A DNA stretch of 64,000 nt, taken from NCBI RefSeq assembly GCF_007858255.1, contig NZ_VFEU01000021.1, positions 1 to 64,000 of the forward strand. The letters are read 5' to 3'. Numbering within the stretch: position 1 is the stretch's first letter; every line of letters begins with the position of its first letter. Shown in pieces: positions 1-64,000 of this stretch. Under the pieces are notes generated by a model. That model searched no databases, was not told the origin of the DNA, and saw only the letters and a program-made list of their open reading frames with translations. A program made the position numbers and the translations under genes. This DNA is from Pseudomonas rhodesiae (GTDB lineage Bacteria; Pseudomonadota; Gammaproteobacteria; Pseudomonadales; Pseudomonadaceae).

Positions 1-119
1 GCGATATCAGCCATTTCTTGATGCATCGGTACAATTGGATTCGACCCCATCAATTCAATGATGGGCTGGCGCCAGCTCGGGCCGAAGAAAAACTTAACGT
101 CGTGTCCGGGATTAGTTGA
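1..119 (-). other. Unidentified partial reading frame at left edge
   Basis: Read on the minus strand, positions 119 to 1 stay open to the window edge and give a protein-like stretch containing GHDVKFFFGPSW and MGSNPIVPMHQEM. A TAG lies about five codons upstream and no convincing start is visible. The composition looks coding, but I do not recognise the family. It may be the beginning or an internal part of a gene cut by a rearrangement near 117-120, where coding-looking sequence changes strand. Confidence 0.3.
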
Positions 120-266
120 CCACTACACACTGAACAAAAAGAGTTCGCCTCGAACGCGGCTAAAGACAGTTTCGAGCGCGCTCTTGGTTCTTCAGTACTA
201 GACAAGTTTCAACTGTACGAGCGCAGACAACGAGAGTCCCTCGCCATGCTGGGCTTCGCCCTCTGA
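120..266 (+). pseudogene. Remnant: C-terminal piece of an unidentified protein
   Basis: The plus frame is open from 120, just after a TGA at 117-119, to a TGA at 264-266. It encodes about 48 residues including KDSFERALGSSVLDKFQLY and then a charged ERRQRE segment ending in MLGFAL. Codon use and residue make-up look like the true C-terminus of a protein, but there is no start codon with a ribosome site and everything upstream is missing. Family not recognised. I infer a 3' gene remnant. Confidence 0.35.
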
Positions 267-881
267 CCTGACGTCAGTACCGCCACACAGTTGGAGTGAG
301 AGTATGGCGTGCAGACCGATCGATCTACTCTCTGACCCAAGAGGGTAAATGATTGGCACCTCCGCCATGCTCTCAACTTCTACAGGCTGATAAGTCGTCG
401 CTACTCGGTCAACCGTTAGGGGCTTGGCGCTGCGTACGCTAATGCGTTATTGACCGTATGGATAGCGGCATAGAGATTAGCGATTGTACTTCGTAGCATC
501 CGATGATGGATGCTGCATCGGACAAGCTATTTGCCAACAGCCACTGTCTTACAACAAACAAACTACGAACCAGCGGCTCGCGAAAAACAATAACAACAAG
601 CGCTAACCCTACTTCAAAGTCCTGCCATCGGAATAAACCAACAATCAGACAGGTGCTAATAATGATTGGATTTTACTCGCGAAATTGGGAGTACCTCCCT
701 CTCTACATCCAATCAGAGAAATCACTTAAAGAAATCCGATATCGCTGCTCGTTGAGACAGGCCAAGGATGCCAAATAAGACACTTCTAAACAGCGTTGCA
801 TGAATAGTTTCGCTGAAGAAAACAAAAATAGGCATCCAAAAATAGATGGCGATAAACGCCACCGACATATAAAGGCAAATT
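267..881. other. Long stretch without a recognisable gene
   Basis: About 600 bases upstream of the symporter gene. Short open frames occur on both strands, but none has convincing codon use, a ribosome site or a known motif. A perfect 7-bp inverted repeat with a 6-base loop (AGCATCC, 495-501, and GGATGCT, 508-514) is the only clear structure. The area is probably decayed accessory DNA plus the promoter region of the following gene. Confidence 0.4.
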
Positions 882-2207
882 ATGAATAAGCTCATTGTCC
901 GCTTTATATTAATAGCCATGGCACTCGGTATTATACTGGGCGCTGGCGTGCACCATACCGTGACAGACGCAAAGATGCTGACAGACATATCGGGGTACCT
1001 TTCTATCGGTACAGATGTGTTCATGCGCCTGATCAAGATGATCATTGGCCCCCTCGTCTTCGCCACATTAGTCCCCGGGTTGGCGCGTATTGGCGACTCA
1101 AGTGACATCGGTAGGGTGGGAGCTAAGGCAATGGCCTGGTTCATCAGCGCGTCTTTCATCTCGCTGTTACTCGGTCTGCTGCTGGCCAACCTGCTCCAGC
1201 CAGGTGTCGGTATGAATTTGACCTTACCTGCAGCCGATGCTCAAAGCGGCTTAAACACCGCCGCCTTCTCGTTGAAGGAATTCATTACCCACCTCGTTCC
1301 ACGATCCATTGCCGAAGCGATGGCCCAAAACGAAATTCTGCAAATTGTGGTGTTCTCGATCTTCTGCGGCACAGCTCTCGCTGGCATAGGCCCGAAGGGT
1401 GAACCGGTTGTCGCACTCATCGAATCCATCTCCCATATGATGTTGAAGATCACCGAGTTCGTAATGTGGCTTGCACCGCTGGCAGTATTTACTGCCGTTG
1501 CAAACATCATTGCGCTTAAGGGATTGGGGATCGTTATCACCTTTGCGAAATTCATCGGCTGCTTCTATCTGGGAATCATCGCCCTTTGGGCCTTGTTGAT
1601 TATCGCAGGATATTTAGTACTCGGCCGTCGGGTCTTTGAGCTCATCCGCACGGTAAAAGGGCCATTTCTTCTGTCTTTCTTCACCGCGAGCTCAGAGGCA
1701 TCTTTTCCTCAACTGCTGGTGTGTCTGGATAAATTTGGCGTCAAACGCAAGATCTCTGGATTCGTTTTGCCCCTGGGCTACTCGTTCAACCTAGATGGCA
1801 CGATGGTCTATTGCACCTTTACCGTCTTGTTCATTGCTCAAGCGTATGGCATCGATATGCCACTGACGACGCAGTTGGGCATGCTGTTGATGTTGATGGT
1901 GACGTCGAAGGGCATTGCCGGTGTACCAAGGGCATCGCTCATTGTGATTGCGGCAACATTGACTCACTTTGGGTTGCCTGAGGAAGGCATCCTTTTAGTG
2001 ATGGCGATCGACACCTTCCTGGACATGGGCCGGTCAGCAACGAACTCGGTTGGCAACTCCATCGCGTGTGCTGTCGTAGCGAAGTGGGAAGGTGCCCTGC
2101 AGTCTTCGAAAGAAGCAGAAGCCGAACTGGAAGCGACCAATCTTTCGTTGAAACCCACTATGCCTGAATACGCTGTGCTGGATCGTGAGGAGGCAATGAG
2201 AACGTAG
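882..2207 (+). CDS. Dicarboxylate/amino acid:cation symporter (DAACS family)
   Basis: 441-residue inner-membrane secondary transporter of the GltP/DctA type, which takes up glutamate, aspartate or C4-dicarboxylates with protons or sodium. The sequence is strongly hydrophobic throughout, with the family marks in order: a serine-rich re-entrant loop (FFTASSEASFP, near residue 270), SFNLDGTMVYC (near 305), and DMGRSATNSVGNS (near 385) that forms substrate and cation sites. The length is usual for the family. The ATG has AAAGG six bases upstream. The exact substrate cannot be read from sequence. Its place among a racemase, a RidA protein and an amino-acid-binding protein suggests an amino acid or dicarboxylate substrate, but this is inference. 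Confidence 0.9.
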   Translation: MNKLIVRFILIAMALGIILGAGVHHTVTDAKMLTDISGYLSIGTDVFMRLIKMIIGPLVFATLVPGLARIGDSSDIGRVGAKAMAWFISASFISLLLGLLLANLLQPGVGMNLTLPAADAQSGLNTAAFSLKEFITHLVPRSIAEAMAQNEILQIVVFSIFCGTALAGIGPKGEPVVALIESISHMMLKITEFVMWLAPLAVFTAVANIIALKGLGIVITFAKFIGCFYLGIIALWALLIIAGYLVLGRRVFELIRTVKGPFLLSFFTASSEASFPQLLVCLDKFGVKRKISGFVLPLGYSFNLDGTMVYCTFTVLFIAQAYGIDMPLTTQLGMLLMLMVTSKGIAGVPRASLIVIAATLTHFGLPEEGILLVMAIDTFLDMGRSATNSVGNSIACAVVAKWEGALQSSKEAEAELEATNLSLKPTMPEYAVLDREEAMRT

Positions 2208-2404
2208 CCAGTCAGGACAGATCTTCCCCGACGACACGGATAGTCGCCTACGTAACACATGGCGAGTCACCTAGATGTCTCGCCATTCCCCGCAAGCCGG
2301 TTGCCGGCTTACCTTCCGACTGACTGCCCTCTCCTTCTAAACTCATCGCGCGCCCCCCTAGAAGCGGTGCCCTTGGAATCTTCGTAAGTGTCTGTCAAAG
2401 GCTC

Positions 2405-3190
2405 CTTGAGCGGTTGAACGGGCGCCCACTTGTGCGACAACAGCTCAGAAATCTCACACGCCCGCTGCGTCGGCAGTCGCGTGAGAACGTCGGATAGGCA
2501 TATGGTTCATGGCAATCGAGCCGTGCCTACAGGATCAAGTTCATGATCGCAGCCGCACGTATGCCGCTGCATAGCTAACCCGCAGTTCGAGCACACAAGT
2601 TCCGACGGCAGGATCTGATTTTCTATTCGGTCATAAGCAACGGAACTGTACCGTCATCAAATTAGCGCGTCAGCGCTATCCAGCGTTTGAGGCTGTAATC
2701 CAGCGCCTTGGCAATAGGTCGATCATCCAAGTGCGGAGCGCATCGATGCTGGGAACTGCTTCTCCCTGCCGTATTCGATGCCGAACATCCAGTTCCAGCT
2801 CCCGGACTTCGCGTTCAACTTCATGTAAAGCCGCGATGTAGTGCAGCGCTTTTTCGGCGTGCGAATCGAAGAACTTGCGGCGAGCATGAGTCATGCAGCC
2901 AATTTCTGTGATGCCCTGCTCGAAGCCTGCCTTGTAGTCAGCGAAGTGGTCGCAGACCAGCTTACCGTTCCGGTCGCCCAGGAAGGTTCGGGCATGCACG
3001 GCTGGGGCTGAAGTCATAGACGACCACTGTGAGGCCGGCGAACTGTCTGGTGGCGTAGGCCCAGACGTAGCCGCGGCAGGTCTTAGGGACGCCTGGAGTC
3101 AGCATTTGTACCGGCGCTTCGTCAGCGTGAATGACGCCGTGCGCAAGCACGGCTTAGACACGCCCCCCCGAGCGCATCGAACTTAAACAG
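2405..3190 (-). pseudogene. Decayed IS66-family transposase (TnpC) remnant
   Basis: Read on the minus strand, pieces of IS66 TnpC appear in the correct order but in different frames and with stops. First comes HGVIHADEAPVQML (near 3150-3110, DDE-domain region), then CMTHARRKFFD with VCDHFADYKAGFEQ (near 2960-2865), then ALDYSLKRW (near 2710), then an AAAIMNLIL segment (near 2550), and last DVLTRLPTQRACEISELL near the C-terminus (2490-2440). At least two in-frame stops and several frame changes prevent an intact product. No terminal inverted repeats or tnpA/tnpB genes were found, so this is an old, immobile fragment. Confidence 0.85.
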
Positions 3191-3373
3191 GTTGACGCCC
3201 TGAATTCAATTTATTCCAAATCAAGATCAATATATGAGAATTAACTGTTTGTTAGAATCAAAAAACTAGGCAAATATGCGTTAGGGGATTGCGCTAGCGC
3301 TTCGTTTGATCAATTCGCATCAGCCCGGAATGAACCATAAAACACAATACTTTGCCCTGCCTGGAGTAGAGAT

Positions 3374-4084
3374 TTGAAAACCATCGGAATTGTTGGCGGC
3401 GTCGCTTGGCCAAGCTCAATTGTTTACTACCGCGTCATCAATGAGCTCGTTGCAAAACGTCTTGGAGGCGAAGGGCGGCACTGCGCTAAATTGGTACTTG
3501 CCCAGACGGACTTTGAGGAAGTTGAGCGCAGACAACGTGAAGGCCGCTGGGACTTGGTCGGTGAATTGCTCGCAGCTGAAGGCAAAAAACTTAAGGCTGC
3601 AGGCGCAGACTTCTTCCTGCTGGCCTGTAATACCGTTCACACCGCCGACGAACAGGTTGAGGCGTCCGTTGATCTTCCCTTCCTCCATATTGTGGATCCC
3701 GCTGCAGAGTATGTAACTTCCCACGGTTTCAAAAAAATCGGGCTGCTCGGAAGCAAATACACGATGACCGGGACATACTTTGTCGATCGCCTTAAAAAGC
3801 GTTACGGGCTCGACGTATTGATTGCGGAAGGAACGCATCAAGATAACGTCCACAATGCGCTGTATGAGGAACTTGTGAAGGGGATTTTTCTGCCCGCTAC
3901 CCGGGAAAAATTCAAGGAAGCAATTGCTGACCTAGCCGCACGAGGCGCTGAAGCTATCATTCTTGGCTGCACAGAGTTCGGCATGCTTGTAGATCAAGGA
4001 GATAGTTCTGTGCCATTGATCGACACAACCGTCATGCATGCACAAGCTGCAGTAGAACTGGCCTTGGGCAATCGCCAATTATAG
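3374..4084 (+). CDS. Aspartate/glutamate racemase family protein
   Basis: 236-residue cytosolic, cofactor-independent amino acid racemase of the Asp/Glu/hydantoin racemase superfamily, closest in architecture to RacD/YgeA-type enzymes. The two catalytic cysteines of the family are present: Cys85 in LLACNTVH and Cys199 in IILGCTEFG. The N-terminus has the usual IGIVGG start of the first Rossmann-like half. The start is a TTG preceded by GGAG at 9 bases, which is an unusual codon but fits the family N-terminus (KTIGIVGG). A RidA gene follows after 28 bases, so the two are probably co-transcribed. The amino acid substrate is not determined. Confidence 0.88.
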   Translation: MKTIGIVGGVAWPSSIVYYRVINELVAKRLGGEGRHCAKLVLAQTDFEEVERRQREGRWDLVGELLAAEGKKLKAAGADFFLLACNTVHTADEQVEASVDLPFLHIVDPAAEYVTSHGFKKIGLLGSKYTMTGTYFVDRLKKRYGLDVLIAEGTHQDNVHNALYEELVKGIFLPATREKFKEAIADLAARGAEAIILGCTEFGMLVDQGDSSVPLIDTTVMHAQAAVELALGNRQL

Positions 4085-4112
4085 TGTGTAGCGTGATGTT
4101 TTGGAGTGGACT

Positions 4113-4580
4113 ATGGCGCCTGAGGAAAAACTAAAGTACTTGGGTCTTGAGCTGCCTCAAGTACCGGCGCCAATTGGAAATTTTTTACCGTGGCGTCGAG
4201 TCGGAAATTTGCTTTATCTTTCTGGGCAAGGGCCGCGAGACGAATTTGGAGCGATCAAAGTCGGAAAAGTAGGCAAAGATTGCTCAGTTGATAATGCGTA
4301 CGACGATGCAAGACGAGTCGGTTTACAAATACTCGCGTCGATTCGGCAAGCGCTCGGTTCTCTCGACCGTGTCGAAGCGGTCGTGAAACTCTTCGGCATG
4401 GTTAACGCGGTTTCGACATTTACTGAGCATCCAAAGGTTATCAATGGGTGCTCCGATCTGTTCATCGAAGTTTTGGGCAAGAAGGGCTGTCATGCTCGAT
4501 CGGCTGTCGGGATGGACTCATTACCTAATGGCATGACAGTCGAGATAGAAGCCATCATTCAGGTTTCCGAAAGCAACTGA
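4113..4580 (+). CDS. RidA (YjgF/YER057c/UK114) family protein
   Basis: 155-residue member of the RidA superfamily, whose best-known members hydrolyse reactive enamines/imines released by PLP enzymes and amino acid oxidases. Visible family features are LYLSGQGPRD near residue 35 and a C-terminal NGMTVEIEAI segment. The ATG at 4113 is chosen over a TTG at 4101 because GGAG sits six bases before it. The protein is longer at its N-terminus than classic 128-residue RidA, which suggests a different subgroup, so imine hydrolysis is not certain. Being directly behind a racemase gene points to amino acid metabolism. Confidence 0.85.
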   Translation: MAPEEKLKYLGLELPQVPAPIGNFLPWRRVGNLLYLSGQGPRDEFGAIKVGKVGKDCSVDNAYDDARRVGLQILASIRQALGSLDRVEAVVKLFGMVNAVSTFTEHPKVINGCSDLFIEVLGKKGCHARSAVGMDSLPNGMTVEIEAIIQVSESN

Positions 4581-4707
4581 TGAAGTCTTTTTGTGAAATG
4601 CCTTAACGGCCTCATTGAACAACTATAATAACGAACGTCTATAGTACTAGTCTGCCGCCACACTGTTAGATGAACCTATATACTTTGACAACAAAGGTGC
4701 ACTTTCA

Positions 4708-5613
4708 ATGAAGATGTCAGCAGGTCTGCTGTACGCTGCAATGCTTAGTATTGCAGCAACAAACCCCGCTTCCGCCGATGAAGCTAACGGAACGCTCAAA
4801 AAAATAAAAAACTCCGGCGCCATTGTACTCGCCTACCGCGACTCAGCGATTCCGTTCTCTTACCTTGATAACGATCAACAAACGATTGGTTACTCATGGG
4901 ATATCGCCAATGCCGTAGCTGCTCGCGTCAAGAGCGAACTTAAGATGCAGAACCTGGAGATCAAGGGCAACCTGGTCACTTCGCAGACGCGAATCCCGCT
5001 CGTGCAAAATGGTACTGTCGACATTGAATGTGGTGTCACCACCAACAATATCGAACGCCAACAGCAAGTTGATTTTTCGGTTGGCATTTTTCAGGCAAGT
5101 ACCCGATTGCTGACGAAAGCGACCTCCGGTGTGAAAGACTTCTCTGACTTACAGGGAAAGAATGTGGTGACTACCGCCGGGACTACTTCTGAGCGCCTGC
5201 TTAAGATAATGAATGCCGACAAGCAGATGGGCATGAATATTATCTCAGCCAAGGATCACAGCGAATCGTTCCAGATGGTGCAATCAGGCCGTGCCGTGGC
5301 ATTCATGCTGGACGACGTATTGCTGGCCGGCTTTGCCTCAAAGACCAACGTGCCTTCCGACTGGGTAATTACAGGACAGCCGCAGTCCCATGAAATATAC
5401 GGCTGTATGGTTCGCAAGGGCGACCCCTCGTTCAAGAAAGTGGTCGACGAAGCCATCAAAGATCTTTACCAATCCGGCAAAATAAACACTCTTTATTCCA
5501 AGTGGTTCGAGAGCCCAGTCCCTCCAAAAGGCCAAAACTTAAACTTCCCGCTCCCCAAAGAGCTTAAAGCACTGATCGATAACCCAACCGACAAAGCGGC
5601 CGATCAGCTGTAG
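4708..5613 (+). CDS. Periplasmic amino-acid-binding protein (GltI-like SBP)
   Basis: 301-residue solute-binding protein of the family 3 type used by polar amino acid ABC importers, most like glutamate/aspartate-binding GltI. Residues 1-23 form a signal peptide ending ASA before DEANG. The mature start has the typical LKKIKNSGAIVLAYRDS, followed by PFSYLD, and the C-terminal lobe has GKINTLYSKWF. A ribosome site AAAGGTG lies before the ATG. No permease or ATPase gene follows in the same direction; only a broken ATPase fragment on the other strand is present. It may serve a permease encoded elsewhere or be an orphan. Ligand is inferred from family resemblance only. Confidence 0.88.
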   Translation: MKMSAGLLYAAMLSIAATNPASADEANGTLKKIKNSGAIVLAYRDSAIPFSYLDNDQQTIGYSWDIANAVAARVKSELKMQNLEIKGNLVTSQTRIPLVQNGTVDIECGVTTNNIERQQQVDFSVGIFQASTRLLTKATSGVKDFSDLQGKNVVTTAGTTSERLLKIMNADKQMGMNIISAKDHSESFQMVQSGRAVAFMLDDVLLAGFASKTNVPSDWVITGQPQSHEIYGCMVRKGDPSFKKVVDEAIKDLYQSGKINTLYSKWFESPVPPKGQNLNFPLPKELKALIDNPTDKAADQL

Positions 5614-5689
5614 ATCGAACCTTGTCTAGCAACTAAACAACGCTGCTTACAACTCCGCCAGGAAATCTGGCGGCGGTTTGAGGCGTGGC

Positions 5690-5887
5690 CATAGCCACAC
5701 CTCTTTGGAGAACACAAAATTGAGTAGCGCGCTCGTAGCGAGGGGTATCGAAGAAGTCCTGCTTACTACAGTCTTCTATGATTTGTCCGCGATCCATGAC
5801 TATCACCCGGCTCGCGACTTTTCGAGCGAAGCCCATTTCGTGTGTAACACACATCATGGTCATGCCTTCCGGAGCCAACTCCACCAT
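5690..5887 (-). pseudogene. 3' fragment of an amino-acid ABC transporter ATPase gene
   Basis: The minus strand from 5887 encodes GMTMMCVTHEMGFARKVA, then RVIVMDRGQIIED and FFDTPRYERATQF. These match the switch-histidine (H-loop) and C-terminal part of GltL/HisP-type ATPases. The Walker A, Q-loop, signature and Walker B parts are absent: the frame upstream of 5887 does not continue the family. The end also deviates, running past the usual C-terminus. This is a 5'-truncated remnant, antiparallel to the neighbouring solute-binding protein gene. Confidence 0.75.
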
Positions 5888-5989
5888 AAGAACCAGGTAT
5901 CAAAGTGACGATTACCGCTGATAGATATTTCTGCGGGAACAGCGACTCGCCTGACCAGAAAACTGAATAGAAAAGAAAGGTATTTGCAA

Positions 5990-7039
5990 ATGACACAAGT
6001 TCGTGCGCTCCTGGAAGGCAGCCAACTGAATAAGCTGCTGGTACAAGTCGCTGGTGAAAAAGAAGCAACCAATCTATTTACCATGATTAAGGTAGAAGAT
6101 CCGTTGCTGGCCGAACAAGCTGGCGACATTGTATCTCGCATGGTGTTGGCGCAGTCCATGAACATGCTTTTGTTTGTAAAGAACCTGGAAGCTGTTCCGG
6201 ACGGAAAGCGTTACGTTGAGGACAGGCTCGCCGCTGGCGGTCAGGTTGTATTTGACCACGGCGCACTACGTACCGTCGCTGCGGCGAACACCGGAGAACT
6301 GCCCCAAGGGGAAATGGCATTCAAACGCTTTCTGGAGCCACTGGGCTTTGCTGTAGCTGATGTTTATCCGCTAGGTCGTCTGAAGATGACTGGCAAAGCC
6401 TACTGTCATAAGGACGCTCCAGAGCTGGTGACACAATTCTTTGTCTCTGAGTTGCACGTCGACCAGTTCTCTCCTGCTTTCCAAGCGGCGGTAAACAACG
6501 TGGTATCCACCTCGCGCGACCCATTGTCACCCCACGCGCAAGCATTGCTGAAGACGCTGGCTGACAAAAATCAACTGGCATTCTCTGATGCGGCCAAACT
6601 GCTACCGGAATTGGTAGGCTGCTTTAACGTACAGCACACCACGCCCGCACTGGCCGACTACCAAGCACTCCTTCTGGAATCCGCTGAAATGGCGTGGATT
6701 ACTACGGAGGGTAATGCCTTCAACCATGCTACCGACCGCGTTCCCGATGTATTTGCTACTGCGGATGAGCTGCGCGCCAAAGGCATGCCAATCAAAGATA
6801 AGGTAGAGGTCTCCGCCAGTGGCCGAGTACGCCAGACTGCTTTCAAGGCAGTCCAGGTGGAGCGTGAGTTCATTGATGAAAATGGTCGGCGCGTGACGCG
6901 CATAGTGCCAGGATCGTTCTATGAGTTCATAACCCGGGATCGCTATAACGACAACGCAGGGAATAATAAGCTCGACCTACGTTTTGATAGTTCCAACGCA
7001 CAGGGAATTTTCAAAATGACCGACGTGTCCGCATGTTGA
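5990..7039 (+). CDS. DUF1338 / HglS-like 2-oxoadipate dioxygenase/decarboxylase family protein
   Basis: 349-residue member of the DUF1338 (VOC-like) family. The characterised Pseudomonas putida member HglS converts 2-oxoadipate to D-2-hydroxyglutarate and CO2 with Fe(II) and O2 in D-lysine breakdown. The residues corresponding to HglS metal ligands and the specificity arginine are present: His90 and Arg94 in FDHGALRT, His246 in GNAFNHATDR and Glu312 in GSFYEF. His-to-His spacing is 156, as recalled for HglS (His70/His226). The protein is about 110 residues shorter than HglS, so orthology is not proven. The ATG at 5990 is preferred to a TTG two codons earlier because of AGAAAGG upstream. Tail-to-tail with a LysR gene. 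Confidence 0.82.
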   Translation: MTQVRALLEGSQLNKLLVQVAGEKEATNLFTMIKVEDPLLAEQAGDIVSRMVLAQSMNMLLFVKNLEAVPDGKRYVEDRLAAGGQVVFDHGALRTVAAANTGELPQGEMAFKRFLEPLGFAVADVYPLGRLKMTGKAYCHKDAPELVTQFFVSELHVDQFSPAFQAAVNNVVSTSRDPLSPHAQALLKTLADKNQLAFSDAAKLLPELVGCFNVQHTTPALADYQALLLESAEMAWITTEGNAFNHATDRVPDVFATADELRAKGMPIKDKVEVSASGRVRQTAFKAVQVEREFIDENGRRVTRIVPGSFYEFITRDRYNDNAGNNKLDLRFDSSNAQGIFKMTDVSAC

Positions 7040-7059
7040 AACATTACTAACATGTACCA

Positions 7060-7124
7060 AAACCGCGCGACCCTGACGACATCACAGTGACAACGCTGCT
7101 GTGGCAGAATAAGTAGCGCGGTTT
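7060..7124. terminator. Nested inverted repeat between convergent genes
   Basis: A perfect 9-bp inverted repeat, AAACCGCGC at 7060-7068 and GCGCGGTTT at 7116-7124, encloses a second one, CACAG at 7083-7087 and CTGTG at 7099-7103. It lies between the stops of two convergent genes. It could act as a two-way terminator or form a structured transcript end. The 47-base spacer and lack of a strong T tract make it atypical. Confidence 0.35.
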
Positions 7125-7142
7125 GCAACCGGCGATGACCAT

Positions 7143-8030
7143 TTAAACTAACAATTTAATCCTCATCATCTCAACAAATTTTTCCGCAGCGATTGAAAGC
7201 CGGGCATTCCGTCTACGTATCAAAGAAAACACTCGGGTACACTTATCAGTCTCCTGAAATGGAAGCATGACAACACCGCAAGATTTCGCGAAAGAAGAAA
7301 TATACTCTGGAACCACCGCAACTCCAGCGCCTGATTGCACCAAGCCTATAGCCGAAGTAAGATCCCCGACCTCAACAACCTGAACGAACCCGATAGCCTC
7401 CATATTTGACCTAACTAGACGCCCAAGATTAGTAACAGGTCTAAGCATAATCATTTTTTCTGATGCTAATTGCCTCCATGAAACCTCTTCGCCTTTTGCG
7501 AGAGGGTGAGACGGTAGGCATGCAAGTCGAAGGGAGTCTTGATAAATTGGCTCCATGATCAACCGAGAATCATCCTGATCAACAGCTGCTATTCCAAAAT
7601 CTACTTTACCGTTTAGAACATAGTCAACCGCGTAATCCGTAGACAACTCATAAACCTCCAAGGATATATCTGGATATTCAGCTTGGAATTCGGCTGTCAC
7701 ATCACATAATAAACTATAAAATATCATAGGTGCGGCTGCCACACCCACATTACCCTTGCGAACAGATGTTAAATCGGACAAGCTTCGAGATGCAGCATCA
7801 AGTGTACCCAGCAACTCCAAAGCAAACTTATATAGATCGGAAGCCCCGTCCATAGGGACTACCTTGCGTGTAGATCGCTCAAACAAAGGAAAGCCAACTT
7901 CCCCCTCCAGCTCCGAGCATAACTTACTAACAGCTGACTGAGTAACATGCAATGCTGACGCAGTTGCAGTAAAGCTCCGCAACTCATAAATCTTCACAAA
8001 AACCTTCAACTGCCTAAATGTTATATTCAT
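7143..8030 (-). CDS. LysR-family transcriptional regulator
   Basis: 295-residue LysR regulator: an N-terminal winged helix-turn-helix (FRQLKVFVKIYELRSFTATA, then LHVTQSAVSK) and a C-terminal co-inducer domain with the usual GVAAAPMIF and VAVVPEYI strands. The ATG at 8030 is chosen because it matches the family N-terminus; an upstream ATG at 8114 would add 28 residues with no family resemblance. It is convergent with the DUF1338 gene. It may control that gene or the decayed aminotransferase/lyase genes to its right, towards which its promoter faces; the target is not shown by sequence. Confidence 0.88.
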   Translation of the reverse strand: MNITFRQLKVFVKIYELRSFTATASALHVTQSAVSKLCSELEGEVGFPLFERSTRKVVPMDGASDLYKFALELLGTLDAASRSLSDLTSVRKGNVGVAAAPMIFYSLLCDVTAEFQAEYPDISLEVYELSTDYAVDYVLNGKVDFGIAAVDQDDSRLIMEPIYQDSLRLACLPSHPLAKGEEVSWRQLASEKMIMLRPVTNLGRLVRSNMEAIGFVQVVEVGDLTSAIGLVQSGAGVAVVPEYISSFAKSCGVVMLPFQETDKCTRVFSLIRRRNARLSIAAEKFVEMMRIKLLV

Positions 8031-8612
8031 GAATTTAACACCCAGCACGGCTTCCGAACTCTGAAGCCAATCTAAAAACATATACTCATTATTAGAGTAT
8101 TCCCCTAAAAGCAAAATTTCGCCCTACATCTACTAGAATAGCAAATCTCCATTGTTTCTAGAAAGCAGCATCACCACTTTCAGAACTCTTCCATTGAACA
8201 GCCAGAAGGCATTGCAAATAAACCCTTTACAAACCCCTTAAAAAGCAGTTTCGCACACAACCAGCAGATACTGAACAATCGTATCTTTTAACAATATACC
8301 CCTAGACTTTCGGTAGCGGAAAATCGACTTGGCGAATTTGCGGGTTGTCCAGTACCAACAAAATACAATAAGTCGGTAGTACGATCTATTGACGGGCCGT
8401 GGTTAGGTCTCCTAGAACTTTGAGAGAAGAGCGCAAACCTAGTCAAATCCGGCACTACGCCATGGGATATTTGTGCGGTTTGCATTGGCCAGCTGCCTCC
8501 GCTGACCCAACATTTCTTTGCATCCGGCCCTACGGACGCGCCAGCGTTTGTTTCTATCGTGGTGCTGGCGCTGCCTAACGGTGGCCCTCCCATTAGTAAT
8601 AGAGAGGTTAAT
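8031..8612. other. Long non-coding stretch, AT-rich
   Basis: About 580 bases between the divergent LysR gene and the aminotransferase remnant. The first 250 bases are clearly AT-rich and presumably carry the LysR promoter. I find no intact gene, and the short open frames on either strand lack family motifs. The part from about 8300 may be further degraded coding sequence, but I cannot identify it. Confidence 0.4.
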
Positions 8613-8755
8613 ATGAGCACACCTGTCACCAACGACTTCGTCCGCGCGCTAGACCGAGACTACGTGTTTCACTCCTAGTCTACCCAAGGCACGCTAAACC
8701 CATTGGTAATCGCCAGGATTGAGGGTTGCAAGCTGTGAGATTTAGATCTGACGGA
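8613..8755 (+). pseudogene. 5' remnant of a class III (PLP) aminotransferase gene
   Basis: From an ATG at 8613 the frame encodes NDFVRALDRDYVFHS, a stop, STQGTLNPLVIARIEG, CKL, a second stop, and DLD. This resembles the N-terminus of class III aspartate/omega aminotransferases, where the motif reads roughly DRxYVFHSWSAQ...LPIAGGEGxYFWD. Both stops (TAG at 8676, TGA at 8736) fall exactly where the family has tryptophan, so TGG codons have mutated. A ribosome-like AGAGAGG precedes the ATG. The rest of the gene is missing and a lyase remnant begins directly behind. Confidence 0.7.
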
Positions 8756-8769
8756 TGACCGTGAAGGAA

Positions 8770-9123
8770 TGATTTTCCCTAGCTCGGTTATTGCCGTCGC
8801 ATCGTGCAATGCACGATTTACCTCAACCAATTGCTGGCGTGACTGCAAACTTCTCGGACTCAGTTTTTTCCAAGAAGAAGCTTCCTTCGAAAAGTCATTG
8901 GGATACTCAGCTAAGCTTTGTATTCATCCATCTCAAATCCCCTGGACACATAATGTGCTTGATCCATCTGAACTGGAAATAGTCTGGGCGAATACGATCA
9001 TCGATCGCGACTCGGAAGTCGCATGCAGTGCAAATCAACGGGATCATGATCGATAGGCAGGTGATTGAGCGCGCCAAGAAAATTTTGGATCGGGTAACCC
9101 GCCAAAAAACGGTGGCGCAGTAA
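8770..9123 (+). pseudogene. 3' remnant of a CitE/HpcH-type aldolase-lyase gene
   Basis: Three reading-frame blocks in order resemble the C-terminal third of CitE-like (citryl/malyl-CoA lyase) proteins. LPQPIAGVTANFSD is in one frame (8821-8862). KSLGYSAKLCIHPSQI with LDPSELEIVWA is in a second (about 8892-8990). AVQINGIMIDRQVIERAKK, running to a TAA at 9121, is back in the first frame. At least two frameshifts separate the blocks and the N-terminal barrel is absent. The gene is dead; its original substrate cannot be inferred. Confidence 0.75.
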
Positions 9124-9274
9124 GGCTCGAATTTTGTTATGTGGCGCGCTCTACTGCTTGAGTGATGCTTGTACACCCTCGAATCGTCCTGGAGCTGGTC
9201 TCCATCTCTCTGCTAGAACGCAGGGTGGTTTGGGCGGCAAAACGTCATCACGCGCCAAAACTGAGTATGGAAGG

Positions 9275-12200
9275 CTAGCTTGCTCGTTCATGAAGGTTAA
9301 TGAATATCTCTCGGGACTCTGCTGATCTCTCCTTCACACTCGCCAGCAGAACCTGCAGCGGATGGAGCACCGTCGCACCCTCCTGTCGCTTAACCTGACT
9401 GCGGCAAGAATAGCCATCGGCAACAACTCGTCCCGATTGGTTAAACTTCTGGATGAGCAGCTTCCAGGATTGCCCATAGATCGTCTCCGACGTTTCGGCG
9501 TTTCTCGTTTCATGTCCGTAGGTACCCGACATCCCGCAGCAGCCACTTGCTTGTACCTGAAGCGTTAGTCCCATACGTTCAAAGATCTTCTGCCATTGGC
9601 CGATGCTTCCTGGTTCATTAGATTTTTCAGTGCAGTGCGGCAGGAAGTGGTAAGGCTCATCCACTTTCGTTACTTCATTTTGCGGCAACGCATTGATAAG
9701 CCACTCCTGCGTAAGCATCACCAGGGGAGCTTCGCCGGCGTCCAATATCTTGGCGTACTCCTGTCGGTACACCAAGGTCATCGCTGGGTCGAGCCCCACC
9801 AATGGAACTTGATACTGCTGAAGACTGAGCAACGACTTTCCATTGAAGCTGGCAGCCTTCTCAAATGTTTTGAGAAAGCCCTGCACCTGAAGGGGTTTGC
9901 CATTAGGCGCGTACGGTGCCAGGTAGACTTTGTAGCCAAGCCGAGAGATCAGCTCCACCCAGTCAACGAGCAACGGTGTTTCAAAAAAACGAGTGAAAGC
10001 GTCCTGTACAAGGATGACACTTTTCGCTCGCTGCTCACCTGAAAGAGTTTCCAGGCGTTCAGGCATTGCCACCTCCACGTTCCAGCGCCGGCAAACGGCC
10101 GCAAAATCCACCAGGCTGAGTAGAGGGCTATCTACCATCCCGGCAGCTCGTTCGAGTAACCAGCGAACCGGTCGAGCGCTCATCACGAAATTGTAGAGAC
10201 GCGGCATCTTGGCAATGTAAGGAACTGTGTATTCCAAGGAGCCGATCAGATAGTCCTTGAGGGGGCGCAAATACCGACTGTGATAAAGCTCAAGAAAGCG
10301 TGATCTAAACTCAGGCACATTCACTTTGACAGGGCATTGGCCTGCGCATGATTTGCATGCCAGGCAACCTGTCATCGCTTCATAAACCTCGTGCGAAAAA
10401 TCTTGCTGGCCCATCTTCTGTGCCAAGCTGTTAACGGCCCGATGTGCAAGGTTCTGAGGGGCAGCGGACAAACGCAGCCGATCACTTGCAGCCAGAACAT
10501 CAACGCCCTGCTCGCCCTGCAATCTCAGCCATTCACGTATCAGCGATGCTCGGCCTTTCGGAGAGTGAATTCGATTGCGCGTAGCCTTCCAGGATGGGCA
10601 CATGGCGTCATCAGGATCGAAGTTGTAGCAAGCGCCATTGCCATTGCAATGAACAGCAGTGTCATAGCTTTGCCAAACACGCTCATCAATTGTCCGGTCT
10701 AAATCACCGCGCAACGCCACTTGGTCAACGCGTGTCAGTCGAGAACCCGGGACAGTTTTCGGCGTTGCAATCTTGCCTGGATTGAGTTGATTGTGTGGGT
10801 CAAAGGCTGCCTTCAGCTCCTGTAAAGCCGGGTACAAATCGCCGAAGTAATCTGGCACATACTGCGACCGCAAGCCCTTGCCATGCTCCCCCCATAACAA
10901 CCCGCCATGTTTTTGAGTCAAGGCAGCGACCGCATCGGAAATCGGTCGGATCAAGGCCGCCTGAACAGGATCTTTCATATCCAGGATCGGGCGCACGTGC
11001 AGTACACCGGCGTCGACGTGGCCGAACATACCGTACTGCAAGTTATAGCTATCCAGGAGCGCTCGAAACTCCTGGATGAAGTCAGCAAGGTTTTCGGGAG
11101 GAACAGCGGTGTCCTCGACAAACGGCTGTGGTCTGGCCTCTCCTTTGACGTTGCCCAACAAACCCACTGCGCGCTTACGCATCGCATAAACCCGCTTTAG
11201 CGCATCAGCTCCGATCGCCAGCGTGTGCCCCAAGCGCACAACAGAGGTATCGCGCTGTAGGTGCAGTACGAATTCATGAACACTCTGCAGAACAACCTCT
11301 TCATCGTCTCCGCTAAATTCAATGAGGTTGATCCCCAGCGTCGGTGTATCAGGATCTTCAGGGAAATACTCTGAGACGCCGTGCCAGACAATATCTTTCA
11401 TCGCCAGCATCAGCACTTTGGAGTCCACGGTCTCGATCGACAGCGGCTTCATTTCCATCAGAGCCTTCGCATCGCGCAAGGCATCCATAAATCCGGCGTA
11501 ACGTACGTTAACCAGAATGGAATATTTCGGGATAGGCAAGACGTTCAGTTTTGCCTCAACGATGAATCCAAGCGACCCTTCAGAGCCACAAAGCACACTA
11601 TTCAGATTGAAGCGTCCGTCCGATTCGCGCAGGTGTGCCAGGTCATAACCGGTCAGGCAGCGATTGAGTTTGGGGAAGGTGTTTCTGATCAATTCAGCTT
11701 GAGTATCGGCGATGTCCAAAACACATCTGTAGACCTCACCGACCCGGTCTTTGCGCCTTGTCAGCGCGGGCAAATGCTCCGCGTCGACAGCTGAACTGGT
11801 GAGACGATTACCGCCAAGCAATACTGTAGAAAGCTCGAGAACGTGATCGCGAGTCTTGCCATAGGTACAGCTCCCCTGACCACTCGCATCGGTGTTGATC
11901 ATCCCTCCAATAGTCGCGCGATTCGACGTTGAGAGTTCAGGTGCAAAGAACAATCCATAGGGTTTGAGTGCCGCGTTCAACTGATCCTTAACCACACCAC
12001 TCTGTACTCTGACCCAGCGCTCCTGGACATTGATTTCCAGGATGTTGTTGAGATGCCTGGACAGGTCGACCACCACACCGTCAGTAAGCGATTGCCCATT
12101 GGTGCCAGTACCTCCACCTCGAGGCGTGAGCACCACTGTACTGTGCTCAGCATTACTGACCAGCCGCGCCAAAATCTCCACATCCTGCGCGTCCAATGGA

Positions 12201-12370
12201 AACAAAGCAGCTTGGGGCAGACGCTGGTAAATAGAATTGTCGGTAGCTAATACCGTTCGGTCGCCATAGTTGCGGGCAATTTCACCTTGAAACCCCGCCC
12301 CTTGGAGCGCGTTCAGAAAAGCGTCATAGGTCGTTTTCTGGGTATTTGGAGGTGATAACCGGGCAATCAT
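9275..12370 (-). CDS. ydiJ: YdiJ-type D-2-hydroxyglutarate dehydrogenase (FAD and Fe-S)
   Basis: 1031-residue two-domain flavoprotein closely resembling E. coli YdiJ (about 1018 residues), an oxidoreductase now assigned to D-2-hydroxyglutarate oxidation to 2-oxoglutarate. Residues 1 to about 560 form the FAD_binding_4/FAD-oxidase part with TPRGGGTGTNG, APELSTSNRATIGG and MFGHVDAGVLHVRP. The rest is a GlpC/GlcF-like Fe-S half with CNGNGACYNFD (near 574), CLACKSCAGQCPVK (near 667) and the CCG motif SGCCGMSGTYGHE (near 943). It is transcribed divergently from a LysR gene with a 158-base shared promoter. Presence near an HglS-like gene, whose product would be D-2-hydroxyglutarate, fits this role. 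Confidence 0.93.
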   Translation of the reverse strand: MIARLSPPNTQKTTYDAFLNALQGAGFQGEIARNYGDRTVLATDNSIYQRLPQAALFPLDAQDVEILARLVSNAEHSTVVLTPRGGGTGTNGQSLTDGVVVDLSRHLNNILEINVQERWVRVQSGVVKDQLNAALKPYGLFFAPELSTSNRATIGGMINTDASGQGSCTYGKTRDHVLELSTVLLGGNRLTSSAVDAEHLPALTRRKDRVGEVYRCVLDIADTQAELIRNTFPKLNRCLTGYDLAHLRESDGRFNLNSVLCGSEGSLGFIVEAKLNVLPIPKYSILVNVRYAGFMDALRDAKALMEMKPLSIETVDSKVLMLAMKDIVWHGVSEYFPEDPDTPTLGINLIEFSGDDEEVVLQSVHEFVLHLQRDTSVVRLGHTLAIGADALKRVYAMRKRAVGLLGNVKGEARPQPFVEDTAVPPENLADFIQEFRALLDSYNLQYGMFGHVDAGVLHVRPILDMKDPVQAALIRPISDAVAALTQKHGGLLWGEHGKGLRSQYVPDYFGDLYPALQELKAAFDPHNQLNPGKIATPKTVPGSRLTRVDQVALRGDLDRTIDERVWQSYDTAVHCNGNGACYNFDPDDAMCPSWKATRNRIHSPKGRASLIREWLRLQGEQGVDVLAASDRLRLSAAPQNLAHRAVNSLAQKMGQQDFSHEVYEAMTGCLACKSCAGQCPVKVNVPEFRSRFLELYHSRYLRPLKDYLIGSLEYTVPYIAKMPRLYNFVMSARPVRWLLERAAGMVDSPLLSLVDFAAVCRRWNVEVAMPERLETLSGEQRAKSVILVQDAFTRFFETPLLVDWVELISRLGYKVYLAPYAPNGKPLQVQGFLKTFEKAASFNGKSLLSLQQYQVPLVGLDPAMTLVYRQEYAKILDAGEAPLVMLTQEWLINALPQNEVTKVDEPYHFLPHCTEKSNEPGSIGQWQKIFERMGLTLQVQASGCCGMSGTYGHETRNAETSETIYGQSWKLLIQKFNQSGRVVADGYSCRSQVKRQEGATVLHPLQVLLASVKERSAESREIFINLHERAS

Positions 12371-12404
12371 GATGGAATTCCTACGGGCTAAAAAGCTAAT
12401 CTAT

Positions 12405-12423
12405 GCATTCGCATTACGTATGC
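12405..12423. promoter_or_regulatory. Candidate LysR operator (GCAT-N11-ATGC)
   Basis: In the divergent ydiJ/LysR promoter region there is an exact dyad GCAT, 11 bases, ATGC. It fits the T-N11-A rule of LysR binding boxes and is symmetrical beyond the core T and A. It lies 35 bases before the ydiJ start and about 105 before the regulator start. Assignment to the adjacent regulator is inference from position. Confidence 0.5.
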
Positions 12424-12528
12424 TTAGTACAGGGCGCACCGAGTAGCTGCATAAGGTTTCAATGATTCTTGCGCCTACGCACGCTTGGAACAAACGTAAT
12501 TTCTGCTGGTTTTGCATGAGCTTTATGA

Positions 12529-13431
12529 ATGAACGCGAGAAGACTGACCCCCTCAATGTCGCTGTTGGTTGCCTTCGAAGCTGCTGCGCGCCATTGCAGC
12601 TTCACCAAGGCAGCAGAAGAGCTGGCGTTGACCCAGAGCGCTGTCAGCCGCCAGGTACAAACCTTGGAGGCTCAACTTGAAATCGAGCTCTTCAGGCGTG
12701 AAGGCCGAAAGATTGAACTGACGGCTGCCGGCGCGCTGTATCAACACGAGTTGACGGCGGCTTTGGGTCGCATTCGAAGCGCAACATTGCAGACCATTTC
12801 GTACAAGAATGACGGTGGCCCACTGAGCCTGGCGGTACTGCCGACACTAGGTTCGAAATGGCTGCTTCCACGGATGCATGAGTTCTACGCAAAACACCCG
12901 GAAATCCTGGTTCACATACATTCGAGAATCATCCGGGAGGACGTGCACTCTTCAACTCACGACATGAACGCAATCATCTGCGTCGGCTCCGGGGATTGGC
13001 CAGGCTACATTTCACATAAGTTGCTCACTGAAAAACTGGTAGTGGTTGCCAGTCCTGCAGCGCTGCCCGAGTACCGCTCAATGACACCTGCGAACGTTGC
13101 TGAGCATGCATTGTTAAATGTCGTATCGAGGCCCAGTGCCTGGTCTGACTGGTTCGACAACCATAACGTTGACCACAGAAACATGCGTTCAGGCCCGAGC
13201 TTTGAGCTCACGGCTCACCTCATTCAGGCGGTATCAGCAGGGATTGGAATTGGCCTAGTTCCAGAAATTCTTGTGCAGGATGAATTGAAGAGCGGCGAAC
13301 TCGTTGCATTGTTTGAACCGATGGAAAGCGGTCGTAGCTACTATCTTATCTACGCGACTCGATATCAGAATTTACCCTCATTGAATGCATTTAGTGCCTG
13401 GCTTTTGTCGCTACCATTTCCAGACAAATGA
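12529..13431 (+). CDS. LysR-family regulator (GcvA-like), divergent to ydiJ
   Basis: 300-residue LysR protein. The DNA-binding part reads LLVAFEAAARHCSFTKAAEE and LALTQSAVSRQVQTLE, the pattern of the GcvA/DsdC-like branch, followed by an effector domain with LAVLPTLGSKWLLPR and AGIGIGLVPEIL. A second ATG at codon 10 would also keep the whole domain. Divergent arrangement with ydiJ and a T-N11-A dyad between them suggest that it controls ydiJ, perhaps in response to a hydroxy or oxo acid; the effector is unknown. Confidence 0.9.
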   Translation: MNARRLTPSMSLLVAFEAAARHCSFTKAAEELALTQSAVSRQVQTLEAQLEIELFRREGRKIELTAAGALYQHELTAALGRIRSATLQTISYKNDGGPLSLAVLPTLGSKWLLPRMHEFYAKHPEILVHIHSRIIREDVHSSTHDMNAIICVGSGDWPGYISHKLLTEKLVVVASPAALPEYRSMTPANVAEHALLNVVSRPSAWSDWFDNHNVDHRNMRSGPSFELTAHLIQAVSAGIGIGLVPEILVQDELKSGELVALFEPMESGRSYYLIYATRYQNLPSLNAFSAWLLSLPFPDK

Positions 13432-13525
13432 GGTGTGAGACTTAAACCGTTGCACTGCTGCCGGCCTGTCACATTTTGCTCCCCCCTCCGCCATACCGGC
13501 CCACACGGGCCCTGCCAATCCCGCC

Positions 13526-13553
13526 ACAAACGGGGGTACAGACGGGGGTAGAA
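13526..13553. repeat. Short direct repeat ACGGGGGTA beside tRNA-Ser
   Basis: ACGGGGGTA occurs twice in tandem-like spacing within 28 bases, about 65 bases from the tRNA-Ser 3' end. It is located between the tRNA terminator and the accessory region. It could be a recombination-related trace at the island border, but nothing else confirms this. Confidence 0.3.
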
Positions 13554-13566
13554 ACCAAATCACAGG

Positions 13567-13605
13567 CAAAAAAAATCCCGCAAAGCCCCTGGCTTGCGGG
13601 ATTTC
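13567..13605 (-). terminator. Rho-independent terminator of tRNA-Ser
   Basis: On the minus strand AAATCCCGCAA, a short GC-rich loop and TTGCGGGATTT form a long perfect stem followed by a T run. It lies about 12 bases after the tRNA 3' end, so it ends the tRNA transcript. Confidence 0.85.
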
Positions 13606-13616
13606 TCTTTCATGTT

Positions 13617-13707
13617 TGGCGGGAAACCAGGGATTCGAACCCTGGAGACGCTATTAACGTCCGCCGGTTTTCAAGACCGGTGCATTCAACCACTCTGCCA
13701 ATTTCCC
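13617..13707 (-). tRNA. tRNA-Ser (anticodon UGA)
   Basis: 91-nucleotide class II tRNA read on the minus strand. The acceptor strand GGGAAAT pairs with GTTTCCC (one T-G pair), followed by discriminator G and an encoded CCA. The anticodon stem CCGGT/ACCGG encloses CTTGAAA, giving anticodon TGA for serine UCA codons. A long variable arm (GCGGACGTTAATAGCGTC) and a normal TTCGAAT T loop confirm serine. The 3' end faces the accessory region at 1-13.6 kb, the orientation expected of a tRNA used as an integration site. Confidence 0.97.
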
Positions 13708-13859
13708 TTGTGCGACACAGGAGAATAATAGCCCATCCCGTCTCAGCGGGCGCCATAATACCCGAATGAAACACACTGTCAAACTCTCGCCATCGCTTGT
13801 TACAGAGCGTCTGTTATGATCTTTGCGACTGAACGTTTCAAAACCCAAGGAGTGTCGCC

Positions 13860-14531
13860 ATGCGCGAACAGAATTACGCAGTGAATGGCAACGCCCAGGC
13901 TGAGCAGCTTGAAGTCAGCCGCGTGTTGCGCAACACCTATGGCCTGCTCGCCCTCACCCTCGCCTTCAGTGGCGTGATGGCGTTCGTGGCGCAGCAGATG
14001 CGTGTCGGCTACCCGAATATCTTTGTGGTGCTGATCGGTTTCTACGGTCTGTTCTTCCTCACCAACAAGCTGCGCGATTCGGCCTGGGGCCTGGTGTCGG
14101 CGTTTGCCTTGACCGGTTTCATGGGTTTTATCCTCGGCCCGATTCTTAACCGCTACCTTGGAATGGCTGGCGGCGCAGAAGTGGTCAGTTCGGCGTTTGC
14201 CATGACCGCGCTGGTGTTCGGTGGTCTGTCGGCTTATGTGCTGGTCACCCGTAAAGACATGAGCTTCCTGGGCGGCTTCATCACCGCAGGTTTCTTCGTG
14301 TTGCTGGCGGCTGTGGTTGCGGGCATGTTCTTCCAGATCAGTGGCCTGCAACTGGCGATCAGCGCCGGTTTCGTGCTGTTTTCCTCGGTGTGCATCCTGT
14401 TCCAGACCAGCGCCATCATCCACGGCGGTGAGCGCAACTACATCATGGCGACCGTGAGCCTGTATGTATCGATCTACAACCTGTTCATCAGCCTGTTGCA
14501 GATCTTCGGCATCATGAGCCGTGACGACTGA
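13860..14531 (+). CDS. yccA: Bax inhibitor-1 / YccA family membrane protein
   Basis: 223-residue inner-membrane protein with seven hydrophobic segments. It belongs to the BI-1/YccA (UPF0005) family, whose E. coli member YccA binds and modulates the FtsH protease. The family length is about 220. Typical marks are an N-terminal soluble stretch of about 25 residues, the first helix pair GLLALTLAFSGVMAF and the C-terminal SLYVSIYNLFISLLQIFG. A good ribosome site AAGGAG stands before the ATG. It is a single gene bounded by tRNA-Ser upstream and a strong terminator downstream. The function in Pseudomonas is inferred from the family. Confidence 0.93.
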   Translation: MREQNYAVNGNAQAEQLEVSRVLRNTYGLLALTLAFSGVMAFVAQQMRVGYPNIFVVLIGFYGLFFLTNKLRDSAWGLVSAFALTGFMGFILGPILNRYLGMAGGAEVVSSAFAMTALVFGGLSAYVLVTRKDMSFLGGFITAGFFVLLAAVVAGMFFQISGLQLAISAGFVLFSSVCILFQTSAIIHGGERNYIMATVSLYVSIYNLFISLLQIFGIMSRDD

Positions 14532-14544
14532 TTCACTGCGGTAT

Positions 14545-14586
14545 AAAAAATGCCCCGCATCGAAAGATGCGGGGCATTTTTATTTT
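14545..14586. terminator. Bidirectional terminator between yccA and murB
   Basis: TGCCCCGCATC, GAAA loop and GATGCGGGGCA make a perfect 11-bp stem flanked by A and T runs. It lies between the convergent yccA and murB genes and can stop transcription from both. Confidence 0.92.
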
Positions 14587-14593
14587 CGCGGGA

Positions 14594-15613
14594 TCAATAC
14601 TGGTTGGGTTCCATTTCCAGCTCAACCTTGAAGCGCTCGGCAATATCGCGCTGGATGCGCTGGGCCAGGTGGGCGATGTCGTGTCCTGAGGCGCCGCCAT
14701 AATTGACCAGAACCAACGCTTGCAGCGCGTGCACGCCTGCGTCGCCCTCCCGGAAGCCCTTCCACCCGGCCTTGTCGATCAGCCAGCCGGCGGCGAGTTT
14801 CATCTGCCCGTCGGCCTGAGGATAGGCCACCAGATCCGGATACAGCGCCTTGAGCTCTTCGGCCAACGCCTTGGACACCAGCGGATTTTTGAAGAAGCTG
14901 CCGGCGTTGCCCAGCACGGTCGGGTCCGGCAGTTTTTCCTGGCGGATACTGCAAATTGCCCGGCTCACATCACTTGGCGTGGCCTCGGTGATGCCCTGCC
15001 CGGCCAATCGTTGCTGTACCGGGCCGTAATCAAGCTTGAGGTGATTGGCACGACTGAGGGCAAAGCGCACACGCAGGATCAGCCAACGACCGGTCTCATG
15101 CTTAAACACACTGTCGCGATAGGCGAAGCCGCAGTCTTCCAGGCTGAAGTCGCGTAATTCCCCAGTGTGGCGATCCAGAGCGGTCAGGCCTGCAAACACG
15201 TCCTTGATCTCTACGCCATAGGCACCGATGTTTTGCATGGGGGCCGCGCCGACGGTGCCTGGGATCAGGCTGAGGTTTTCCAACCCACATAAGCCCTGCG
15301 CGAGGGTCCACAGCACAAAGGGATGCCAAGCCTCCCCTGCCTCGGCTTCGACCACTACCTGCATGCCGTCATCCTGCAATATCCGAATGCCTTGGGTAGC
15401 CATGCGCAGCACCAGCGCTGGAATATCCTGGGTCAGCAGCAAGTTGCTACCGCCGCCAATCACCAACAGTGGCAGCGACCGCGTCGCAGCATAGGCCAGC
15501 GCTTCGCGCACATCGTCATCGCTGCGGGCTTCGGCAAACAGCTGAGCACGCACATCGATGCCAAAGCTGTTGAATGGCTTGAGCGACGCTTGCGGGCGCA
15601 CATGCAGAGTCAT
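14594..15613 (-). CDS. murB: UDP-N-acetylenolpyruvoylglucosamine reductase MurB
   Basis: 339-residue cytosolic flavoenzyme that reduces enolpyruvyl-UDP-GlcNAc to UDP-MurNAc with NADPH, the second committed step of peptidoglycan precursor synthesis. It has the FAD-binding GGGSNLLL near residue 55, the type I MurB motif GAYGVEIKD, the catalytic-region YRDSVF, and the active-site serine in GNAGSFFKNP near 230. The length matches E. coli-type (class I) MurB. It is the last gene of a minus-strand chain and overlaps the phosphatase gene by four bases. Confidence 0.97.
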   Translation of the reverse strand: MTLHVRPQASLKPFNSFGIDVRAQLFAEARSDDDVREALAYAATRSLPLLVIGGGSNLLLTQDIPALVLRMATQGIRILQDDGMQVVVEAEAGEAWHPFVLWTLAQGLCGLENLSLIPGTVGAAPMQNIGAYGVEIKDVFAGLTALDRHTGELRDFSLEDCGFAYRDSVFKHETGRWLILRVRFALSRANHLKLDYGPVQQRLAGQGITEATPSDVSRAICSIRQEKLPDPTVLGNAGSFFKNPLVSKALAEELKALYPDLVAYPQADGQMKLAAGWLIDKAGWKGFREGDAGVHALQALVLVNYGGASGHDIAHLAQRIQRDIAERFKVELEMEPNQY

Positions 15614-16074
15614 AACCGCCCCTTCAATTCAACCACCAATAAATCGCAGGCCCGCTCGATCAGGTCCAGGACCCGTTCGAAGCCTTGTTCGCCCTCATAA
15701 TACGGGTCTGGCACTTCGTCCACTTCCCCTTCGTAACGGCGCAAAAACAGGTCAAGTTCCGCCTTGCCCTGAGTGGGTTGGAGCGCCTTGAGGTTGCGCA
15801 GGTTGCTATGGTCCATGGCCAGGATCAGGTCGTAACGAGCAAAATCGGCGCGCGAGACCTGCTGGGCGCGCTGGGCCGACAAGTCATAACCGCGCACCAG
15901 CGCCGCCCGCTGGCTGCGCTGGTCGGGCGGGTTGCCGACATGCCAGTCGCCGGTACCGGCCGATGCGACCTCGATTTGACCCGCCAGGCCCGCCTCACGC
16001 AATTTATGGCGCAGAACCCCCTCGGCAGTCGGCGAACGGCAGATATTGCCCAGGCACACGAACAAGACTTCCAT
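15610..16074 (-). CDS. Low-molecular-weight protein-tyrosine phosphatase
   Basis: 154-residue arsenate reductase/LMW-PTP fold enzyme. The P-loop VCLGNICRSPTAEG at the N-terminus carries the catalytic cysteine and arginine of the CX5R motif, and the general acid Asp is in the DPYYEG motif near residue 125. Such proteins dephosphorylate tyrosine kinases or other substrates, often in polysaccharide systems, but no kinase gene is adjacent. The ATG at 16074 overlaps the kdsB stop as ATGA, indicating translational coupling inside the kdsB-murB chain; a TTG one codon earlier is less likely. Confidence 0.93.
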   Translation of the reverse strand: MEVLFVCLGNICRSPTAEGVLRHKLREAGLAGQIEVASAGTGDWHVGNPPDQRSQRAALVRGYDLSAQRAQQVSRADFARYDLILAMDHSNLRNLKALQPTQGKAELDLFLRRYEGEVDEVPDPYYEGEQGFERVLDLIERACDLLVVELKGRL

Positions 16075-16838
16075 CAAGCCCCCAGCAAACGACGGACGCG
16101 CTCAAGGTCTTCCTGGGTATCGACGCCGGCCGGCGGTGCTTCCAGGGCGTCGCCCACATGTATGCGCACGCCATGCCACAAAGCCCGCAGTTGCTCTAGG
16201 GATTCGGTATTTTCCAACCAGCACGGGCCCCAGCTGACAAAGTCATGCAGGAACCCGGCGCGGTAGGCATAGATACCGATATGGCGGCGATAAGGCACAC
16301 CTTCGGGTAACGCGTCGGGGCGCTTGGCAAACGCATCGCGCGCCCAAGGCAAGGTGGAACGGCTGAAAGTCAGGGCAAGGCCATTGATATCGCTGACCAC
16401 CTTGACCACGTTAGGGTTGAACAGGGTTTCGATATCTTCAATCGGCTCGGCCAGGGTCGCCATGCGCGCTTCACCATGGGCAGCCAGGTTGGCGGCGACC
16501 TGATCGATCACACTGGGCGGGATCAGCGGCTCGTCGCCTTGCACATTGACCACGATAGCGTCTGGCGCCAGACCCAGTTGCGTGGCCACTTCGGCCAGGC
16601 GATCCGTACCGGAATTGTGATCTTCACGCGTCAGCACTGCTTCAGCGCCAAAGCCTTTGCAAACGTCGATGATGCGCGGGTCGTCGGTGGCGACCACCAC
16701 CCGCTCGGCGCTGCTTTTACAAGCCTGTTCCCATACCAGCTGGATCATCGGCTTGCTGCCGATCAACTGCAGCGGTTTGCCGGGCAGACGGGTCGATGCA
16801 TAACGCGAGGGGATGACAACGGTAAAGGCGGTGGTCAT
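16074..16838 (-). CDS. kdsB: 3-deoxy-manno-octulosonate cytidylyltransferase KdsB
   Basis: 254-residue cytosolic enzyme that activates Kdo with CTP to CMP-Kdo for lipid A-core assembly. The N-terminus has the nucleotide-binding [15 protein letters not shown]. Further family segments are NVQGDEPLI near residue 97 and RHIGIYAYR near 180. The length equals the family norm. The start overlaps the stop of the preceding ycaR-like gene and the stop overlaps the phosphatase start. It shares this chain with lpxK, a second LPS gene. Confidence 0.97.
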
Positions 16839-17020
16839 TTATCCAGACGCTCTTCGGTGGTCAGGGTGCGGGCTTCGCTCTCCAGCATCACCGGGATGCC
16901 ATCACGAATCGGATACGCCAGACCGGCGCCTCTGCTGATCAGCTCGGTTTTGTCGGCACTGAGCTTGAGCGGGCCTTTGCAGATCGGGCAAGCGAGGATA
17001 TCGAGCAGTTTGGTGTCCAT
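16835..17020 (-). CDS. Trm112/YcaR-family small protein
   Basis: 61-residue protein of the YcaR/UPF0434 (Trm112-like) family. It shows the zinc-ribbon-like start [14 protein letters not shown] and the conserved [12 protein letters not shown], but only one CxxC pair. In many proteobacteria it lies between lpxK and kdsB, as here, and its exact job is not settled. The ATG at 17020 is selected because it gives the standard short family length; longer upstream reading has no similarity. Both ends are tightly linked to the neighbouring genes. Confidence 0.93.
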
Positions 17021-17043
17021 GAATATGTCCTGGTAGGCAGCGT

Positions 17044-18054
17044 TTAAGGCAAGTGACGGGTGGGCAACAGGCGTAAGAGTTGCGCATCGAACCAGGCGAC
17101 GAACGCCGGCGACGGCAGCGCATCCACCGCAAGGTACCACCAGTCGGGCTGGGCAAAGGCGCGGCACTTCACCGCGTCTTTCTCGGTCATGACCAGCGGC
17201 AATGACGGGGTAAAATTCAAGACCTCGGCGCTGTAAGGTGCATGGTCGGCAAAAGCATGGGGTATCGGGCGCCAGTGTAGCGTTTCAAGGGTATTGAAGA
17301 AACGTTGCGGGTTACCGATGCCGGCGACCGCATGCACCGCTTGGCCCTTGGCAAAATGATCCACCGGCCGGCGCTCACCGGTCTGTAGGTTAACCAGAGC
17401 GGTGGGTTGCAGACTGAAGGCAAACCCGTCGTCGCGGTCACGGGGGGCACCGTTGTACAGCAACGCATCGACACTCTGCAGTCGCTCCACCGGTTCGCGC
17501 AAAGGCCCGGCCGGCAGGCAACGGCGGTTGCCCAAGCCACGGGCGGCATCGATCAGCACCAGCTCCAGGTCACGGGCCAGACGGTAGTGCTGCAAGCCAT
17601 CGTCGGAGAGGATCAGGTCCAACGGTTCGCTGGCCAGTAATGCCTCGACCGCACGACTGCGGTCCGGATCGATCATCAAGGGCACACCGCAGCGCTGCAC
17701 GATCAGCAAGGGTTCGTCACCCGCCGTCTCGGCGCTATGGCCGGCCTCGACCCGCCACGGCAAGTGCGGCGGCTTGGCGCCATAGCCTCGGCTAACCACG
17801 CCCACGCGCAGGCCGCTACGTCGGCAGTGCTCGATCAGCCACAGGATCAATGGCGTCTTGCCGGTGCCCCCCACGGTGATATTGCCGACCACCACCACCG
17901 GCACCGGCGCTCGATAGATCTGGCCCTCTCCCGCCAGGAATCGCGCGCGCTTGCGCTCAACCACCCGGCGATACATCGCCTCCAGCGGCCGCAACAACAG
18001 CAGCGCCGGATGACCTTCGTACCAGCCTTTAAGCAATCGATCGGACATGGCCAT
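17044..18054 (-). CDS. lpxK: Tetraacyldisaccharide 4'-kinase LpxK
   Basis: 336-residue inner-membrane-associated kinase that phosphorylates the 4' position of the lipid A disaccharide. It has an N-terminal membrane-associated region, the Walker A-like [13 protein letters not shown] near residue 57, and [13 protein letters not shown] near 145, characteristic of LpxK. The ATG at 18054 overlaps the exbD stop (ATGA); an ATG two codons later is also possible. Pairing with exbB/exbD upstream and kdsB downstream is the common Pseudomonas arrangement. Confidence 0.96.
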
Positions 18055-18482
18055 CAGGGTTGGCTCGCCGCCTCGACGGTGCTCATGCGCAAATGGCTGA
18101 AGCCAAGTTTGCCGGCGGCGTCCATTGCGGTGATGACGGCCTGGTGCTGGGTCTTGCCATCGGCGCTGATGGATAGCGGCATCTTGGTATCGCCACCGGA
18201 CTCCTTCTGCAAAGCGTCCATCAGACTGTTGAGATCGTTTTTCTCCAGCACCTGGTTATTCACCGAAAACACGCCCTCGGCGCTGATGGCGATATCCAGT
18301 TGCTTGACCTCCTGATCTTCGGCCGGCGAACCGCTCACCGCTTCCGGCAAGTCGACACGCAGCTCGGTCTGCCGGGTGAAGGTGGTGGTGACGACAAAAA
18401 ACAGCAGCAGGATAAAGACCACGTCGATCAGTGACGCGAGGTTGATATCGACATTTTCCCGTTGCTTGCGGCGAAATTTCAC
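18054..18482 (-). CDS. exbD: ExbD/TolR-family biopolymer transport protein
   Basis: 142-residue inner-membrane protein with a short cytoplasmic N-terminus, one membrane helix ([20 protein letters not shown]) containing the essential aspartate, and a periplasmic C-terminal domain. It forms with ExbB a proton-driven motor that energises TonB- or Tol-like systems. No tonB gene is near, so the partner must be encoded elsewhere or the pair serves an LPS-linked role suggested by its place before lpxK. Start and stop overlap both neighbours. Confidence 0.93.
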
Positions 18483-19114
18483 GCTTTGTCCCCAACCAGA
18501 TCCACGTCACGATCCCCCTGCACCACCTCGACCAGCTTGATGGCTTCCTGCTCCATGCCGACCACCAGCTCATCGACGCGCCGTTGCAGGAACCGGTGGA
18601 AGAACACCGATGGAATCCCCACCATCAAGCCCGCCGCCGTGGTAATCAGCGCTTTGGAAATACCGCCGGCCAGCACGGCAGCGTTAGCGCTCATGCCGGT
18701 GCCCATGAACGAACTGAAAATATCGATCATGCCCAGCACCGTACCCAGCAAACCGAGCAGCGGCGCCATGGCAGCGATGGTGCCGAGGGCGTTGATGTAG
18801 CGCTCCAGTTCGTGGATCACCCGCGCGGCGGCCTCTTCGATGCACTCCTTCATGATCTCGCGACCGTGCTTGGAGTTGGCCAGGCCCGCGGCGAGAATCT
18901 CACCCAGCGGCGAATCGGCGCGCAGGGCCTTGAGCTTTTCCTTGTCCAGTTGTTTGTTCTTGATCCAGGACCAGACCTGCCCCAGCAGATGCTCAGGGGT
19001 GACACGACTGGCACGCAAGGTCCACAGGCGTTCGGCAACAATGCCGAGCGCGGCGATGGAACTCAAGATGATCGGCAACATCATCCAGCCGCCGGATTTG
19101 ACCAATTCCCACAC
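18479..19114 (-). CDS. exbB: MotA/TolQ/ExbB proton channel family protein
   Basis: 211-residue three-helix inner-membrane protein, the ExbB/TolQ partner of the ExbD encoded downstream. The N-terminal helix (MMLPIILSSIAALGIVAERL), a cytoplasmic domain, and two further helices with APLLGLLGTVLGMI and ISKALITTAAGLMVGIP follow the family order. I place the start at the GTG at 19114 (reading WELVKSGG) because GAGGGG stands just before it; a GTG at 19144 would add ten residues with no family similarity. The four-base overlap with exbD indicates coupled translation. Confidence 0.93.
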   Translation of the reverse strand: MWELVKSGGWMMLPIILSSIAALGIVAERLWTLRASRVTPEHLLGQVWSWIKNKQLDKEKLKALRADSPLGEILAAGLANSKHGREIMKECIEEAAARVIHELERYINALGTIAAMAPLLGLLGTVLGMIDIFSSFMGTGMSANAAVLAGGISKALITTAAGLMVGIPSVFFHRFLQRRVDELVVGMEQEAIKLVEVVQGDRDVDLVGDKA

Positions 19115-19213
19115 AGTGAATGTCCCCTCGAAAAAGTGCGCCACTTTACCATATAGGTTCCGCAGCGGGGTTCGTCGAGCGTGGCACCGCCGACGACCTT
19201 CGCGCTTACACCG

Positions 19214-21439
19214 TCAGGGTAACCGTTCGCGCCAGAAACGCCGTTGACCACGGGCAACGACCGGTTCGGCAAAGGCCCCTAATTGCACGCGTACGGCGCC
19301 TTGTTCGGCGCTGTCATAGACCCGACTGCCGAGTGCCCGATAGCGCTCCATGACCTGCGGATGGGGATGACCGAAGGCGTTGCCGCGCCCGCGTGAAATA
19401 AGCACAGACCGGGGCGCCAGCCGTTGCAGGAAAGGCCTGGAGGACGAACTTCGACTGCCATGATGCGGCGCTTGCAGCCAGTCGGTGGGCACCGCCAGCG
19501 ACGAGTTGAGCAGCGCCCGTTCAGCGTCGCGATCGATATCGCCGGTCAGCAGCAGACGCTCACCGTTGGCTTGCACCTGCAAGACGCAGGATTTCGCGTT
19601 GCCGCCAATAGCATCAGGCCACTGCCACATTTCAAACATGACCCCGTCCCATTGCCACTGCTCGCCACTGACACAAGGCTGGGTGCCCAAAAACGCCGGC
19701 AAGCCCTCGGTTTCGCCGCCTACCACGCGCCTGATCGGCATGCCTCGGGCCACTGCGGCCGCGCCCCCCGCGTGATCGGCATCGGCATGGCTGAGCAATA
19801 GCAGGTCCAAGCTGCCCACGCCGAGTTTTTTCAACGACGGCAGCACCACGCGCGCGCCGAGGTCGAGCGCTCCCGAGCGTGGGCCAGCATCGTAAACCAG
19901 CGTGTGATTGCGTGTGCGCAGAATCAGCGATTGCCCTTGACCGACGTCCAACTGCAGCACCTCGACCTGCCCATAGGGCACCGGTTCTCGAGGAGGGAAC
20001 ACGGCCAGCAACAACATCGGCCAACCCAGCAGGCGCAGCGGCACGCCTTTGGGCAATAACAGCAACACCGCGCCGAGCAGGCTGATCAGCCAGGCCGCCA
20101 AGGGCACCTGCGCCGGTACCCAAGCGGGCGCGTACCCGGCGAGCCAGCCCAAGCCGACGAATAACCCCTGCAACGCGCCACCCGCCAGCCACAACAAACC
20201 CTCCCCCACGAAGGGCACCGCCAACAGCGCGGTGCCCAGCAGCGCCAGTGGCAGCACCACCAGGCTGATCCACGGCACCGCCACCAGATTGGCCAGCGGC
20301 GCACTCATACTGATGGGCAACCCCAGCCCCAACAACACCGGAAACAGCCCGATGGCGATCACGCATTGCGGACGGGTCCACACCTGCCAAGGGCTCCACG
20401 GTCCTAAGCGGCCGCTGAACGCCAGGATCAGCACCGCCACTGCCGCAAATGACAGCCAGAAACCCGCCTGCAGACTGGCCAGGGGTTCCAGGATCAGCAC
20501 CCCATTGAAGGCCAGCAGCAACGGCCACCACACGCCCAGATGGCGAAAGCGCAAACGCCAGAGCAGCACCAACCCCACCATCACGCACGCGCGCTGCACC
20601 GGCACACCGAACCCGGCCAGCAAGCCGTAACTGAGTGTAGCGGCAAAGGCCAGGCCGCACGCCCAGGGTAGCCATGGCCAACCTCGCGGCCAAACTCCGT
20701 AACGAGCCAACCCGGCAACCAGCCCGTATATCAACCCCGCCAACAGGCCGATGTGCTGCCCGGAAATCACCAGCAGATGCACGGTGCCGGTGTCCTGCAG
20801 AATCTGCCAATCCGTAGCGGACAGACCGGAGCCATCCCCCAGCACCAAAGCGGCCAGGCCCGCCTCGCGGCCTTGGGCATCCACGGCCAGCAGCCGTTGA
20901 CGCAGGCCATCGCGCCACGCATTGCGCGCCGGGGCCAGGCGCTCACCGTCCTTTACCGAACCGGTTGCACCGATGCGCCGGGCCAACAGCCAGGCTTCGC
21001 GGTCAAAGCCGTGAAAATTCAGTAATCCGGACGGTCGTTTGAGGCTGATTGCCAGGCGCCAGCGTTCACCGCTGCGCACGGGCGGACCTCCGCGCCAGGA
21101 CACGCGGATGTGCTGGGGTAATCGGGCTTTACGCGACCGCCCGTCGATCAGGTCGAAGCGCACGCCATCGTCGGTCTGTTGCGGTAACCCGGCCACCCAG
21201 CCCTCGACCCAACGCGTCTGCCCATCCAGCTTCAGCGACAGCCGATCATTCAAGGCCCACTGCGCGCTGAAACACGCCCAACTCAACCCCATCAGAAAAA
21301 ACGCCAGCGGGTACGTGCGAAATGGCAACGCCATCAACGCCAGCACCAGCATGGCGATCAGCCAGCCCGTGGCGGGCAGTGCAGGTAGAAAAACCAGAGC
21401 AAGCAACCCTGATGCAAGCGCGAACATCCCTGTCTTCAT
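19214..21439 (-). CDS. comEC: ComEC/Rec2 DNA internalization protein
   Basis: 741-residue polytopic inner-membrane protein thought to carry single-stranded DNA across the inner membrane during natural transformation. It has an N-terminal DUF4131 region with OB-like segments, the central Competence domain with many helices including LLVISGQHIGLLAGL, and a C-terminal metallo-beta-lactamase domain with LLLSHADADHAGG and APHHGSRSSSS. A ribosome site AAAGGATG precedes the ATG. It is complete, in the usual Pseudomonas position next to exbB and divergent from a DUF2062 gene. Whether the host is naturally transformable is unknown. Confidence 0.95.
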   Translation of the reverse strand: MKTGMFALASGLLALVFLPALPATGWLIAMLVLALMALPFRTYPLAFFLMGLSWACFSAQWALNDRLSLKLDGQTRWVEGWVAGLPQQTDDGVRFDLIDGRSRKARLPQHIRVSWRGGPPVRSGERWRLAISLKRPSGLLNFHGFDREAWLLARRIGATGSVKDGERLAPARNAWRDGLRQRLLAVDAQGREAGLAALVLGDGSGLSATDWQILQDTGTVHLLVISGQHIGLLAGLIYGLVAGLARYGVWPRGWPWLPWACGLAFAATLSYGLLAGFGVPVQRACVMVGLVLLWRLRFRHLGVWWPLLLAFNGVLILEPLASLQAGFWLSFAAVAVLILAFSGRLGPWSPWQVWTRPQCVIAIGLFPVLLGLGLPISMSAPLANLVAVPWISLVVLPLALLGTALLAVPFVGEGLLWLAGGALQGLFVGLGWLAGYAPAWVPAQVPLAAWLISLLGAVLLLLPKGVPLRLLGWPMLLLAVFPPREPVPYGQVEVLQLDVGQGQSLILRTRNHTLVYDAGPRSGALDLGARVVLPSLKKLGVGSLDLLLLSHADADHAGGAAAVARGMPIRRVVGGETEGLPAFLGTQPCVSGEQWQWDGVMFEMWQWPDAIGGNAKSCVLQVQANGERLLLTGDIDRDAERALLNSSLAVPTDWLQAPHHGSRSSSSRPFLQRLAPRSVLISRGRGNAFGHPHPQVMERYRALGSRVYDSAEQGAVRVQLGAFAEPVVARGQRRFWRERLP

Positions 21440-21573
21440 GGATCATCCTTTTGAGAGATCCATTCAGTCTTAGTCGTGCATTCGGCGCGGCCTATGATGT
21501 TTTGTCACAAAGTCTGAATTTCCTGTTTATAGAATGCGGGCATACTTGCCCCTCGAATCGACCTGGACCCCTT

Positions 21574-22089
21574 ATGCCTCGGCGCTTATTCAAACGGTAC
21601 ATGCCCGACCCCACCAGTATCAGGGAACACAAGTCATTACAGTTTCTCGGTACGTTGTTGCATGACCCGAACCTCTGGCACCTGAATCGGCACTCGGTGG
21701 CCCGAGCCATGGCGGTGGGCCTATTTGCGGCGTTCATTCCGATTCCGTTGCAGATGCTGCTCGCGGCGATCCTCGCGATCACGGTACGCGGCAACATGCC
21801 GATCGCCATAAGCCTGGTATGGCTGACCAACCCGATCACTATGCCGGTGGTGTTCATTTGCACGTACCTGACCGGCGCCTGGCTGATGAACGTCCCTGCG
21901 CGCAGCCTCCCCGACGACCTCACCTGGGAATGGATCAGCGGCCAGTTGAGCACCTTGTGGCAACCGTTTTTGCTGGGTTCGGTGGTATTGGGCCTGGTAC
22001 TGGGCGCATTGGCCTATTGCCTGACCATGGGTTACTGGCGGTGGTGGGTGGCCCACCAATGGAAGAAACGCAAACAGCGGCGCGGGTAA
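21574..22089 (+). CDS. DUF2062 domain-containing membrane protein
   Basis: 171-residue protein with an N-terminal basic stretch and three to four hydrophobic helices: VGLFAAFIPIPLQMLLAAIL, MPVVFICTYLTGAWLM and LLGSVVLGLVLGALAYCLTM. The conserved RGNMPIAISLVWLTNPIT is the DUF2062 core. Its function is unknown. The ATG at 21574 is chosen because the protein then begins MPRRLFKRYMPDP as in relatives; upstream reading overlaps comEC on the other strand and has no family similarity. Convergent with the sensor kinase gene, with only three bases between the stops. Confidence 0.9.
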   Translation: MPRRLFKRYMPDPTSIREHKSLQFLGTLLHDPNLWHLNRHSVARAMAVGLFAAFIPIPLQMLLAAILAITVRGNMPIAISLVWLTNPITMPVVFICTYLTGAWLMNVPARSLPDDLTWEWISGQLSTLWQPFLLGSVVLGLVLGALAYCLTMGYWRWWVAHQWKKRKQRRG

Positions 22090-22092
22090 AAC

Positions 22093-23463
22093 CTAAAGCG
22101 CCAGCAGGCGCAGATGTACCCGCAGGCCCGCACCGGTGTTTTCCGCCCATAGGCTGCCGTCCTGACGTTGCAGCGCATTGCGCGCGATGCTCAGCCCCAG
22201 GCCGAAGCCGCCATCGCCTGGGCGAGAGCCGTCCAAGCGCGTGAACGGCGCAAAAATGCGTTCAAGGTCCCGCTCATCGATCCCGCCACCCTGATCTTCC
22301 AGCCATAGGTGCCAGTACTCACCCTCGCGCCGCCCGTCCAGGCACACCACCCCGTCGGCTGGAGAGTGGCGTATGGCATTACGCAGGATATTTTCCAGGG
22401 CCTGGGCCAAGCCATTCAGGTTGCCCCGCACCCAGCACTCGGGGCCCAGCAAACACGGTAGGCGCGATGCTGGCCAAGCGCTTTCAAAGCATGCGTTCTC
22501 ACGCAATATGTCCCACAACGCTTGAAGCTGAATGGTTTCTTTGGTCAACGGCGTCCGTTCGGCGTCCAACCAGGCCAATTGCAGGCTGTCTTCCACCAGT
22601 CGCTGCATGGCATCGATTTCCCGGCCCAGGCGTTGACGCAGTTGCGCGAGGTCCTGCTCGCTGTCACAGGCCACCCGCAAGCGACTGAGGGGCGTACGCA
22701 GTTCATGGGACATATCGCGCAGCAACTGCTGCTGCAACACCACCGTCCCCTGCAAGCGTTCGGACATATGATCAAAAGCACGGCCCAGTTCGCCCAACTC
22801 ATCCTGGCGACTGGTCGCATCCTGGGACAGACGCGTATTCAACTGGTCGGCTCGCCAGGCGTTGGCCTGCTCGCGCAATTGATTGAGGGGCATGATCAGC
22901 AAGCGGTACAGGCCTATGCACAGCAACAAGGTGAACAGACCGGGGATCACGCCGTTGGTCACCACCCGCCAGAACACTTGATAGCGACCGGGCATAAAGC
23001 GCTGTGGCAGTTCGATCACCAACGACCCGGCCTCCGGGTCGCCGGGAAACGCGATCTTCAGCCAGGGCAGCCCCTTGACATGCCGACTCACCGGCCAGTC
23101 CAAGCCGCGTAAAAAGGTCAGGCGCTGGTTTTGCGCACTACTCAAGGGGTAGCTGCTCAACGATTGCAAGTCGTTGCCAATCACGCCGATCCAAGTGGTT
23201 TCACGCTTGCCCATGGCCTGCAGCCAGGCATCGACGCCTGAAGGGCCGCCAAGGTTCCACGCCTGCTCCGCTTGCGCCGCGTACCCGCTCAGAGTGGTTT
23301 TCGCCTCGTCGGACAGATAGGCATTCTGCTGCTCCATATAGCGACCCCAGGACCAGCTCAGCCAGATCATCAGCAAACAGAACGCGATCAACAGGCAGGC
23401 CAGTTTCCAGAACAATGAGTACCTGCCCGGCAGGCGTCTAAACGGTCGTTCAAAGGCTGTCAT
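22093..23463 (-). CDS. Two-component sensor histidine kinase
   Basis: 456-residue inner-membrane sensor. One helix near residues 20-45 and another near 165-190 frame a periplasmic region of about 120 residues. Then follow a HAMP linker, the HisKA box RDMSHELRTPLSRL near 255 with the phospho-accepting histidine, and an HATPase domain with NAIRHSPADG and GGFGLGLSIAR. The gene overlaps the response-regulator gene by 14 bases and they form one unit. In P. aeruginosa the pair beside gacS is the one named PirR-PirS, which controls a siderophore receptor. That receptor gene is not here, so the signal is uncertain. Confidence 0.92.
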   Translation of the reverse strand: MTAFERPFRRLPGRYSLFWKLACLLIAFCLLMIWLSWSWGRYMEQQNAYLSDEAKTTLSGYAAQAEQAWNLGGPSGVDAWLQAMGKRETTWIGVIGNDLQSLSSYPLSSAQNQRLTFLRGLDWPVSRHVKGLPWLKIAFPGDPEAGSLVIELPQRFMPGRYQVFWRVVTNGVIPGLFTLLLCIGLYRLLIMPLNQLREQANAWRADQLNTRLSQDATSRQDELGELGRAFDHMSERLQGTVVLQQQLLRDMSHELRTPLSRLRVACDSEQDLAQLRQRLGREIDAMQRLVEDSLQLAWLDAERTPLTKETIQLQALWDILRENACFESAWPASRLPCLLGPECWVRGNLNGLAQALENILRNAIRHSPADGVVCLDGRREGEYWHLWLEDQGGGIDERDLERIFAPFTRLDGSRPGDGGFGLGLSIARNALQRQDGSLWAENTGAGLRVHLRLLAL

Positions 23464-24166
23464 CGTGACCGCTCAACACATAACCCTTGCCCCAGACGGT
23501 GCGCACTTCGCGCTCGCTGTAGCCGATGGCTTTGAGCTTGCGGCGGATCTGGCTGATATGCATGTCCAGGCTACGGTCATGGGGGGCATAACCGCGTTGC
23601 AGCACATGCTGATAAAGAAAGGCTTTGCTCAAGACCTCTTCAACGTTGCGATGCAGGGTTTCCAGCAGGCGGAATTCGCTACGGGTCAGGCCGGCGGCGT
23701 GTTGCAGGTAAAAAACATCACCTAACTCATCGTCAAAGCGCAAGCTCGGCGCGCTCTCGCGCCGCACTGGCAGAGCAGGCAGCGGCCGACGATCCAGGGC
23801 CACGCGGCGCAGGATCGCTTCAATGCGCACGCGCAGCTCAAGCATGCTGAAAGGCTTGGGTAAGTAGTCGTCCGCGCCCAGGCGAAAACCGCTGATGCGG
23901 TCGGCTTCGGCGCCCAATGCCGACATCAGAATCACCGGGGTCGAATGGCTTTTGCGCAAATACGTCAGGATCGACAGGCCGTCCAGCCCCGGCAGCAGAA
24001 TATCCATCAACACCACGTCGAAAGCACGCTCACGCGCCATGTCCAGGCCCTGCTGGCCGTTCTGGCACCATGTAACCTGGAAGCCACTGCGCGCCAGCTC
24101 CTCATGGACGTAGGCGCCGAGCACGGGGTCATCTTCGATGGTCAGGATACTGGCTGCGGGATTCAT
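23450..24166 (-). CDS. OmpR-family response regulator
   Basis: 238-residue regulator with an N-terminal receiver domain (acidic pair in TIEDDP, phospho-acceptor aspartate in VVLMDILLPGLDG near residue 52, lysine in PKPFSM) and a C-terminal winged-helix DNA-binding domain with SLDMHISQIRRKL and VRTVWGKGYVL. The ATG at 24166 is preferred to a TTG four codons upstream. It is translated together with the overlapping sensor gene. Position beside gacS matches the P. aeruginosa PirR locus by memory of gene order. Confidence 0.93.
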   Translation of the reverse strand: MNPAASILTIEDDPVLGAYVHEELARSGFQVTWCQNGQQGLDMARERAFDVVLMDILLPGLDGLSILTYLRKSHSTPVILMSALGAEADRISGFRLGADDYLPKPFSMLELRVRIEAILRRVALDRRPLPALPVRRESAPSLRFDDELGDVFYLQHAAGLTRSEFRLLETLHRNVEEVLSKAFLYQHVLQRGYAPHDRSLDMHISQIRRKLKAIGYSEREVRTVWGKGYVLSGHDDSL

Positions 24167-24371
24167 TAGCGTCTGCAAGTAATTCTCAATCGCCGATTAT
24201 TCAAGATTACCCCGCCACAGGCAATCGCCACTCGCCGGCCAATGGCCCGAAGATTGACTCCTGTGATGATTTTGCGAGATTCCTCGCCGCGCAAATGGCT
24301 ACACTGCGCAGGTGGCGCAGGCCGGATGCCGGCGCGAAAGATTGATTCCAATGTGGTAGCAGGAGAGTGGC

Positions 24372-27125
24372 GTGCTTAGAAGAATGGGGATAAAAGGCCG
24401 CGTACTGTTGCTGACCTTATTGCCGACCAGCCTGATGGCGTTGTTGTTGGGCGGTTATTTCACCTGGATGCAGCTGTCGGAGCTGCAAACCCAGTTGCTG
24501 CAGCGCGGCGAAATGATCGCCGAGCAATTGGCACCGCTGGTGGCGCCGGCCCTGGGCAATAAAAACGTCGATTTGCTGGAGCGCATCGCCACTCAATCCC
24601 TGGAGCAGCAGGACGTACGCACTGTATCGTTCCTCGCGCCGGACCGCAGCACCCTCGCCCACGCCGGTCCGACCATGCTCAATCAGGCGCCGGTCGGCAA
24701 CAGTTCACATCTGTTGCAGCGCACGGGCAACGACGCCACCCGTTACCTGCTGCCGGTGTTCGGCCGCCATCGCAACCTGGCGGGCGAACTGATCCCCGAC
24801 GAAAGCGACCGCCTGCTGGGCTGGGTCGAGGTGGAACTGTCCCACAACGGCATGCTGTTGCGCGGTTATCGCAGCCTGTTCGCCAGCCTGCTGCTGATCG
24901 CCATCGGGCTGATCTTCACTGCCGCACTGGCGCTGCGTATCAGCCGCACGATCACCTCGCCGATCGGATTGATCAAGCAAGCCGTGGCCCAGCTCAAGGA
25001 CGGCAATCTGGAAACCCGCCTGCCCGCGCTGGGTAGCCAGGAGCTGGATCAACTCGCCTCGGGCATCAACCGCATGGCCGAAACCTTGCAGAATGCCCAA
25101 GAAGAATTGCAGCACAGCATCGACCAGGCCACCGAAGACGTGCGTCAGAACCTGGAAACCATCGAGATCCAGAATATCGAGCTGGACTTGGCGCGTAAGG
25201 AAGCCCTGGAGGCGAGCCGCATCAAGTCGGAGTTTCTGGCCAATATGAGCCATGAAATTCGCACGCCCCTCAACGGCATCCTCGGCTTTACCCACCTGCT
25301 GCAAAAAAGCGAACTGACGCCGCGCCAGCTCGACTACCTGGGTACCATCGAAAAATCCGCCGACAACCTGCTGGGCATCATCAATGAGATTCTCGATTTC
25401 TCGAAAATAGAAGCCGGCAAACTGGTGCTCGACAGCATTCCATTCAACCTGCGCGATCTGCTCCAGGACACCCTGACCATCCTCGCCCCCGCCGCCCATG
25501 CCAAGCAGTTGGAACTGGTCAGCCTGGTCTACCGCGATACGCCGCTGGCGCTGGTGGGCGACCCGTTGCGGCTCAAGCAGATCCTTACCAACCTGATCAG
25601 CAACGCGATCAAGTTCACCCGCGAGGGCACCATCGTGGCTCGGGCGATGATCGAGGACGAGCAGGAAGATACCGTGCAACTGCGCATCAGCGTGCAGGAC
25701 ACCGGTATCGGCCTCTCCAGCCAGGACGTGCGTGCGCTGTTCCAAGCATTCAGCCAGGCCGACAACTCGTTGTCGCGTCAACCCGGCGGCACCGGCCTGG
25801 GGCTGGTGATTTCCAAACGCTTGATCGAACAGATGGGCGGCGAAATCGGCGTCGACAGCACGCCGGGCGAAGGCTCGGAATTCTGGATCAGCCTGAACCT
25901 GCCCAAAACCCGCGATGACGTTGAAGACCTGCCCTGCGCGCCTCTGCTGGGCCACCGCGTGGCGGTGCTGGAAAACCACGAACTGGCGCGCCAAGCCCTG
26001 CAACACCAATTGGAAGATTGCGGCCTGGAGGTCACCCCGTTCAACACCTTGGAAAGCCTGACCAACGGCATCACCAGCGCTCATCAGACCGAGCAGGCTA
26101 TCGACCTGGCCGTGCTCGGCGTGACCGCCAACGACATACCCCCCGAGCGCCTCAACCAGCACTTGTGGGACCTCGAACACCTGGGCTGCAAAGTGCTGGT
26201 GCTATGCCCGACCACCGAACAGATGCTGTTCAACCAGTCGGTGCCCAACCCCAATAGCCAATTGCAGGCCAAACCGGCATGCACCCGCAAACTGCGCCGG
26301 GCGTTGTCTGACCTGATCAACCCGCGCCCGTCGCGCAGCGAGCCGGGCGAACCCCTGGCCAGCCGCGCGCCACGGGTGCTGTGCGTGGATGACAACCCGG
26401 CGAACCTGTTGCTGGTGCAAACGTTGCTGGAGGACATGGGCGCCAAAGTGCACGCAGTGGAAAGCGGTTACGCCGCCGTCGACGCGGTCAAGCAGGAGAC
26501 TTACGATTTGGTGCTGATGGACGTGCAAATGCCGGGCATGGACGGTCGCCAGAGCACCGAAGCGATTCGTCAGTGGGAGAGCGAGCGTCATGGCTCGCCG
26601 CTGCCAGTGGTGGCGCTCACGGCCCATGCCATGGCCAACGAAAAACGCGCCTTGCTGCAAAGCGGCATGGACGATTACCTCACCAAACCCATCAGCGAAC
26701 GGCAACTGGCCCAAGTAGTACTCAAATGGACGGGCCTGGCCCTGCGCAATCAGGCACCGGAACGCGCCACTGACGGCCTGGCTCCTGGCGTGCAACTGCC
26801 GGTGCTGGACCACGAGGAAGGCCTGCGTCTGGCCGCCGGTAAAACCGACCTGGCCGCCGACATGCTCGCCATGTTGCTGGCCTCCCTGGAAGCCGACCGG
26901 ACCGCCATCAGCATCGCCCGCGAAGCCAATGACAACAATGCGCTGATCGAACGCGTCCACCGCCTGCACGGCGCTACGCGCTACTGTGGCGTTCCGCAAC
27001 TGCGCGCCGCCTGCCAGCGCGCCGAAACCCTGCTCAAGCAGGACGATGCCAAGGCCCTGCACGCGCTGGACGAACTGGACATGGCCATTGCCCGCCTGGC
27101 CAGTGAAGCGCGAGTCAGTGCCTGA
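24372..27125 (+). CDS. gacS: Hybrid sensor kinase GacS
   Basis: 917-residue tripartite hybrid kinase of the BarA/GacS family. It phosphorylates GacA, which drives small RNAs that titrate RsmA/RsmE and so control secondary metabolism, biofilm and virulence traits. Order of domains: helix near 10-30, periplasmic loop, helix near 170-190, HAMP, HisKA with NMSHEIRTPLNG (His at about 294), HATPase (GGTGLGLVISKRL), receiver with DLVLMDVQMPGMDG (Asp at about 717), and HPt with VHRLHGATRYCG (His at about 866). The GTG start has AGGAG before it. All phosphorelay residues are present, so the gene appears functional; gacS is often mutated in cultured strains. Confidence 0.98.
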   Translation: MLRRMGIKGRVLLLTLLPTSLMALLLGGYFTWMQLSELQTQLLQRGEMIAEQLAPLVAPALGNKNVDLLERIATQSLEQQDVRTVSFLAPDRSTLAHAGPTMLNQAPVGNSSHLLQRTGNDATRYLLPVFGRHRNLAGELIPDESDRLLGWVEVELSHNGMLLRGYRSLFASLLLIAIGLIFTAALALRISRTITSPIGLIKQAVAQLKDGNLETRLPALGSQELDQLASGINRMAETLQNAQEELQHSIDQATEDVRQNLETIEIQNIELDLARKEALEASRIKSEFLANMSHEIRTPLNGILGFTHLLQKSELTPRQLDYLGTIEKSADNLLGIINEILDFSKIEAGKLVLDSIPFNLRDLLQDTLTILAPAAHAKQLELVSLVYRDTPLALVGDPLRLKQILTNLISNAIKFTREGTIVARAMIEDEQEDTVQLRISVQDTGIGLSSQDVRALFQAFSQADNSLSRQPGGTGLGLVISKRLIEQMGGEIGVDSTPGEGSEFWISLNLPKTRDDVEDLPCAPLLGHRVAVLENHELARQALQHQLEDCGLEVTPFNTLESLTNGITSAHQTEQAIDLAVLGVTANDIPPERLNQHLWDLEHLGCKVLVLCPTTEQMLFNQSVPNPNSQLQAKPACTRKLRRALSDLINPRPSRSEPGEPLASRAPRVLCVDDNPANLLLVQTLLEDMGAKVHAVESGYAAVDAVKQETYDLVLMDVQMPGMDGRQSTEAIRQWESERHGSPLPVVALTAHAMANEKRALLQSGMDDYLTKPISERQLAQVVLKWTGLALRNQAPERATDGLAPGVQLPVLDHEEGLRLAAGKTDLAADMLAMLLASLEADRTAISIAREANDNNALIERVHRLHGATRYCGVPQLRAACQRAETLLKQDDAKALHALDELDMAIARLASEARVSA

Positions 27126-27167
27126 TGCGTCCCTTTCCATTGATTTGAACTTGCAGGGAGCTTTGCC

Positions 27168-28157
27168 ATGCGCGTGATTCTGTTCAGCAGCCAAACCTAC
27201 GACCGCGACAGCTTCCTCGGCGCCCCGCTGCCTGCGGGCCTGGAACTGCAGTTCCAGCCGGCGCGGCTGAATCTCGATACCGTGGCGCTGGCCGAGCACC
27301 ACGAAGTGGTCTGCCCGTTCATCAACGACGACCTCAGCGCACCGGTGCTGGAATGCCTGGCCAAGGGCGGTACGCGCCTGATTGCGCTGCGTTCGGCCGG
27401 TTATAACCATGTCGACCTGGCCAGCGCCAAACGCCTGGGCCTGACCATCGTGCGCGTGCCCGCCTACTCGCCCCACGCCGTGGCCGAGCACGCCGTGGCG
27501 CTGATCCTGGCGCTCAATCGGCGTTTGCATCGTGCCTATAACCGCACCCGCGATGGCGATTTCAGCCTGCACGGCTTGACCGGATTCGACTTGGTGGGCA
27601 AGACCGTCGGCGTGGTCGGCACCGGGCAGATCGGCGCAACCTTCGCCAAGATCATGGCCGGATTCGGCTGCACGTTGTTGGCCTATGATCCGTTCCCCAA
27701 TCCCGATGTGCAGGCGCTCGGCGCACGTTACGTGAGCCTGCCCGAGTTGCTCGCCCAAGCCCGGATCATCAGCCTGCACTGCCCGCTCACCGCCGACAGC
27801 AAGCACTTGATCAACGCCGCGTCCCTGGCGCAGATGCAGCCTGGTGCGATGCTGATCAACACCGGCCGTGGCGGCCTGGTGGACACACCCGCATTGATCG
27901 AAGCTCTCAAGGACGGCCAACTCGGCTACCTGGGGCTGGACGTGTATGAAGAAGAAGCCCAGCTGTTTTTCGAAGACCGCTCTGACCTGCCCCTGCAGGA
28001 CGACGTACTCGCGCGCCTGCTGACCTTTCCCAATGTGATCATCACCGCCCACCAGGCGTTCCTGACCCACGAGGCCCTGGCGGCAATCGCCACCACTACG
28101 CTGGACAATATCGCCGCGTGGGCCGACGGTCGTGTGCAAAACCAGGTGGCAGGTTGA
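27168..28157 (+). CDS. ldhA: D-lactate dehydrogenase (2-hydroxyacid dehydrogenase), LdhA
   Basis: 329-residue cytosolic NAD-dependent D-2-hydroxyacid dehydrogenase that reduces pyruvate to D-lactate under low oxygen. The NAD-binding fold reads GKTVGVVGTGQIGATFAKIM near residue 145. Catalytic residues typical of the family follow: Arg in NTGRGGLVDT (about 233), Glu in LDVYEEE (about 262) and His in ITAHQAF (about 295). AGGGAG lies before the ATG. It follows gacS in the same direction after 42 bases, as in P. aeruginosa. Confidence 0.96.
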   Translation: MRVILFSSQTYDRDSFLGAPLPAGLELQFQPARLNLDTVALAEHHEVVCPFINDDLSAPVLECLAKGGTRLIALRSAGYNHVDLASAKRLGLTIVRVPAYSPHAVAEHAVALILALNRRLHRAYNRTRDGDFSLHGLTGFDLVGKTVGVVGTGQIGATFAKIMAGFGCTLLAYDPFPNPDVQALGARYVSLPELLAQARIISLHCPLTADSKHLINAASLAQMQPGAMLINTGRGGLVDTPALIEALKDGQLGYLGLDVYEEEAQLFFEDRSDLPLQDDVLARLLTFPNVIITAHQAFLTHEALAAIATTTLDNIAAWADGRVQNQVAG

Positions 28158-28228
28158 TCAGCGGTCACATACCGCGCTCATGATAGGCCGGCACCCGTGA
28201 TAGGATGCCGCGCCTATTTGGAGGATCC

Positions 28229-28669
28229 ATGGCCGAACACGATTTCCGCTTCAGCTTGCTGAGCCCGCAACACACCCTGATCGAATGCCGCGCCCTGGTG
28301 CCGGGCCGTTACCAAGTCACCGGCAACGGTGGTTCGATCAAGCATGGCGACGTCCTGATCGTCACCCTGCGTGGCAGTAAAACTTTGTCGATGCGCCTTA
28401 CCGTCGAAGGCGATGCGCGTTACTCCATCCGCCCGGCCGGCCAATGGGTCGCCATGGCCCAAGGGCCGAAATTCGGCGAGCTGGAAATTCACACCTGGAA
28501 GGTCAACTGCGACAGCTGCGACGCCGTGCTGGAGTTTGAGTTCGCCGTGGAAACCAAGCTGACCAAAGAGCCGCTGCAACCGGCCGCCAATGCCCGCATT
28601 GCCGAGTTGGGCTGGGCCAGTGAAGGCGACAAGCACCGCTGCCCGAGCTGCCAGAAGGCCACCCAATGA
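28229..28669 (+). CDS. Conserved hypothetical protein with two Cys pairs
   Basis: 146-residue soluble protein without signal peptide or membrane segment. I do not recognise a named family. Residues 1 to about 95 are beta-rich. Then CDSCD near residue 94 and CPSC near 140 form two CxxC-type pairs that could bind zinc, although they are separated by about 45 residues. The ATG at 28229 has a perfect GGAGG at the right distance. The stop overlaps the start of the META-domain lipoprotein gene (ATGA), so the two are translationally coupled and may work together. Confidence 0.82.
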   Translation: MAEHDFRFSLLSPQHTLIECRALVPGRYQVTGNGGSIKHGDVLIVTLRGSKTLSMRLTVEGDARYSIRPAGQWVAMAQGPKFGELEIHTWKVNCDSCDAVLEFEFAVETKLTKEPLQPAANARIAELGWASEGDKHRCPSCQKATQ

Positions 28670-29070
28670 AAGGCCTGGTGTTGCTCGCCGCACTCGGCGC
28701 CGGCTTGGCCGGCTGCGCGGGAGATGCGGTCAAACTCCAGCAGGACCACAGCTACGTGGTGGAATGGATCGGTGAGCGGCCCTTGATGGATTACGCGCAC
28801 CTGACCGTCACCCTCGGCAATGACGGGCGTGCCTACGGCAATGGTGGCTGCAACCACTGGTTCGCGCCCTACACCCTGGATGGCGACAAACTCAGCTTCG
28901 GCAAGATCGGCAGCACCCGCAAGCTCTGCGCCGAAGCCTTGATGGAGCAGGAGCACCGCTTCTTCCAGGCCCTGCAAGGCGTGCAGCGCTGGGACATCTC
29001 GCCCATCGAGCAGACCCGTTTCTGGCCGGCCGAAGGGAAGCCGATCCGCCTGTGGCTCGAAGAAGGCTGA
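28666..29070 (+). CDS. META-domain lipoprotein (HslJ-like)
   Basis: 134-residue envelope lipoprotein. The lipobox LAGC ends a short signal peptide at residue 17, so the mature chain would begin with a lipidated cysteine and carry one META domain: YGNGGCNHWFAPYTLDGDKL and GSTRKLCAEALMEQEHRFF. META/HslJ proteins are linked to novobiocin or heat response in some bacteria, but no general biochemical role is established. The start overlaps the stop of the preceding Cys-pair protein gene. Confidence 0.88.
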   Translation: MKGLVLLAALGAGLAGCAGDAVKLQQDHSYVVEWIGERPLMDYAHLTVTLGNDGRAYGNGGCNHWFAPYTLDGDKLSFGKIGSTRKLCAEALMEQEHRFFQALQGVQRWDISPIEQTRFWPAEGKPIRLWLEEG

Positions 29071-29098
29071 TCCGGGTTCTGACCCGATGGACATTTAA

Positions 29099-29127
29099 AG
29101 GTGGGTGGAAAGCCCTCCCACCGTTGC
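29099..29127. terminator. Weak hairpin between convergent genes
   Basis: GGTGGG at 29100-29105 and CCCACC at 29117-29122 make a short stem between the converging META-protein and TlpA-type genes, followed by a modest T-rich run. It is a plausible but weak terminator. Confidence 0.35.
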
Positions 29128-29141
29128 TTTGAGATGTCGCT

Positions 29142-29603
29142 TTAACCGCGCAACGCCTTGAGCTTGGCCAGCACCCCCTCGGCCGTCTGCTCGCCCATCA
29201 ACTGCTCGCGCACCTTACCCTTGTCATCGATGATGTAAGTCACCGGCAGCGCTTCGCTGCGCGGGATCTCGAAGATGCCATCCGGGTTCTGCGCCAGCAC
29301 TGTGAACTTGATCCCAAGTTTCTCGCTGGCGGCCTTGAGTTCTTCGCCCTGCACATTGTCGAAGTTGACCCCGAACACCCCGATATTCTGGCCTTTGAGC
29401 TGCTCGGCCAACGCGTTGAGTTCAGGGATTTCCGTGCGGCACGGGCCACACCATTCCGCCCAGTAGTTGATCACCACCCACTGTTTGTCCAAACGCTCGG
29501 CCGCGACTTTCTGGCCGTATTGGTCAATGCCATAGTCATTCCCGCAGCCGCTGAGCAGCAGGGTTGTGATGATCGCCAATGCACCGATCAGTCGACGTGT
29601 CAT
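29142..29603 (-). CDS. TlpA-family thioredoxin-like lipoprotein
   Basis: 153-residue periplasmic thiol-disulfide oxidoreductase. A signal peptide ends in the lipobox LLSGC, so it is probably anchored in the membrane. The redox centre AEWCGPCRTEIPEL is near residue 50, and the cis-proline region is SEALPVTYIIDDKG. Such proteins reduce periplasmic disulfides, for example in cytochrome c maturation or protection of extracytoplasmic proteins; the target here is unknown. Single gene, convergent with the META-protein gene, and divergent from arsC. Confidence 0.93.
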   Translation of the reverse strand: MTRRLIGALAIITTLLLSGCGNDYGIDQYGQKVAAERLDKQWVVINYWAEWCGPCRTEIPELNALAEQLKGQNIGVFGVNFDNVQGEELKAASEKLGIKFTVLAQNPDGIFEIPRSEALPVTYIIDDKGKVREQLMGEQTAEGVLAKLKALRG

Positions 29604-29718
29604 GGGGTAATCCTTCGTGAAAATAGACGTTGGCTGCGACCGGATGCCTCTTACGGTTTAAGGACCGGGCGCCGCGCAGGTAGAATACCCGCCACCTCCT
29701 GCAAGATGCGACCCGCAC

Positions 29719-31071
<1,353 letters not shown>

Positions 31072-31077
31072 TCCACC

Positions 31078-31097
31078 GTGGCGAGGTGACTCGCCAC
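31078..31097. terminator. Perfect hairpin between convergent genes
   Basis: GTGGCGAG, GTGA loop and CTCGCCAC form a perfect 8-bp stem directly after the DUF2069 gene and before the converging glycosylase gene. There is no T tract, so its activity as a terminator is uncertain. Confidence 0.45.
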
Positions 31098-31120
31098 GAA
31101 AGTTGCGCTTACCGCGCGTG

Positions 31121-31792
31121 TCAGTGGTTGACGGTGTACGCCAGCATCATCGACAACTGGCACATCGGCCGACCACTCTCGGCATGCCACTGGTTGAACG
31201 CGCCCTGCACCGTCGCCAGATCGCGCAGGCTGGTGGGGGCCTTGTCGACGATTTTCTGCGCATTCAACGCCGCGACTACGTCGTCGCTGGGCACAAAGGT
31301 GTCCTTGCCGACCATGCGCAGAAAGCGCGGGGCCGATAGCCCACCCAACTGGTGGCCGTGCTTGCTCAAGTATTTCCACAGCCCAACGATGTCGGTCACC
31401 GGCCAATCGGCGATGAACGCGCCGAAGCTGCCTTTTTCCTGAGTGATATCCAGGATCATCTGCGCATTACGTGGCACGCTCTTGAGCTTGCCCAGGTGAC
31501 GAATGATGCGGGTGTCCTGCATCAGGCGCTCCAGGTGCTCGGCGCCCATCAACACGACTTTTTCCGGATCGAAGCCAAAGAACACCTGCTCGAAGGCCGG
31601 CCACTTGGCATCTACCACGCTGTGCTTGAGCCCGGCCCGGAACACCCGCAGCGCCAGGGTCGACAGGTAGCGATCATCACTGATCTTGCGTAATTGCGCC
31701 GGGGTCTTGGGAGCCGGCAGATGGGCTTCCAGTTTGGCCGCCGAGCCGAAGCGGTTCAGACAATATTCGTGCAGCCACTTGTAATCGCGCAT
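31121..31792 (-). CDS. DNA-3-methyladenine glycosylase I family protein
   Basis: 223-residue HhH-superfamily protein of the adenine glycosylase (Tag) family, which removes alkylated bases from DNA. It has DRYLSTLALRVFRAGLKHSVV and DTRIIRHLGKLKSVPRNAQ in family order. The zinc-binding cysteine pattern of E. coli Tag is not evident, so it is a divergent branch and its activity is uncertain. The ATG at 31792 has AGGAGAGG upstream. It follows ttcA on the same strand but a terminator-like hairpin separates them. Confidence 0.85.
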   Translation of the reverse strand: MRDYKWLHEYCLNRFGSAAKLEAHLPAPKTPAQLRKISDDRYLSTLALRVFRAGLKHSVVDAKWPAFEQVFFGFDPEKVVLMGAEHLERLMQDTRIIRHLGKLKSVPRNAQMILDITQEKGSFGAFIADWPVTDIVGLWKYLSKHGHQLGGLSAPRFLRMVGKDTFVPSDDVVAALNAQKIVDKAPTSLRDLATVQGAFNQWHAESGRPMCQLSMMLAYTVNH

Positions 31793-31811
31793 GCCCTCTC
31801 CTGGCAGTGGA

Positions 31812-31838
31812 ATTGAAAACGGCGCCCGCAAGCGCCGT
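31812..31838 (-). terminator. Terminator after ttcA
   Basis: On the minus strand ACGGCGC, a six-base loop and GCGCCGT followed by TTTTC form a typical Rho-independent terminator 22 bases behind the ttcA stop. Confidence 0.7.
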
Positions 31839-31859
31839 GTGTCAGAGCCTTGAAACGGC

Positions 31860-32684
31860 TCAGAGGTTCACCACATTAACGAAGCGCGACGCGGCGGTCT
31901 CGTCGATCTTCAGGCTGGTGAAGTCGAACAGGTTACGGTCGGCCAACTGCGACGGGATCACATTCTGCAGGCTGCGGAAAATGCTTTCGGTACGTCCCGG
32001 GGTCTTGCGCTCCCAGTCCTGCAGCATCTCCTTGACCACCTGGCGTTGCAGGTTTTCCTGGGAGCCGCAGAGGTTGCACGGGATGATCGGGAATTGCTTG
32101 AAGTCGGAATAGGCCTGGATGTCTTTCTCATTGCAGTAGGCCAACGGACGAATCACCACGTTGCGCCCGTCATCGGCGCGCAGCTTGGGCGGCATGGCCT
32201 TGAGCGAACCATTGAAGAACATATTGAGGAAAAACGTCTCGACGATATCGTCGCGGTGATGCCCCAAGGCCATTTTGGTCGCGCCGATCTCATCGGCGAA
32301 GGTGTAGAGCGTGCCACGGCGCAGGCGCGAGCACAGCGAGCAGGTGGTTTTGCCTTCCGGGATCAGTTCCTTGACCACCGAGTAGGTGTCTTTTTCGACG
32401 ATGTGATACTCGATGCCCAACTCTTTCAGGTAGGCCGGCAACACATGCTCGGGGAAGCCCGGTTGTTTCTGGTCCATGTTGACGGCAACGATCTCGAACT
32501 TGATCGGCGCGACCTTTTGCAGGTGCAGCAGCACGTCAAGCATGGTGTAGCTGTCTTTGCCGCCGGAGAGGCAGACCATCACCTTGTCACCGTCCTCGAT
32601 CATGTTGAAATCGGCGACCGCTTCACCGGCCAGGCGACGCAGGCGTTTTTGCAGTTTGTTCTGGTTGACCGTAAGAGTGCCCAT
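31860..32684 (-). CDS. ttcA: tRNA 2-thiocytidine biosynthesis protein TtcA
   Basis: 274-residue cytosolic Fe-S enzyme that makes 2-thiocytidine at position 32 of some tRNAs. The ATP-binding PP-loop [14 protein letters not shown] is near residue 40. Two CxxC pairs that hold the Fe-S cluster follow: [10 protein letters not shown] near 120 and CNLCGSQ near 210. The ATG at 32684 gives the typical family length; upstream frame has no similarity. Divergent from a YIP1-family gene. E. coli TtcA is longer at its C-terminus but has the same core. Confidence 0.96.
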
Positions 32685-32964
32685 GGCGCTTGGATCCGCT
32701 TGAGGTGTGTGACGAAAAGCGCAGCATTTTACCGGTATGCGCCAGCGAGTCCAATGCGCGCTTATATTGCTCCTTCTACAGAGCCTGCGGCGATTAAGCC
32801 CAATGTTTACAGTGCAATATGCTCTAAAGGCCTTACAGTTTTTCCGGTCATCCATTCCTATACTGCGACATAAGGTCGCGCACAAGCTATCCAGACCTTT
32901 CAGGCCAACTGGCCCGTGGGCGCTCCGTTGGGGGGCGATAGTAATAACGACAGGAGTGACTGGC

Positions 32965-33567
32965 ATGATCCATCACGTCGTGGGGCTGTTTACCCATCCC
33001 GATCAGGAATGGCGGGAAATCCGTGGCGATAAAGAAGAAAGCATCGGCCACATGTACCTCACTCACACGCTGATCCTGGCGGCCATCCCCGCCCTATCGG
33101 CTTTTATCGGCACCACCCAGGTCGGCTGGGTCATCGGCAATCGCGCACCCGTTATGCTGACCCAGGAAAGCGCATTGTGGATGACCATCATGTCCTACGC
33201 GGCCATGCTCGCCGGCGTGGCGGTGATGGGCGCCTTTATCCACTGGATGGCGCGCACCTATGACGCCAACCCCAGCATGGCGCGCTGTGTGGCCTTCGCC
33301 ACTTATACCGCGACGCCGTTGTTTATCGGCGGGCTGGCGGCCTTGTACCCGCATATGTGGCTGGGCATGGTCGTGGGGACGGCGGCGATCTGCTACACGG
33401 TGTACCTGTTGTATGTCGGCGTGCCGACCTTTATGAGCATCGATCCGGATGAAGGCTTCCTGTTTTCCAGCTCCATACTGGCCGTGGGGCTGGTGGTGCT
33501 GGTGGCGATCATGGCGTTTACCGTGATTGTCTGGGGCCTGGGCGTTGGGCCGATCTACACCAACTGA
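32965..33567 (+). CDS. YIP1-family inner membrane protein
   Basis: 200-residue integral membrane protein with five predicted helices and the YIP1 family start [12 protein letters not shown]. Helices include [69 protein letters not shown] and a last one rich in valine. The ATG at 32965 is preceded by CAGGAG. Role unknown in bacteria; the name derives from eukaryotic Golgi relatives. Followed closely by a SprT-like gene on the same strand. Confidence 0.88.
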
Positions 33568-33586
33568 CGCACACCACCGCGCAGGC

Positions 33587-33608
33587 AGGGCCACCGCAAG
33601 GTGGCCTT
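33587..33608 (+). terminator. Hairpin after the YIP1 gene
   Basis: GGCCACC, GCAA loop and GGTGGCC form a 7-bp stem about 20 bases after the stop. There is no real T tract, so it may slow rather than end transcription. Confidence 0.4.
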
Positions 33609-33696
33609 GTGCGTCTGGCATGACCATTCGGCGCCTGACAGATTCGGAAACACCTGGTTTTACGGCATACTGGGCGTCTCTGGAGATAGATACAGC

Positions 33697-34191
33697 ATGC
33701 CCGAGCAACTCAATACCCGCGTCGAAGAGTGTTTCCAGCTAGCCGAGTCCTTTTTCAAACGAAGCTTCAAGCGTCCCCAAGTCAGCCTCAAGCTGCGCGG
33801 TCAAAAGGCCGGCGTCGCGCACTTGCACGAGAATCTGCTGCGTTTCAACCCCCAGCTTTACCAGGAAAACAGCCAACACTTCCTCAAGCAGACCGTGGCC
33901 CATGAAGTGGCCCACCTGATCGCCCACCAACTATTCGGCGAGCGCATCCAGCCCCATGGCGAAGAATGGCAATTGATCATGCGCGGCGTGTACGAACTGC
34001 CGCCGGACCGCTGCCATACCTACGCGGTGAAGCGGCGCCAGGTAACGCGCTACATCTACCGTTGCCCGTGTGCCGACAGCGATTTTCCATTTTCCTCACA
34101 GCGTCACGGCCTGGTGCGTCAGGGGCGCAGGTATTTATGCCGGCGGTGTCGGCAGACACTGGTGTTTACCGGAGAGACTCGCGTGGAGTGA
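33697..34191 (+). CDS. SprT-family zinc metalloprotein
   Basis: 164-residue protein of the SprT family. It has the metalloprotease signature VAHEVAHLIAHQLFG (HExxH) near residue 70 and two C-terminal cysteine pairs: CPCADSD near 127 and CRRCRQ near 150. This is the same layout as the SprT-like domain of eukaryotic SPRTN, a DNA-protein-crosslink protease; for bacterial SprT this activity is not established. The ATG at 33697 is preferred because GGAG lies upstream and the length fits. Confidence 0.93.
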   Translation: MPEQLNTRVEECFQLAESFFKRSFKRPQVSLKLRGQKAGVAHLHENLLRFNPQLYQENSQHFLKQTVAHEVAHLIAHQLFGERIQPHGEEWQLIMRGVYELPPDRCHTYAVKRRQVTRYIYRCPCADSDFPFSSQRHGLVRQGRRYLCRRCRQTLVFTGETRVE

Positions 34192-34255
34192 TGGGGTCGG
34201 TGGTCATCGGGCGCTATCGAGGCAAGCGCCCATTTAGAGCCGAGCAACCGATTTA

Positions 34256-34412
34256 AATGTGGCAAGGGGCTTGCCCTACTAGCCCTAGGTATCACCAGTA
34301 TTAACTGAAAGAACCGGCTCAAAAGATGGGAGGGGGCTTCCCCTCGATAGCAGTGGGTCTGTCAGCCTATCTGCCACTGGCCCACCGTCATCGGGGGCAA
34401 GCCCCCTCCCAC
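34256..34412. repeat. Cluster of REP palindromes (REPIN-like)
   Basis: In the gap after the SprT gene there are three REP-type cores: GGCAAGGGGCTTGCC (about 34261-34275), GGGAGGGGGCTTCCCCTCGAT (about 34328-34347), and its inverted partner ATCGGGGGCAAGCCCCCTCCC (about 34391-34411). The last two face each other across a spacer that itself can pair (CAGTGGG with CCCACCG), which is the REPIN arrangement common in fluorescent pseudomonads. No gene is seen between 34192 and 34476. Confidence 0.85.
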
Positions 34413-34476
34413 CTTTGATAGTCGATGTTTTCGATGAAGATAGGTGCATACCCATGCACCGATAGCGGCGGGTCAT

Positions 34477-35652
34477 TCAACCGACCACCTTGCTGCGCCG
34501 CAATTCGGCTATCCGCTGAACACTGAAACCCAGCTCCGCCAACACTTCATCGCTGTGTGCGCCCACGGCTACGCCGATGTGTCGAGGCGCCGGCAACCCT
34601 TCTGAAAACTTCAGCGGGCAGGCAATCTGCGCCTGGCTTGAGCCATCGCCTCTGGGTACTTGGCTGACCAACGCCCGCGCCTTTAGCTGCGGATGAGCCA
34701 CGGCTTCACTGAGCGTCAGCACAGGCTCCACGCACGCATCCAACCCGGCAAACAATTCACATAGCTCATCGAAACGGCGCTTCTCGAATTCCACCTGCAA
34801 CGCCTGTTTAAGAACCCGTTGCTGCTCGGGCTTGAGGCTGTGCGCCGCCAACTCGGGCCGGCCCAAGGCTGCGCACAGAGCCTGCATGAAAGCAGGCTCC
34901 AGGCTACCCACCGACATCCAGCGCCCGTCCCGCGTGCGGTAGTAATCGTAGAAACTGCCGCCATTGAGCACCTGGCTTTCCCATTCCGGCTCCACACCGC
35001 ACGCCAGATACCCCGCGCCAGCCATGGCATTGAGGCTGAACGAGCAGTCCGTCATGCTCACATCCAGGTATTGCCCCACCCCACTCTGCTGCCGCGCGAT
35101 CACCGCCGCCAGCAAACCGACCACTGCGTGCAGAGAGCCGCCCCCCACATCCGCAACTTGCACGCCCAGAGGCAACGGCCCGCTGTCCTGACGCCCGGTG
35201 TAACTGGCCACGCCGGCCAGTGCCAGGTAATTGATATCGTGGCCGGCGCGGTCCTTGTAGGGGCCGGTCTGGCCGTAGCCGGTGATCGACATGTAGATCA
35301 ATCGCGGGTTGATCGCCTTCAATGCCTCATACCCCAGACCCAAGCGCTCCATCACGCCGGGGCGGAACTGTTCGAGCACAATGTCGTAATCCGCCACCAG
35401 CGTGCGCACGATCTCCAGCGCCTCGGCCTGTTTGAGGTCCAGCGCCAGGCTGCGCTTATTGCGATTGAGGTAAGCGTGGCTCGCCGAAGTGCCCCGGTCA
35501 TGGGGCGGCAGCACGCGCAACAGGTCCGGACGCGTGGGCGACTCGATGCGTAGCACTTCGGCGCCCATGTCCGCCAACATCAATGAAGCAAACGGACCGG
35601 GCAGCAAGGTGGAAAAATCCAGCACTTTAAGGGACGCCAAGGGACCGGACAT
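34477..35652 (-). CDS. CaiB/BaiF (class III) CoA-transferase family protein
   Basis: 391-residue cytosolic enzyme of the family that includes formyl-CoA transferase and alpha-methylacyl-CoA racemase. Family segments are KVLDFSTLLPGPFASLMLAD at the N-terminus, NRNKRSLALDLK near residue 65, and SITGYGQTGPYKDRAGHDIN near 130; this region carries the catalytic aspartate. The overall length of about 390 is closer to the racemase branch. The ATG at 35652 has CAGGAG upstream. Single gene, divergent from the tus operon. The acyl-CoA substrate cannot be inferred. Confidence 0.92.
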   Translation of the reverse strand: MSGPLASLKVLDFSTLLPGPFASLMLADMGAEVLRIESPTRPDLLRVLPPHDRGTSASHAYLNRNKRSLALDLKQAEALEIVRTLVADYDIVLEQFRPGVMERLGLGYEALKAINPRLIYMSITGYGQTGPYKDRAGHDINYLALAGVASYTGRQDSGPLPLGVQVADVGGGSLHAVVGLLAAVIARQQSGVGQYLDVSMTDCSFSLNAMAGAGYLACGVEPEWESQVLNGGSFYDYYRTRDGRWMSVGSLEPAFMQALCAALGRPELAAHSLKPEQQRVLKQALQVEFEKRRFDELCELFAGLDACVEPVLTLSEAVAHPQLKARALVSQVPRGDGSSQAQIACPLKFSEGLPAPRHIGVAVGAHSDEVLAELGFSVQRIAELRRSKVVG

Positions 35653-35809
35653 AGGGACTCCTGTTGGGTTGCGAGTTCCCACAGCCTAGGCAGGCTGACG
35701 CCTATCGGCAATCGTCAGAACGGTCAGCGACACTGACCGTTTTGATCACGGCGGGCTTTTTCGCGCAGTCGGCTTTATCATTGCCCCACGTTTGCTTGCC
35801 GAGTGTTCC

Positions 35810-36202
35810 ATGAAGTTTGCGATTGCCTTGTTTTCCGCCGCCCATGCGCCTTCTTCGCGCCGTGCCCTGCTGTTTGCCCAGGCTGCGCTCGCCGGCGGGC
35901 ATGAGATTGTGCGGCTGTTTTTCTATCAGGACGGCGTTTACAGCGCGGCCAATAGCATCGTCGCCCCCCAGGATGAGCAGGACATCGCGCGCCAGTGGCG
36001 TGAGTTTGTCAGCCAGCATCAGCTCGATGGCGTGGTGTGCATCGCCGCTGCCCTGCGCCGAGGCGTGCTCAATGCCGAAGAGGCCACGCGCTATCAACGC
36101 AGCGCGGTGAACCTGGAGGCCCCCTGGGCACTCTCGGGCCTTGGCCAACTGCACGACGCTGCCCAGGCCGCCGACCGCCTGATCTGCTTTGGAGGGCCGT
36201 GA
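35810..36202 (+). CDS. tusD: Sulfurtransferase complex subunit TusD
   Basis: 130-residue DsrE-like subunit of the TusBCD heterohexamer, which receives sulfur from TusA and passes it to TusE for 2-thiouridine synthesis at the tRNA wobble position by MnmA. The N-terminus FAIALFSAAHAPSSRRALLF and the loop with FYQDGVYSA match TusD, and the conserved sulfur-carrying cysteine is in DGVVCIAAAL near residue 75. First gene of tusDCBE-ybiB. MnmA, its end user, is encoded at 62.7 kb in this window. Confidence 0.95.
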   Translation: MKFAIALFSAAHAPSSRRALLFAQAALAGGHEIVRLFFYQDGVYSAANSIVAPQDEQDIARQWREFVSQHQLDGVVCIAAALRRGVLNAEEATRYQRSAVNLEAPWALSGLGQLHDAAQAADRLICFGGP

Positions 36203-36203
36203 C

Positions 36204-36554
36204 ATGTCCAAATCCCTATTGGTGATCAGCCGCCAGGCGCCCTGGTCTGGGCCCAGCGCGCGGGAAGCGCTGGACATCGTACTGGCCGGCGGAGCCTTCG
36301 ATTTGCCGATCGGCCTGCTGTTTATGGACGACGGCGTGTTTCAACTGGCGCCAGGCCAGGACGCCAAAGCCGTTCAGCAAAAAGACCTCAGTGCCAACCT
36401 GCAGGCCCTCGGGCTGTTTGGCATCGACGACGTGTTTGCCTGTAGCCACAGCCTCACGGAACGCGGGCTCACCCCACCCGCCAGCGCGCAGCCTATGGAC
36501 AGCGCTGCGATTTCCCAATTGATTGACCGTTACGACCAGGTGATAACCCTCTGA
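36204..36554 (+). CDS. tusC: Sulfurtransferase complex subunit TusC
   Basis: 116-residue DsrF-like subunit of the TusBCD sulfur relay. It begins SKSLLVISRQAPWSG and has LPIGLLFMDDGVFQL in the middle and IDRYDQVITL at the end, as in TusC. The ATG at 36204 follows the tusD stop by one base; an in-frame ATG at 36189 would overlap tusD and is less likely. The TusC subunit has no catalytic role of its own in the E. coli complex but is required for assembly. Confidence 0.93.
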   Translation: MSKSLLVISRQAPWSGPSAREALDIVLAGGAFDLPIGLLFMDDGVFQLAPGQDAKAVQQKDLSANLQALGLFGIDDVFACSHSLTERGLTPPASAQPMDSAAISQLIDRYDQVITL

Positions 36555-36832
36555 TGTCGACTCTCCATGTGGTTTCCCACTCGCCCTTTACCGATGGTCG
36601 CCTGGCCAGTTGCCTACGGGTATGCGGCGCCAAGGACGCAATCCTGCTGTGCGGTGACGGCGCCTACGCCCTGCACAACCCGGCGCTGCACAGTCAAGGT
36701 GTGAAAGTCTTTGTGCTGGCCGAAGACAGCCAGGCGCGCAACCTGCCAGTGCCGGACTGGGCCAGCAGCGTGGATTATTCGGGGTTCGTGCAGTTGTCGA
36801 TCGATTACGACAAGGTCAATACCTGGCTATGA
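36554..36832 (+). CDS. tusB: Sulfurtransferase complex subunit TusB
   Basis: 92-residue DsrH-like smallest subunit of TusBCD. The start STLHVVSHSPF and the conserved ILLCGDGAYAL are recognisable, and it ends DYDKVNTWL. The ATG at 36554 overlaps the tusC stop and the stop overlaps the tusE start, so the chain is translationally coupled. Confidence 0.92.
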   Translation: MSTLHVVSHSPFTDGRLASCLRVCGAKDAILLCGDGAYALHNPALHSQGVKVFVLAEDSQARNLPVPDWASSVDYSGFVQLSIDYDKVNTWL

Positions 36833-37164
36833 ATACGCTCACCGTCGGTTCGCGCAGCCTGGAACTGGACAAGGACGGCTACCTGGTCGACCTGAATGAC
36901 TGGTCCGTCGAAGTCGCCAACGCCCTGGCCGCCGCCGAGGCCTTGGAACTGACGCCGGACCACTGGCAGATCCTCAACCTGCTGCGCGAGTTCTACGCCC
37001 AATTCCAACTGTCCCCGGCCACGCGCCCGCTGATCAAATACACCGCCTTGAAGCTGGGCCCCGAAAAGGGCAACAGCCTGCACCTCAACAAACTGTTCAA
37101 CGGCACTCCCGCCAAACTCGCCGCCAAGCTGGCGGGCCTGCCCAGGCCGACGAATTGCTTATGA
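36829..37164 (+). CDS. tusE: Sulfur carrier TusE (DsrC family)
   Basis: 111-residue DsrC-like protein that takes persulfide from TusBCD and hands it to MnmA on tRNA. Conserved segments are DKDGYLVDLNDWS near residue 15, LTPDHWQILNLLREFY near 40, and the flexible C-terminal arm ending PRPTNCL with the sulfur-carrying penultimate cysteine. Overlaps tusB at its start and ybiB at its end, each by four bases. Confidence 0.95.
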   Translation: MNTLTVGSRSLELDKDGYLVDLNDWSVEVANALAAAEALELTPDHWQILNLLREFYAQFQLSPATRPLIKYTALKLGPEKGNSLHLNKLFNGTPAKLAAKLAGLPRPTNCL

Positions 37165-38162
37165 CCGACTTTGCCCCGCTGACCCTGCAAACCCCTGCCG
37201 AGCACCCCTTTGCGCAGTTCGTACGCATCCTGGGCAAAGGCAAGCGCGGTGCGCGCAACCTCACCCGTGAAGAAGCCCGCGAGGCGATGGGCATGTTGCT
37301 CGACGAAAAAGTCGAGGACACCCAACTCGGTGCATTTCTGATGCTGCTGCGGCATAAGGAGGAAAGCCCGGAAGAGCTCGCCGGCTTTACCGAGGCGGTA
37401 CGCGAGCGTCTCAACGCCCCGGCGCTGAACGTCGATATCGACTGGCCCAGCTATGCCGGTAAAAAGCGCCACCTGCCGTGGTTCCTGCTGGCCGCCAAGT
37501 GCCTGGCACAAAATGGCGTGCGTATCCTGATGCACGGCGGCGGCGCCCACACCGCCGGGCGGCTCTACACCGAGCAATTACTGCACGGCTTGCAGATTCC
37601 GCTGTGCCGCGACTGGCAGCAGGTGGAGGCCGCGTTTGCCCAAGGCAACCTGGCGTTTATTCCGTTGGGCGATTGGGCGCCGCAGCTGCAGCGCATGATC
37701 GACCTGCGCAACACCCTGGGCCTGCGCTCGCCGATCCACTCTCTGGCGCGCCTGCTCAACCCGCTGAACGCTCGGTGCGGCTTGCAAAGCATTTTCCACC
37801 CCGGTTACCAAGGCGTGCACCGCGATGCCAGCGGCCTGCTCGGCGACACGGTGATCGTAGTCAAGGGCGATGGCGGCGAGATCGAAATCAACCCCGATAC
37901 CCTCAGCCATCTCTACGGCACCACCGGCGGCCAGAGCTGGGACGAAGAATGGCCCGCGCTGTCCGTCCAACGCCACGTCAAACCGGCAACCCTGGAGCCT
38001 GAACACCTCAAAGCCGTATGGCGCGGCGATGTCGAGGACAGCTATCCGCAACTGGCGCTGATCGCCACCATGGCACTGGCGCTGCGCGGCCTTGGGCACC
38101 CCCGCGATCAGGCGTTTGCGATGGCGGAGGATTACTGGCAAACGCGGGATAGATCGATTTAA
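37161..38162 (+). CDS. ybiB: YbiB/TrpD2-type glycosyltransferase family protein
   Basis: 333-residue protein resembling anthranilate phosphoribosyltransferase TrpD in fold but lacking its function; E. coli YbiB binds nucleic acids and is LexA-regulated. It has an N-terminal helical domain (LTREEAREAMGMLLDEKVED), a glycine-rich loop HGGGAHTAGR near residue 120, and FHPGYQGVHRDASGLLGD. The ATG at 37161 overlaps the tusE stop; a TTG two codons earlier is disfavoured. Last gene of the tus operon. Role unclear. Confidence 0.88.
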   Translation: MTDFAPLTLQTPAEHPFAQFVRILGKGKRGARNLTREEAREAMGMLLDEKVEDTQLGAFLMLLRHKEESPEELAGFTEAVRERLNAPALNVDIDWPSYAGKKRHLPWFLLAAKCLAQNGVRILMHGGGAHTAGRLYTEQLLHGLQIPLCRDWQQVEAAFAQGNLAFIPLGDWAPQLQRMIDLRNTLGLRSPIHSLARLLNPLNARCGLQSIFHPGYQGVHRDASGLLGDTVIVVKGDGGEIEINPDTLSHLYGTTGGQSWDEEWPALSVQRHVKPATLEPEHLKAVWRGDVEDSYPQLALIATMALALRGLGHPRDQAFAMAEDYWQTRDRSI

Positions 38163-38250
38163 TCGATAAGTGACCCGCAGTCTTTGCGCTTTTAAATCGA
38201 ACCCTGATCTTTAGACTGGGCTCCAACGCTTATTAGTCGAGGAGCCAGTC

Positions 38251-39246
38251 ATGGGTTTGCTGATCGAAGGACACTGGAAAGACCAGTGGTACGAAAGTAG
38301 CGCGGATGGCGCTTTCCAGCGCGAACAGGCGCAACGCCGCAACTGGGTCACCGCCGACGGCCAGCCTGGCCCCAGTGGCGAGGGCGGTTTCAAGGCCGAA
38401 GCCGGGCGCTATCACCTCTACGTTTCCCTGGCCTGCCCATGGGCACATCGCACGTTGATCCTGCGCAAGCTCAAGGGCCTGGAAAGCCTGATCGACGTGT
38501 CGGTGGTCAGCTGGCTGATGCTGGAAAACGGCTGGACCTTCGATAAGGCCACAGGCTCAACTGGTGATCGACTCGACGACTTTGCCTACATGCACCGACG
38601 CTACACCGCCGACACGGCCGACTACACTGGACGCGTTACCGTACCGGTGCTGTGGGACAAGCAACGCCAGCGCATCGTCAGCAACGAATCGGCGGAGATC
38701 ATCCGCATGTTCAACAGCGCGTTCAACGGGCTGACTGGCAACGCCCTGGACTTCTACCCCGAGCCGTTGCGCCCGACCATCGACGCACTGAACGCGCGGA
38801 TCTACCCAGCGGTCAACAACGGCGTGTATCGCGCGGGCTTCGCCACCTCGCAGCAAGCCTATGAAAGTGCTTTCGACGATGTATTTGCCGAGCTGGATCA
38901 CTTGGAACAGCACCTGGGCGAGCATCGCTACCTGGCCGGGGAATACCTGACCGAAGCCGATGTGCGGCTGTTCACTACGCTGATTCGTTTTGATGCGGTG
39001 TATTACAGCCACTTCAAATGCAATCTGCGGCGCATTGCCGATTACGCGAACCTGTCCAATTGGCTGAGGGAAATGTATCAGTGGCCTGGCGTGGCCGAGA
39101 CGGTGGATTTCGAACACATCAAAGGGCACTACTACGCCAGCCACCGCACCATCAACCCAACGGGGATTGTGCCGAAAGGACCATTGCAGACGTTCGATAC
39201 CGTGCACGATCGGCAGCGGTTGAGCGGAAAAGGGGTGTGGAGCTGA
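38251..39246 (+). CDS. yqjG: Glutathionyl-hydroquinone reductase YqjG
   Basis: 331-residue cytosolic Xi-class glutathione transferase that removes glutathione from glutathionyl-hydroquinones. The catalytic cysteine is in LACPWAHRTLILR near residue 61, followed by the class-specific long N-terminal extension and the C-terminal helical domain with YLTEADVRLFTTLIRFD. Length fits the class. Single gene; no quinone-degrading genes are nearby. Confidence 0.93.
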   Translation: MGLLIEGHWKDQWYESSADGAFQREQAQRRNWVTADGQPGPSGEGGFKAEAGRYHLYVSLACPWAHRTLILRKLKGLESLIDVSVVSWLMLENGWTFDKATGSTGDRLDDFAYMHRRYTADTADYTGRVTVPVLWDKQRQRIVSNESAEIIRMFNSAFNGLTGNALDFYPEPLRPTIDALNARIYPAVNNGVYRAGFATSQQAYESAFDDVFAELDHLEQHLGEHRYLAGEYLTEADVRLFTTLIRFDAVYYSHFKCNLRRIADYANLSNWLREMYQWPGVAETVDFEHIKGHYYASHRTINPTGIVPKGPLQTFDTVHDRQRLSGKGVWS

Positions 39247-39273
39247 TCCAACAGCCTGGCTGACTGCCAGACC

Positions 39274-39298
39274 GCATCGGGGGCAAGCCCCCTTCCAA
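39274..39298. repeat. REP element
   Basis: GCATCGGGGGCAAGCCCCCTT is a single REP palindrome of the same type as at 34.3 kb. It stands between the yqjG stop and the converging cysG gene and may act as the transcription end for both. Confidence 0.8.
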
Positions 39299-39318
39299 AG
39301 GGTGGTAGCGCTTTAGTT

Positions 39319-40713
39319 TCAGACTTGAGACTGGGCGCCTTCGAACCACTTCAATTTCTCACGCAATAACACCACTTCACCGACAATCACCAGGGTTGGG
39401 GCATGCACTTCATGCTCGGCCACCATGCGCGGCAAATCCGCCAGGGTGCCGGTGAACACGCGCTGGTTGGACGTGGTGCCCTGCTGGATCAGCGCGGCCG
39501 GGGTATCCGGGGCGCGACCATGCTGAATCAGCTGTTCGCAGATGATCGGCAAGCCAATCAAGCCCATATAGAACACCAGGGTCTGCGAAGGCCCGACCAG
39601 GTCTTGCCAGGGCAGGTCAGAGGTGCCGTCTTTCAAATGCCCTGTGATAAAACGCACGGACTGCGCATAGTCACGATGGGTCAACGGGATACCGGCATAC
39701 GCCGCACACCCGCTGGCTGCGGTAATACCCGGCACGACCTGGAACGGAATGCCATGGGCGGCCAGTTCCTCGATTTCTTCGCCCCCACGACCAAAGATGA
39801 ACGGATCGCCACCTTTAAGGCGCAGCACGCGCTTACCTTGCTTGGCCAGGTTCACCAGTTGCTGGTTGATCTGGTCCTGGGGCACCGCATGTTCAGCGCG
39901 ACGCTTGCCGACATACACACGCTCCGCATCGCGGCGGCATAACTCCAGGATCGCCGGAGCGACCAGGCGGTCATACAGCACCACGTCGGCCTGCTGCATC
40001 AGGCGCAGCGCGCGGAATGTGAGCAAATCGGGGTCACCCGGACCGGCACCCACCAGGTAAACCTCACCCGGCGCGTGAGGCGGCGCTCCGTTGACCTTCG
40101 CCACCAACAGGCGCTCGGCCTCATCGCCTTGCCCGGCCAGTTGACGGTCAGCAATCGGGCCTTGAAATACCTCTTCCCAGAATGCGCGACGTTGCTGCAC
40201 ATCCGGATACAGGCTTTTGACCTGGGCCCTGAACCGTGCGGCCAACCCGGCCAACTGGCCATAGGTAGACGGAATCCAGGTTTCCAGCTTGGCCCGGATC
40301 AAGCGCGCCAGCACCGGCGCGTCGCCGCCGCTGGACACCGCGATCACCAGCGGCGAACGGTCGACAATGGCAGGGAAAATCACGCTGCATAAGGCCGGCG
40401 CATCCACCACGTTGACCGGCACGCACCGACGCTTGGCATCGCTGGACACTTGCGCATTCAGCGGCTCATCGTCCGTCGCGGCGATGATCAGGGTGCAGCC
40501 GTCCAGGTCCGCCTCCTGATAACCGCGCAAAATCAGCTCCCCACCGCTGCCCCGTACCAACTCACGCAACTGGTCTTCGATCTGAGGCGCAACCACTCGC
40601 AGCACGGCACCGGCGTCCGCCAGCAACCGGGATTTGCGCAAGGCAATCTCCCCGCCCCCGACCACCAGCACGCGGCTGCCGCGCAGGTTATGGAACAGCG
40701 GCAGAAATTCCAT
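39319..40713 (-). CDS. cysG: Siroheme synthase CysG
   Basis: 464-residue fused enzyme. Residues 1 to about 150 form the precorrin-2 dehydrogenase/ferrochelatase part ([20 protein letters not shown] at the start). The rest is the uroporphyrinogen-III methyltransferase ([19 protein letters not shown] near 217, [15 protein letters not shown] near 300, [14 protein letters not shown] near 325). It makes siroheme for sulfite and nitrite reductases. The stop-to-start distance to serS is zero, suggesting co-transcription downstream of serS. Confidence 0.97.
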
Positions 40714-42384
<1,671 letters not shown>

Positions 42385-42385
<1 letters not shown>

Positions 42386-43707
42386 TACTTTCTCCGCTGT
42401 TTGGGGCTGAGGCGATCGAGTTGCGCGAGGTGGTTGAGCTTTTCGCCGATCTTCAGCTCCAGGCCGCGCGGCACTGGCTGGTAGAACGGCTGAGGCTCCA
42501 GGGCGTCGGGAAAATAATCTTCGCCGGCAGCGTAGGCGTCCGGCTCATCGTGGGCATAACGGTATTCGTCACCGTAGCCCAGTTGTTTCATCAGCTTGGT
42601 CGGCGCATTGCGCAGGTGCAGCGGCACTTCCAGGGAGCCGTACTCGGCGGCCGCGCGCAGGGCGGATTTGAAGCCCATATACACCGCATTGCTTTTTGGC
42701 GCGCAGGCCAGGTAGGTGATGGCCTGGGCCACCGCCAACTCGCCTTCCGGGCTGCCGAGGCGCTCCTGCACATCCCAGGCCGCCAGGCACAGGCTCAAAG
42801 CCCGCGGGTCGGCGTTGCCGATGTCTTCGCTGGCCATGCGTACCACGCGGCGGGCCAGGTACAGGGGGTCGCAGCCACCGTCGATCATGCGCGCGAACCA
42901 ATACAACGCACCGTCCGGGTTGGAGCCGCGTACGGATTTGTGCAACGCCGAAATCTGGTCGTAAAACGCTTCGCCGCCCTTGTCGAAACGCCGGCGTGTG
43001 TCACCGAGCAGGCTTTGCAACAGGTCGACACCGATTTCGCTGCCGTCTTCGGCCAGGTCCGAGGCGTTTTCCAGCAGATTGAGAAAGCGGCGGCCGTCGC
43101 CGTCTGCGGCCGTGAGCAAAATCTTGAAGGCTTCGTCGCCAACGCTCAGCCGACGCTTGCCCAGCCCCTTGTCCTCGCTCAAGGCGCGATGCAGTAGCTT
43201 TTGCATCGCTGCTTCATCGAGGCTTTTGAGCACGTAGACTCGCGCCCGCGACAGCAACGCGTTGTTAAGCTCAAATGAGGGGTTTTCGGTGGTGGCACCG
43301 ATAAAAATCAGCGTGCCGTCTTCGACATACGGCAAAAACGCATCTTGCTGCGACTTGTTGAAGCGGTGCACTTCATCGACGAACAAAATGGTGCGCTTGC
43401 CATACTGACCGGCCTGCTGCTTGGCCACTTCAACGGCCTGGCGGATCTCCTTGACCCCTGCGAGCACCGCCGAGACCGTTTCGAAATGCGCATCCGAGAC
43501 CTTCGCCAACAGGCGAGCCAGGGTGGTCTTGCCCACGCCTGGCGGCCCCCAGAAGATCATCGAGTGCAGCGCCCCCTGCTCCAGGGCTTCGCGCAGGGGC
43601 TTGCCGCGTGCGAGCAGGTGTTCTTGACCGACGTACTCATCCAGGTTGGTCGAGCGCAGGCGCGCGGCCAAGGGCTGGGCAATCGGGTCACTTCGAAACA
43701 AATCCAT
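42385..43707 (-). CDS. rarA: Replication-associated recombination protein A (RarA/MgsA)
   Basis: 440-residue AAA+ ATPase that works at stalled replication forks. The Walker A is [14 protein letters not shown] near residue 52, Walker [10 protein letters not shown] near 108, and sensor 1 [11 protein letters not shown] near 137. The C-terminal tetramerisation domain is complete. Lies between lolA and crcB in the minus-strand chain ftsK-lolA-rarA-crcB-serS-cysG. Confidence 0.97.
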
Positions 43708-43734
43708 GGGCAGCGTTTGAAACCTCGGGGCAGA

Positions 43735-44358
43735 TTATTCCTGAATCACGTCGGCACCCTTGGGGATGTCGAACTTGAACTTGGACGCCGGCACCGGCTC
43801 GTTGGCCTTGACCCCGGAGAACAGGATATCGGTGCGCTGGCCGACGCTGTCGATCAGGCGCATGTTATTGATCACGCCATTGCCGAACGACAAGGACAGT
43901 GTGTCAAACAGCGTGTCCTTGGACTTAGGCTTGAGGGTGAACTCGATCACGTTGCTGGTTTGCTTGGAGGTGATGTCGAAGCTGTCGCTGATTTTCGACA
44001 CATCGCCCGACAACAGCAGCGCGGGAGTCTGGTTCAGGCGCGGGTCGAGCTTCTTGATGGTCGCTTGCTCCAAGTCCGGGTCCCACAACGTGACTTTCTG
44101 GCCATCGGACACGATGGTCTGCTCGGCCTTGCCCTCGGTGTGCCAGTAGAACAGCCCTGGACGCTGCACCGCCATTTCCCCTGCGGTTTCCTGCAGATGA
44201 GTGCCGCCGGCATCCAGGGTCAGTTGCGAAAAGCGCGCGGTCAGGGTCTTGGATTTGTCCAGCAGGTTGGTCAGGCTTTTGACGGAGGCCGGGTCGGCGT
44301 GGGCCGAAACAGCGGTCAGGGCCAGGGCCGGCAACAACAGCATGCGGATAAGACGCAT
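43735..44358 (-). CDS. lolA: Outer-membrane lipoprotein carrier LolA
   Basis: 207-residue periplasmic chaperone that takes lipoproteins from LolCDE to LolB. A signal peptide with cleavage after AHA (about residue 21) is followed by the LolA beta-barrel half with [28 protein letters not shown] and [15 protein letters not shown]. The ATG at 44358, with GAGGA just before it, is chosen over the ATG four codons upstream. Separated from ftsK by a 54-base gap that contains a long perfect hairpin. Confidence 0.96.
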
Positions 44359-44385
44359 GGGAATCCTCATTGAGTAAGCAGGGCA

Positions 44386-44407
44386 CGCCGCATGCTGCCA
44401 TGCGGCG
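44386..44407. repeat. Perfect inverted repeat between ftsK and lolA
   Basis: CGCCGCATG, CTGC and CATGCGGCG form a 9-bp stem with a four-base loop just after the ftsK stop. There is no T run. It may stabilise the ftsK mRNA end or reduce read-through into lolA. Confidence 0.5.
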
Positions 44408-44412
44408 CGAGG

Positions 44413-46818
44413 TCAGTCGCGCATTTGCCCGGGGGCAATGACTTCGCGCGAGCCGTTGGTGTTCATTGCGGTCACCACGCCGGCCATTTCCATGGCTTCG
44501 ATCATGCGGGCGGCACGGTTGTAGCCGATCTTCAGCTTACGCTGCACCGCGGAGATCGAGGCACGACGGCTCTCCAGCACAAAGGCCACGGCTTCGTCGT
44601 ACAGCGCATCGGTTTCGGCATCGTCGTCACCACCCCCGCCGCCGTTCTCGAAGCCGCTGCCGGCCTCTTCCACGCCGTTGAGGATGTCGTCGTTGTACTC
44701 GGGGGCGCCACGCAGCTTCCAGGCTTCCACCACGCGGTGAACTTCATCATCGGAAACGAACGCACCGTGAACACGGATCGGCAGGCTGGTGCCCGGCGGC
44801 ATGTAGAGCATGTCACCGTGGCCCAGCAGTTGTTCGGCGCCACCCTGGTCGATGATGGTCCGCGAGTCGATCTTGCTCGACACCTGGAACGCCATGCGGG
44901 TCGGGATGTTGGCCTTGATCAGACCGGTGATCACGTCCACCGACGGACGCTGGGTCGCGAGGATCAGGTGAATACCGGCCGCACGAGCCTTCTGGGCGAT
45001 ACGCGCGATCAGTTCTTCGACCTTCTTGCCGACGATCATCATCATGTCGGCGAATTCGTCCACCACTACGACAATGGTCGGCAGCTTGGTCAGTATCGGC
45101 GCTTCGTCGTGGATGTTCTCGCGTTTGTACAGCGGGTCCGGAATGGTCTCGCCGCGCTCCTGGGCCTCCTTGATCTTGGCATTGAAGCCCGAAAGATTGC
45201 GCACGCCCATCTTCGCCATCAATTTGTAGCGGCGCTCCATCTCGGCCACGCTCCAGCGCAGGGCGTTGGCGGCGTCCTTCATGTCGGTGACCACGGGACA
45301 CAACAGGTGCGGAATGCCTTCGTAGATCGACAGTTCGAGCATCTTCGGGTCGATCATGATCAGCTTGGCGTCTTCCGGGCCGGACTTGAACAGAATCGAT
45401 AGGATCATGGCGTTCACGCCCACCGACTTACCGGAACCGGTGGTACCGGCCACCAGCAAGTGGGGCATTTTCGCCAGGTCGGTAATCACCGGCTTGCCGC
45501 CGATGTCATGGCCAAGAGCCAGGGTGACCGGCGATTTGAAGTTGTCGTACTCGGGAGTCGACAGTACTTCGGAGAAGCGCACGATCTGGCGGTCTTCATT
45601 GGGAATCTCGATACCCACGGTGGTTTTACCGGGGATCACTTCCACCACGCGCACGCTGGTTACAGCCAGCGAACGCGCCAAGTCCTTGGCCAGGTTGGCG
45701 ATGCGACTGACCTTGACGCCAGCAGCGGGCTGGATTTCGTAACGGGTGATCACCGGGCCGGGGTGAATGGAGTCCACCGACACTTCTACGCCGAATTCCT
45801 TGAGTTTGATTTCCAGCAGATGGCCAACGGCCGCCAGGGACTCTGGGGAATAGTTGAGTTGTTTCTTTTCGGCGGGGTCGAGGATCGAGATAGGTGGCAA
45901 GGTGCCTTCGACCGCGCTGTCGATAAACAACGGGGCCTGCTTCTCTTTCTGTACGCGATGGCTCGGCTCGGGAGCCTTGGGCGGTGCCGGGGCGATCACC
46001 GGTGGCACCTGCTTCTCGCGATCCGACATGTGCTTGCTCAGGGCCTGCTCGCGCTCGATCAGGCGCTCCTTGACCTTGGCCTGCTCACGCCGATCCGGCG
46101 TGCTCGGGGCGACCACCTCGTTGACACGGGTATCCACCTCGCGCAGTTGGGCCACCATGCGCTTGCGCTCCACCCGGGCGGCCCACCAGCGGTTGGCGGC
46201 GCCCTGGAACAGTTCAAGCAGATCGAGGGTGATCTTGCCGGTCACGTCCATCACCTTGAACCATGACAGGTCGGTGAACACTGTAAGGCCGAACAGGAAC
46301 AGCGCGATAAACATCAAGGTGCTGCCCTGGATATTCAGGGTCTTGCGCGCCAGGTCGCCGAGGCTTTCGCCCAGCGCACCGCCCGCACCTGCTGGTAGGC
46401 CAGTAGGCGCATGGAAGTGGATATGGGCCAGAGCCGCGCCGGACAACACCAGAAACACCAGGCCGATCAAACGCCACGAGAACAGCCAGCCGCTCCACTG
46501 CCAAGGCTCATGGCGCTGGCGGAAGATCTGCCAGGTCTTGATCGCCAGCAGCAGGGGGAAGATATAGGCGAAGTAACCCAGCACCATGAACAGAATATCG
46601 GCGCTGTAGGAGCCCACGGGGCCGCCGAAGTTCTGCACGTCATCGATCTTGCTATTGTGGCTCCAGCCCGGATCGTCCTTGCCATAGGTGAGCAAGGCCA
46701 TCATCAGGAACAGGCACAAAGCGCCGATCGCAATAAGCGCACCTTCCTTGAGACGATAATGCAGGTGCTGACGCCAGGCCGGCACGACTGTTTTAGGTGT
46801 CGCGGTGGATTTCTTCAA
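44413..46818 (-). CDS. ftsK: DNA translocase FtsK
   Basis: 801-residue septal DNA pump that clears chromosome ends and activates XerCD recombination. The N-terminal 200 residues carry four to five helices (for example [18 protein letters not shown]). A short linker follows, shorter than in E. coli, and then the motor with Walker [14 protein letters not shown] near 470 and Walker [15 protein letters not shown] near 590. The C-terminal winged-helix gamma domain ends the protein ([19 protein letters not shown]). Complete. Confidence 0.97.
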
Positions 46819-47316
46819 AACGGGTCTTTTCCTGCGCCTTTTAGCGCGTCCATCTGTTGAATGACTGCAAAATACTGCCGGATCCGGGCAGCTGAAAAAT
46901 GAACGAACGGGTAGAAAGTACTTTTAACACTGCCGATTGCCAGGCGAAACGGCGATACCGCCACAATGGCCGCATTGTACGGATTTGTGCCCGCGATGCC
47001 ACGCCATTGCCGCCTACCCGACAGCCCGCCCAATTAATGTATGACAGCATGTTCAATTTGAGCATGCATTGTCTTTGCTGACAAAGGCTTATGCGCGGTT
47101 TTTACCAATCCAAGCAAGCTTGGCAAATGGCCTGCATGCGCCTGACCCGATTACGACCACACCCATGACACAGAGTTGCAGAGGCACCTGCGCCGGCTGT
47201 TCCACCCTGACAACCGATTCGGGCTGGCCCCACAGCGTTGGGTCGACAATAATCAGCCTGTCCGAGACAGGCGCCAAGCCCGTCACTCCCCTCCCCTTCC
47301 GCAAACCTGGATGCCC
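46819..47316. other. Intergenic region between ftsK and aat
   Basis: About 500 bases between divergent genes. Short open frames exist on both strands but have no family features. In P. aeruginosa the thioredoxin reductase gene trxB1 sits here according to gene order as I remember it; no trace of TrxB motifs is visible, so it is absent or located elsewhere. The ftsK and aat promoters must lie in this stretch. Confidence 0.5.
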
Positions 47317-47997
47317 ATGCTGACCTGGCTACAACGCGACTCACTGACCTTCCCGCCGCTGGCCAAGGCCATGCGCGAACCCAATGGCCTGCTCGCCGCC
47401 GGTGGCGACCTATCGGCCGAGCGCTTGGTTGAAGCCTATCGTCATGGCTGTTTCCCATGGTTCTCGCAGGGCCAGCCCATTTTGTGGTGGTCGCCGGACC
47501 CGCGCACCGTGATATTCCCCGATGAGCTGCACGTATCCCGCAGCCTGGCCAAACTGTTGCGCCAGCAGCGCTATACCGTGACCTTCGACCAGGACTTCGC
47601 CGCCGTTATCCAAGCGTGCGCCGCACCGCGAGCTTACGCCGACAGCACCTGGATCACCGAAGGCATCCAGAGTGCCTATGTGGAACTGCACAAACGTGGC
47701 TATGCCCACTCGGTGGAGGTGTGGGACGGCGAAACGCTGGTCGGCGGCCTATACGGGCTAGCGATGGGCCAGCTGTTTTTTGGCGAATCCATGTTCAGCC
47801 GCGCCGATAACGCCTCGAAATTCGGTTTTGCCACCCTCACCCGCCAGTTGCAGGCGTGGGGTTACGTGCTGATCGACTGCCAGATGCCCAACGACCATTT
47901 GCACAGCTTGGGCGCCCGCGCCATCCCGCGCCATGAGTTCGCGGGCTTTCTGCGTGAGCACTTGGACCGACCCAACACCGGACCCTGGGTTTATTAA
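47317..47997 (+). CDS. aat: Leucyl/phenylalanyl-tRNA-protein transferase Aat
   Basis: 226-residue cytosolic enzyme of the N-end rule that adds Leu or Phe to proteins beginning with Lys or Arg, marking them for ClpS-ClpAP. Core motifs: [20 protein letters not shown] near residue 25, GCFPWF and [22 protein letters not shown] near 150, and [15 protein letters not shown] near 180. The ATG at 47317 is selected over an ATG two codons earlier and over upstream in-frame starts without similarity. Next to ate, and its partners clpA and clpS are 2-4 kb away. Confidence 0.95.
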
Positions 47998-48052
47998 GCG
48001 ACTTGCGCTGACCTGGCTTACACTTATTCAAAGCTTATTTCGAGGGTTGATC

Positions 48053-48760
48053 ATGACCGAGCTGGCGCGCTTGAAGTTTTATGCCACTCAAGCTCACTCT
48101 TGCAGCTATCTGCCCGACGAGCAGGCGACTACGCTGTTCCTCGACCCCAGCCAGCCCATGGACGTGCATGTGTACGCCGACTTGTCGGAAATGGGCTTTC
48201 GACGCAGCGGCGACCATCTGTACCGGCCTCACTGCCAGAACTGCAATGCCTGCGTCCCGGCCCGCATCCCGGTTGCGCAATTCACGCCGGACCGCAATCA
48301 AAAGCGCATCCTCAAGCGCAACGCCGATCTGACGGTAACCTCATCCAAGCCACGCTTCACCGAAGAGTATTTCGATCTTTACCAGCGCTACATCGAACAG
48401 CGCCACGCCGACGGCGATATGTTCCCGCCCAGTCGCGACCAGTTTTCGACCTTTCTGGTGCGCGATCTGCCGTTCTCGCGATTCTATGAGTTTCGTGCAC
48501 ACGGGCAACTGATGGCAGTGGCGGTAACCGATCTGCTGCCTAATGGCCTGTCGGCGGTGTACACCTTCTATGAGCCGGGCGAGGAACGGCGCAGCCTGGG
48601 ACGGTTTGCGATCCTCTGGCAGATTGGCGAAGCACTGCGCTTGGAACTGGAGGCGGTGTACCTCGGCTACTGGATCAAAAACTGCAAAAAGATGAACTAC
48701 AAGACCCAATATCGGCCCATTGAGCTGCTGATTAATCAAAGATGGGTCACGCTTAACTAG
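48053..48760 (+). CDS. bpt: Arginyl/leucyl-tRNA-protein transferase (Bpt/Ate)
   Basis: 235-residue bacterial N-end-rule transferase, ATE family. The N-terminal cysteine-bearing part has [18 protein letters not shown] and [17 protein letters not shown], and the C-terminal half contains [19 protein letters not shown] and [15 protein letters not shown]. In Bpt enzymes leucine is added to Asp/Glu N-termini. Follows aat by 55 bases on the same strand, so both transferases are probably co-expressed. Confidence 0.94.
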
Positions 48761-48860
48761 AACCCCTTGGCTTAAACACCCTTTTTCGGGCACAATGCAC
48801 GCCGCTTTTGCCTGGCGCAGTTGCACCGGGCCATTCACTGGATACCGAGGGCTTTACTGC

Positions 48861-49079
48861 ATGTCGAAAGAAGACAGCTTCGAAATGGAAGGCACTGTCG
48901 TCGACACCCTGCCCAACACCATGTTTCGTGTGGAGTTGGAAAATGGGCACGTCGTAACCGCGCATATCTCCGGCAAGATGCGCAAGAACTACATTCGTAT
49001 TCTTACCGGTGACAAAGTGCGCGTCGAGCTGACGCCCTATGACTTGAGCAAAGGGCGCATCACTTACCGCGCTCGCTAA
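48861..49079 (+). CDS. infA: Translation initiation factor IF-1
   Basis: 72-residue single S1/OB-fold protein that binds the ribosomal A site during initiation. The sequence [20 protein letters not shown] to GRITYRAR matches IF-1 over the full length. Bounded downstream by a strong terminator. Its position between ate and clpA is the Pseudomonas and enterobacterial arrangement. Confidence 0.98.
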
Positions 49080-49092
49080 GCAAGTCAATACA

Positions 49093-49122
49093 AAACGCCC
49101 GGTTATGCCGGGCGTTTTTGTG
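49093..49122 (+). terminator. Terminator after infA
   Basis: AACGCCCGG, TTAT and CCGGGCGTT followed by TTTTG is a strong Rho-independent terminator 14 bases behind the infA stop. Confidence 0.93.
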
Positions 49123-49189
49123 TGCCCGGGATTTTGCTGACACCTCCCACACTGGAATTAATTGCTCTTGCAATTACTTTTCCAGACAG

Positions 49190-49213
49190 CAAAAAGGCGC
49201 CTTTCGGCGCCTT
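49190..49213 (-). terminator. Terminator after clpA
   Basis: On the minus strand AAGGCGCC, GAAA and GGCGCCTT followed by TTT form a typical Rho-independent terminator 20 bases behind the clpA stop. Confidence 0.9.
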
Positions 49214-49232
49214 CTGCATGGGTACGGAACGA

Positions 49233-51503
49233 TCAGGCCATTTCCGCCGTGGTTTCGAAGTCGAAGGTCAACTCGCCGTCCTTCAGATCGATATGCACCA
49301 CGCCGCCATGGTCCGCCAACTCGCCAAACAGGATCTCTTCGGCCAGCGGCCGCTTGATCTTGTCCTGGATCAGACGCGCCATCGGACGAGCGCCCATTGC
49401 CGCGTCGTAACCACCCTCTGCCAGCCAGCTGCGTGCGGCGTCCGTCACCTCCAACTGCACGCGCTTGTCTTCCAGCTGCGCCTGAAGCTCGGTAAGGAAC
49501 TTGTCCACCACGCTCTTGATAACCTCATGGCTGAGGCGACCAAACTGGATAATGGTGTCCAAACGGTTGCGGAACTCTGGCGTAAAGCTCTTCTTGATCA
49601 CTTCCATCGCATCGGAAGAGTGATCCTGATGGCTGAAGCCAATCGAGGCCCGCGCAGCCGTTTCGGCACCGGCGTTAGTGGTCATGATCACGATCACATT
49701 GCGGAAATCCGCCTTGCGCCCGTTGTTGTCGGTGAGGGTCCCGTGGTCCATAACCTGTAGCAGCAGGTTGAAGACTTCCGGGTGAGCCTTCTCGATTTCA
49801 TCGAGCAACAATACGCAGTGAGGCTGCTTGGTGATCGCCTCGGTCAGCAGACCACCCTGATCGAAGCCAACATAGCCTGGAGGCGCACCGATCAGACGCG
49901 ACACGGTATGCCGCTCCATGTACTCGGACATGTCGAAGCGCACCAATTCGATCCCCATGGCCTTGGCCAATTGCCGCGCCGCCTCGGTCTTGCCGACGCC
50001 GGTAGGACCAGCAAACAGGAACGAACCGACGGGCTTGTCCGGCGACTTGAGGCCCGCGCGCGACAACTTGATCGCGGTGGACAACGAGTCGATGGCCGCA
50101 TCCTGGCCGAACACGGTCAGCTTGAGGTCACGCTCCAAGTTACGCAGCAGCTCTTTGTCGGAGCTGGTGACGTGCTTTGGCGGAATCCGCGCAATCTTGG
50201 CCACTATGTCTTCGACCTGTGGCACGTCGATGCGCTTGACACGCTTCTCAACCGGCTGGAGACGCTGGTAAGCGCCCGCCTCATCAATCACATCGATCGC
50301 CTTATCCGGCATGTGTCGATCATTGATGTAGCGCGATGCCAGCTCCGCAGCCGAACGCAGCGCCTCGTCGGTGTACTCGATGCCATGGTGCGATTCGAAA
50401 CGCCCTTTCAACCCGCGCAGGATGCCGATGGTGTCTTCCACCGACGGCTCGGACACATCGACCTTCTGGAAGCGACGCGCCAAGGCGCGGTCTTTCTCGA
50501 AGATCCCGCGAAATTCCTGGAACGTGGTCGAACCGATGCAGCGGATATCACCTGACGACAGCAACGGCTTGAGTAAATTGGAAGCATCCATGACCCCGCC
50601 GGAAGCCGCACCAGCTCCGATGATGGTATGGATTTCGTCAATAAACAGAATCGCCTGGGGACGTTTTTTCAGCTCGCCCAGCAACGCCTTGAAGCGCTTC
50701 TCAAAGTCGCCGCGGTATTTGGTACCGGCGAGCAACGCGCCCAAGTCGAGTGAGTAAACAACGCTATTGGCGAGCAGATCCGGCACCTGGTTGTCGACAA
50801 TACGCTTGGCCAGGCCTTCGGCGATTGCAGTCTTGCCTACACCTGCCTCGCCGACCAGCAAGGGGTTGTTCTTGCGACGGCGCGCGAGGATCTGCGCTAC
50901 CCGCTCGACCTCAAGCTCACGCCCCACCAGCGGATCGATCCGCCCTTGGCGCGCCAGTTCGTTGAGGTTGCTGGCATAGGCATCCAGTGGATTGCCCGAA
51001 GAAGAAGACTCACCGCCCTCGTCGTCCTGCATATCCTGCTCACCCTCGGAATGATCGCCGTGCCCTGGCACTTTGGAAATACCGTGGGCGATGTAGTTGA
51101 CGACATCAATACGGGCAACGCTCTGCTGCTTGAGCAGAAACACAGCCTGGCTTTCCTGTTCGCTGAAGATCGCCACGAGCACATTGGCGCCCGTGACTTC
51201 GCGCTTACCGGAGCTCTGTACGTGGAACACAGCACGCTGCAATACCCGCTGGAAGCCCAGAGTAGGCTGGGTTTCACGGTCCTCGTCATGCACGGGGATC
51301 AGTGGCGTGGTGGAGTCGATAAACTCCTGCAGATCATGCTTGAGTTTGTCGAGATTGGCGCCGCACGCACGCAAAACGGTGGCGGCAGCTTCGTTATCCA
51401 AAAGTGCCAGCAGCAGGTGCTCGACGGTCATGAATTCATGACGCTTCGAGCGGGCCTCCTTGAAGGCAAGATTGAGGGTGACTTCGAGCTCGCGGTTTAA
51501 CAT
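49233..51503 (-). CDS. clpA: ClpAP protease ATPase subunit ClpA
   Basis: 756-residue AAA+ unfoldase. Order: N-terminal Clp-N repeat domain (1-140) that docks ClpS; first ATPase module with Walker [15 protein letters not shown] near 215 and Walker [13 protein letters not shown] near 280; second module with [14 protein letters not shown] near 495 and [15 protein letters not shown] near 560. The ClpP-binding loop lies in the second module. Directly preceded by clpS, so the two are likely one operon. Confidence 0.98.
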
Positions 51504-51532
51504 AGCTTCACCTCATACCCAAGTGGTCGGCG

Positions 51533-51901
51533 TTAACCGTCCTTCTCGATTTCACAGAGTAGCGGATGCTGGCTTTCCCTGGCGTACTGGTTGACCTGCA
51601 TGGCCTTTGTCTCGGCGATGTCGCGGGTAAACACTCCACATACTGCCCGTCCTTCTGTATGAACGGCCAGCATTACCTTGGTCGCCAACTCGCGGTTCAG
51701 GTTAAAAAACACCTCGAGCACTTCGACGACGAAATCCATCGGTGTGTAGTCATCGTTGAACAAAACCACCTTGTACATCGGCGGCGCCTGTAAGGCAGGC
51801 TTGGCCTCCTGAACAGCAATGCCTGCAGAACCGTCGTCATCGTGTTCGTGATCCGGTCGATCCTGATTGAATGTTAGTCGAATCTGGCTGATTGCATGCA
51901 T
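51533..51901 (-). CDS. clpS: ATP-dependent Clp protease adaptor ClpS
   Basis: 122-residue adaptor that binds N-end-rule substrates and hands them to ClpA. The conserved core [20 protein letters not shown] and [18 protein letters not shown] is present, with the N-degron pocket residues. An acidic N-terminal tail ([11 protein letters not shown]) precedes it. ClpA follows after 29 bases. Confidence 0.97.
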
Positions 51902-52125
51902 GGAAAGAAAGGTTCGTCAGTTGTTCAATACAGTGGTGGGGGCAACCTGTCAGAATTTCAACTCTGACCTATTGGTCGCCTTGACTATCGGCAAATCGGT
52001 GTTACAACCAATAGAACCCACAGTGGGTAAAAAAGGTCCGCGCAGTCAACCTTATTTATTCGGGTTAGGACGGATAAACTGGATGATACTCCAGTGATGG
52101 AGTCTGGTGCAGAAGGAAATGGGTT

Positions 52126-52431
52126 ATGTCTGGCGTCAAGATCAAAGGCAAGGTCAAGTGGTTCAATAATGCCAAGGGATATGGCTTTATTAATGAAGAA
52201 GGTAAAAGCGAGGACCTTTTTGCGCACTATTCAGCGATCACCATGGACGGCTACAAGACGCTGAAAGCAGGCCAAAGTGTGGAGTTCGAAATCATTCAGG
52301 GGCCAAAGGGACTGCATGCCGTCGCAATTTGTGCGGCCTGCGCGGCGGCTCCCGGGACGGCACACGACGTTACGCACGAAACAAAACCCAAAAAAGACCA
52401 GCCCTCTAAAGAAAACAAGCAACTGGCCTGA
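52126..52431 (+). CDS. cspD: Cold-shock-domain protein CspD
   Basis: 101-residue protein. Residues 1-67 are a cold-shock domain with RNP1 KGYGFINEE and RNP2 DLFAHYSAI, which binds single-stranded DNA or RNA. The C-terminal 30 residues are charged ([12 protein letters not shown]). In E. coli CspD inhibits DNA replication in stationary phase, and divergence from clpS is the common arrangement. AGGAAATGG stands before the ATG. The 224-base region before it has no other gene. Confidence 0.95.
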
Positions 52432-52454
52432 TCGCATTTGGGTAAATAGCCTGC

Positions 52455-52495
52455 AAAAAAACGGCCATTCTGGTTCACCAGAATGGCCGTTTTTT
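52455..52495. terminator. Bidirectional terminator between cspD and icd
   Basis: ACGGCCATTCTGG, TTCA and CCAGAATGGCCGT, flanked by A and T runs, form a 13-bp perfect stem serving both convergent genes. Confidence 0.95.
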
Positions 52496-52503
52496 AGCCT
52501 GCC

Positions 52504-53760
52504 TTACATATGCGAAATCAAAGCATCACCAAAGCCTGACGACGACACCAGCTTCGCGCCCTCCATCAAGCGCTCGAAATCATAGGTCACGGTCTTGGCC
52601 GAAATCGCCCCGTTGGTGCCCTTGATGATCAAGTCCGCAGCTTCGGTCCAGCCCATATGGCGCAACATCATTTCCGCCGACAGAATCAACGAACCTGGGT
52701 TGACCTGGTCTTTGCCCGCATATTTGGGCGCTGTGCCGTGGGTGGCTTCGAACATCGCCACGGTGTCGGACAGGTTGGCGCCTGGCGCGATACCAATCCC
52801 GCCCACCTCCGCCGCGAGGGCATCGGACAGGTAGTCACCGTTGAGGTTAAGGGTCGCGATCACGTCATATTCGGCCGGACGCAGCAGTATCTGCTGGAGC
52901 ATGGCGTCAGCAATCGCATCTTTGACCACCACGTTCTTACCGGTTTTCGGGTTCTTGAACTGCATCCAAGGACCGCCATCCAACAGAGTCGCGCCAAACT
53001 CCTGCGCAGCCACTTCGTAGGCCCATTCTTTGAAGGCACCTTCGGTGAACTTCATGATGTTGCCTTTGTGCACGATGGTCAGCGAGTCACGGTCGTTATC
53101 CACGACATATTGCAGGGCTTTACGCGCCAGACGCTGGGTACCTTCCTTGGACACCGGCTTGACGCCAATCCCGCAGTCCTGGTCGAAGCGAATCTTAGTG
53201 ACGCCCATTTCCTCCTTGAGGAACTTGATCACTTTGATCGCTTCCGGCGAACCGGCCTTCCATTCGATACCGGCGTAAATATCTTCGGAGTTCTCACGGA
53301 AGATAGTCATGTCCACATCGCCGGGCTTTTTCACCGGGCTGGGCACGCCTTCGAACCAGCGCACAGGGCGCAGGCACACATACAGATCGAGTTGCTGGCG
53401 CAGGGCAACGTTCAACGAACGGATACCGCCACCCACCGGGGTAGTCAACGGGCCCTTGATCGACACCACGTAGTCCTTAACTGCATCCAGGGTTTCCTGA
53501 GGCAGCCAGGTATCTTGGTCGTAAACCTGTGTCGCTTTCTCGCCGGCATAGACCTCCATCCAGGAAATCTTGCGCTTGCCGCCGTAAGCCTTGGCAACCG
53601 CTGCGTCGACTACCTTGATCATCACCGGGCTGATGTCGACGCCAATGCCGTCACCCTCGATGAACGGGATGATCGGGTGGTCAGGAACATTGAGAGAATG
53701 GTCTGCGTTGACGGTGATTTTGTCGCCGACTGCCGGAACCTGAATCTTCTTGTATCCCAT
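52504..53760 (-). CDS. icd: NADP-dependent isocitrate dehydrogenase (dimeric)
   Basis: 418-residue TCA-cycle enzyme converting isocitrate to 2-oxoglutarate. The phosphorylatable serine loop is in [17 protein letters not shown] near residue 113, substrate residues are in [14 protein letters not shown], and the NADP-binding part near 340 has [13 protein letters not shown]. The ATG at 53760 with GGAG upstream gives the family start MGYKKIQVP. Divergent from the monomeric isozyme gene; Pseudomonas often carries both. Confidence 0.97.
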
Positions 53761-56479
<2,719 letters not shown>

Positions 56480-56498
56480 GGTTGTAAAGCAGCATCAC

Positions 56499-56530
56499 AA
56501 ACCCCGGCCAAGTGTCGGGGTTTGTGTTTT
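56499..56530 (+). terminator. Terminator after idh
   Basis: AAACCCCG and CGGGGTTT with a nine-base loop, followed by GTGTTTT, form a Rho-independent terminator 20 bases behind the stop. It also faces the converging LysR pseudogene. Confidence 0.85.
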
Positions 56531-56535
56531 CTAAG

Positions 56536-57414
56536 TCATTGCTTACTATTGGCATACTCTGAAATCCATACTGAGCGAATCAACTCAAGCACCTCGCGCC
56601 TATACACAGGATTCCAACCCGCTCGCTCTTTAGGTATCACTCCAAATTGAGGTAACTTCGGCAAACTTGAGAAATTTTCTAGACTTTTTAAACCCGATAC
56701 ATGCGCAATAAAAGGTAGCAATGTAATACCAATTCCCGCCTGAACTGCAGACCTCAGCGACATCAAATCCTCCGACTCATAAACACAATGCCATTTGATA
56801 GCGCAGCCCTCTAGACTCCGAATCGCCAGACTACGAAACCCGCAGGGCGGCTTGAACAAAGCGAGAGGAACGTTATGCACGTTATCGATCAAGTCAGCGC
56901 TTTCACCAGCAAACCACCTTACCGATAACGTATGCCAAGGATGCTCATGTGTTTCTTTTAATTCATCTATCACGAGGCATAGGTCGATCTTGCCCTCATT
57001 TACCGCCTCTCTTAGCAAACCAGACCTAGCGACCTTTACCACCAGCTGTATAGCAGGAAAGTGAGCAGCCATGCTGGAAATAATTTTGGGGAGCACCCCC
57101 TCACAAAAATGCTCTGGCATACCCATTACAATTATTTCTCTTTTCTCAACCACTTCAAAAAGCCTACCAATTTTATCGTTACAAACAACGATATCCTTGG
57201 CATAACCGAAAAGTTTCTCTCCTTCCACCGTCAAAAACACCTGTCGATTTTCCCTTGCAAATAACTCCACACCTAACAAATCTTCTAATCGCTTGATCTG
57301 CTGGCTAATGGCAGGCTAAGTGAGGCTTAAAGCTTCGGCTGCGCGCGTAAAACTTTTGGTTTCGCTTACTTTTATAAAACTTCGCAAAGACTGAACATCA
57401 AGATTGACTCTCAT
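56536..57414 (-). pseudogene. LysR-family regulator interrupted by an amber codon
   Basis: Reading from an ATG at 57414 gives a normal LysR start (VQSLRSFIKVSETKSFTRAA, EALSLT). A TAG at 57316-57318 then stands as codon 33, where the family has glutamine in LTQPAIS. The frame continues intact afterwards (PAISQQIKRLEDLLGVELF and the full effector domain) to 56536. A single CAG-to-TAG change thus splits an otherwise complete 292-residue gene. Restart inside would remove most of the helix-turn-helix. Either a recent inactivation, a suppressible codon or a sequencing error. Codons are more AT-rich than in the core genes. Confidence 0.88.
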
Positions 57415-57551
57415 GACGCACACCTACCAAAATAAATATTCCAATTTTGGCAAATCAACGTCTCACTCGCCACTAGCTGTTCGGCTAGGGAAAAACTGAA
57501 TTTACGAGTAAAAAATACAAAAAATGTTTAATTTGAGATTTTTCCGTCATC

Positions 57552-59105
57552 TTATGCCAGCAATTGAGCTTTAAGCGAATGAAAATGCGCATTGGAGGTT
57601 TGCGACAATCTAGCCAAAACATACTCTGCACGTTGCGTCGAATGGCGAGAATTAATCTCTAAAGCACTAGTAAAAAAGAACGCACCGCTCGTTAGCTCTC
57701 CCAGAACAGTGATTCTGTCATCCACACATCCTGACTGATTTATCAATCCGCCCGACTCAGCAGATACCTTTAACCCTCCGAATGGGTCTACACACCCAAT
57801 TCCCTGCTGAATAATATTCTGCACCAAAAGATTATCAAACTTGGTAACATCGCGAGGGGTACCTGTAGCAACCACAACAGCGTCATAACCGCGAAAATAT
57901 CTTTTCGACTGCTTAGCTACTTTCAAGGTAAATCTCCCATTATATTCAATAGACTGAAGCTCTCCCTTGATGATTGATAGCTGCCCAGACTCGACTAAAG
58001 ACTTGATTTTTAGAGCATTTTCAATCGGAATTGAAACACGGTATGCCATCCACCAACTTGAATAACCCAGGAATCTTTTCTTATCCTCATCTGGCATTGC
58101 AGACCAGATTAGATCAAGCACAGCATTCGTGGAATAGAGAACGGACTGCCAAAACCGTGGGTGACGGGCAGCAGCTATTTCCGCCTCAAGAAACTCCAAA
58201 GCCGGCCTTTGTGAACACATTGTCGACCAATCAGCATCAATCGGCTTGCCCTCCAAGGCTAATTCCTGCATCGCCCAACGAAGTACGTCTTCAAGCCGCA
58301 CTACCCCAGCTCGAGAAATACAAGATCTAACAGTTTCCGGCGTTAGTATTGACGGCTTATAACGCCCCTGAGTCCCTCTGACACTAGGCAAGGCTCCCGT
58401 GCGCGAATGCATAGTAATGGGCCCTTTATGGCCATTAGCAGTAAGTCCGATCACCGCATCGATAGCACTCAGTCTTGAACCGACAATTGCAACACTCGCC
58501 TGCTTTTGAATCAGCCTGCATAGACGTTTGATAGGGTAAGGGCTGGAGAAAAAACCTTCAGCGCCAGCAAGGTGTCGGTGTTCCAGACTGCGCGCATTAC
58601 CACAACTCAATACTACATGATCACTAGGGAAAGATAGATTTCCCTTTGTGGATACTACGACCCTTCCATCATGCGAAAAACTAAGATTAACGACTTCGTC
58701 ATGCACTGCAATTAACTGGCAACCGAGTTCTACAGCTTTTTTAATGAGACATTGAAGCATGTGCGCAAGATATAGCCCAAATAAGGGTCGGGGTAGAAAT
58801 GCATGCGGATATAGCTCAATATCAGGAAAATCATCTTCCCAAATTTCTCGATTAGCCAATAACCATCTGTAGAAATGCCCAGACTGGTCTGGGAAAGGCG
58901 AAATGAATTCGGCTCGTGTGTTTAAGATATTTGTACCGCAGTCCTCGGAATACGCAAGTCCTCGACCACATTGAGATTGCTTATCCACCAAAAAAATCGA
59001 TAGATTCGAATGACATCCATGTCTCGCCAGCCCTTTTAAAAACGCGTAAATAAAAGAGACGCTTGAGGCACCTCCACCGATTATCGTTATAACCTCACCT
59101 GACAT
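57552..59105 (-). CDS. FAD/NAD(P)-binding oxidoreductase (NAD_binding_9 type)
   Basis: 517-residue flavoprotein of unknown reaction. The N-terminal dinucleotide-binding motif is ITIIGGGASSVSF, followed by the family-specific GRGLAYS near residue 48, LNTRAEFISPF and HFYRWL. A second nucleotide-binding site is VAIVGSRLSAIDAV near 208 and a late FAD segment is AVVVATGTP near 415. Such proteins resemble N-hydroxylating and Baeyer-Villiger-like monooxygenases but most are uncharacterised. Same strand as the CoA-transferase gene 70 bases upstream. AT-rich codons relative to the surroundings suggest transfer. Confidence 0.85.
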   Translation of the reverse strand: MSGEVITIIGGGASSVSFIYAFLKGLARHGCHSNLSIFLVDKQSQCGRGLAYSEDCGTNILNTRAEFISPFPDQSGHFYRWLLANREIWEDDFPDIELYPHAFLPRPLFGLYLAHMLQCLIKKAVELGCQLIAVHDEVVNLSFSHDGRVVVSTKGNLSFPSDHVVLSCGNARSLEHRHLAGAEGFFSSPYPIKRLCRLIQKQASVAIVGSRLSAIDAVIGLTANGHKGPITMHSRTGALPSVRGTQGRYKPSILTPETVRSCISRAGVVRLEDVLRWAMQELALEGKPIDADWSTMCSQRPALEFLEAEIAAARHPRFWQSVLYSTNAVLDLIWSAMPDEDKKRFLGYSSWWMAYRVSIPIENALKIKSLVESGQLSIIKGELQSIEYNGRFTLKVAKQSKRYFRGYDAVVVATGTPRDVTKFDNLLVQNIIQQGIGCVDPFGGLKVSAESGGLINQSGCVDDRITVLGELTSGAFFFTSALEINSRHSTQRAEYVLARLSQTSNAHFHSLKAQLLA

Positions 59106-59175
59106 AACAACCTCCTACATAATTTTCTTACGAACACAAAACACCTAACCACTCAAAGAATTAGACACTATGCAG

Positions 59176-60699
59176 TTACAAAAAAAACAAATCCTCAGAC
59201 ATAAGCTTACAGCTGCTTGAAACTACAAACCCACCCTCTATGAACGGCATAATATCCCGCTCAACACTTATACCGGGAGCGACCTCTTCCAGATAAACAA
59301 CCCTATCTCTCAATGCAAAAACAGCTCGCTCCGTTACATATATGACTCTCTGACCTAACGATTTAGAATGGTCGCCACTGAAAGTTAAATGTGAAACCTG
59401 ACGAACGAATTTACTTACACGACCTTCCCGAACTATCCGGATTTGGCCCTTATTTATATTCACGACCAACCCTACCGCCGTGAAAGTGCCACAAAAAATA
59501 ATACATCGTGCGGACTGAGAGATATTTATGAATCCACCTGCACCTTGTAACTTCTGACCAAACTTCGAGACATTAACATTGCCAAAGCTATCCATTTCAG
59601 CAAAGCCTAAGCACGCTACATCAATTCCGCCACCTTCATAGAAATCAAACAAAGCCGCCTGTTCAATGATACTCTGTGGGCGATAGCTGGCACCAAATGA
59701 CAGCCCAGCTGCTGGCCTGCCACCTATAACGCCGGACTCAACAGTAAAGCTCATCGATTCCGCACAGCCCAACTCCTCAGCCGCCTGAGCAATAGCTACC
59801 GGTATACCAATACCGAGATTGATAACTCGGGCATTTTGATGCTGAATTTCCTGCAAAGCTCTCCTAGCAATAACTCTCTCTGCACACGAAATCGACCTTG
59901 TACCAGGGGTGAGCACTCCCGGACGTGTAAACGCTGAGTCATGTGCCACGCCGTAAGTTTGAGGATGCTCACCAGGGCGCGAAACTGTCACGTAATCTAC
60001 CAATAGTCCGGGGACTTTGACGTCATGCGGCTCGATATCATGCAAACCTACTAAACTTTCAACCTGCACAATCACTATTCCACCACAGTTTTTAACTGCC
60101 ATTGCCTGCGCTAGAGCGTCACTATGAGACACTTCCCGCTCCATCGAAATATTGCCCAAGGGATCACAAGATGTCCCTCTTAACAACGCACAGTCGACCT
60201 TAATAGCAGGGTAAAAAAGCATTGACTTATCATTGATAAAAATTTTCTGAACGAGCGCACGTGCCGCCCGCATATTTAAGCGTCCTCCCTCATAATCAGG
60301 ATCAACGAAAGTATTTAAGCCGATATTCGAAATCACCCCAGGCTTTTTCGCCGCAATCGCGCGAAAAAGCTGACTAATGACCCCCTGCGGCCAATTATGG
60401 GCCTCTATCTCTCCTAGGCGCGCCATATTTCCCAGCCGTGGAATAAGCCCCCAGAACCCTCCAATTACCTTATCCACCAGCCCACTCTGGGCCAAAACGT
60501 CTAAGCCCCTTTCTTCAAGATCTCCAGCAGCAGAGGCAAAGAGCAGACTAAGTTTACGAGGCCGCCCCTCTCGCTTGTAACGATCGCCGATTGCTCGAGT
60601 AAGTCCATCAGGATGCCCACAACTACCAAATCCCCCAGGGATAACTGTCCATCCATCTTCAATTAGCTCTGCCGCTCGTCGCTCGCTAATAACTTTCAT
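59176..60699 (-). CDS. YdiF-type CoA-transferase (family I, fused subunits)
   Basis: 507-residue enzyme with both halves of a type I CoA-transferase in one chain, as in acetate/3-ketoacid CoA-transferase YdiF. Alpha-like part: VIPGGFGSCGHPDGL near residue 18. Beta-like part: RVINLGIGIPVAIA near 291 and the catalytic glutamate Glu321 in SFTVESGVIGG. The ATG at 60699 overlaps the stop of the cupin gene (ATGA) and has AGAGG before it; an in-frame ATG at 60768 would lie inside that gene. It moves CoA between carboxylates, but the acyl group is unknown. Confidence 0.92.
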   Translation of the reverse strand: MKVISERRAAELIEDGWTVIPGGFGSCGHPDGLTRAIGDRYKREGRPRKLSLLFASAAGDLEERGLDVLAQSGLVDKVIGGFWGLIPRLGNMARLGEIEAHNWPQGVISQLFRAIAAKKPGVISNIGLNTFVDPDYEGGRLNMRAARALVQKIFINDKSMLFYPAIKVDCALLRGTSCDPLGNISMEREVSHSDALAQAMAVKNCGGIVIVQVESLVGLHDIEPHDVKVPGLLVDYVTVSRPGEHPQTYGVAHDSAFTRPGVLTPGTRSISCAERVIARRALQEIQHQNARVINLGIGIPVAIAQAAEELGCAESMSFTVESGVIGGRPAAGLSFGASYRPQSIIEQAALFDFYEGGGIDVACLGFAEMDSFGNVNVSKFGQKLQGAGGFINISQSARCIIFCGTFTAVGLVVNINKGQIRIVREGRVSKFVRQVSHLTFSGDHSKSLGQRVIYVTERAVFALRDRVVYLEEVAPGISVERDIMPFIEGGFVVSSSCKLMSEDLFFL

Positions 60700-61121
60700 G
60701 CTACAGCCTCTGCATTCAGACACGTCACAGGCTGAACCGGCTGCTCCCAGACGACTAAAAACGTGCATCCTGAAGGAGACGAAAGTTGGTGGGTAGAGCC
60801 AGGAGGGTACACTTGGAGCGCACCTATCGTATGTCGCCCTCTGTCATCGACAAGTTCGCCATCGACCACCAGCACCAACTCCCAGCCCAGATGTATATGC
60901 CTGGGCGTTAGAGCGCCACCGTCATAACGCACCAGTGCAGCCACTGATCCTTCCCCATTGCGCCTCGCATCATAAAGGTAAAATATTGAGACGCCCTTTC
61001 GCCCATCAATTTCATAAGGCTCAAAATTTAAACAATCAACTCCATCGATATACAACCCTCCTCCTGATCGGCAAATTTTATCGCTCAATATATTTTTATT
61101 ATTTATCTCGTTTTTATTCAT
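60696..61121 (-). CDS. Cupin-domain protein
   Basis: 141-residue protein with one cupin fold: motif 1 PRHIHLGWELVLVVDGEL near residue 80 and motif 2 VYPPGSTHQLSSPSGCTFL near 108, offering histidines and glutamate for a metal. Layout resembles ChrR-like or quercetinase-type small cupins. The start is AT-rich (many Asn and Lys codons), unlike core genes. Its stop overlaps the CoA-transferase start, so it may act on the same substrate or sense it. Confidence 0.85.
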   Translation of the reverse strand: MNKNEINNKNILSDKICRSGGGLYIDGVDCLNFEPYEIDGRKGVSIFYLYDARRNGEGSVAALVRYDGGALTPRHIHLGWELVLVVDGELVDDRGRHTIGALQVYPPGSTHQLSSPSGCTFLVVWEQPVQPVTCLNAEAVA

Positions 61122-61159
61122 TGTTATTCTCCTGCTAAGCGGTACTCAGTAATTCAGGC

Positions 61160-62056
61160 TTATTTTGCTCGCGAATGATTCATCAAATAAACTCCTCCCC
61201 CCGAAACAATAAACCCCACAATCACTACTACGCTCGGCACCTCCCCCAACACTAACGCCGCCATGATCTGCGTAACCGCCGGAATCACATGAAATAAGTT
61301 CGTCGCTTTACTCGCCTCTCCCCGCCGAATCATCAAATACAATATCGTCAGTGCGCCTACAGAATTCATCAAACTAATCCAGGCCACCGAGGCAATAAAA
61401 GGCATCCACTGCGTCACCTGCATGGTTTCAGCGGCGCAAGCCAGCATCAACATGACCAGCGACGCAGTAACCATTTGAATGAAGCACCCCACCCACAGAT
61501 TGACCCCACCGAGAAAACGCTTCTGATAAAGAGTACCGAGGGTGATGCCCAACAGCGCCAATCCCACCGCGCCATAGCCGCCTACTGGTGCGTCGGCGCC
61601 TGAAAAACTGTTGCCGACAACAATGACCACTCCTCCGACACCCAGAATCGAACCTGGCAGGTCGCGCCAGCTCAATTGCTCACCCAAACAGAAATAGGCG
61701 CCGATCACGACGAATATGGGCATCAACCCGACAATCAGTGCAGCTTGCCCGGCGGGGACGCCCTGACTTATTCCGGTGTAGAGACCGCCGAATTGCAGAG
61801 CCTGCAAGAGCACGCCCGCGACTACCGCATGAAGGTAAGGTGCAAGCCGCCTCGGCCATTCAGCCTTTATCGCAAGCGCCACCCCCAGAAACACCAGGGC
61901 AGCCAAGGCAAACCGATAGAACGTCATGGTGAAGGGCTCGCCATAACGCACACCGAACGCACCGCCGATGTAGCCGGAACTCCAAAGCAGAATGAAGGCA
62001 ATGGGCAGGGGCGATGTAAGGCGTACTTCGTAGCGTTTGTGCGCAATCGGGTTCAT
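61160..62056 (-). CDS. EamA/DMT-family transporter
   Basis: 298-residue inner-membrane protein with ten hydrophobic helices in two EamA repeats, starting after PLPIAFILLWSSGYIGGAFG. Family members usually export amino acids or other small metabolites. The ATG at 62056 with GGAGAG upstream is chosen over a longer reading to 62122 without family similarity. Codon use is GC-rich, unlike the four genes that follow it, so it may belong to the older chromosome. It lies 38 bases before the cupin gene on the same strand. Confidence 0.92.
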   Translation of the reverse strand: MNPIAHKRYEVRLTSPLPIAFILLWSSGYIGGAFGVRYGEPFTMTFYRFALAALVFLGVALAIKAEWPRRLAPYLHAVVAGVLLQALQFGGLYTGISQGVPAGQAALIVGLMPIFVVIGAYFCLGEQLSWRDLPGSILGVGGVVIVVGNSFSGADAPVGGYGAVGLALLGITLGTLYQKRFLGGVNLWVGCFIQMVTASLVMLMLACAAETMQVTQWMPFIASVAWISLMNSVGALTILYLMIRRGEASKATNLFHVIPAVTQIMAALVLGEVPSVVVIVGFIVSGGGVYLMNHSRAK

Positions 62057-62221
62057 AACACTCTCCAGACTGATAACTCTGGAGAGATAAACTGCGCCAG
62101 CAGCTGAAGTCGGTAAAATCATAAAATGTCAGGTGCATCATGCAGATTGCTTATGCACCACCCCATCATCGCTGCGATCCGGCTCCAAGACTGGGTTACA
62201 TTCAGAACCAAGAGGTATCTC

Positions 62222-62668
62222 ATGACCTGGCAACCCCACATCACCGTCGCCACCATCGTCGAAGACAATGGCAAGTTCCTGATGGTCGAAGAACTTAAGG
62301 GCGGTCGCGCCGTACTCAATCAGCCGGCCGGCCACCTCGATCCACATGAAACCCTGACCGAAGCCGCCGTACGCGAAACCCTAGAGGAAACCGGTTGGGA
62401 CGTGGAAGCGACCGGTATAGTCGGCATCTACCTGTACACCGCCCCCAGCAACGGCGTGACCTATCAGCGGGTGTGTTTTATCGCCAAAGCGCTGAAACAC
62501 CACCCGGACTATCAATTGGACGAAGGCATCCTGCGCGCCCGATGGCTCACCCGCGACGAGTTGATGGACCTGCGCGACAGTTGGCGCAGCGAGCTGATCA
62601 TCCGTTGCATCGACGATTATTTGAGCGGCCAGCACCATAGCCTCGCATTGATCCGCCCTTCTCTTTAG
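62222..62668 (+). CDS. Nudix hydrolase
   Basis: 148-residue phosphohydrolase. The Nudix box is complete: GHLDPHETLTEAAVRETLEETGW contains the GX5EX7REUXEEXGU residues, from about residue 38. E. coli NudJ, which cleaves nucleoside and thiamine pyrophosphates, has the same position beside mnmA (trmU). The ATG at 62222 is the family start (MTWQPHITVATIVE). Core gene upstream of mnmA-hflD. Confidence 0.94.
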   Translation: MTWQPHITVATIVEDNGKFLMVEELKGGRAVLNQPAGHLDPHETLTEAAVRETLEETGWDVEATGIVGIYLYTAPSNGVTYQRVCFIAKALKHHPDYQLDEGILRARWLTRDELMDLRDSWRSELIIRCIDDYLSGQHHSLALIRPSL

Positions 62669-62727
62669 CCTTAGAGGCCGCAGCCTGTTAGAATCGCGTC
62701 CTTTTTCAAGACACCCGTTGAAACCCT

Positions 62728-63852
62728 ATGCGTGATCCAGCCCCTTCTGACACACAAAAGAAGCGCGTCATCGTCGGCATGTCCGGCGGCGTGGATTCTT
62801 CCGTTTCCGCCGTTCTGCTCATGGAGCAGGGCTATGAGGTGGAAGGCCTGTTCATGAAGAACTGGGAAGAAGACGATGGAACGGAATATTGCACCGCCAT
62901 GGACGACCTGGCGGATGCCCAGGCCGTGTGCGACAAGATCGGTATCAAGCTGCACACCGCCAACTTCGCCGCCGAGTACTGGGACAACGTGTTCGAGCAC
63001 TTCCTGGCCGAATACAAGGCCGGTCGCACGCCGAACCCGGACATCCTGTGCAACCGCGAAATCAAGTTCAAGGCGTTCCTCGACTACGCCATGATGCTCG
63101 GCGCCGACCTGATTGCCACAGGCCACTATGTGCGCCGTCGCGATATCGACGGGCGCACCGAGCTGCTCAAGGGCCTGGACCCGAACAAAGACCAGAGTTA
63201 CTTCCTGCATGCCGTCGGTGGCGAACAGATCGCCAAGACCTTGTTCCCCGTGGGCGAACTGGAAAAGCCCGAAGTGCGCAAGATTGCCGAGCAGCACGGC
63301 CTGGCCACCGCCAAGAAGAAGGATTCCACCGGGATCTGCTTTATCGGCGAACGCCGCTTCAGCGACTTCCTCAAGCAATACCTGCCGGCACAACCGGGCG
63401 AGATCAAGACCACCGAAGGTGAAGTCATCGGCCGTCATCATGGCCTGATGTATCACACCATCGGTCAACGCCAGGGCCTGGGGATCGGCGGCCTAAAAGA
63501 CGCCGGTGAAGAACCGTGGTACGTGCTGGTTAAAGACCTGGAGCACAACGTGCTGATCGTCGGCCAGGGCAATGAACACCCACTGCTGTTCTCCGGCGCG
63601 CTGTTGGCGTCGGAAATCTACTGGGTCAACCCGATCGACCTCAGCACCCCGCGCCGCCTGACCGCCAAAGTGCGCTATCGCCAGAGCGATCAGCCCTGCA
63701 CCCTGGAAAAAACCACCAACGGCTACCGCGCCACCTTCGATGACCCGCAACGCGCTGTCACCCCTGGCCAGTCCGTGGTGTTCTATGACGGCGAGATCTG
63801 CCTGGGCGGTGGCGTGATCGAAGTCGCCGAACCCTGGAGCAACCCGGCATGA
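62728..63852 (+). CDS. mnmA: tRNA-specific 2-thiouridylase MnmA
   Basis: 374-residue enzyme that inserts sulfur at the wobble uridine (s2U34) of tRNA for Lys, Glu and Gln. The PP-loop is [13 protein letters not shown] near residue 15. Catalytic cysteines are in [12 protein letters not shown] (about 108) and [12 protein letters not shown] (about 206). The sulfur donor TusE is encoded at 36.8 kb in this window. Stop overlaps the hflD start (ATGA). Confidence 0.98.
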
Positions 63853-64000
63853 GCCCGATCCAGGAGCAATTGACCGCACTGGGCGGTGTATTTCTGGCCG
63901 CCGTGCTGGTGGACAAGATCGCCAAGACCGGCCAGGTCAGCGAGGCGGGCCTGACCTGCATGCTCGGCAGCCTGCTGATCCGCGACCCCAAGGACACCCT
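63849..64000 (+). CDS. hflD: HflD (partial, runs off the right edge)
   Basis: The first 50 residues of HflD are visible: [20 protein letters not shown] and then [20 protein letters not shown]. HflD is a small membrane-associated protein that in E. coli interacts with lambda CII; its cellular role is unclear. The gene is always next to mnmA. The rest lies outside the window. Confidence 0.93.

Follow-up and report, generated by a model that had tools for sequence, protein, structure and literature searches.

A short FLO7-like DUF1338 protein, a probable 2-oxoadipate oxygenase, encoded near an independent YdiJ gene in a mosaic island of Pseudomonas rhodesiae

The DUF1338 proteins HglS of Pseudomonas putida, YdcJ and rice FLO7 are all active on 2-oxoadipate (PMC7286885). 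HglS accepted 2-oxoadipate alone out of the seven 2-oxoacids assayed; its metal triad and arginine are His70, His226, Glu294 and Arg74 (PMC7286885). Its substrate-loop contacts, Val402-Ser403, are absent from FLO7, yet FLO7 is active, and the authors predict 2-oxoadipate activity for all DUF1338 proteins carrying the arginine (PMC7286885). PDB 3iuz, a putative glyoxalase superfamily protein from Ralstonia eutropha JMP134, was biochemically uncharacterised at the time of that paper. The YdiJ proteins of E. coli and Pantoea were proposed to recycle D-2-hydroxyglutarate made by SerA (PMC9504171).

Here we analyse a window of 64,000 nucleotides from Pseudomonas rhodesiae, in which a short DUF1338 gene lies close to a YdiJ-type gene (Table 1).

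Table 1. Features near the left end of the window, in window coordinates
Feature	Position	Strand	Remarks
IS3-family element, right end	1..127	+	inserted in the long-HglS gene below
Long-HglS gene, C-terminal tail	128..266	+	front appears at the end of contig C3, same genome (L162:8208-)
Sodium:dicarboxylate/glutamate symporter family (SDF)	882..2207	+	
IS66 (ISPsy43-like) remnant	2404..3155		transposase piece 2679-3017 on -
Asp/Glu-type amino-acid racemase	3374..4084	+	PF01177
Rid-family protein	4101..4580	+	PF14588/PF01042
Glutamate/aspartate-type ABC substrate-binding protein	4708..5613	+	NF008063, 371.7 bits, just below cutoff 375
Short DUF1338 (3iuz/FLO7-type) protein	5990..7039	+	349 aa; H90, R94, H246, E312
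Second LysR regulator	7143..8114	-	low GC (0.437); convergent with the DUF1338 gene
YdiJ-type FAD + Fe-S D-2-hydroxyglutarate dehydrogenase, Pseudomonas lineage	9275..12370	-	1031 aa; NF049975; tree
GcvA-like LysR regulator	12529..13431	+	divergent from YdiJ
tRNA-Ser(TGA)	13617..13707	-	island border

Family, residues and fold of the two proteins

The open frame around the DUF1338 gene spans 5984-7039; conservation in the three Vogesella loci examined points to the ATG at 5990 as its probable start. The protein matches the PF07063 profile with an E value of 2.5e-27 (96.6 bits, against a gathering score of 25). Numbered from this ATG, His90, Arg94, His246 and Glu312 are spaced 4/156/66, compared with 4/156/68 in HglS. 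The three metal residues and the arginine are invariant in all 36 aligned sequences (the window protein and 35 relatives). Short-type proteins also have an invariant motif, NAQGIFKMT, near the C-terminus. The His, Arg and Glu motifs align with those of FLO7, and the second His aligns with HglS.

We modelled the protein with a pLDDT of 92.8. The model is predicted to adopt the VOC-type fold of the DUF1338 structures, with Z scores of 22-45 to 3iuz, 6w1k, 3lho, 6w1h, 6w1g and 2rjb. It superposes best on 3iuz (Z 45.1 over 320 residues, 52% identity), to whose short subfamily the protein belongs, then on FLO7 with 2-oxoadipate (27.3), HglS (23.2) and YdcJ (22.4); against HMS/HPPD Z is 13.3 or less. 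FLO7 (6w1k), which converts 2-oxoadipate to 2-hydroxyglutarate, shares with it the fold, the length class, the four residues and a C-terminal NAxxIF segment, but is a plant plastid enzyme of about 20% identity. HglS (6w1g/6w1h) shares the fold, the metal triad and arginine motifs and the pathway context, but is equally distant in identity, and its chain of 464 residues is about 115 longer. On the HglS equivalog model NF049974 the window protein scores 25.5 bits, far under the cutoff of 550; we therefore read it as a protein that probably works like HglS, without filing it as an HglS ortholog.

The YdiJ protein passes its own equivalog model, NF049975, with 1602.7 bits over residues 1-1011 (cutoff 1350), and is thus by family a predicted D-2-hydroxyglutarate dehydrogenase. 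Like E. coli and Pantoea ananatis YdiJ it is a full-length equivalog match; unlike them, it falls in a Pseudomonas clade and has a GcvA-like LysR gene as its divergent neighbour. Selection appears to have preserved both frames: dN is 0.094 and dS 1.52 for the DUF1338 gene against V. oryzae, and the values are 0.176 and 2.9 when YdiJ is compared with a Pseudomonas relative. Since dS is near saturation, only the direction of these values counts. The initial annotation had described a DUF1338 protein with these four residues in HglS-like order and spacing, about 110 residues shorter than HglS, and a full YdiJ-type protein 2.2 kb away; these points agree with our analysis, which puts the gap at 2236 bp.

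DUF1338 loci in other genomes

We surveyed the best 80 of 303 confirmed loci of relatives, a set rich in Burkholderia whose members are not independent. Downstream of DUF1338, at up to 2.5 kb and in the same orientation, 37 of these 80 loci have a D-2-hydroxyglutarate-dehydrogenase-like gene; random anchors in the same loci gave this arrangement 0 times in 8496. AmaB (at least 55%) was present within 5 kb in 25 of the 80, and a 2-aminoadipate-transaminase-like gene in six. Together, 51 of the best 80 carry at least one of the three, or 47 of 76 once the loci that supplied queries (L045, L052, L058 and L070) are removed. Among the other 29, 17 have only an FAD oxidase-like or another PLP gene, with no assigned function, and 12 have nothing that was looked for. 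Admitting the FAD oxidase and the PLP aminotransferase/MocR-like protein would raise the count to 68 of the 80; we left them out of the strict count, the former being named a pipecolate oxidase by no model and the latter falling under every cutoff.

In 16 of the 17 Neisseriales-type loci, YdiJ follows DUF1338 in the same orientation at no more than 1.4 kb, with an aminotransferase between them in two. The pairing suggested by the initial annotation is thus real elsewhere. In a Thalassospira locus (L052), DUF1338 stands in a row with an FAD oxidase, a 2-aminoadipate-transaminase-like gene and an L-piperidine-6-carboxylate dehydrogenase, the last above its cutoff. In our window, DUF1338 and YdiJ run in opposite directions, and a LysR gene separates them.

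Within Pseudomonadaceae, the order AmaB-LysR-short DUF1338 occurs in all six loci fetched widely (six of the 19 with a short DUF1338 gene), and AmaB-LysR-aminotransferase-(YdiJ)-long HglS in six of the 16 long-HglS loci fetched, three of which were picked for a nearby YdiJ. In these fetched loci, the same AmaB-LysR locus holds short DUF1338 in some genomes and long HglS in others.

Proposed reaction and competing explanations

We propose, with a probability of about 0.8, that the DUF1338 gene encodes a short FLO7-like 2-oxoadipate oxygenase of Vogesella-like origin, and that YdiJ is able to take the next step. The protein would be an oxygenase with the VOC fold, dependent on Fe(II) and belonging to the short 3iuz/FLO7-type class. 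As in HglS and FLO7, the 2-oxo acid end of 2-oxoadipate would bind the metal while Arg94 pairs with the far carboxylate. Decarboxylation with O2 and hydroxylation of the carbon left behind would yield D-2-hydroxyglutarate, which YdiJ could oxidise to 2-oxoglutarate. The family, fold, residues, ancestry and context of the DUF1338 protein are direct results of the computation; its substrate and reaction, and the two proteins working in series in this strain, we infer. Of the possible complete route from 2-oxoadipate to 2-oxoglutarate raised in the initial annotation, both activities are supported, the first as a very probable 2-oxoadipate dioxygenase/decarboxylase and the second by family.

On this proposal, the 3iuz branch, which has a solved structure, would gain a well-supported function from genome context. 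It agrees with the prediction in PMC7286885, and so extends knowledge without overturning it. Many proteobacterial DUF1338 genes named by domain alone could then be assigned to the 2-oxoadipate step in the breakdown of lysine, and their coupling to D-2-hydroxyglutarate dehydrogenases becomes testable.

YdiJ may instead act in this strain for another purpose, such as recycling the D-2-hydroxyglutarate made by SerA, its nearness to DUF1338 being chance; we give this somewhat less than even odds. Besides the E. coli and Pantoea proposal, it is favoured by ten of the 38 Pseudomonadaceae genomes with a YdiJ above 1,200 bits, which have no PF07063 gene; however, the other 28 carry one (raw counts, uncorrected for relatedness). 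Moreover, three Pseudomonadaceae genomes have a long HglS in the lysine locus at 0.4-1.5 kb from YdiJ, and this genome already has a D-2-hydroxyglutarate-dehydrogenase-like gene beside serA. Five loci centred on YdiJ and 18-19 kb long (L157, L158, L159, L169 and L170) had no AmaB at 55% or more. The genome also holds AmaA, AmaB and a complete long HglS; given this HglS and the serA-linked gene, the window pair may be redundant.

It is improbable that the DUF1338 protein acts instead on another 2-oxoacid, one arising from an acidic amino acid that the neighbouring symporter, binding protein, racemase and Rid protein would handle. In favour of this, the genome has three PF07063 genes, the most among 248 Pseudomonadaceae genomes (one other has two), and the copy on contig C3 comes after two genes, one diaminopropionate-ammonia-lyase-like and one for a Rid protein; a 42-43% relative of this lyase lies about 7 kb from short DUF1338 in two Pandoraea loci (L106 and L112). 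Yet at E 1e-8 the symporter, Rid and binding-protein genes gave zero matches in the best 80 of 303 loci and the racemase two weak ones (28-29%), so that racemase and Rid as conserved operon members of DUF1338 find no support in this survey. Many relatives, both Pandoraea loci included, instead adjoin D-2-hydroxyglutarate dehydrogenase or AmaB genes, and HglS itself was selective. An alternative 2-oxoacid substrate, also raised initially, therefore appears weakened by the operon context in relatives. None of the 16 long-HglS loci or four plasmid regions examined contains the lyase-Rid-HglS trio; ten further genomes also have a match to the lyase.

A mosaic island with genes of two ancestries

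In quick IQ-TREE searches, with SH-aLRT as the only support, the DUF1338 gene groups inside a Vogesella clade (85%, SH-aLRT 99) and YdiJ with Pseudomonas (77%, SH-aLRT 99). Rows with stops in the matched stretch were dropped from the DUF1338 tree (L078 and L016), as were rows with stops from the YdiJ tree (L040, L044, L051, L121, L125, L137 and L143); long branches were flagged in the former (L115 with the Pseudomonadaceae rows), the window row being unflagged. The two genes thus stem from different bacterial lineages, and their closeness is confined to a patchwork island. In 25 of 29 Pseudomonadaceae loci fetched, YdiJ and a LysR gene of its own are arranged divergently, and a full YdiJ was found in none of the 19 other Pseudomonadaceae genomes with short DUF1338. 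That the two were co-inherited as one compact module, as initially suggested from their closeness and in line with the apparent operon in Neisseriales, is very improbable: the trees contradict shared ancestry, and the genes face each other across a LysR gene and a further, unassigned 1.1 kb, with no operon.

The DUF1338 gene probably derives from a Vogesella-like lineage, in which its own YdiJ follows it; here it sits without that YdiJ, near an independent Pseudomonas YdiJ-LysR pair. Vogesella protein queries for YdiJ or LysR remains in the window gaps gave chance-level matches only. The gap at 8114-9275 had no plasmid match and a single sub-cutoff C-C_Bond_Lyase match (8769-9053), a promoter and terminator scan of 4500-9400 stayed at chance level, and no looked-for lysine gene matched in the first 20 kb of the window.

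The tRNA-Ser island is a mosaic. GC is 0.49-0.54 across 1-14000, compared with 0.58-0.64 across 14001-48000, and drops once more, to 0.46-0.51, at 56-62 kb. All six near relatives examined (12 same-genus relatives were found) carry the BI-1/tRNA-Ser(TGA) block, and the stretches fetched from these six had no match above 40% identity to the island genes, which bears out the initial view of an accessory region. Tentatively, 2-oxoadipate oxygenases could come in two interchangeable classes, the short 3iuz-type clade being the second and taking the place of long HglS at the AmaB-LysR locus; the Vogesella-derived copy here would back up or replace the IS3-interrupted long HglS of the same island.

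Relatives of the racemase and Rid genes lie in unrelated contexts in the three plasmid regions examined. Relatives (35-43%) of the GcvA-like LysR regulator are divergent from DUF1338 in 63 of the 80 other loci (best 80 of 303).

Identity of the DUF1338 protein

As the initial annotation accurately reported, the window (64 kb from the start of contig C13 in this 6.33-Mb draft genome) holds an intact DUF1338 gene with four characteristic residues and an intact YdiJ gene on the opposite strand. The former (PF07063, E = 2.5e-27) probably starts at the ATG at 5990, which Vogesella also has; the latter scores above the NCBIfam equivalog cutoff, and both are under purifying selection. Residues His90, Arg94, His246 and Glu312 of the DUF1338 protein are spaced by 4, 156 and 66, compared with 4, 156 and 68 for His70, Arg74, His226 and Glu294 of HglS in the available text of PMC7286885. 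They are invariant in an alignment with 35 relatives picked from 97 usable ones.

By the curated HglS equivalog model, the protein is not an HglS ortholog (25.5 bits versus a cutoff of 550). Its subfamily is that of PDB 3iuz (E = 8e-109); the subfamily profile, once aligned, sets DHGALRT, FNHAT and SFYEF against DHFAFRT, LNHTT and SYIEF of rice FLO7; the FLO7 substrate arginine is Arg64 (PMC7286885, available text). Profile comparison of this short subfamily with long HglS gives a probability of 95.7. The AlphaFold2 model of the protein (pLDDT 92.8) matches 3iuz (Z = 45.1), FLO7 (27.3), 3lho (24.9), HglS (23.2) and YdcJ (22.4); the next family among the structure matches listed, HMS/HPPD, reaches at most 13.3. 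According to the same portion of PMC7286885, FLO7, HglS and YdcJ all act on 2-oxoadipate, an activity its authors predict for every DUF1338 protein with the arginine. The HglS-like chemistry initially predicted is probably right, with residues, fold and context elsewhere in agreement. The enzyme class is ordinary and the predicted function well supported, while the setting is mosaic.

Coordinates of features in the window and at related loci
Feature	Location	Strand
IS3-family element, right end	window 1-127	
Long HglS, C-terminal tail	window 128-266	
84-aa open frame between SBP (ABC substrate-binding protein) and DUF1338 genes	window 5636-5887	-
Short DUF1338 gene	window 5990-7039	+
Stretch without clear gene (1.1 kb)	window 8114-9275	
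C-C_Bond_Lyase match	window 8769-9053	
YdiJ gene	window 9275-12370	-
tRNA-Ser(TGA)	window 13617-13707	
Second low-GC stretch	window 56001-62000	
Genes upstream of C3 HglS	L162:4226-8077	
Long HglS, front part, at contig C3 end	L162:8208-9569	
Decayed second YdiJ, C-terminal piece	C42:8680-9086	
Lyase relatives, Pandoraea	L106:17836-18978; L112:17542-18624	

The 84-aa frame has no Pfam match and is 43-47% like open frames that lie some kb away from the DUF1338 gene at a small number of loci of Neisseriales and Herbaspirillum. The weak, sub-cutoff C-C_Bond_Lyase match suggests a decayed gene.

Neighbours of DUF1338 genes

Context was surveyed at the best 80 of 303 confirmed genome loci. A D2HGDH-like gene of one of three kinds lies downstream of DUF1338 in 37: YdiJ (at least 50%, same strand, within 1.4 kb) in 16, a distant YdiJ-like protein in 5, and in 16 others an FAD dehydrogenase (475 aa) of D2HGDH/glcD type. 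When anchors were placed at random in these loci, 0 of 8496 satisfied this D2HGDH rule. AmaB (L-piperidine-6-carboxylate dehydrogenase; at least 55%) and a 2-aminoadipate-transaminase-like gene occur within 5 kb in 25/80 and 6/80 loci, and 51 loci have at least one of the three classes; in another 17 the sole candidates are an FAD oxidase-like gene or other PLP genes, outside these classes, and 12 have none of the genes looked for. A GcvA-like LysR gene is divergent from DUF1338 in 63/80. Thalassospira (L052) has a row of four genes: DUF1338, an FAD oxidase, one resembling 2-aminoadipate transaminase (532 bits, below the cutoff of 650) and the piperidine-carboxylate dehydrogenase (840 bits, above the cutoff of 730). 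On a Caballeronia plasmid typed as conjugative, LysR, DUF1338, an FAD/Fe-S dehydrogenase and an aminotransferase are grouped; Aureimonas and Variovorax plasmids carry long HglS in matching operons with ETF genes close by.

The best genomic sign that both dissimilar DUF1338 types do the same job is a shared locus. In Pseudomonadaceae, AmaB, LysR and short DUF1338 adjoin in all six wide loci (of 19 known), and AmaB, LysR, an aminotransferase and long HglS adjoin in 6 of 16 long-HglS loci examined, with YdiJ in between in three, themselves chosen for a nearby YdiJ.

Separate ancestry of DUF1338 and YdiJ

The initial annotation proposed a single compact module, which fails for this window as to inheritance but may hold as to function. 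The DUF1338 protein is 85% identical to a Vogesella oryzae protein and falls inside the Vogesella clade (SH-aLRT 99), other Pseudomonadaceae short proteins forming a separate clade (SH-aLRT 100); YdiJ is 77% identical to one Pseudomonas YdiJ and groups there (99), away from that of Neisseriales. The proposed survey of co-occurrence bore out the pairing in Neisseriales-type loci (16 of 17, comprising all 16 YdiJ cases in the survey, with none of the looked-for genes in between in 14 and an aminotransferase in two), but not in the family, where none of the 19 other genomes with short DUF1338 has YdiJ above 1,200 bits. Among 248 family genomes, 38 have such a YdiJ match (in five a stop interrupts the matched region, and another is in pieces), 77 a PF07063 match and 28 both, and a LysR gene faces YdiJ in 25 of 29 family loci examined. 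Given this separate ancestry, the co-occurrence counts and the stand-alone YdiJ-LysR pairing, DUF1338 and YdiJ most likely reached the window by separate routes.

Elsewhere in the genome we found AmaB (823 bits) and AmaA (738 bits), each exceeding its cutoff, together with a complete long HglS on contig C7 and with serA adjoining a glcD/D2HGDH-like gene whose role is suggested by this position. The island copies may therefore be redundant or differently regulated. The decayed YdiJ piece on contig C42 shows 68% and then 58% likeness, with stops in the second part.

The island and an apparently interrupted HglS

The first 14 kb or so are low in GC, and the island genes are absent from the stretch examined in six near relatives, which keep the BI-1 and tRNA-Ser(TGA) block itself. 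Over matched bases, the tRNA-Ser(TGA) bordering the island shows a likeness of only about 77-87% to the relatives' copy, as if it had come with the island.

The HglS front part on C3 is cut by the left end of a similar IS3-family element, right after the conserved SAAGIFQSN segment. Each element end has two near-identical copies at contig ends, plus more diverged ones; a CAC site repeat flanks both the window and C3 sides and is absent from the flanks of the other two element-end copies. A C13-C3 junction is strongly suggested, with one long HglS apparently interrupted near its 3' end. The island therefore seems to carry both a short and a long DUF1338 gene, the long one interrupted.

Upstream of the C3 HglS lie aspartate-aminotransferase-type (opposite strand), diaminopropionate-ammonia-lyase-like and Rid genes, a grouping not found in the few other contexts examined. 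Two Pandoraea loci hold a 42-43% relative of this lyase-like gene, about 7 kb from a short DUF1338-AmaB-aminotransferase run. The second low-GC stretch of the window has a GC content of 0.46-0.51 and strongly negative GC skew.
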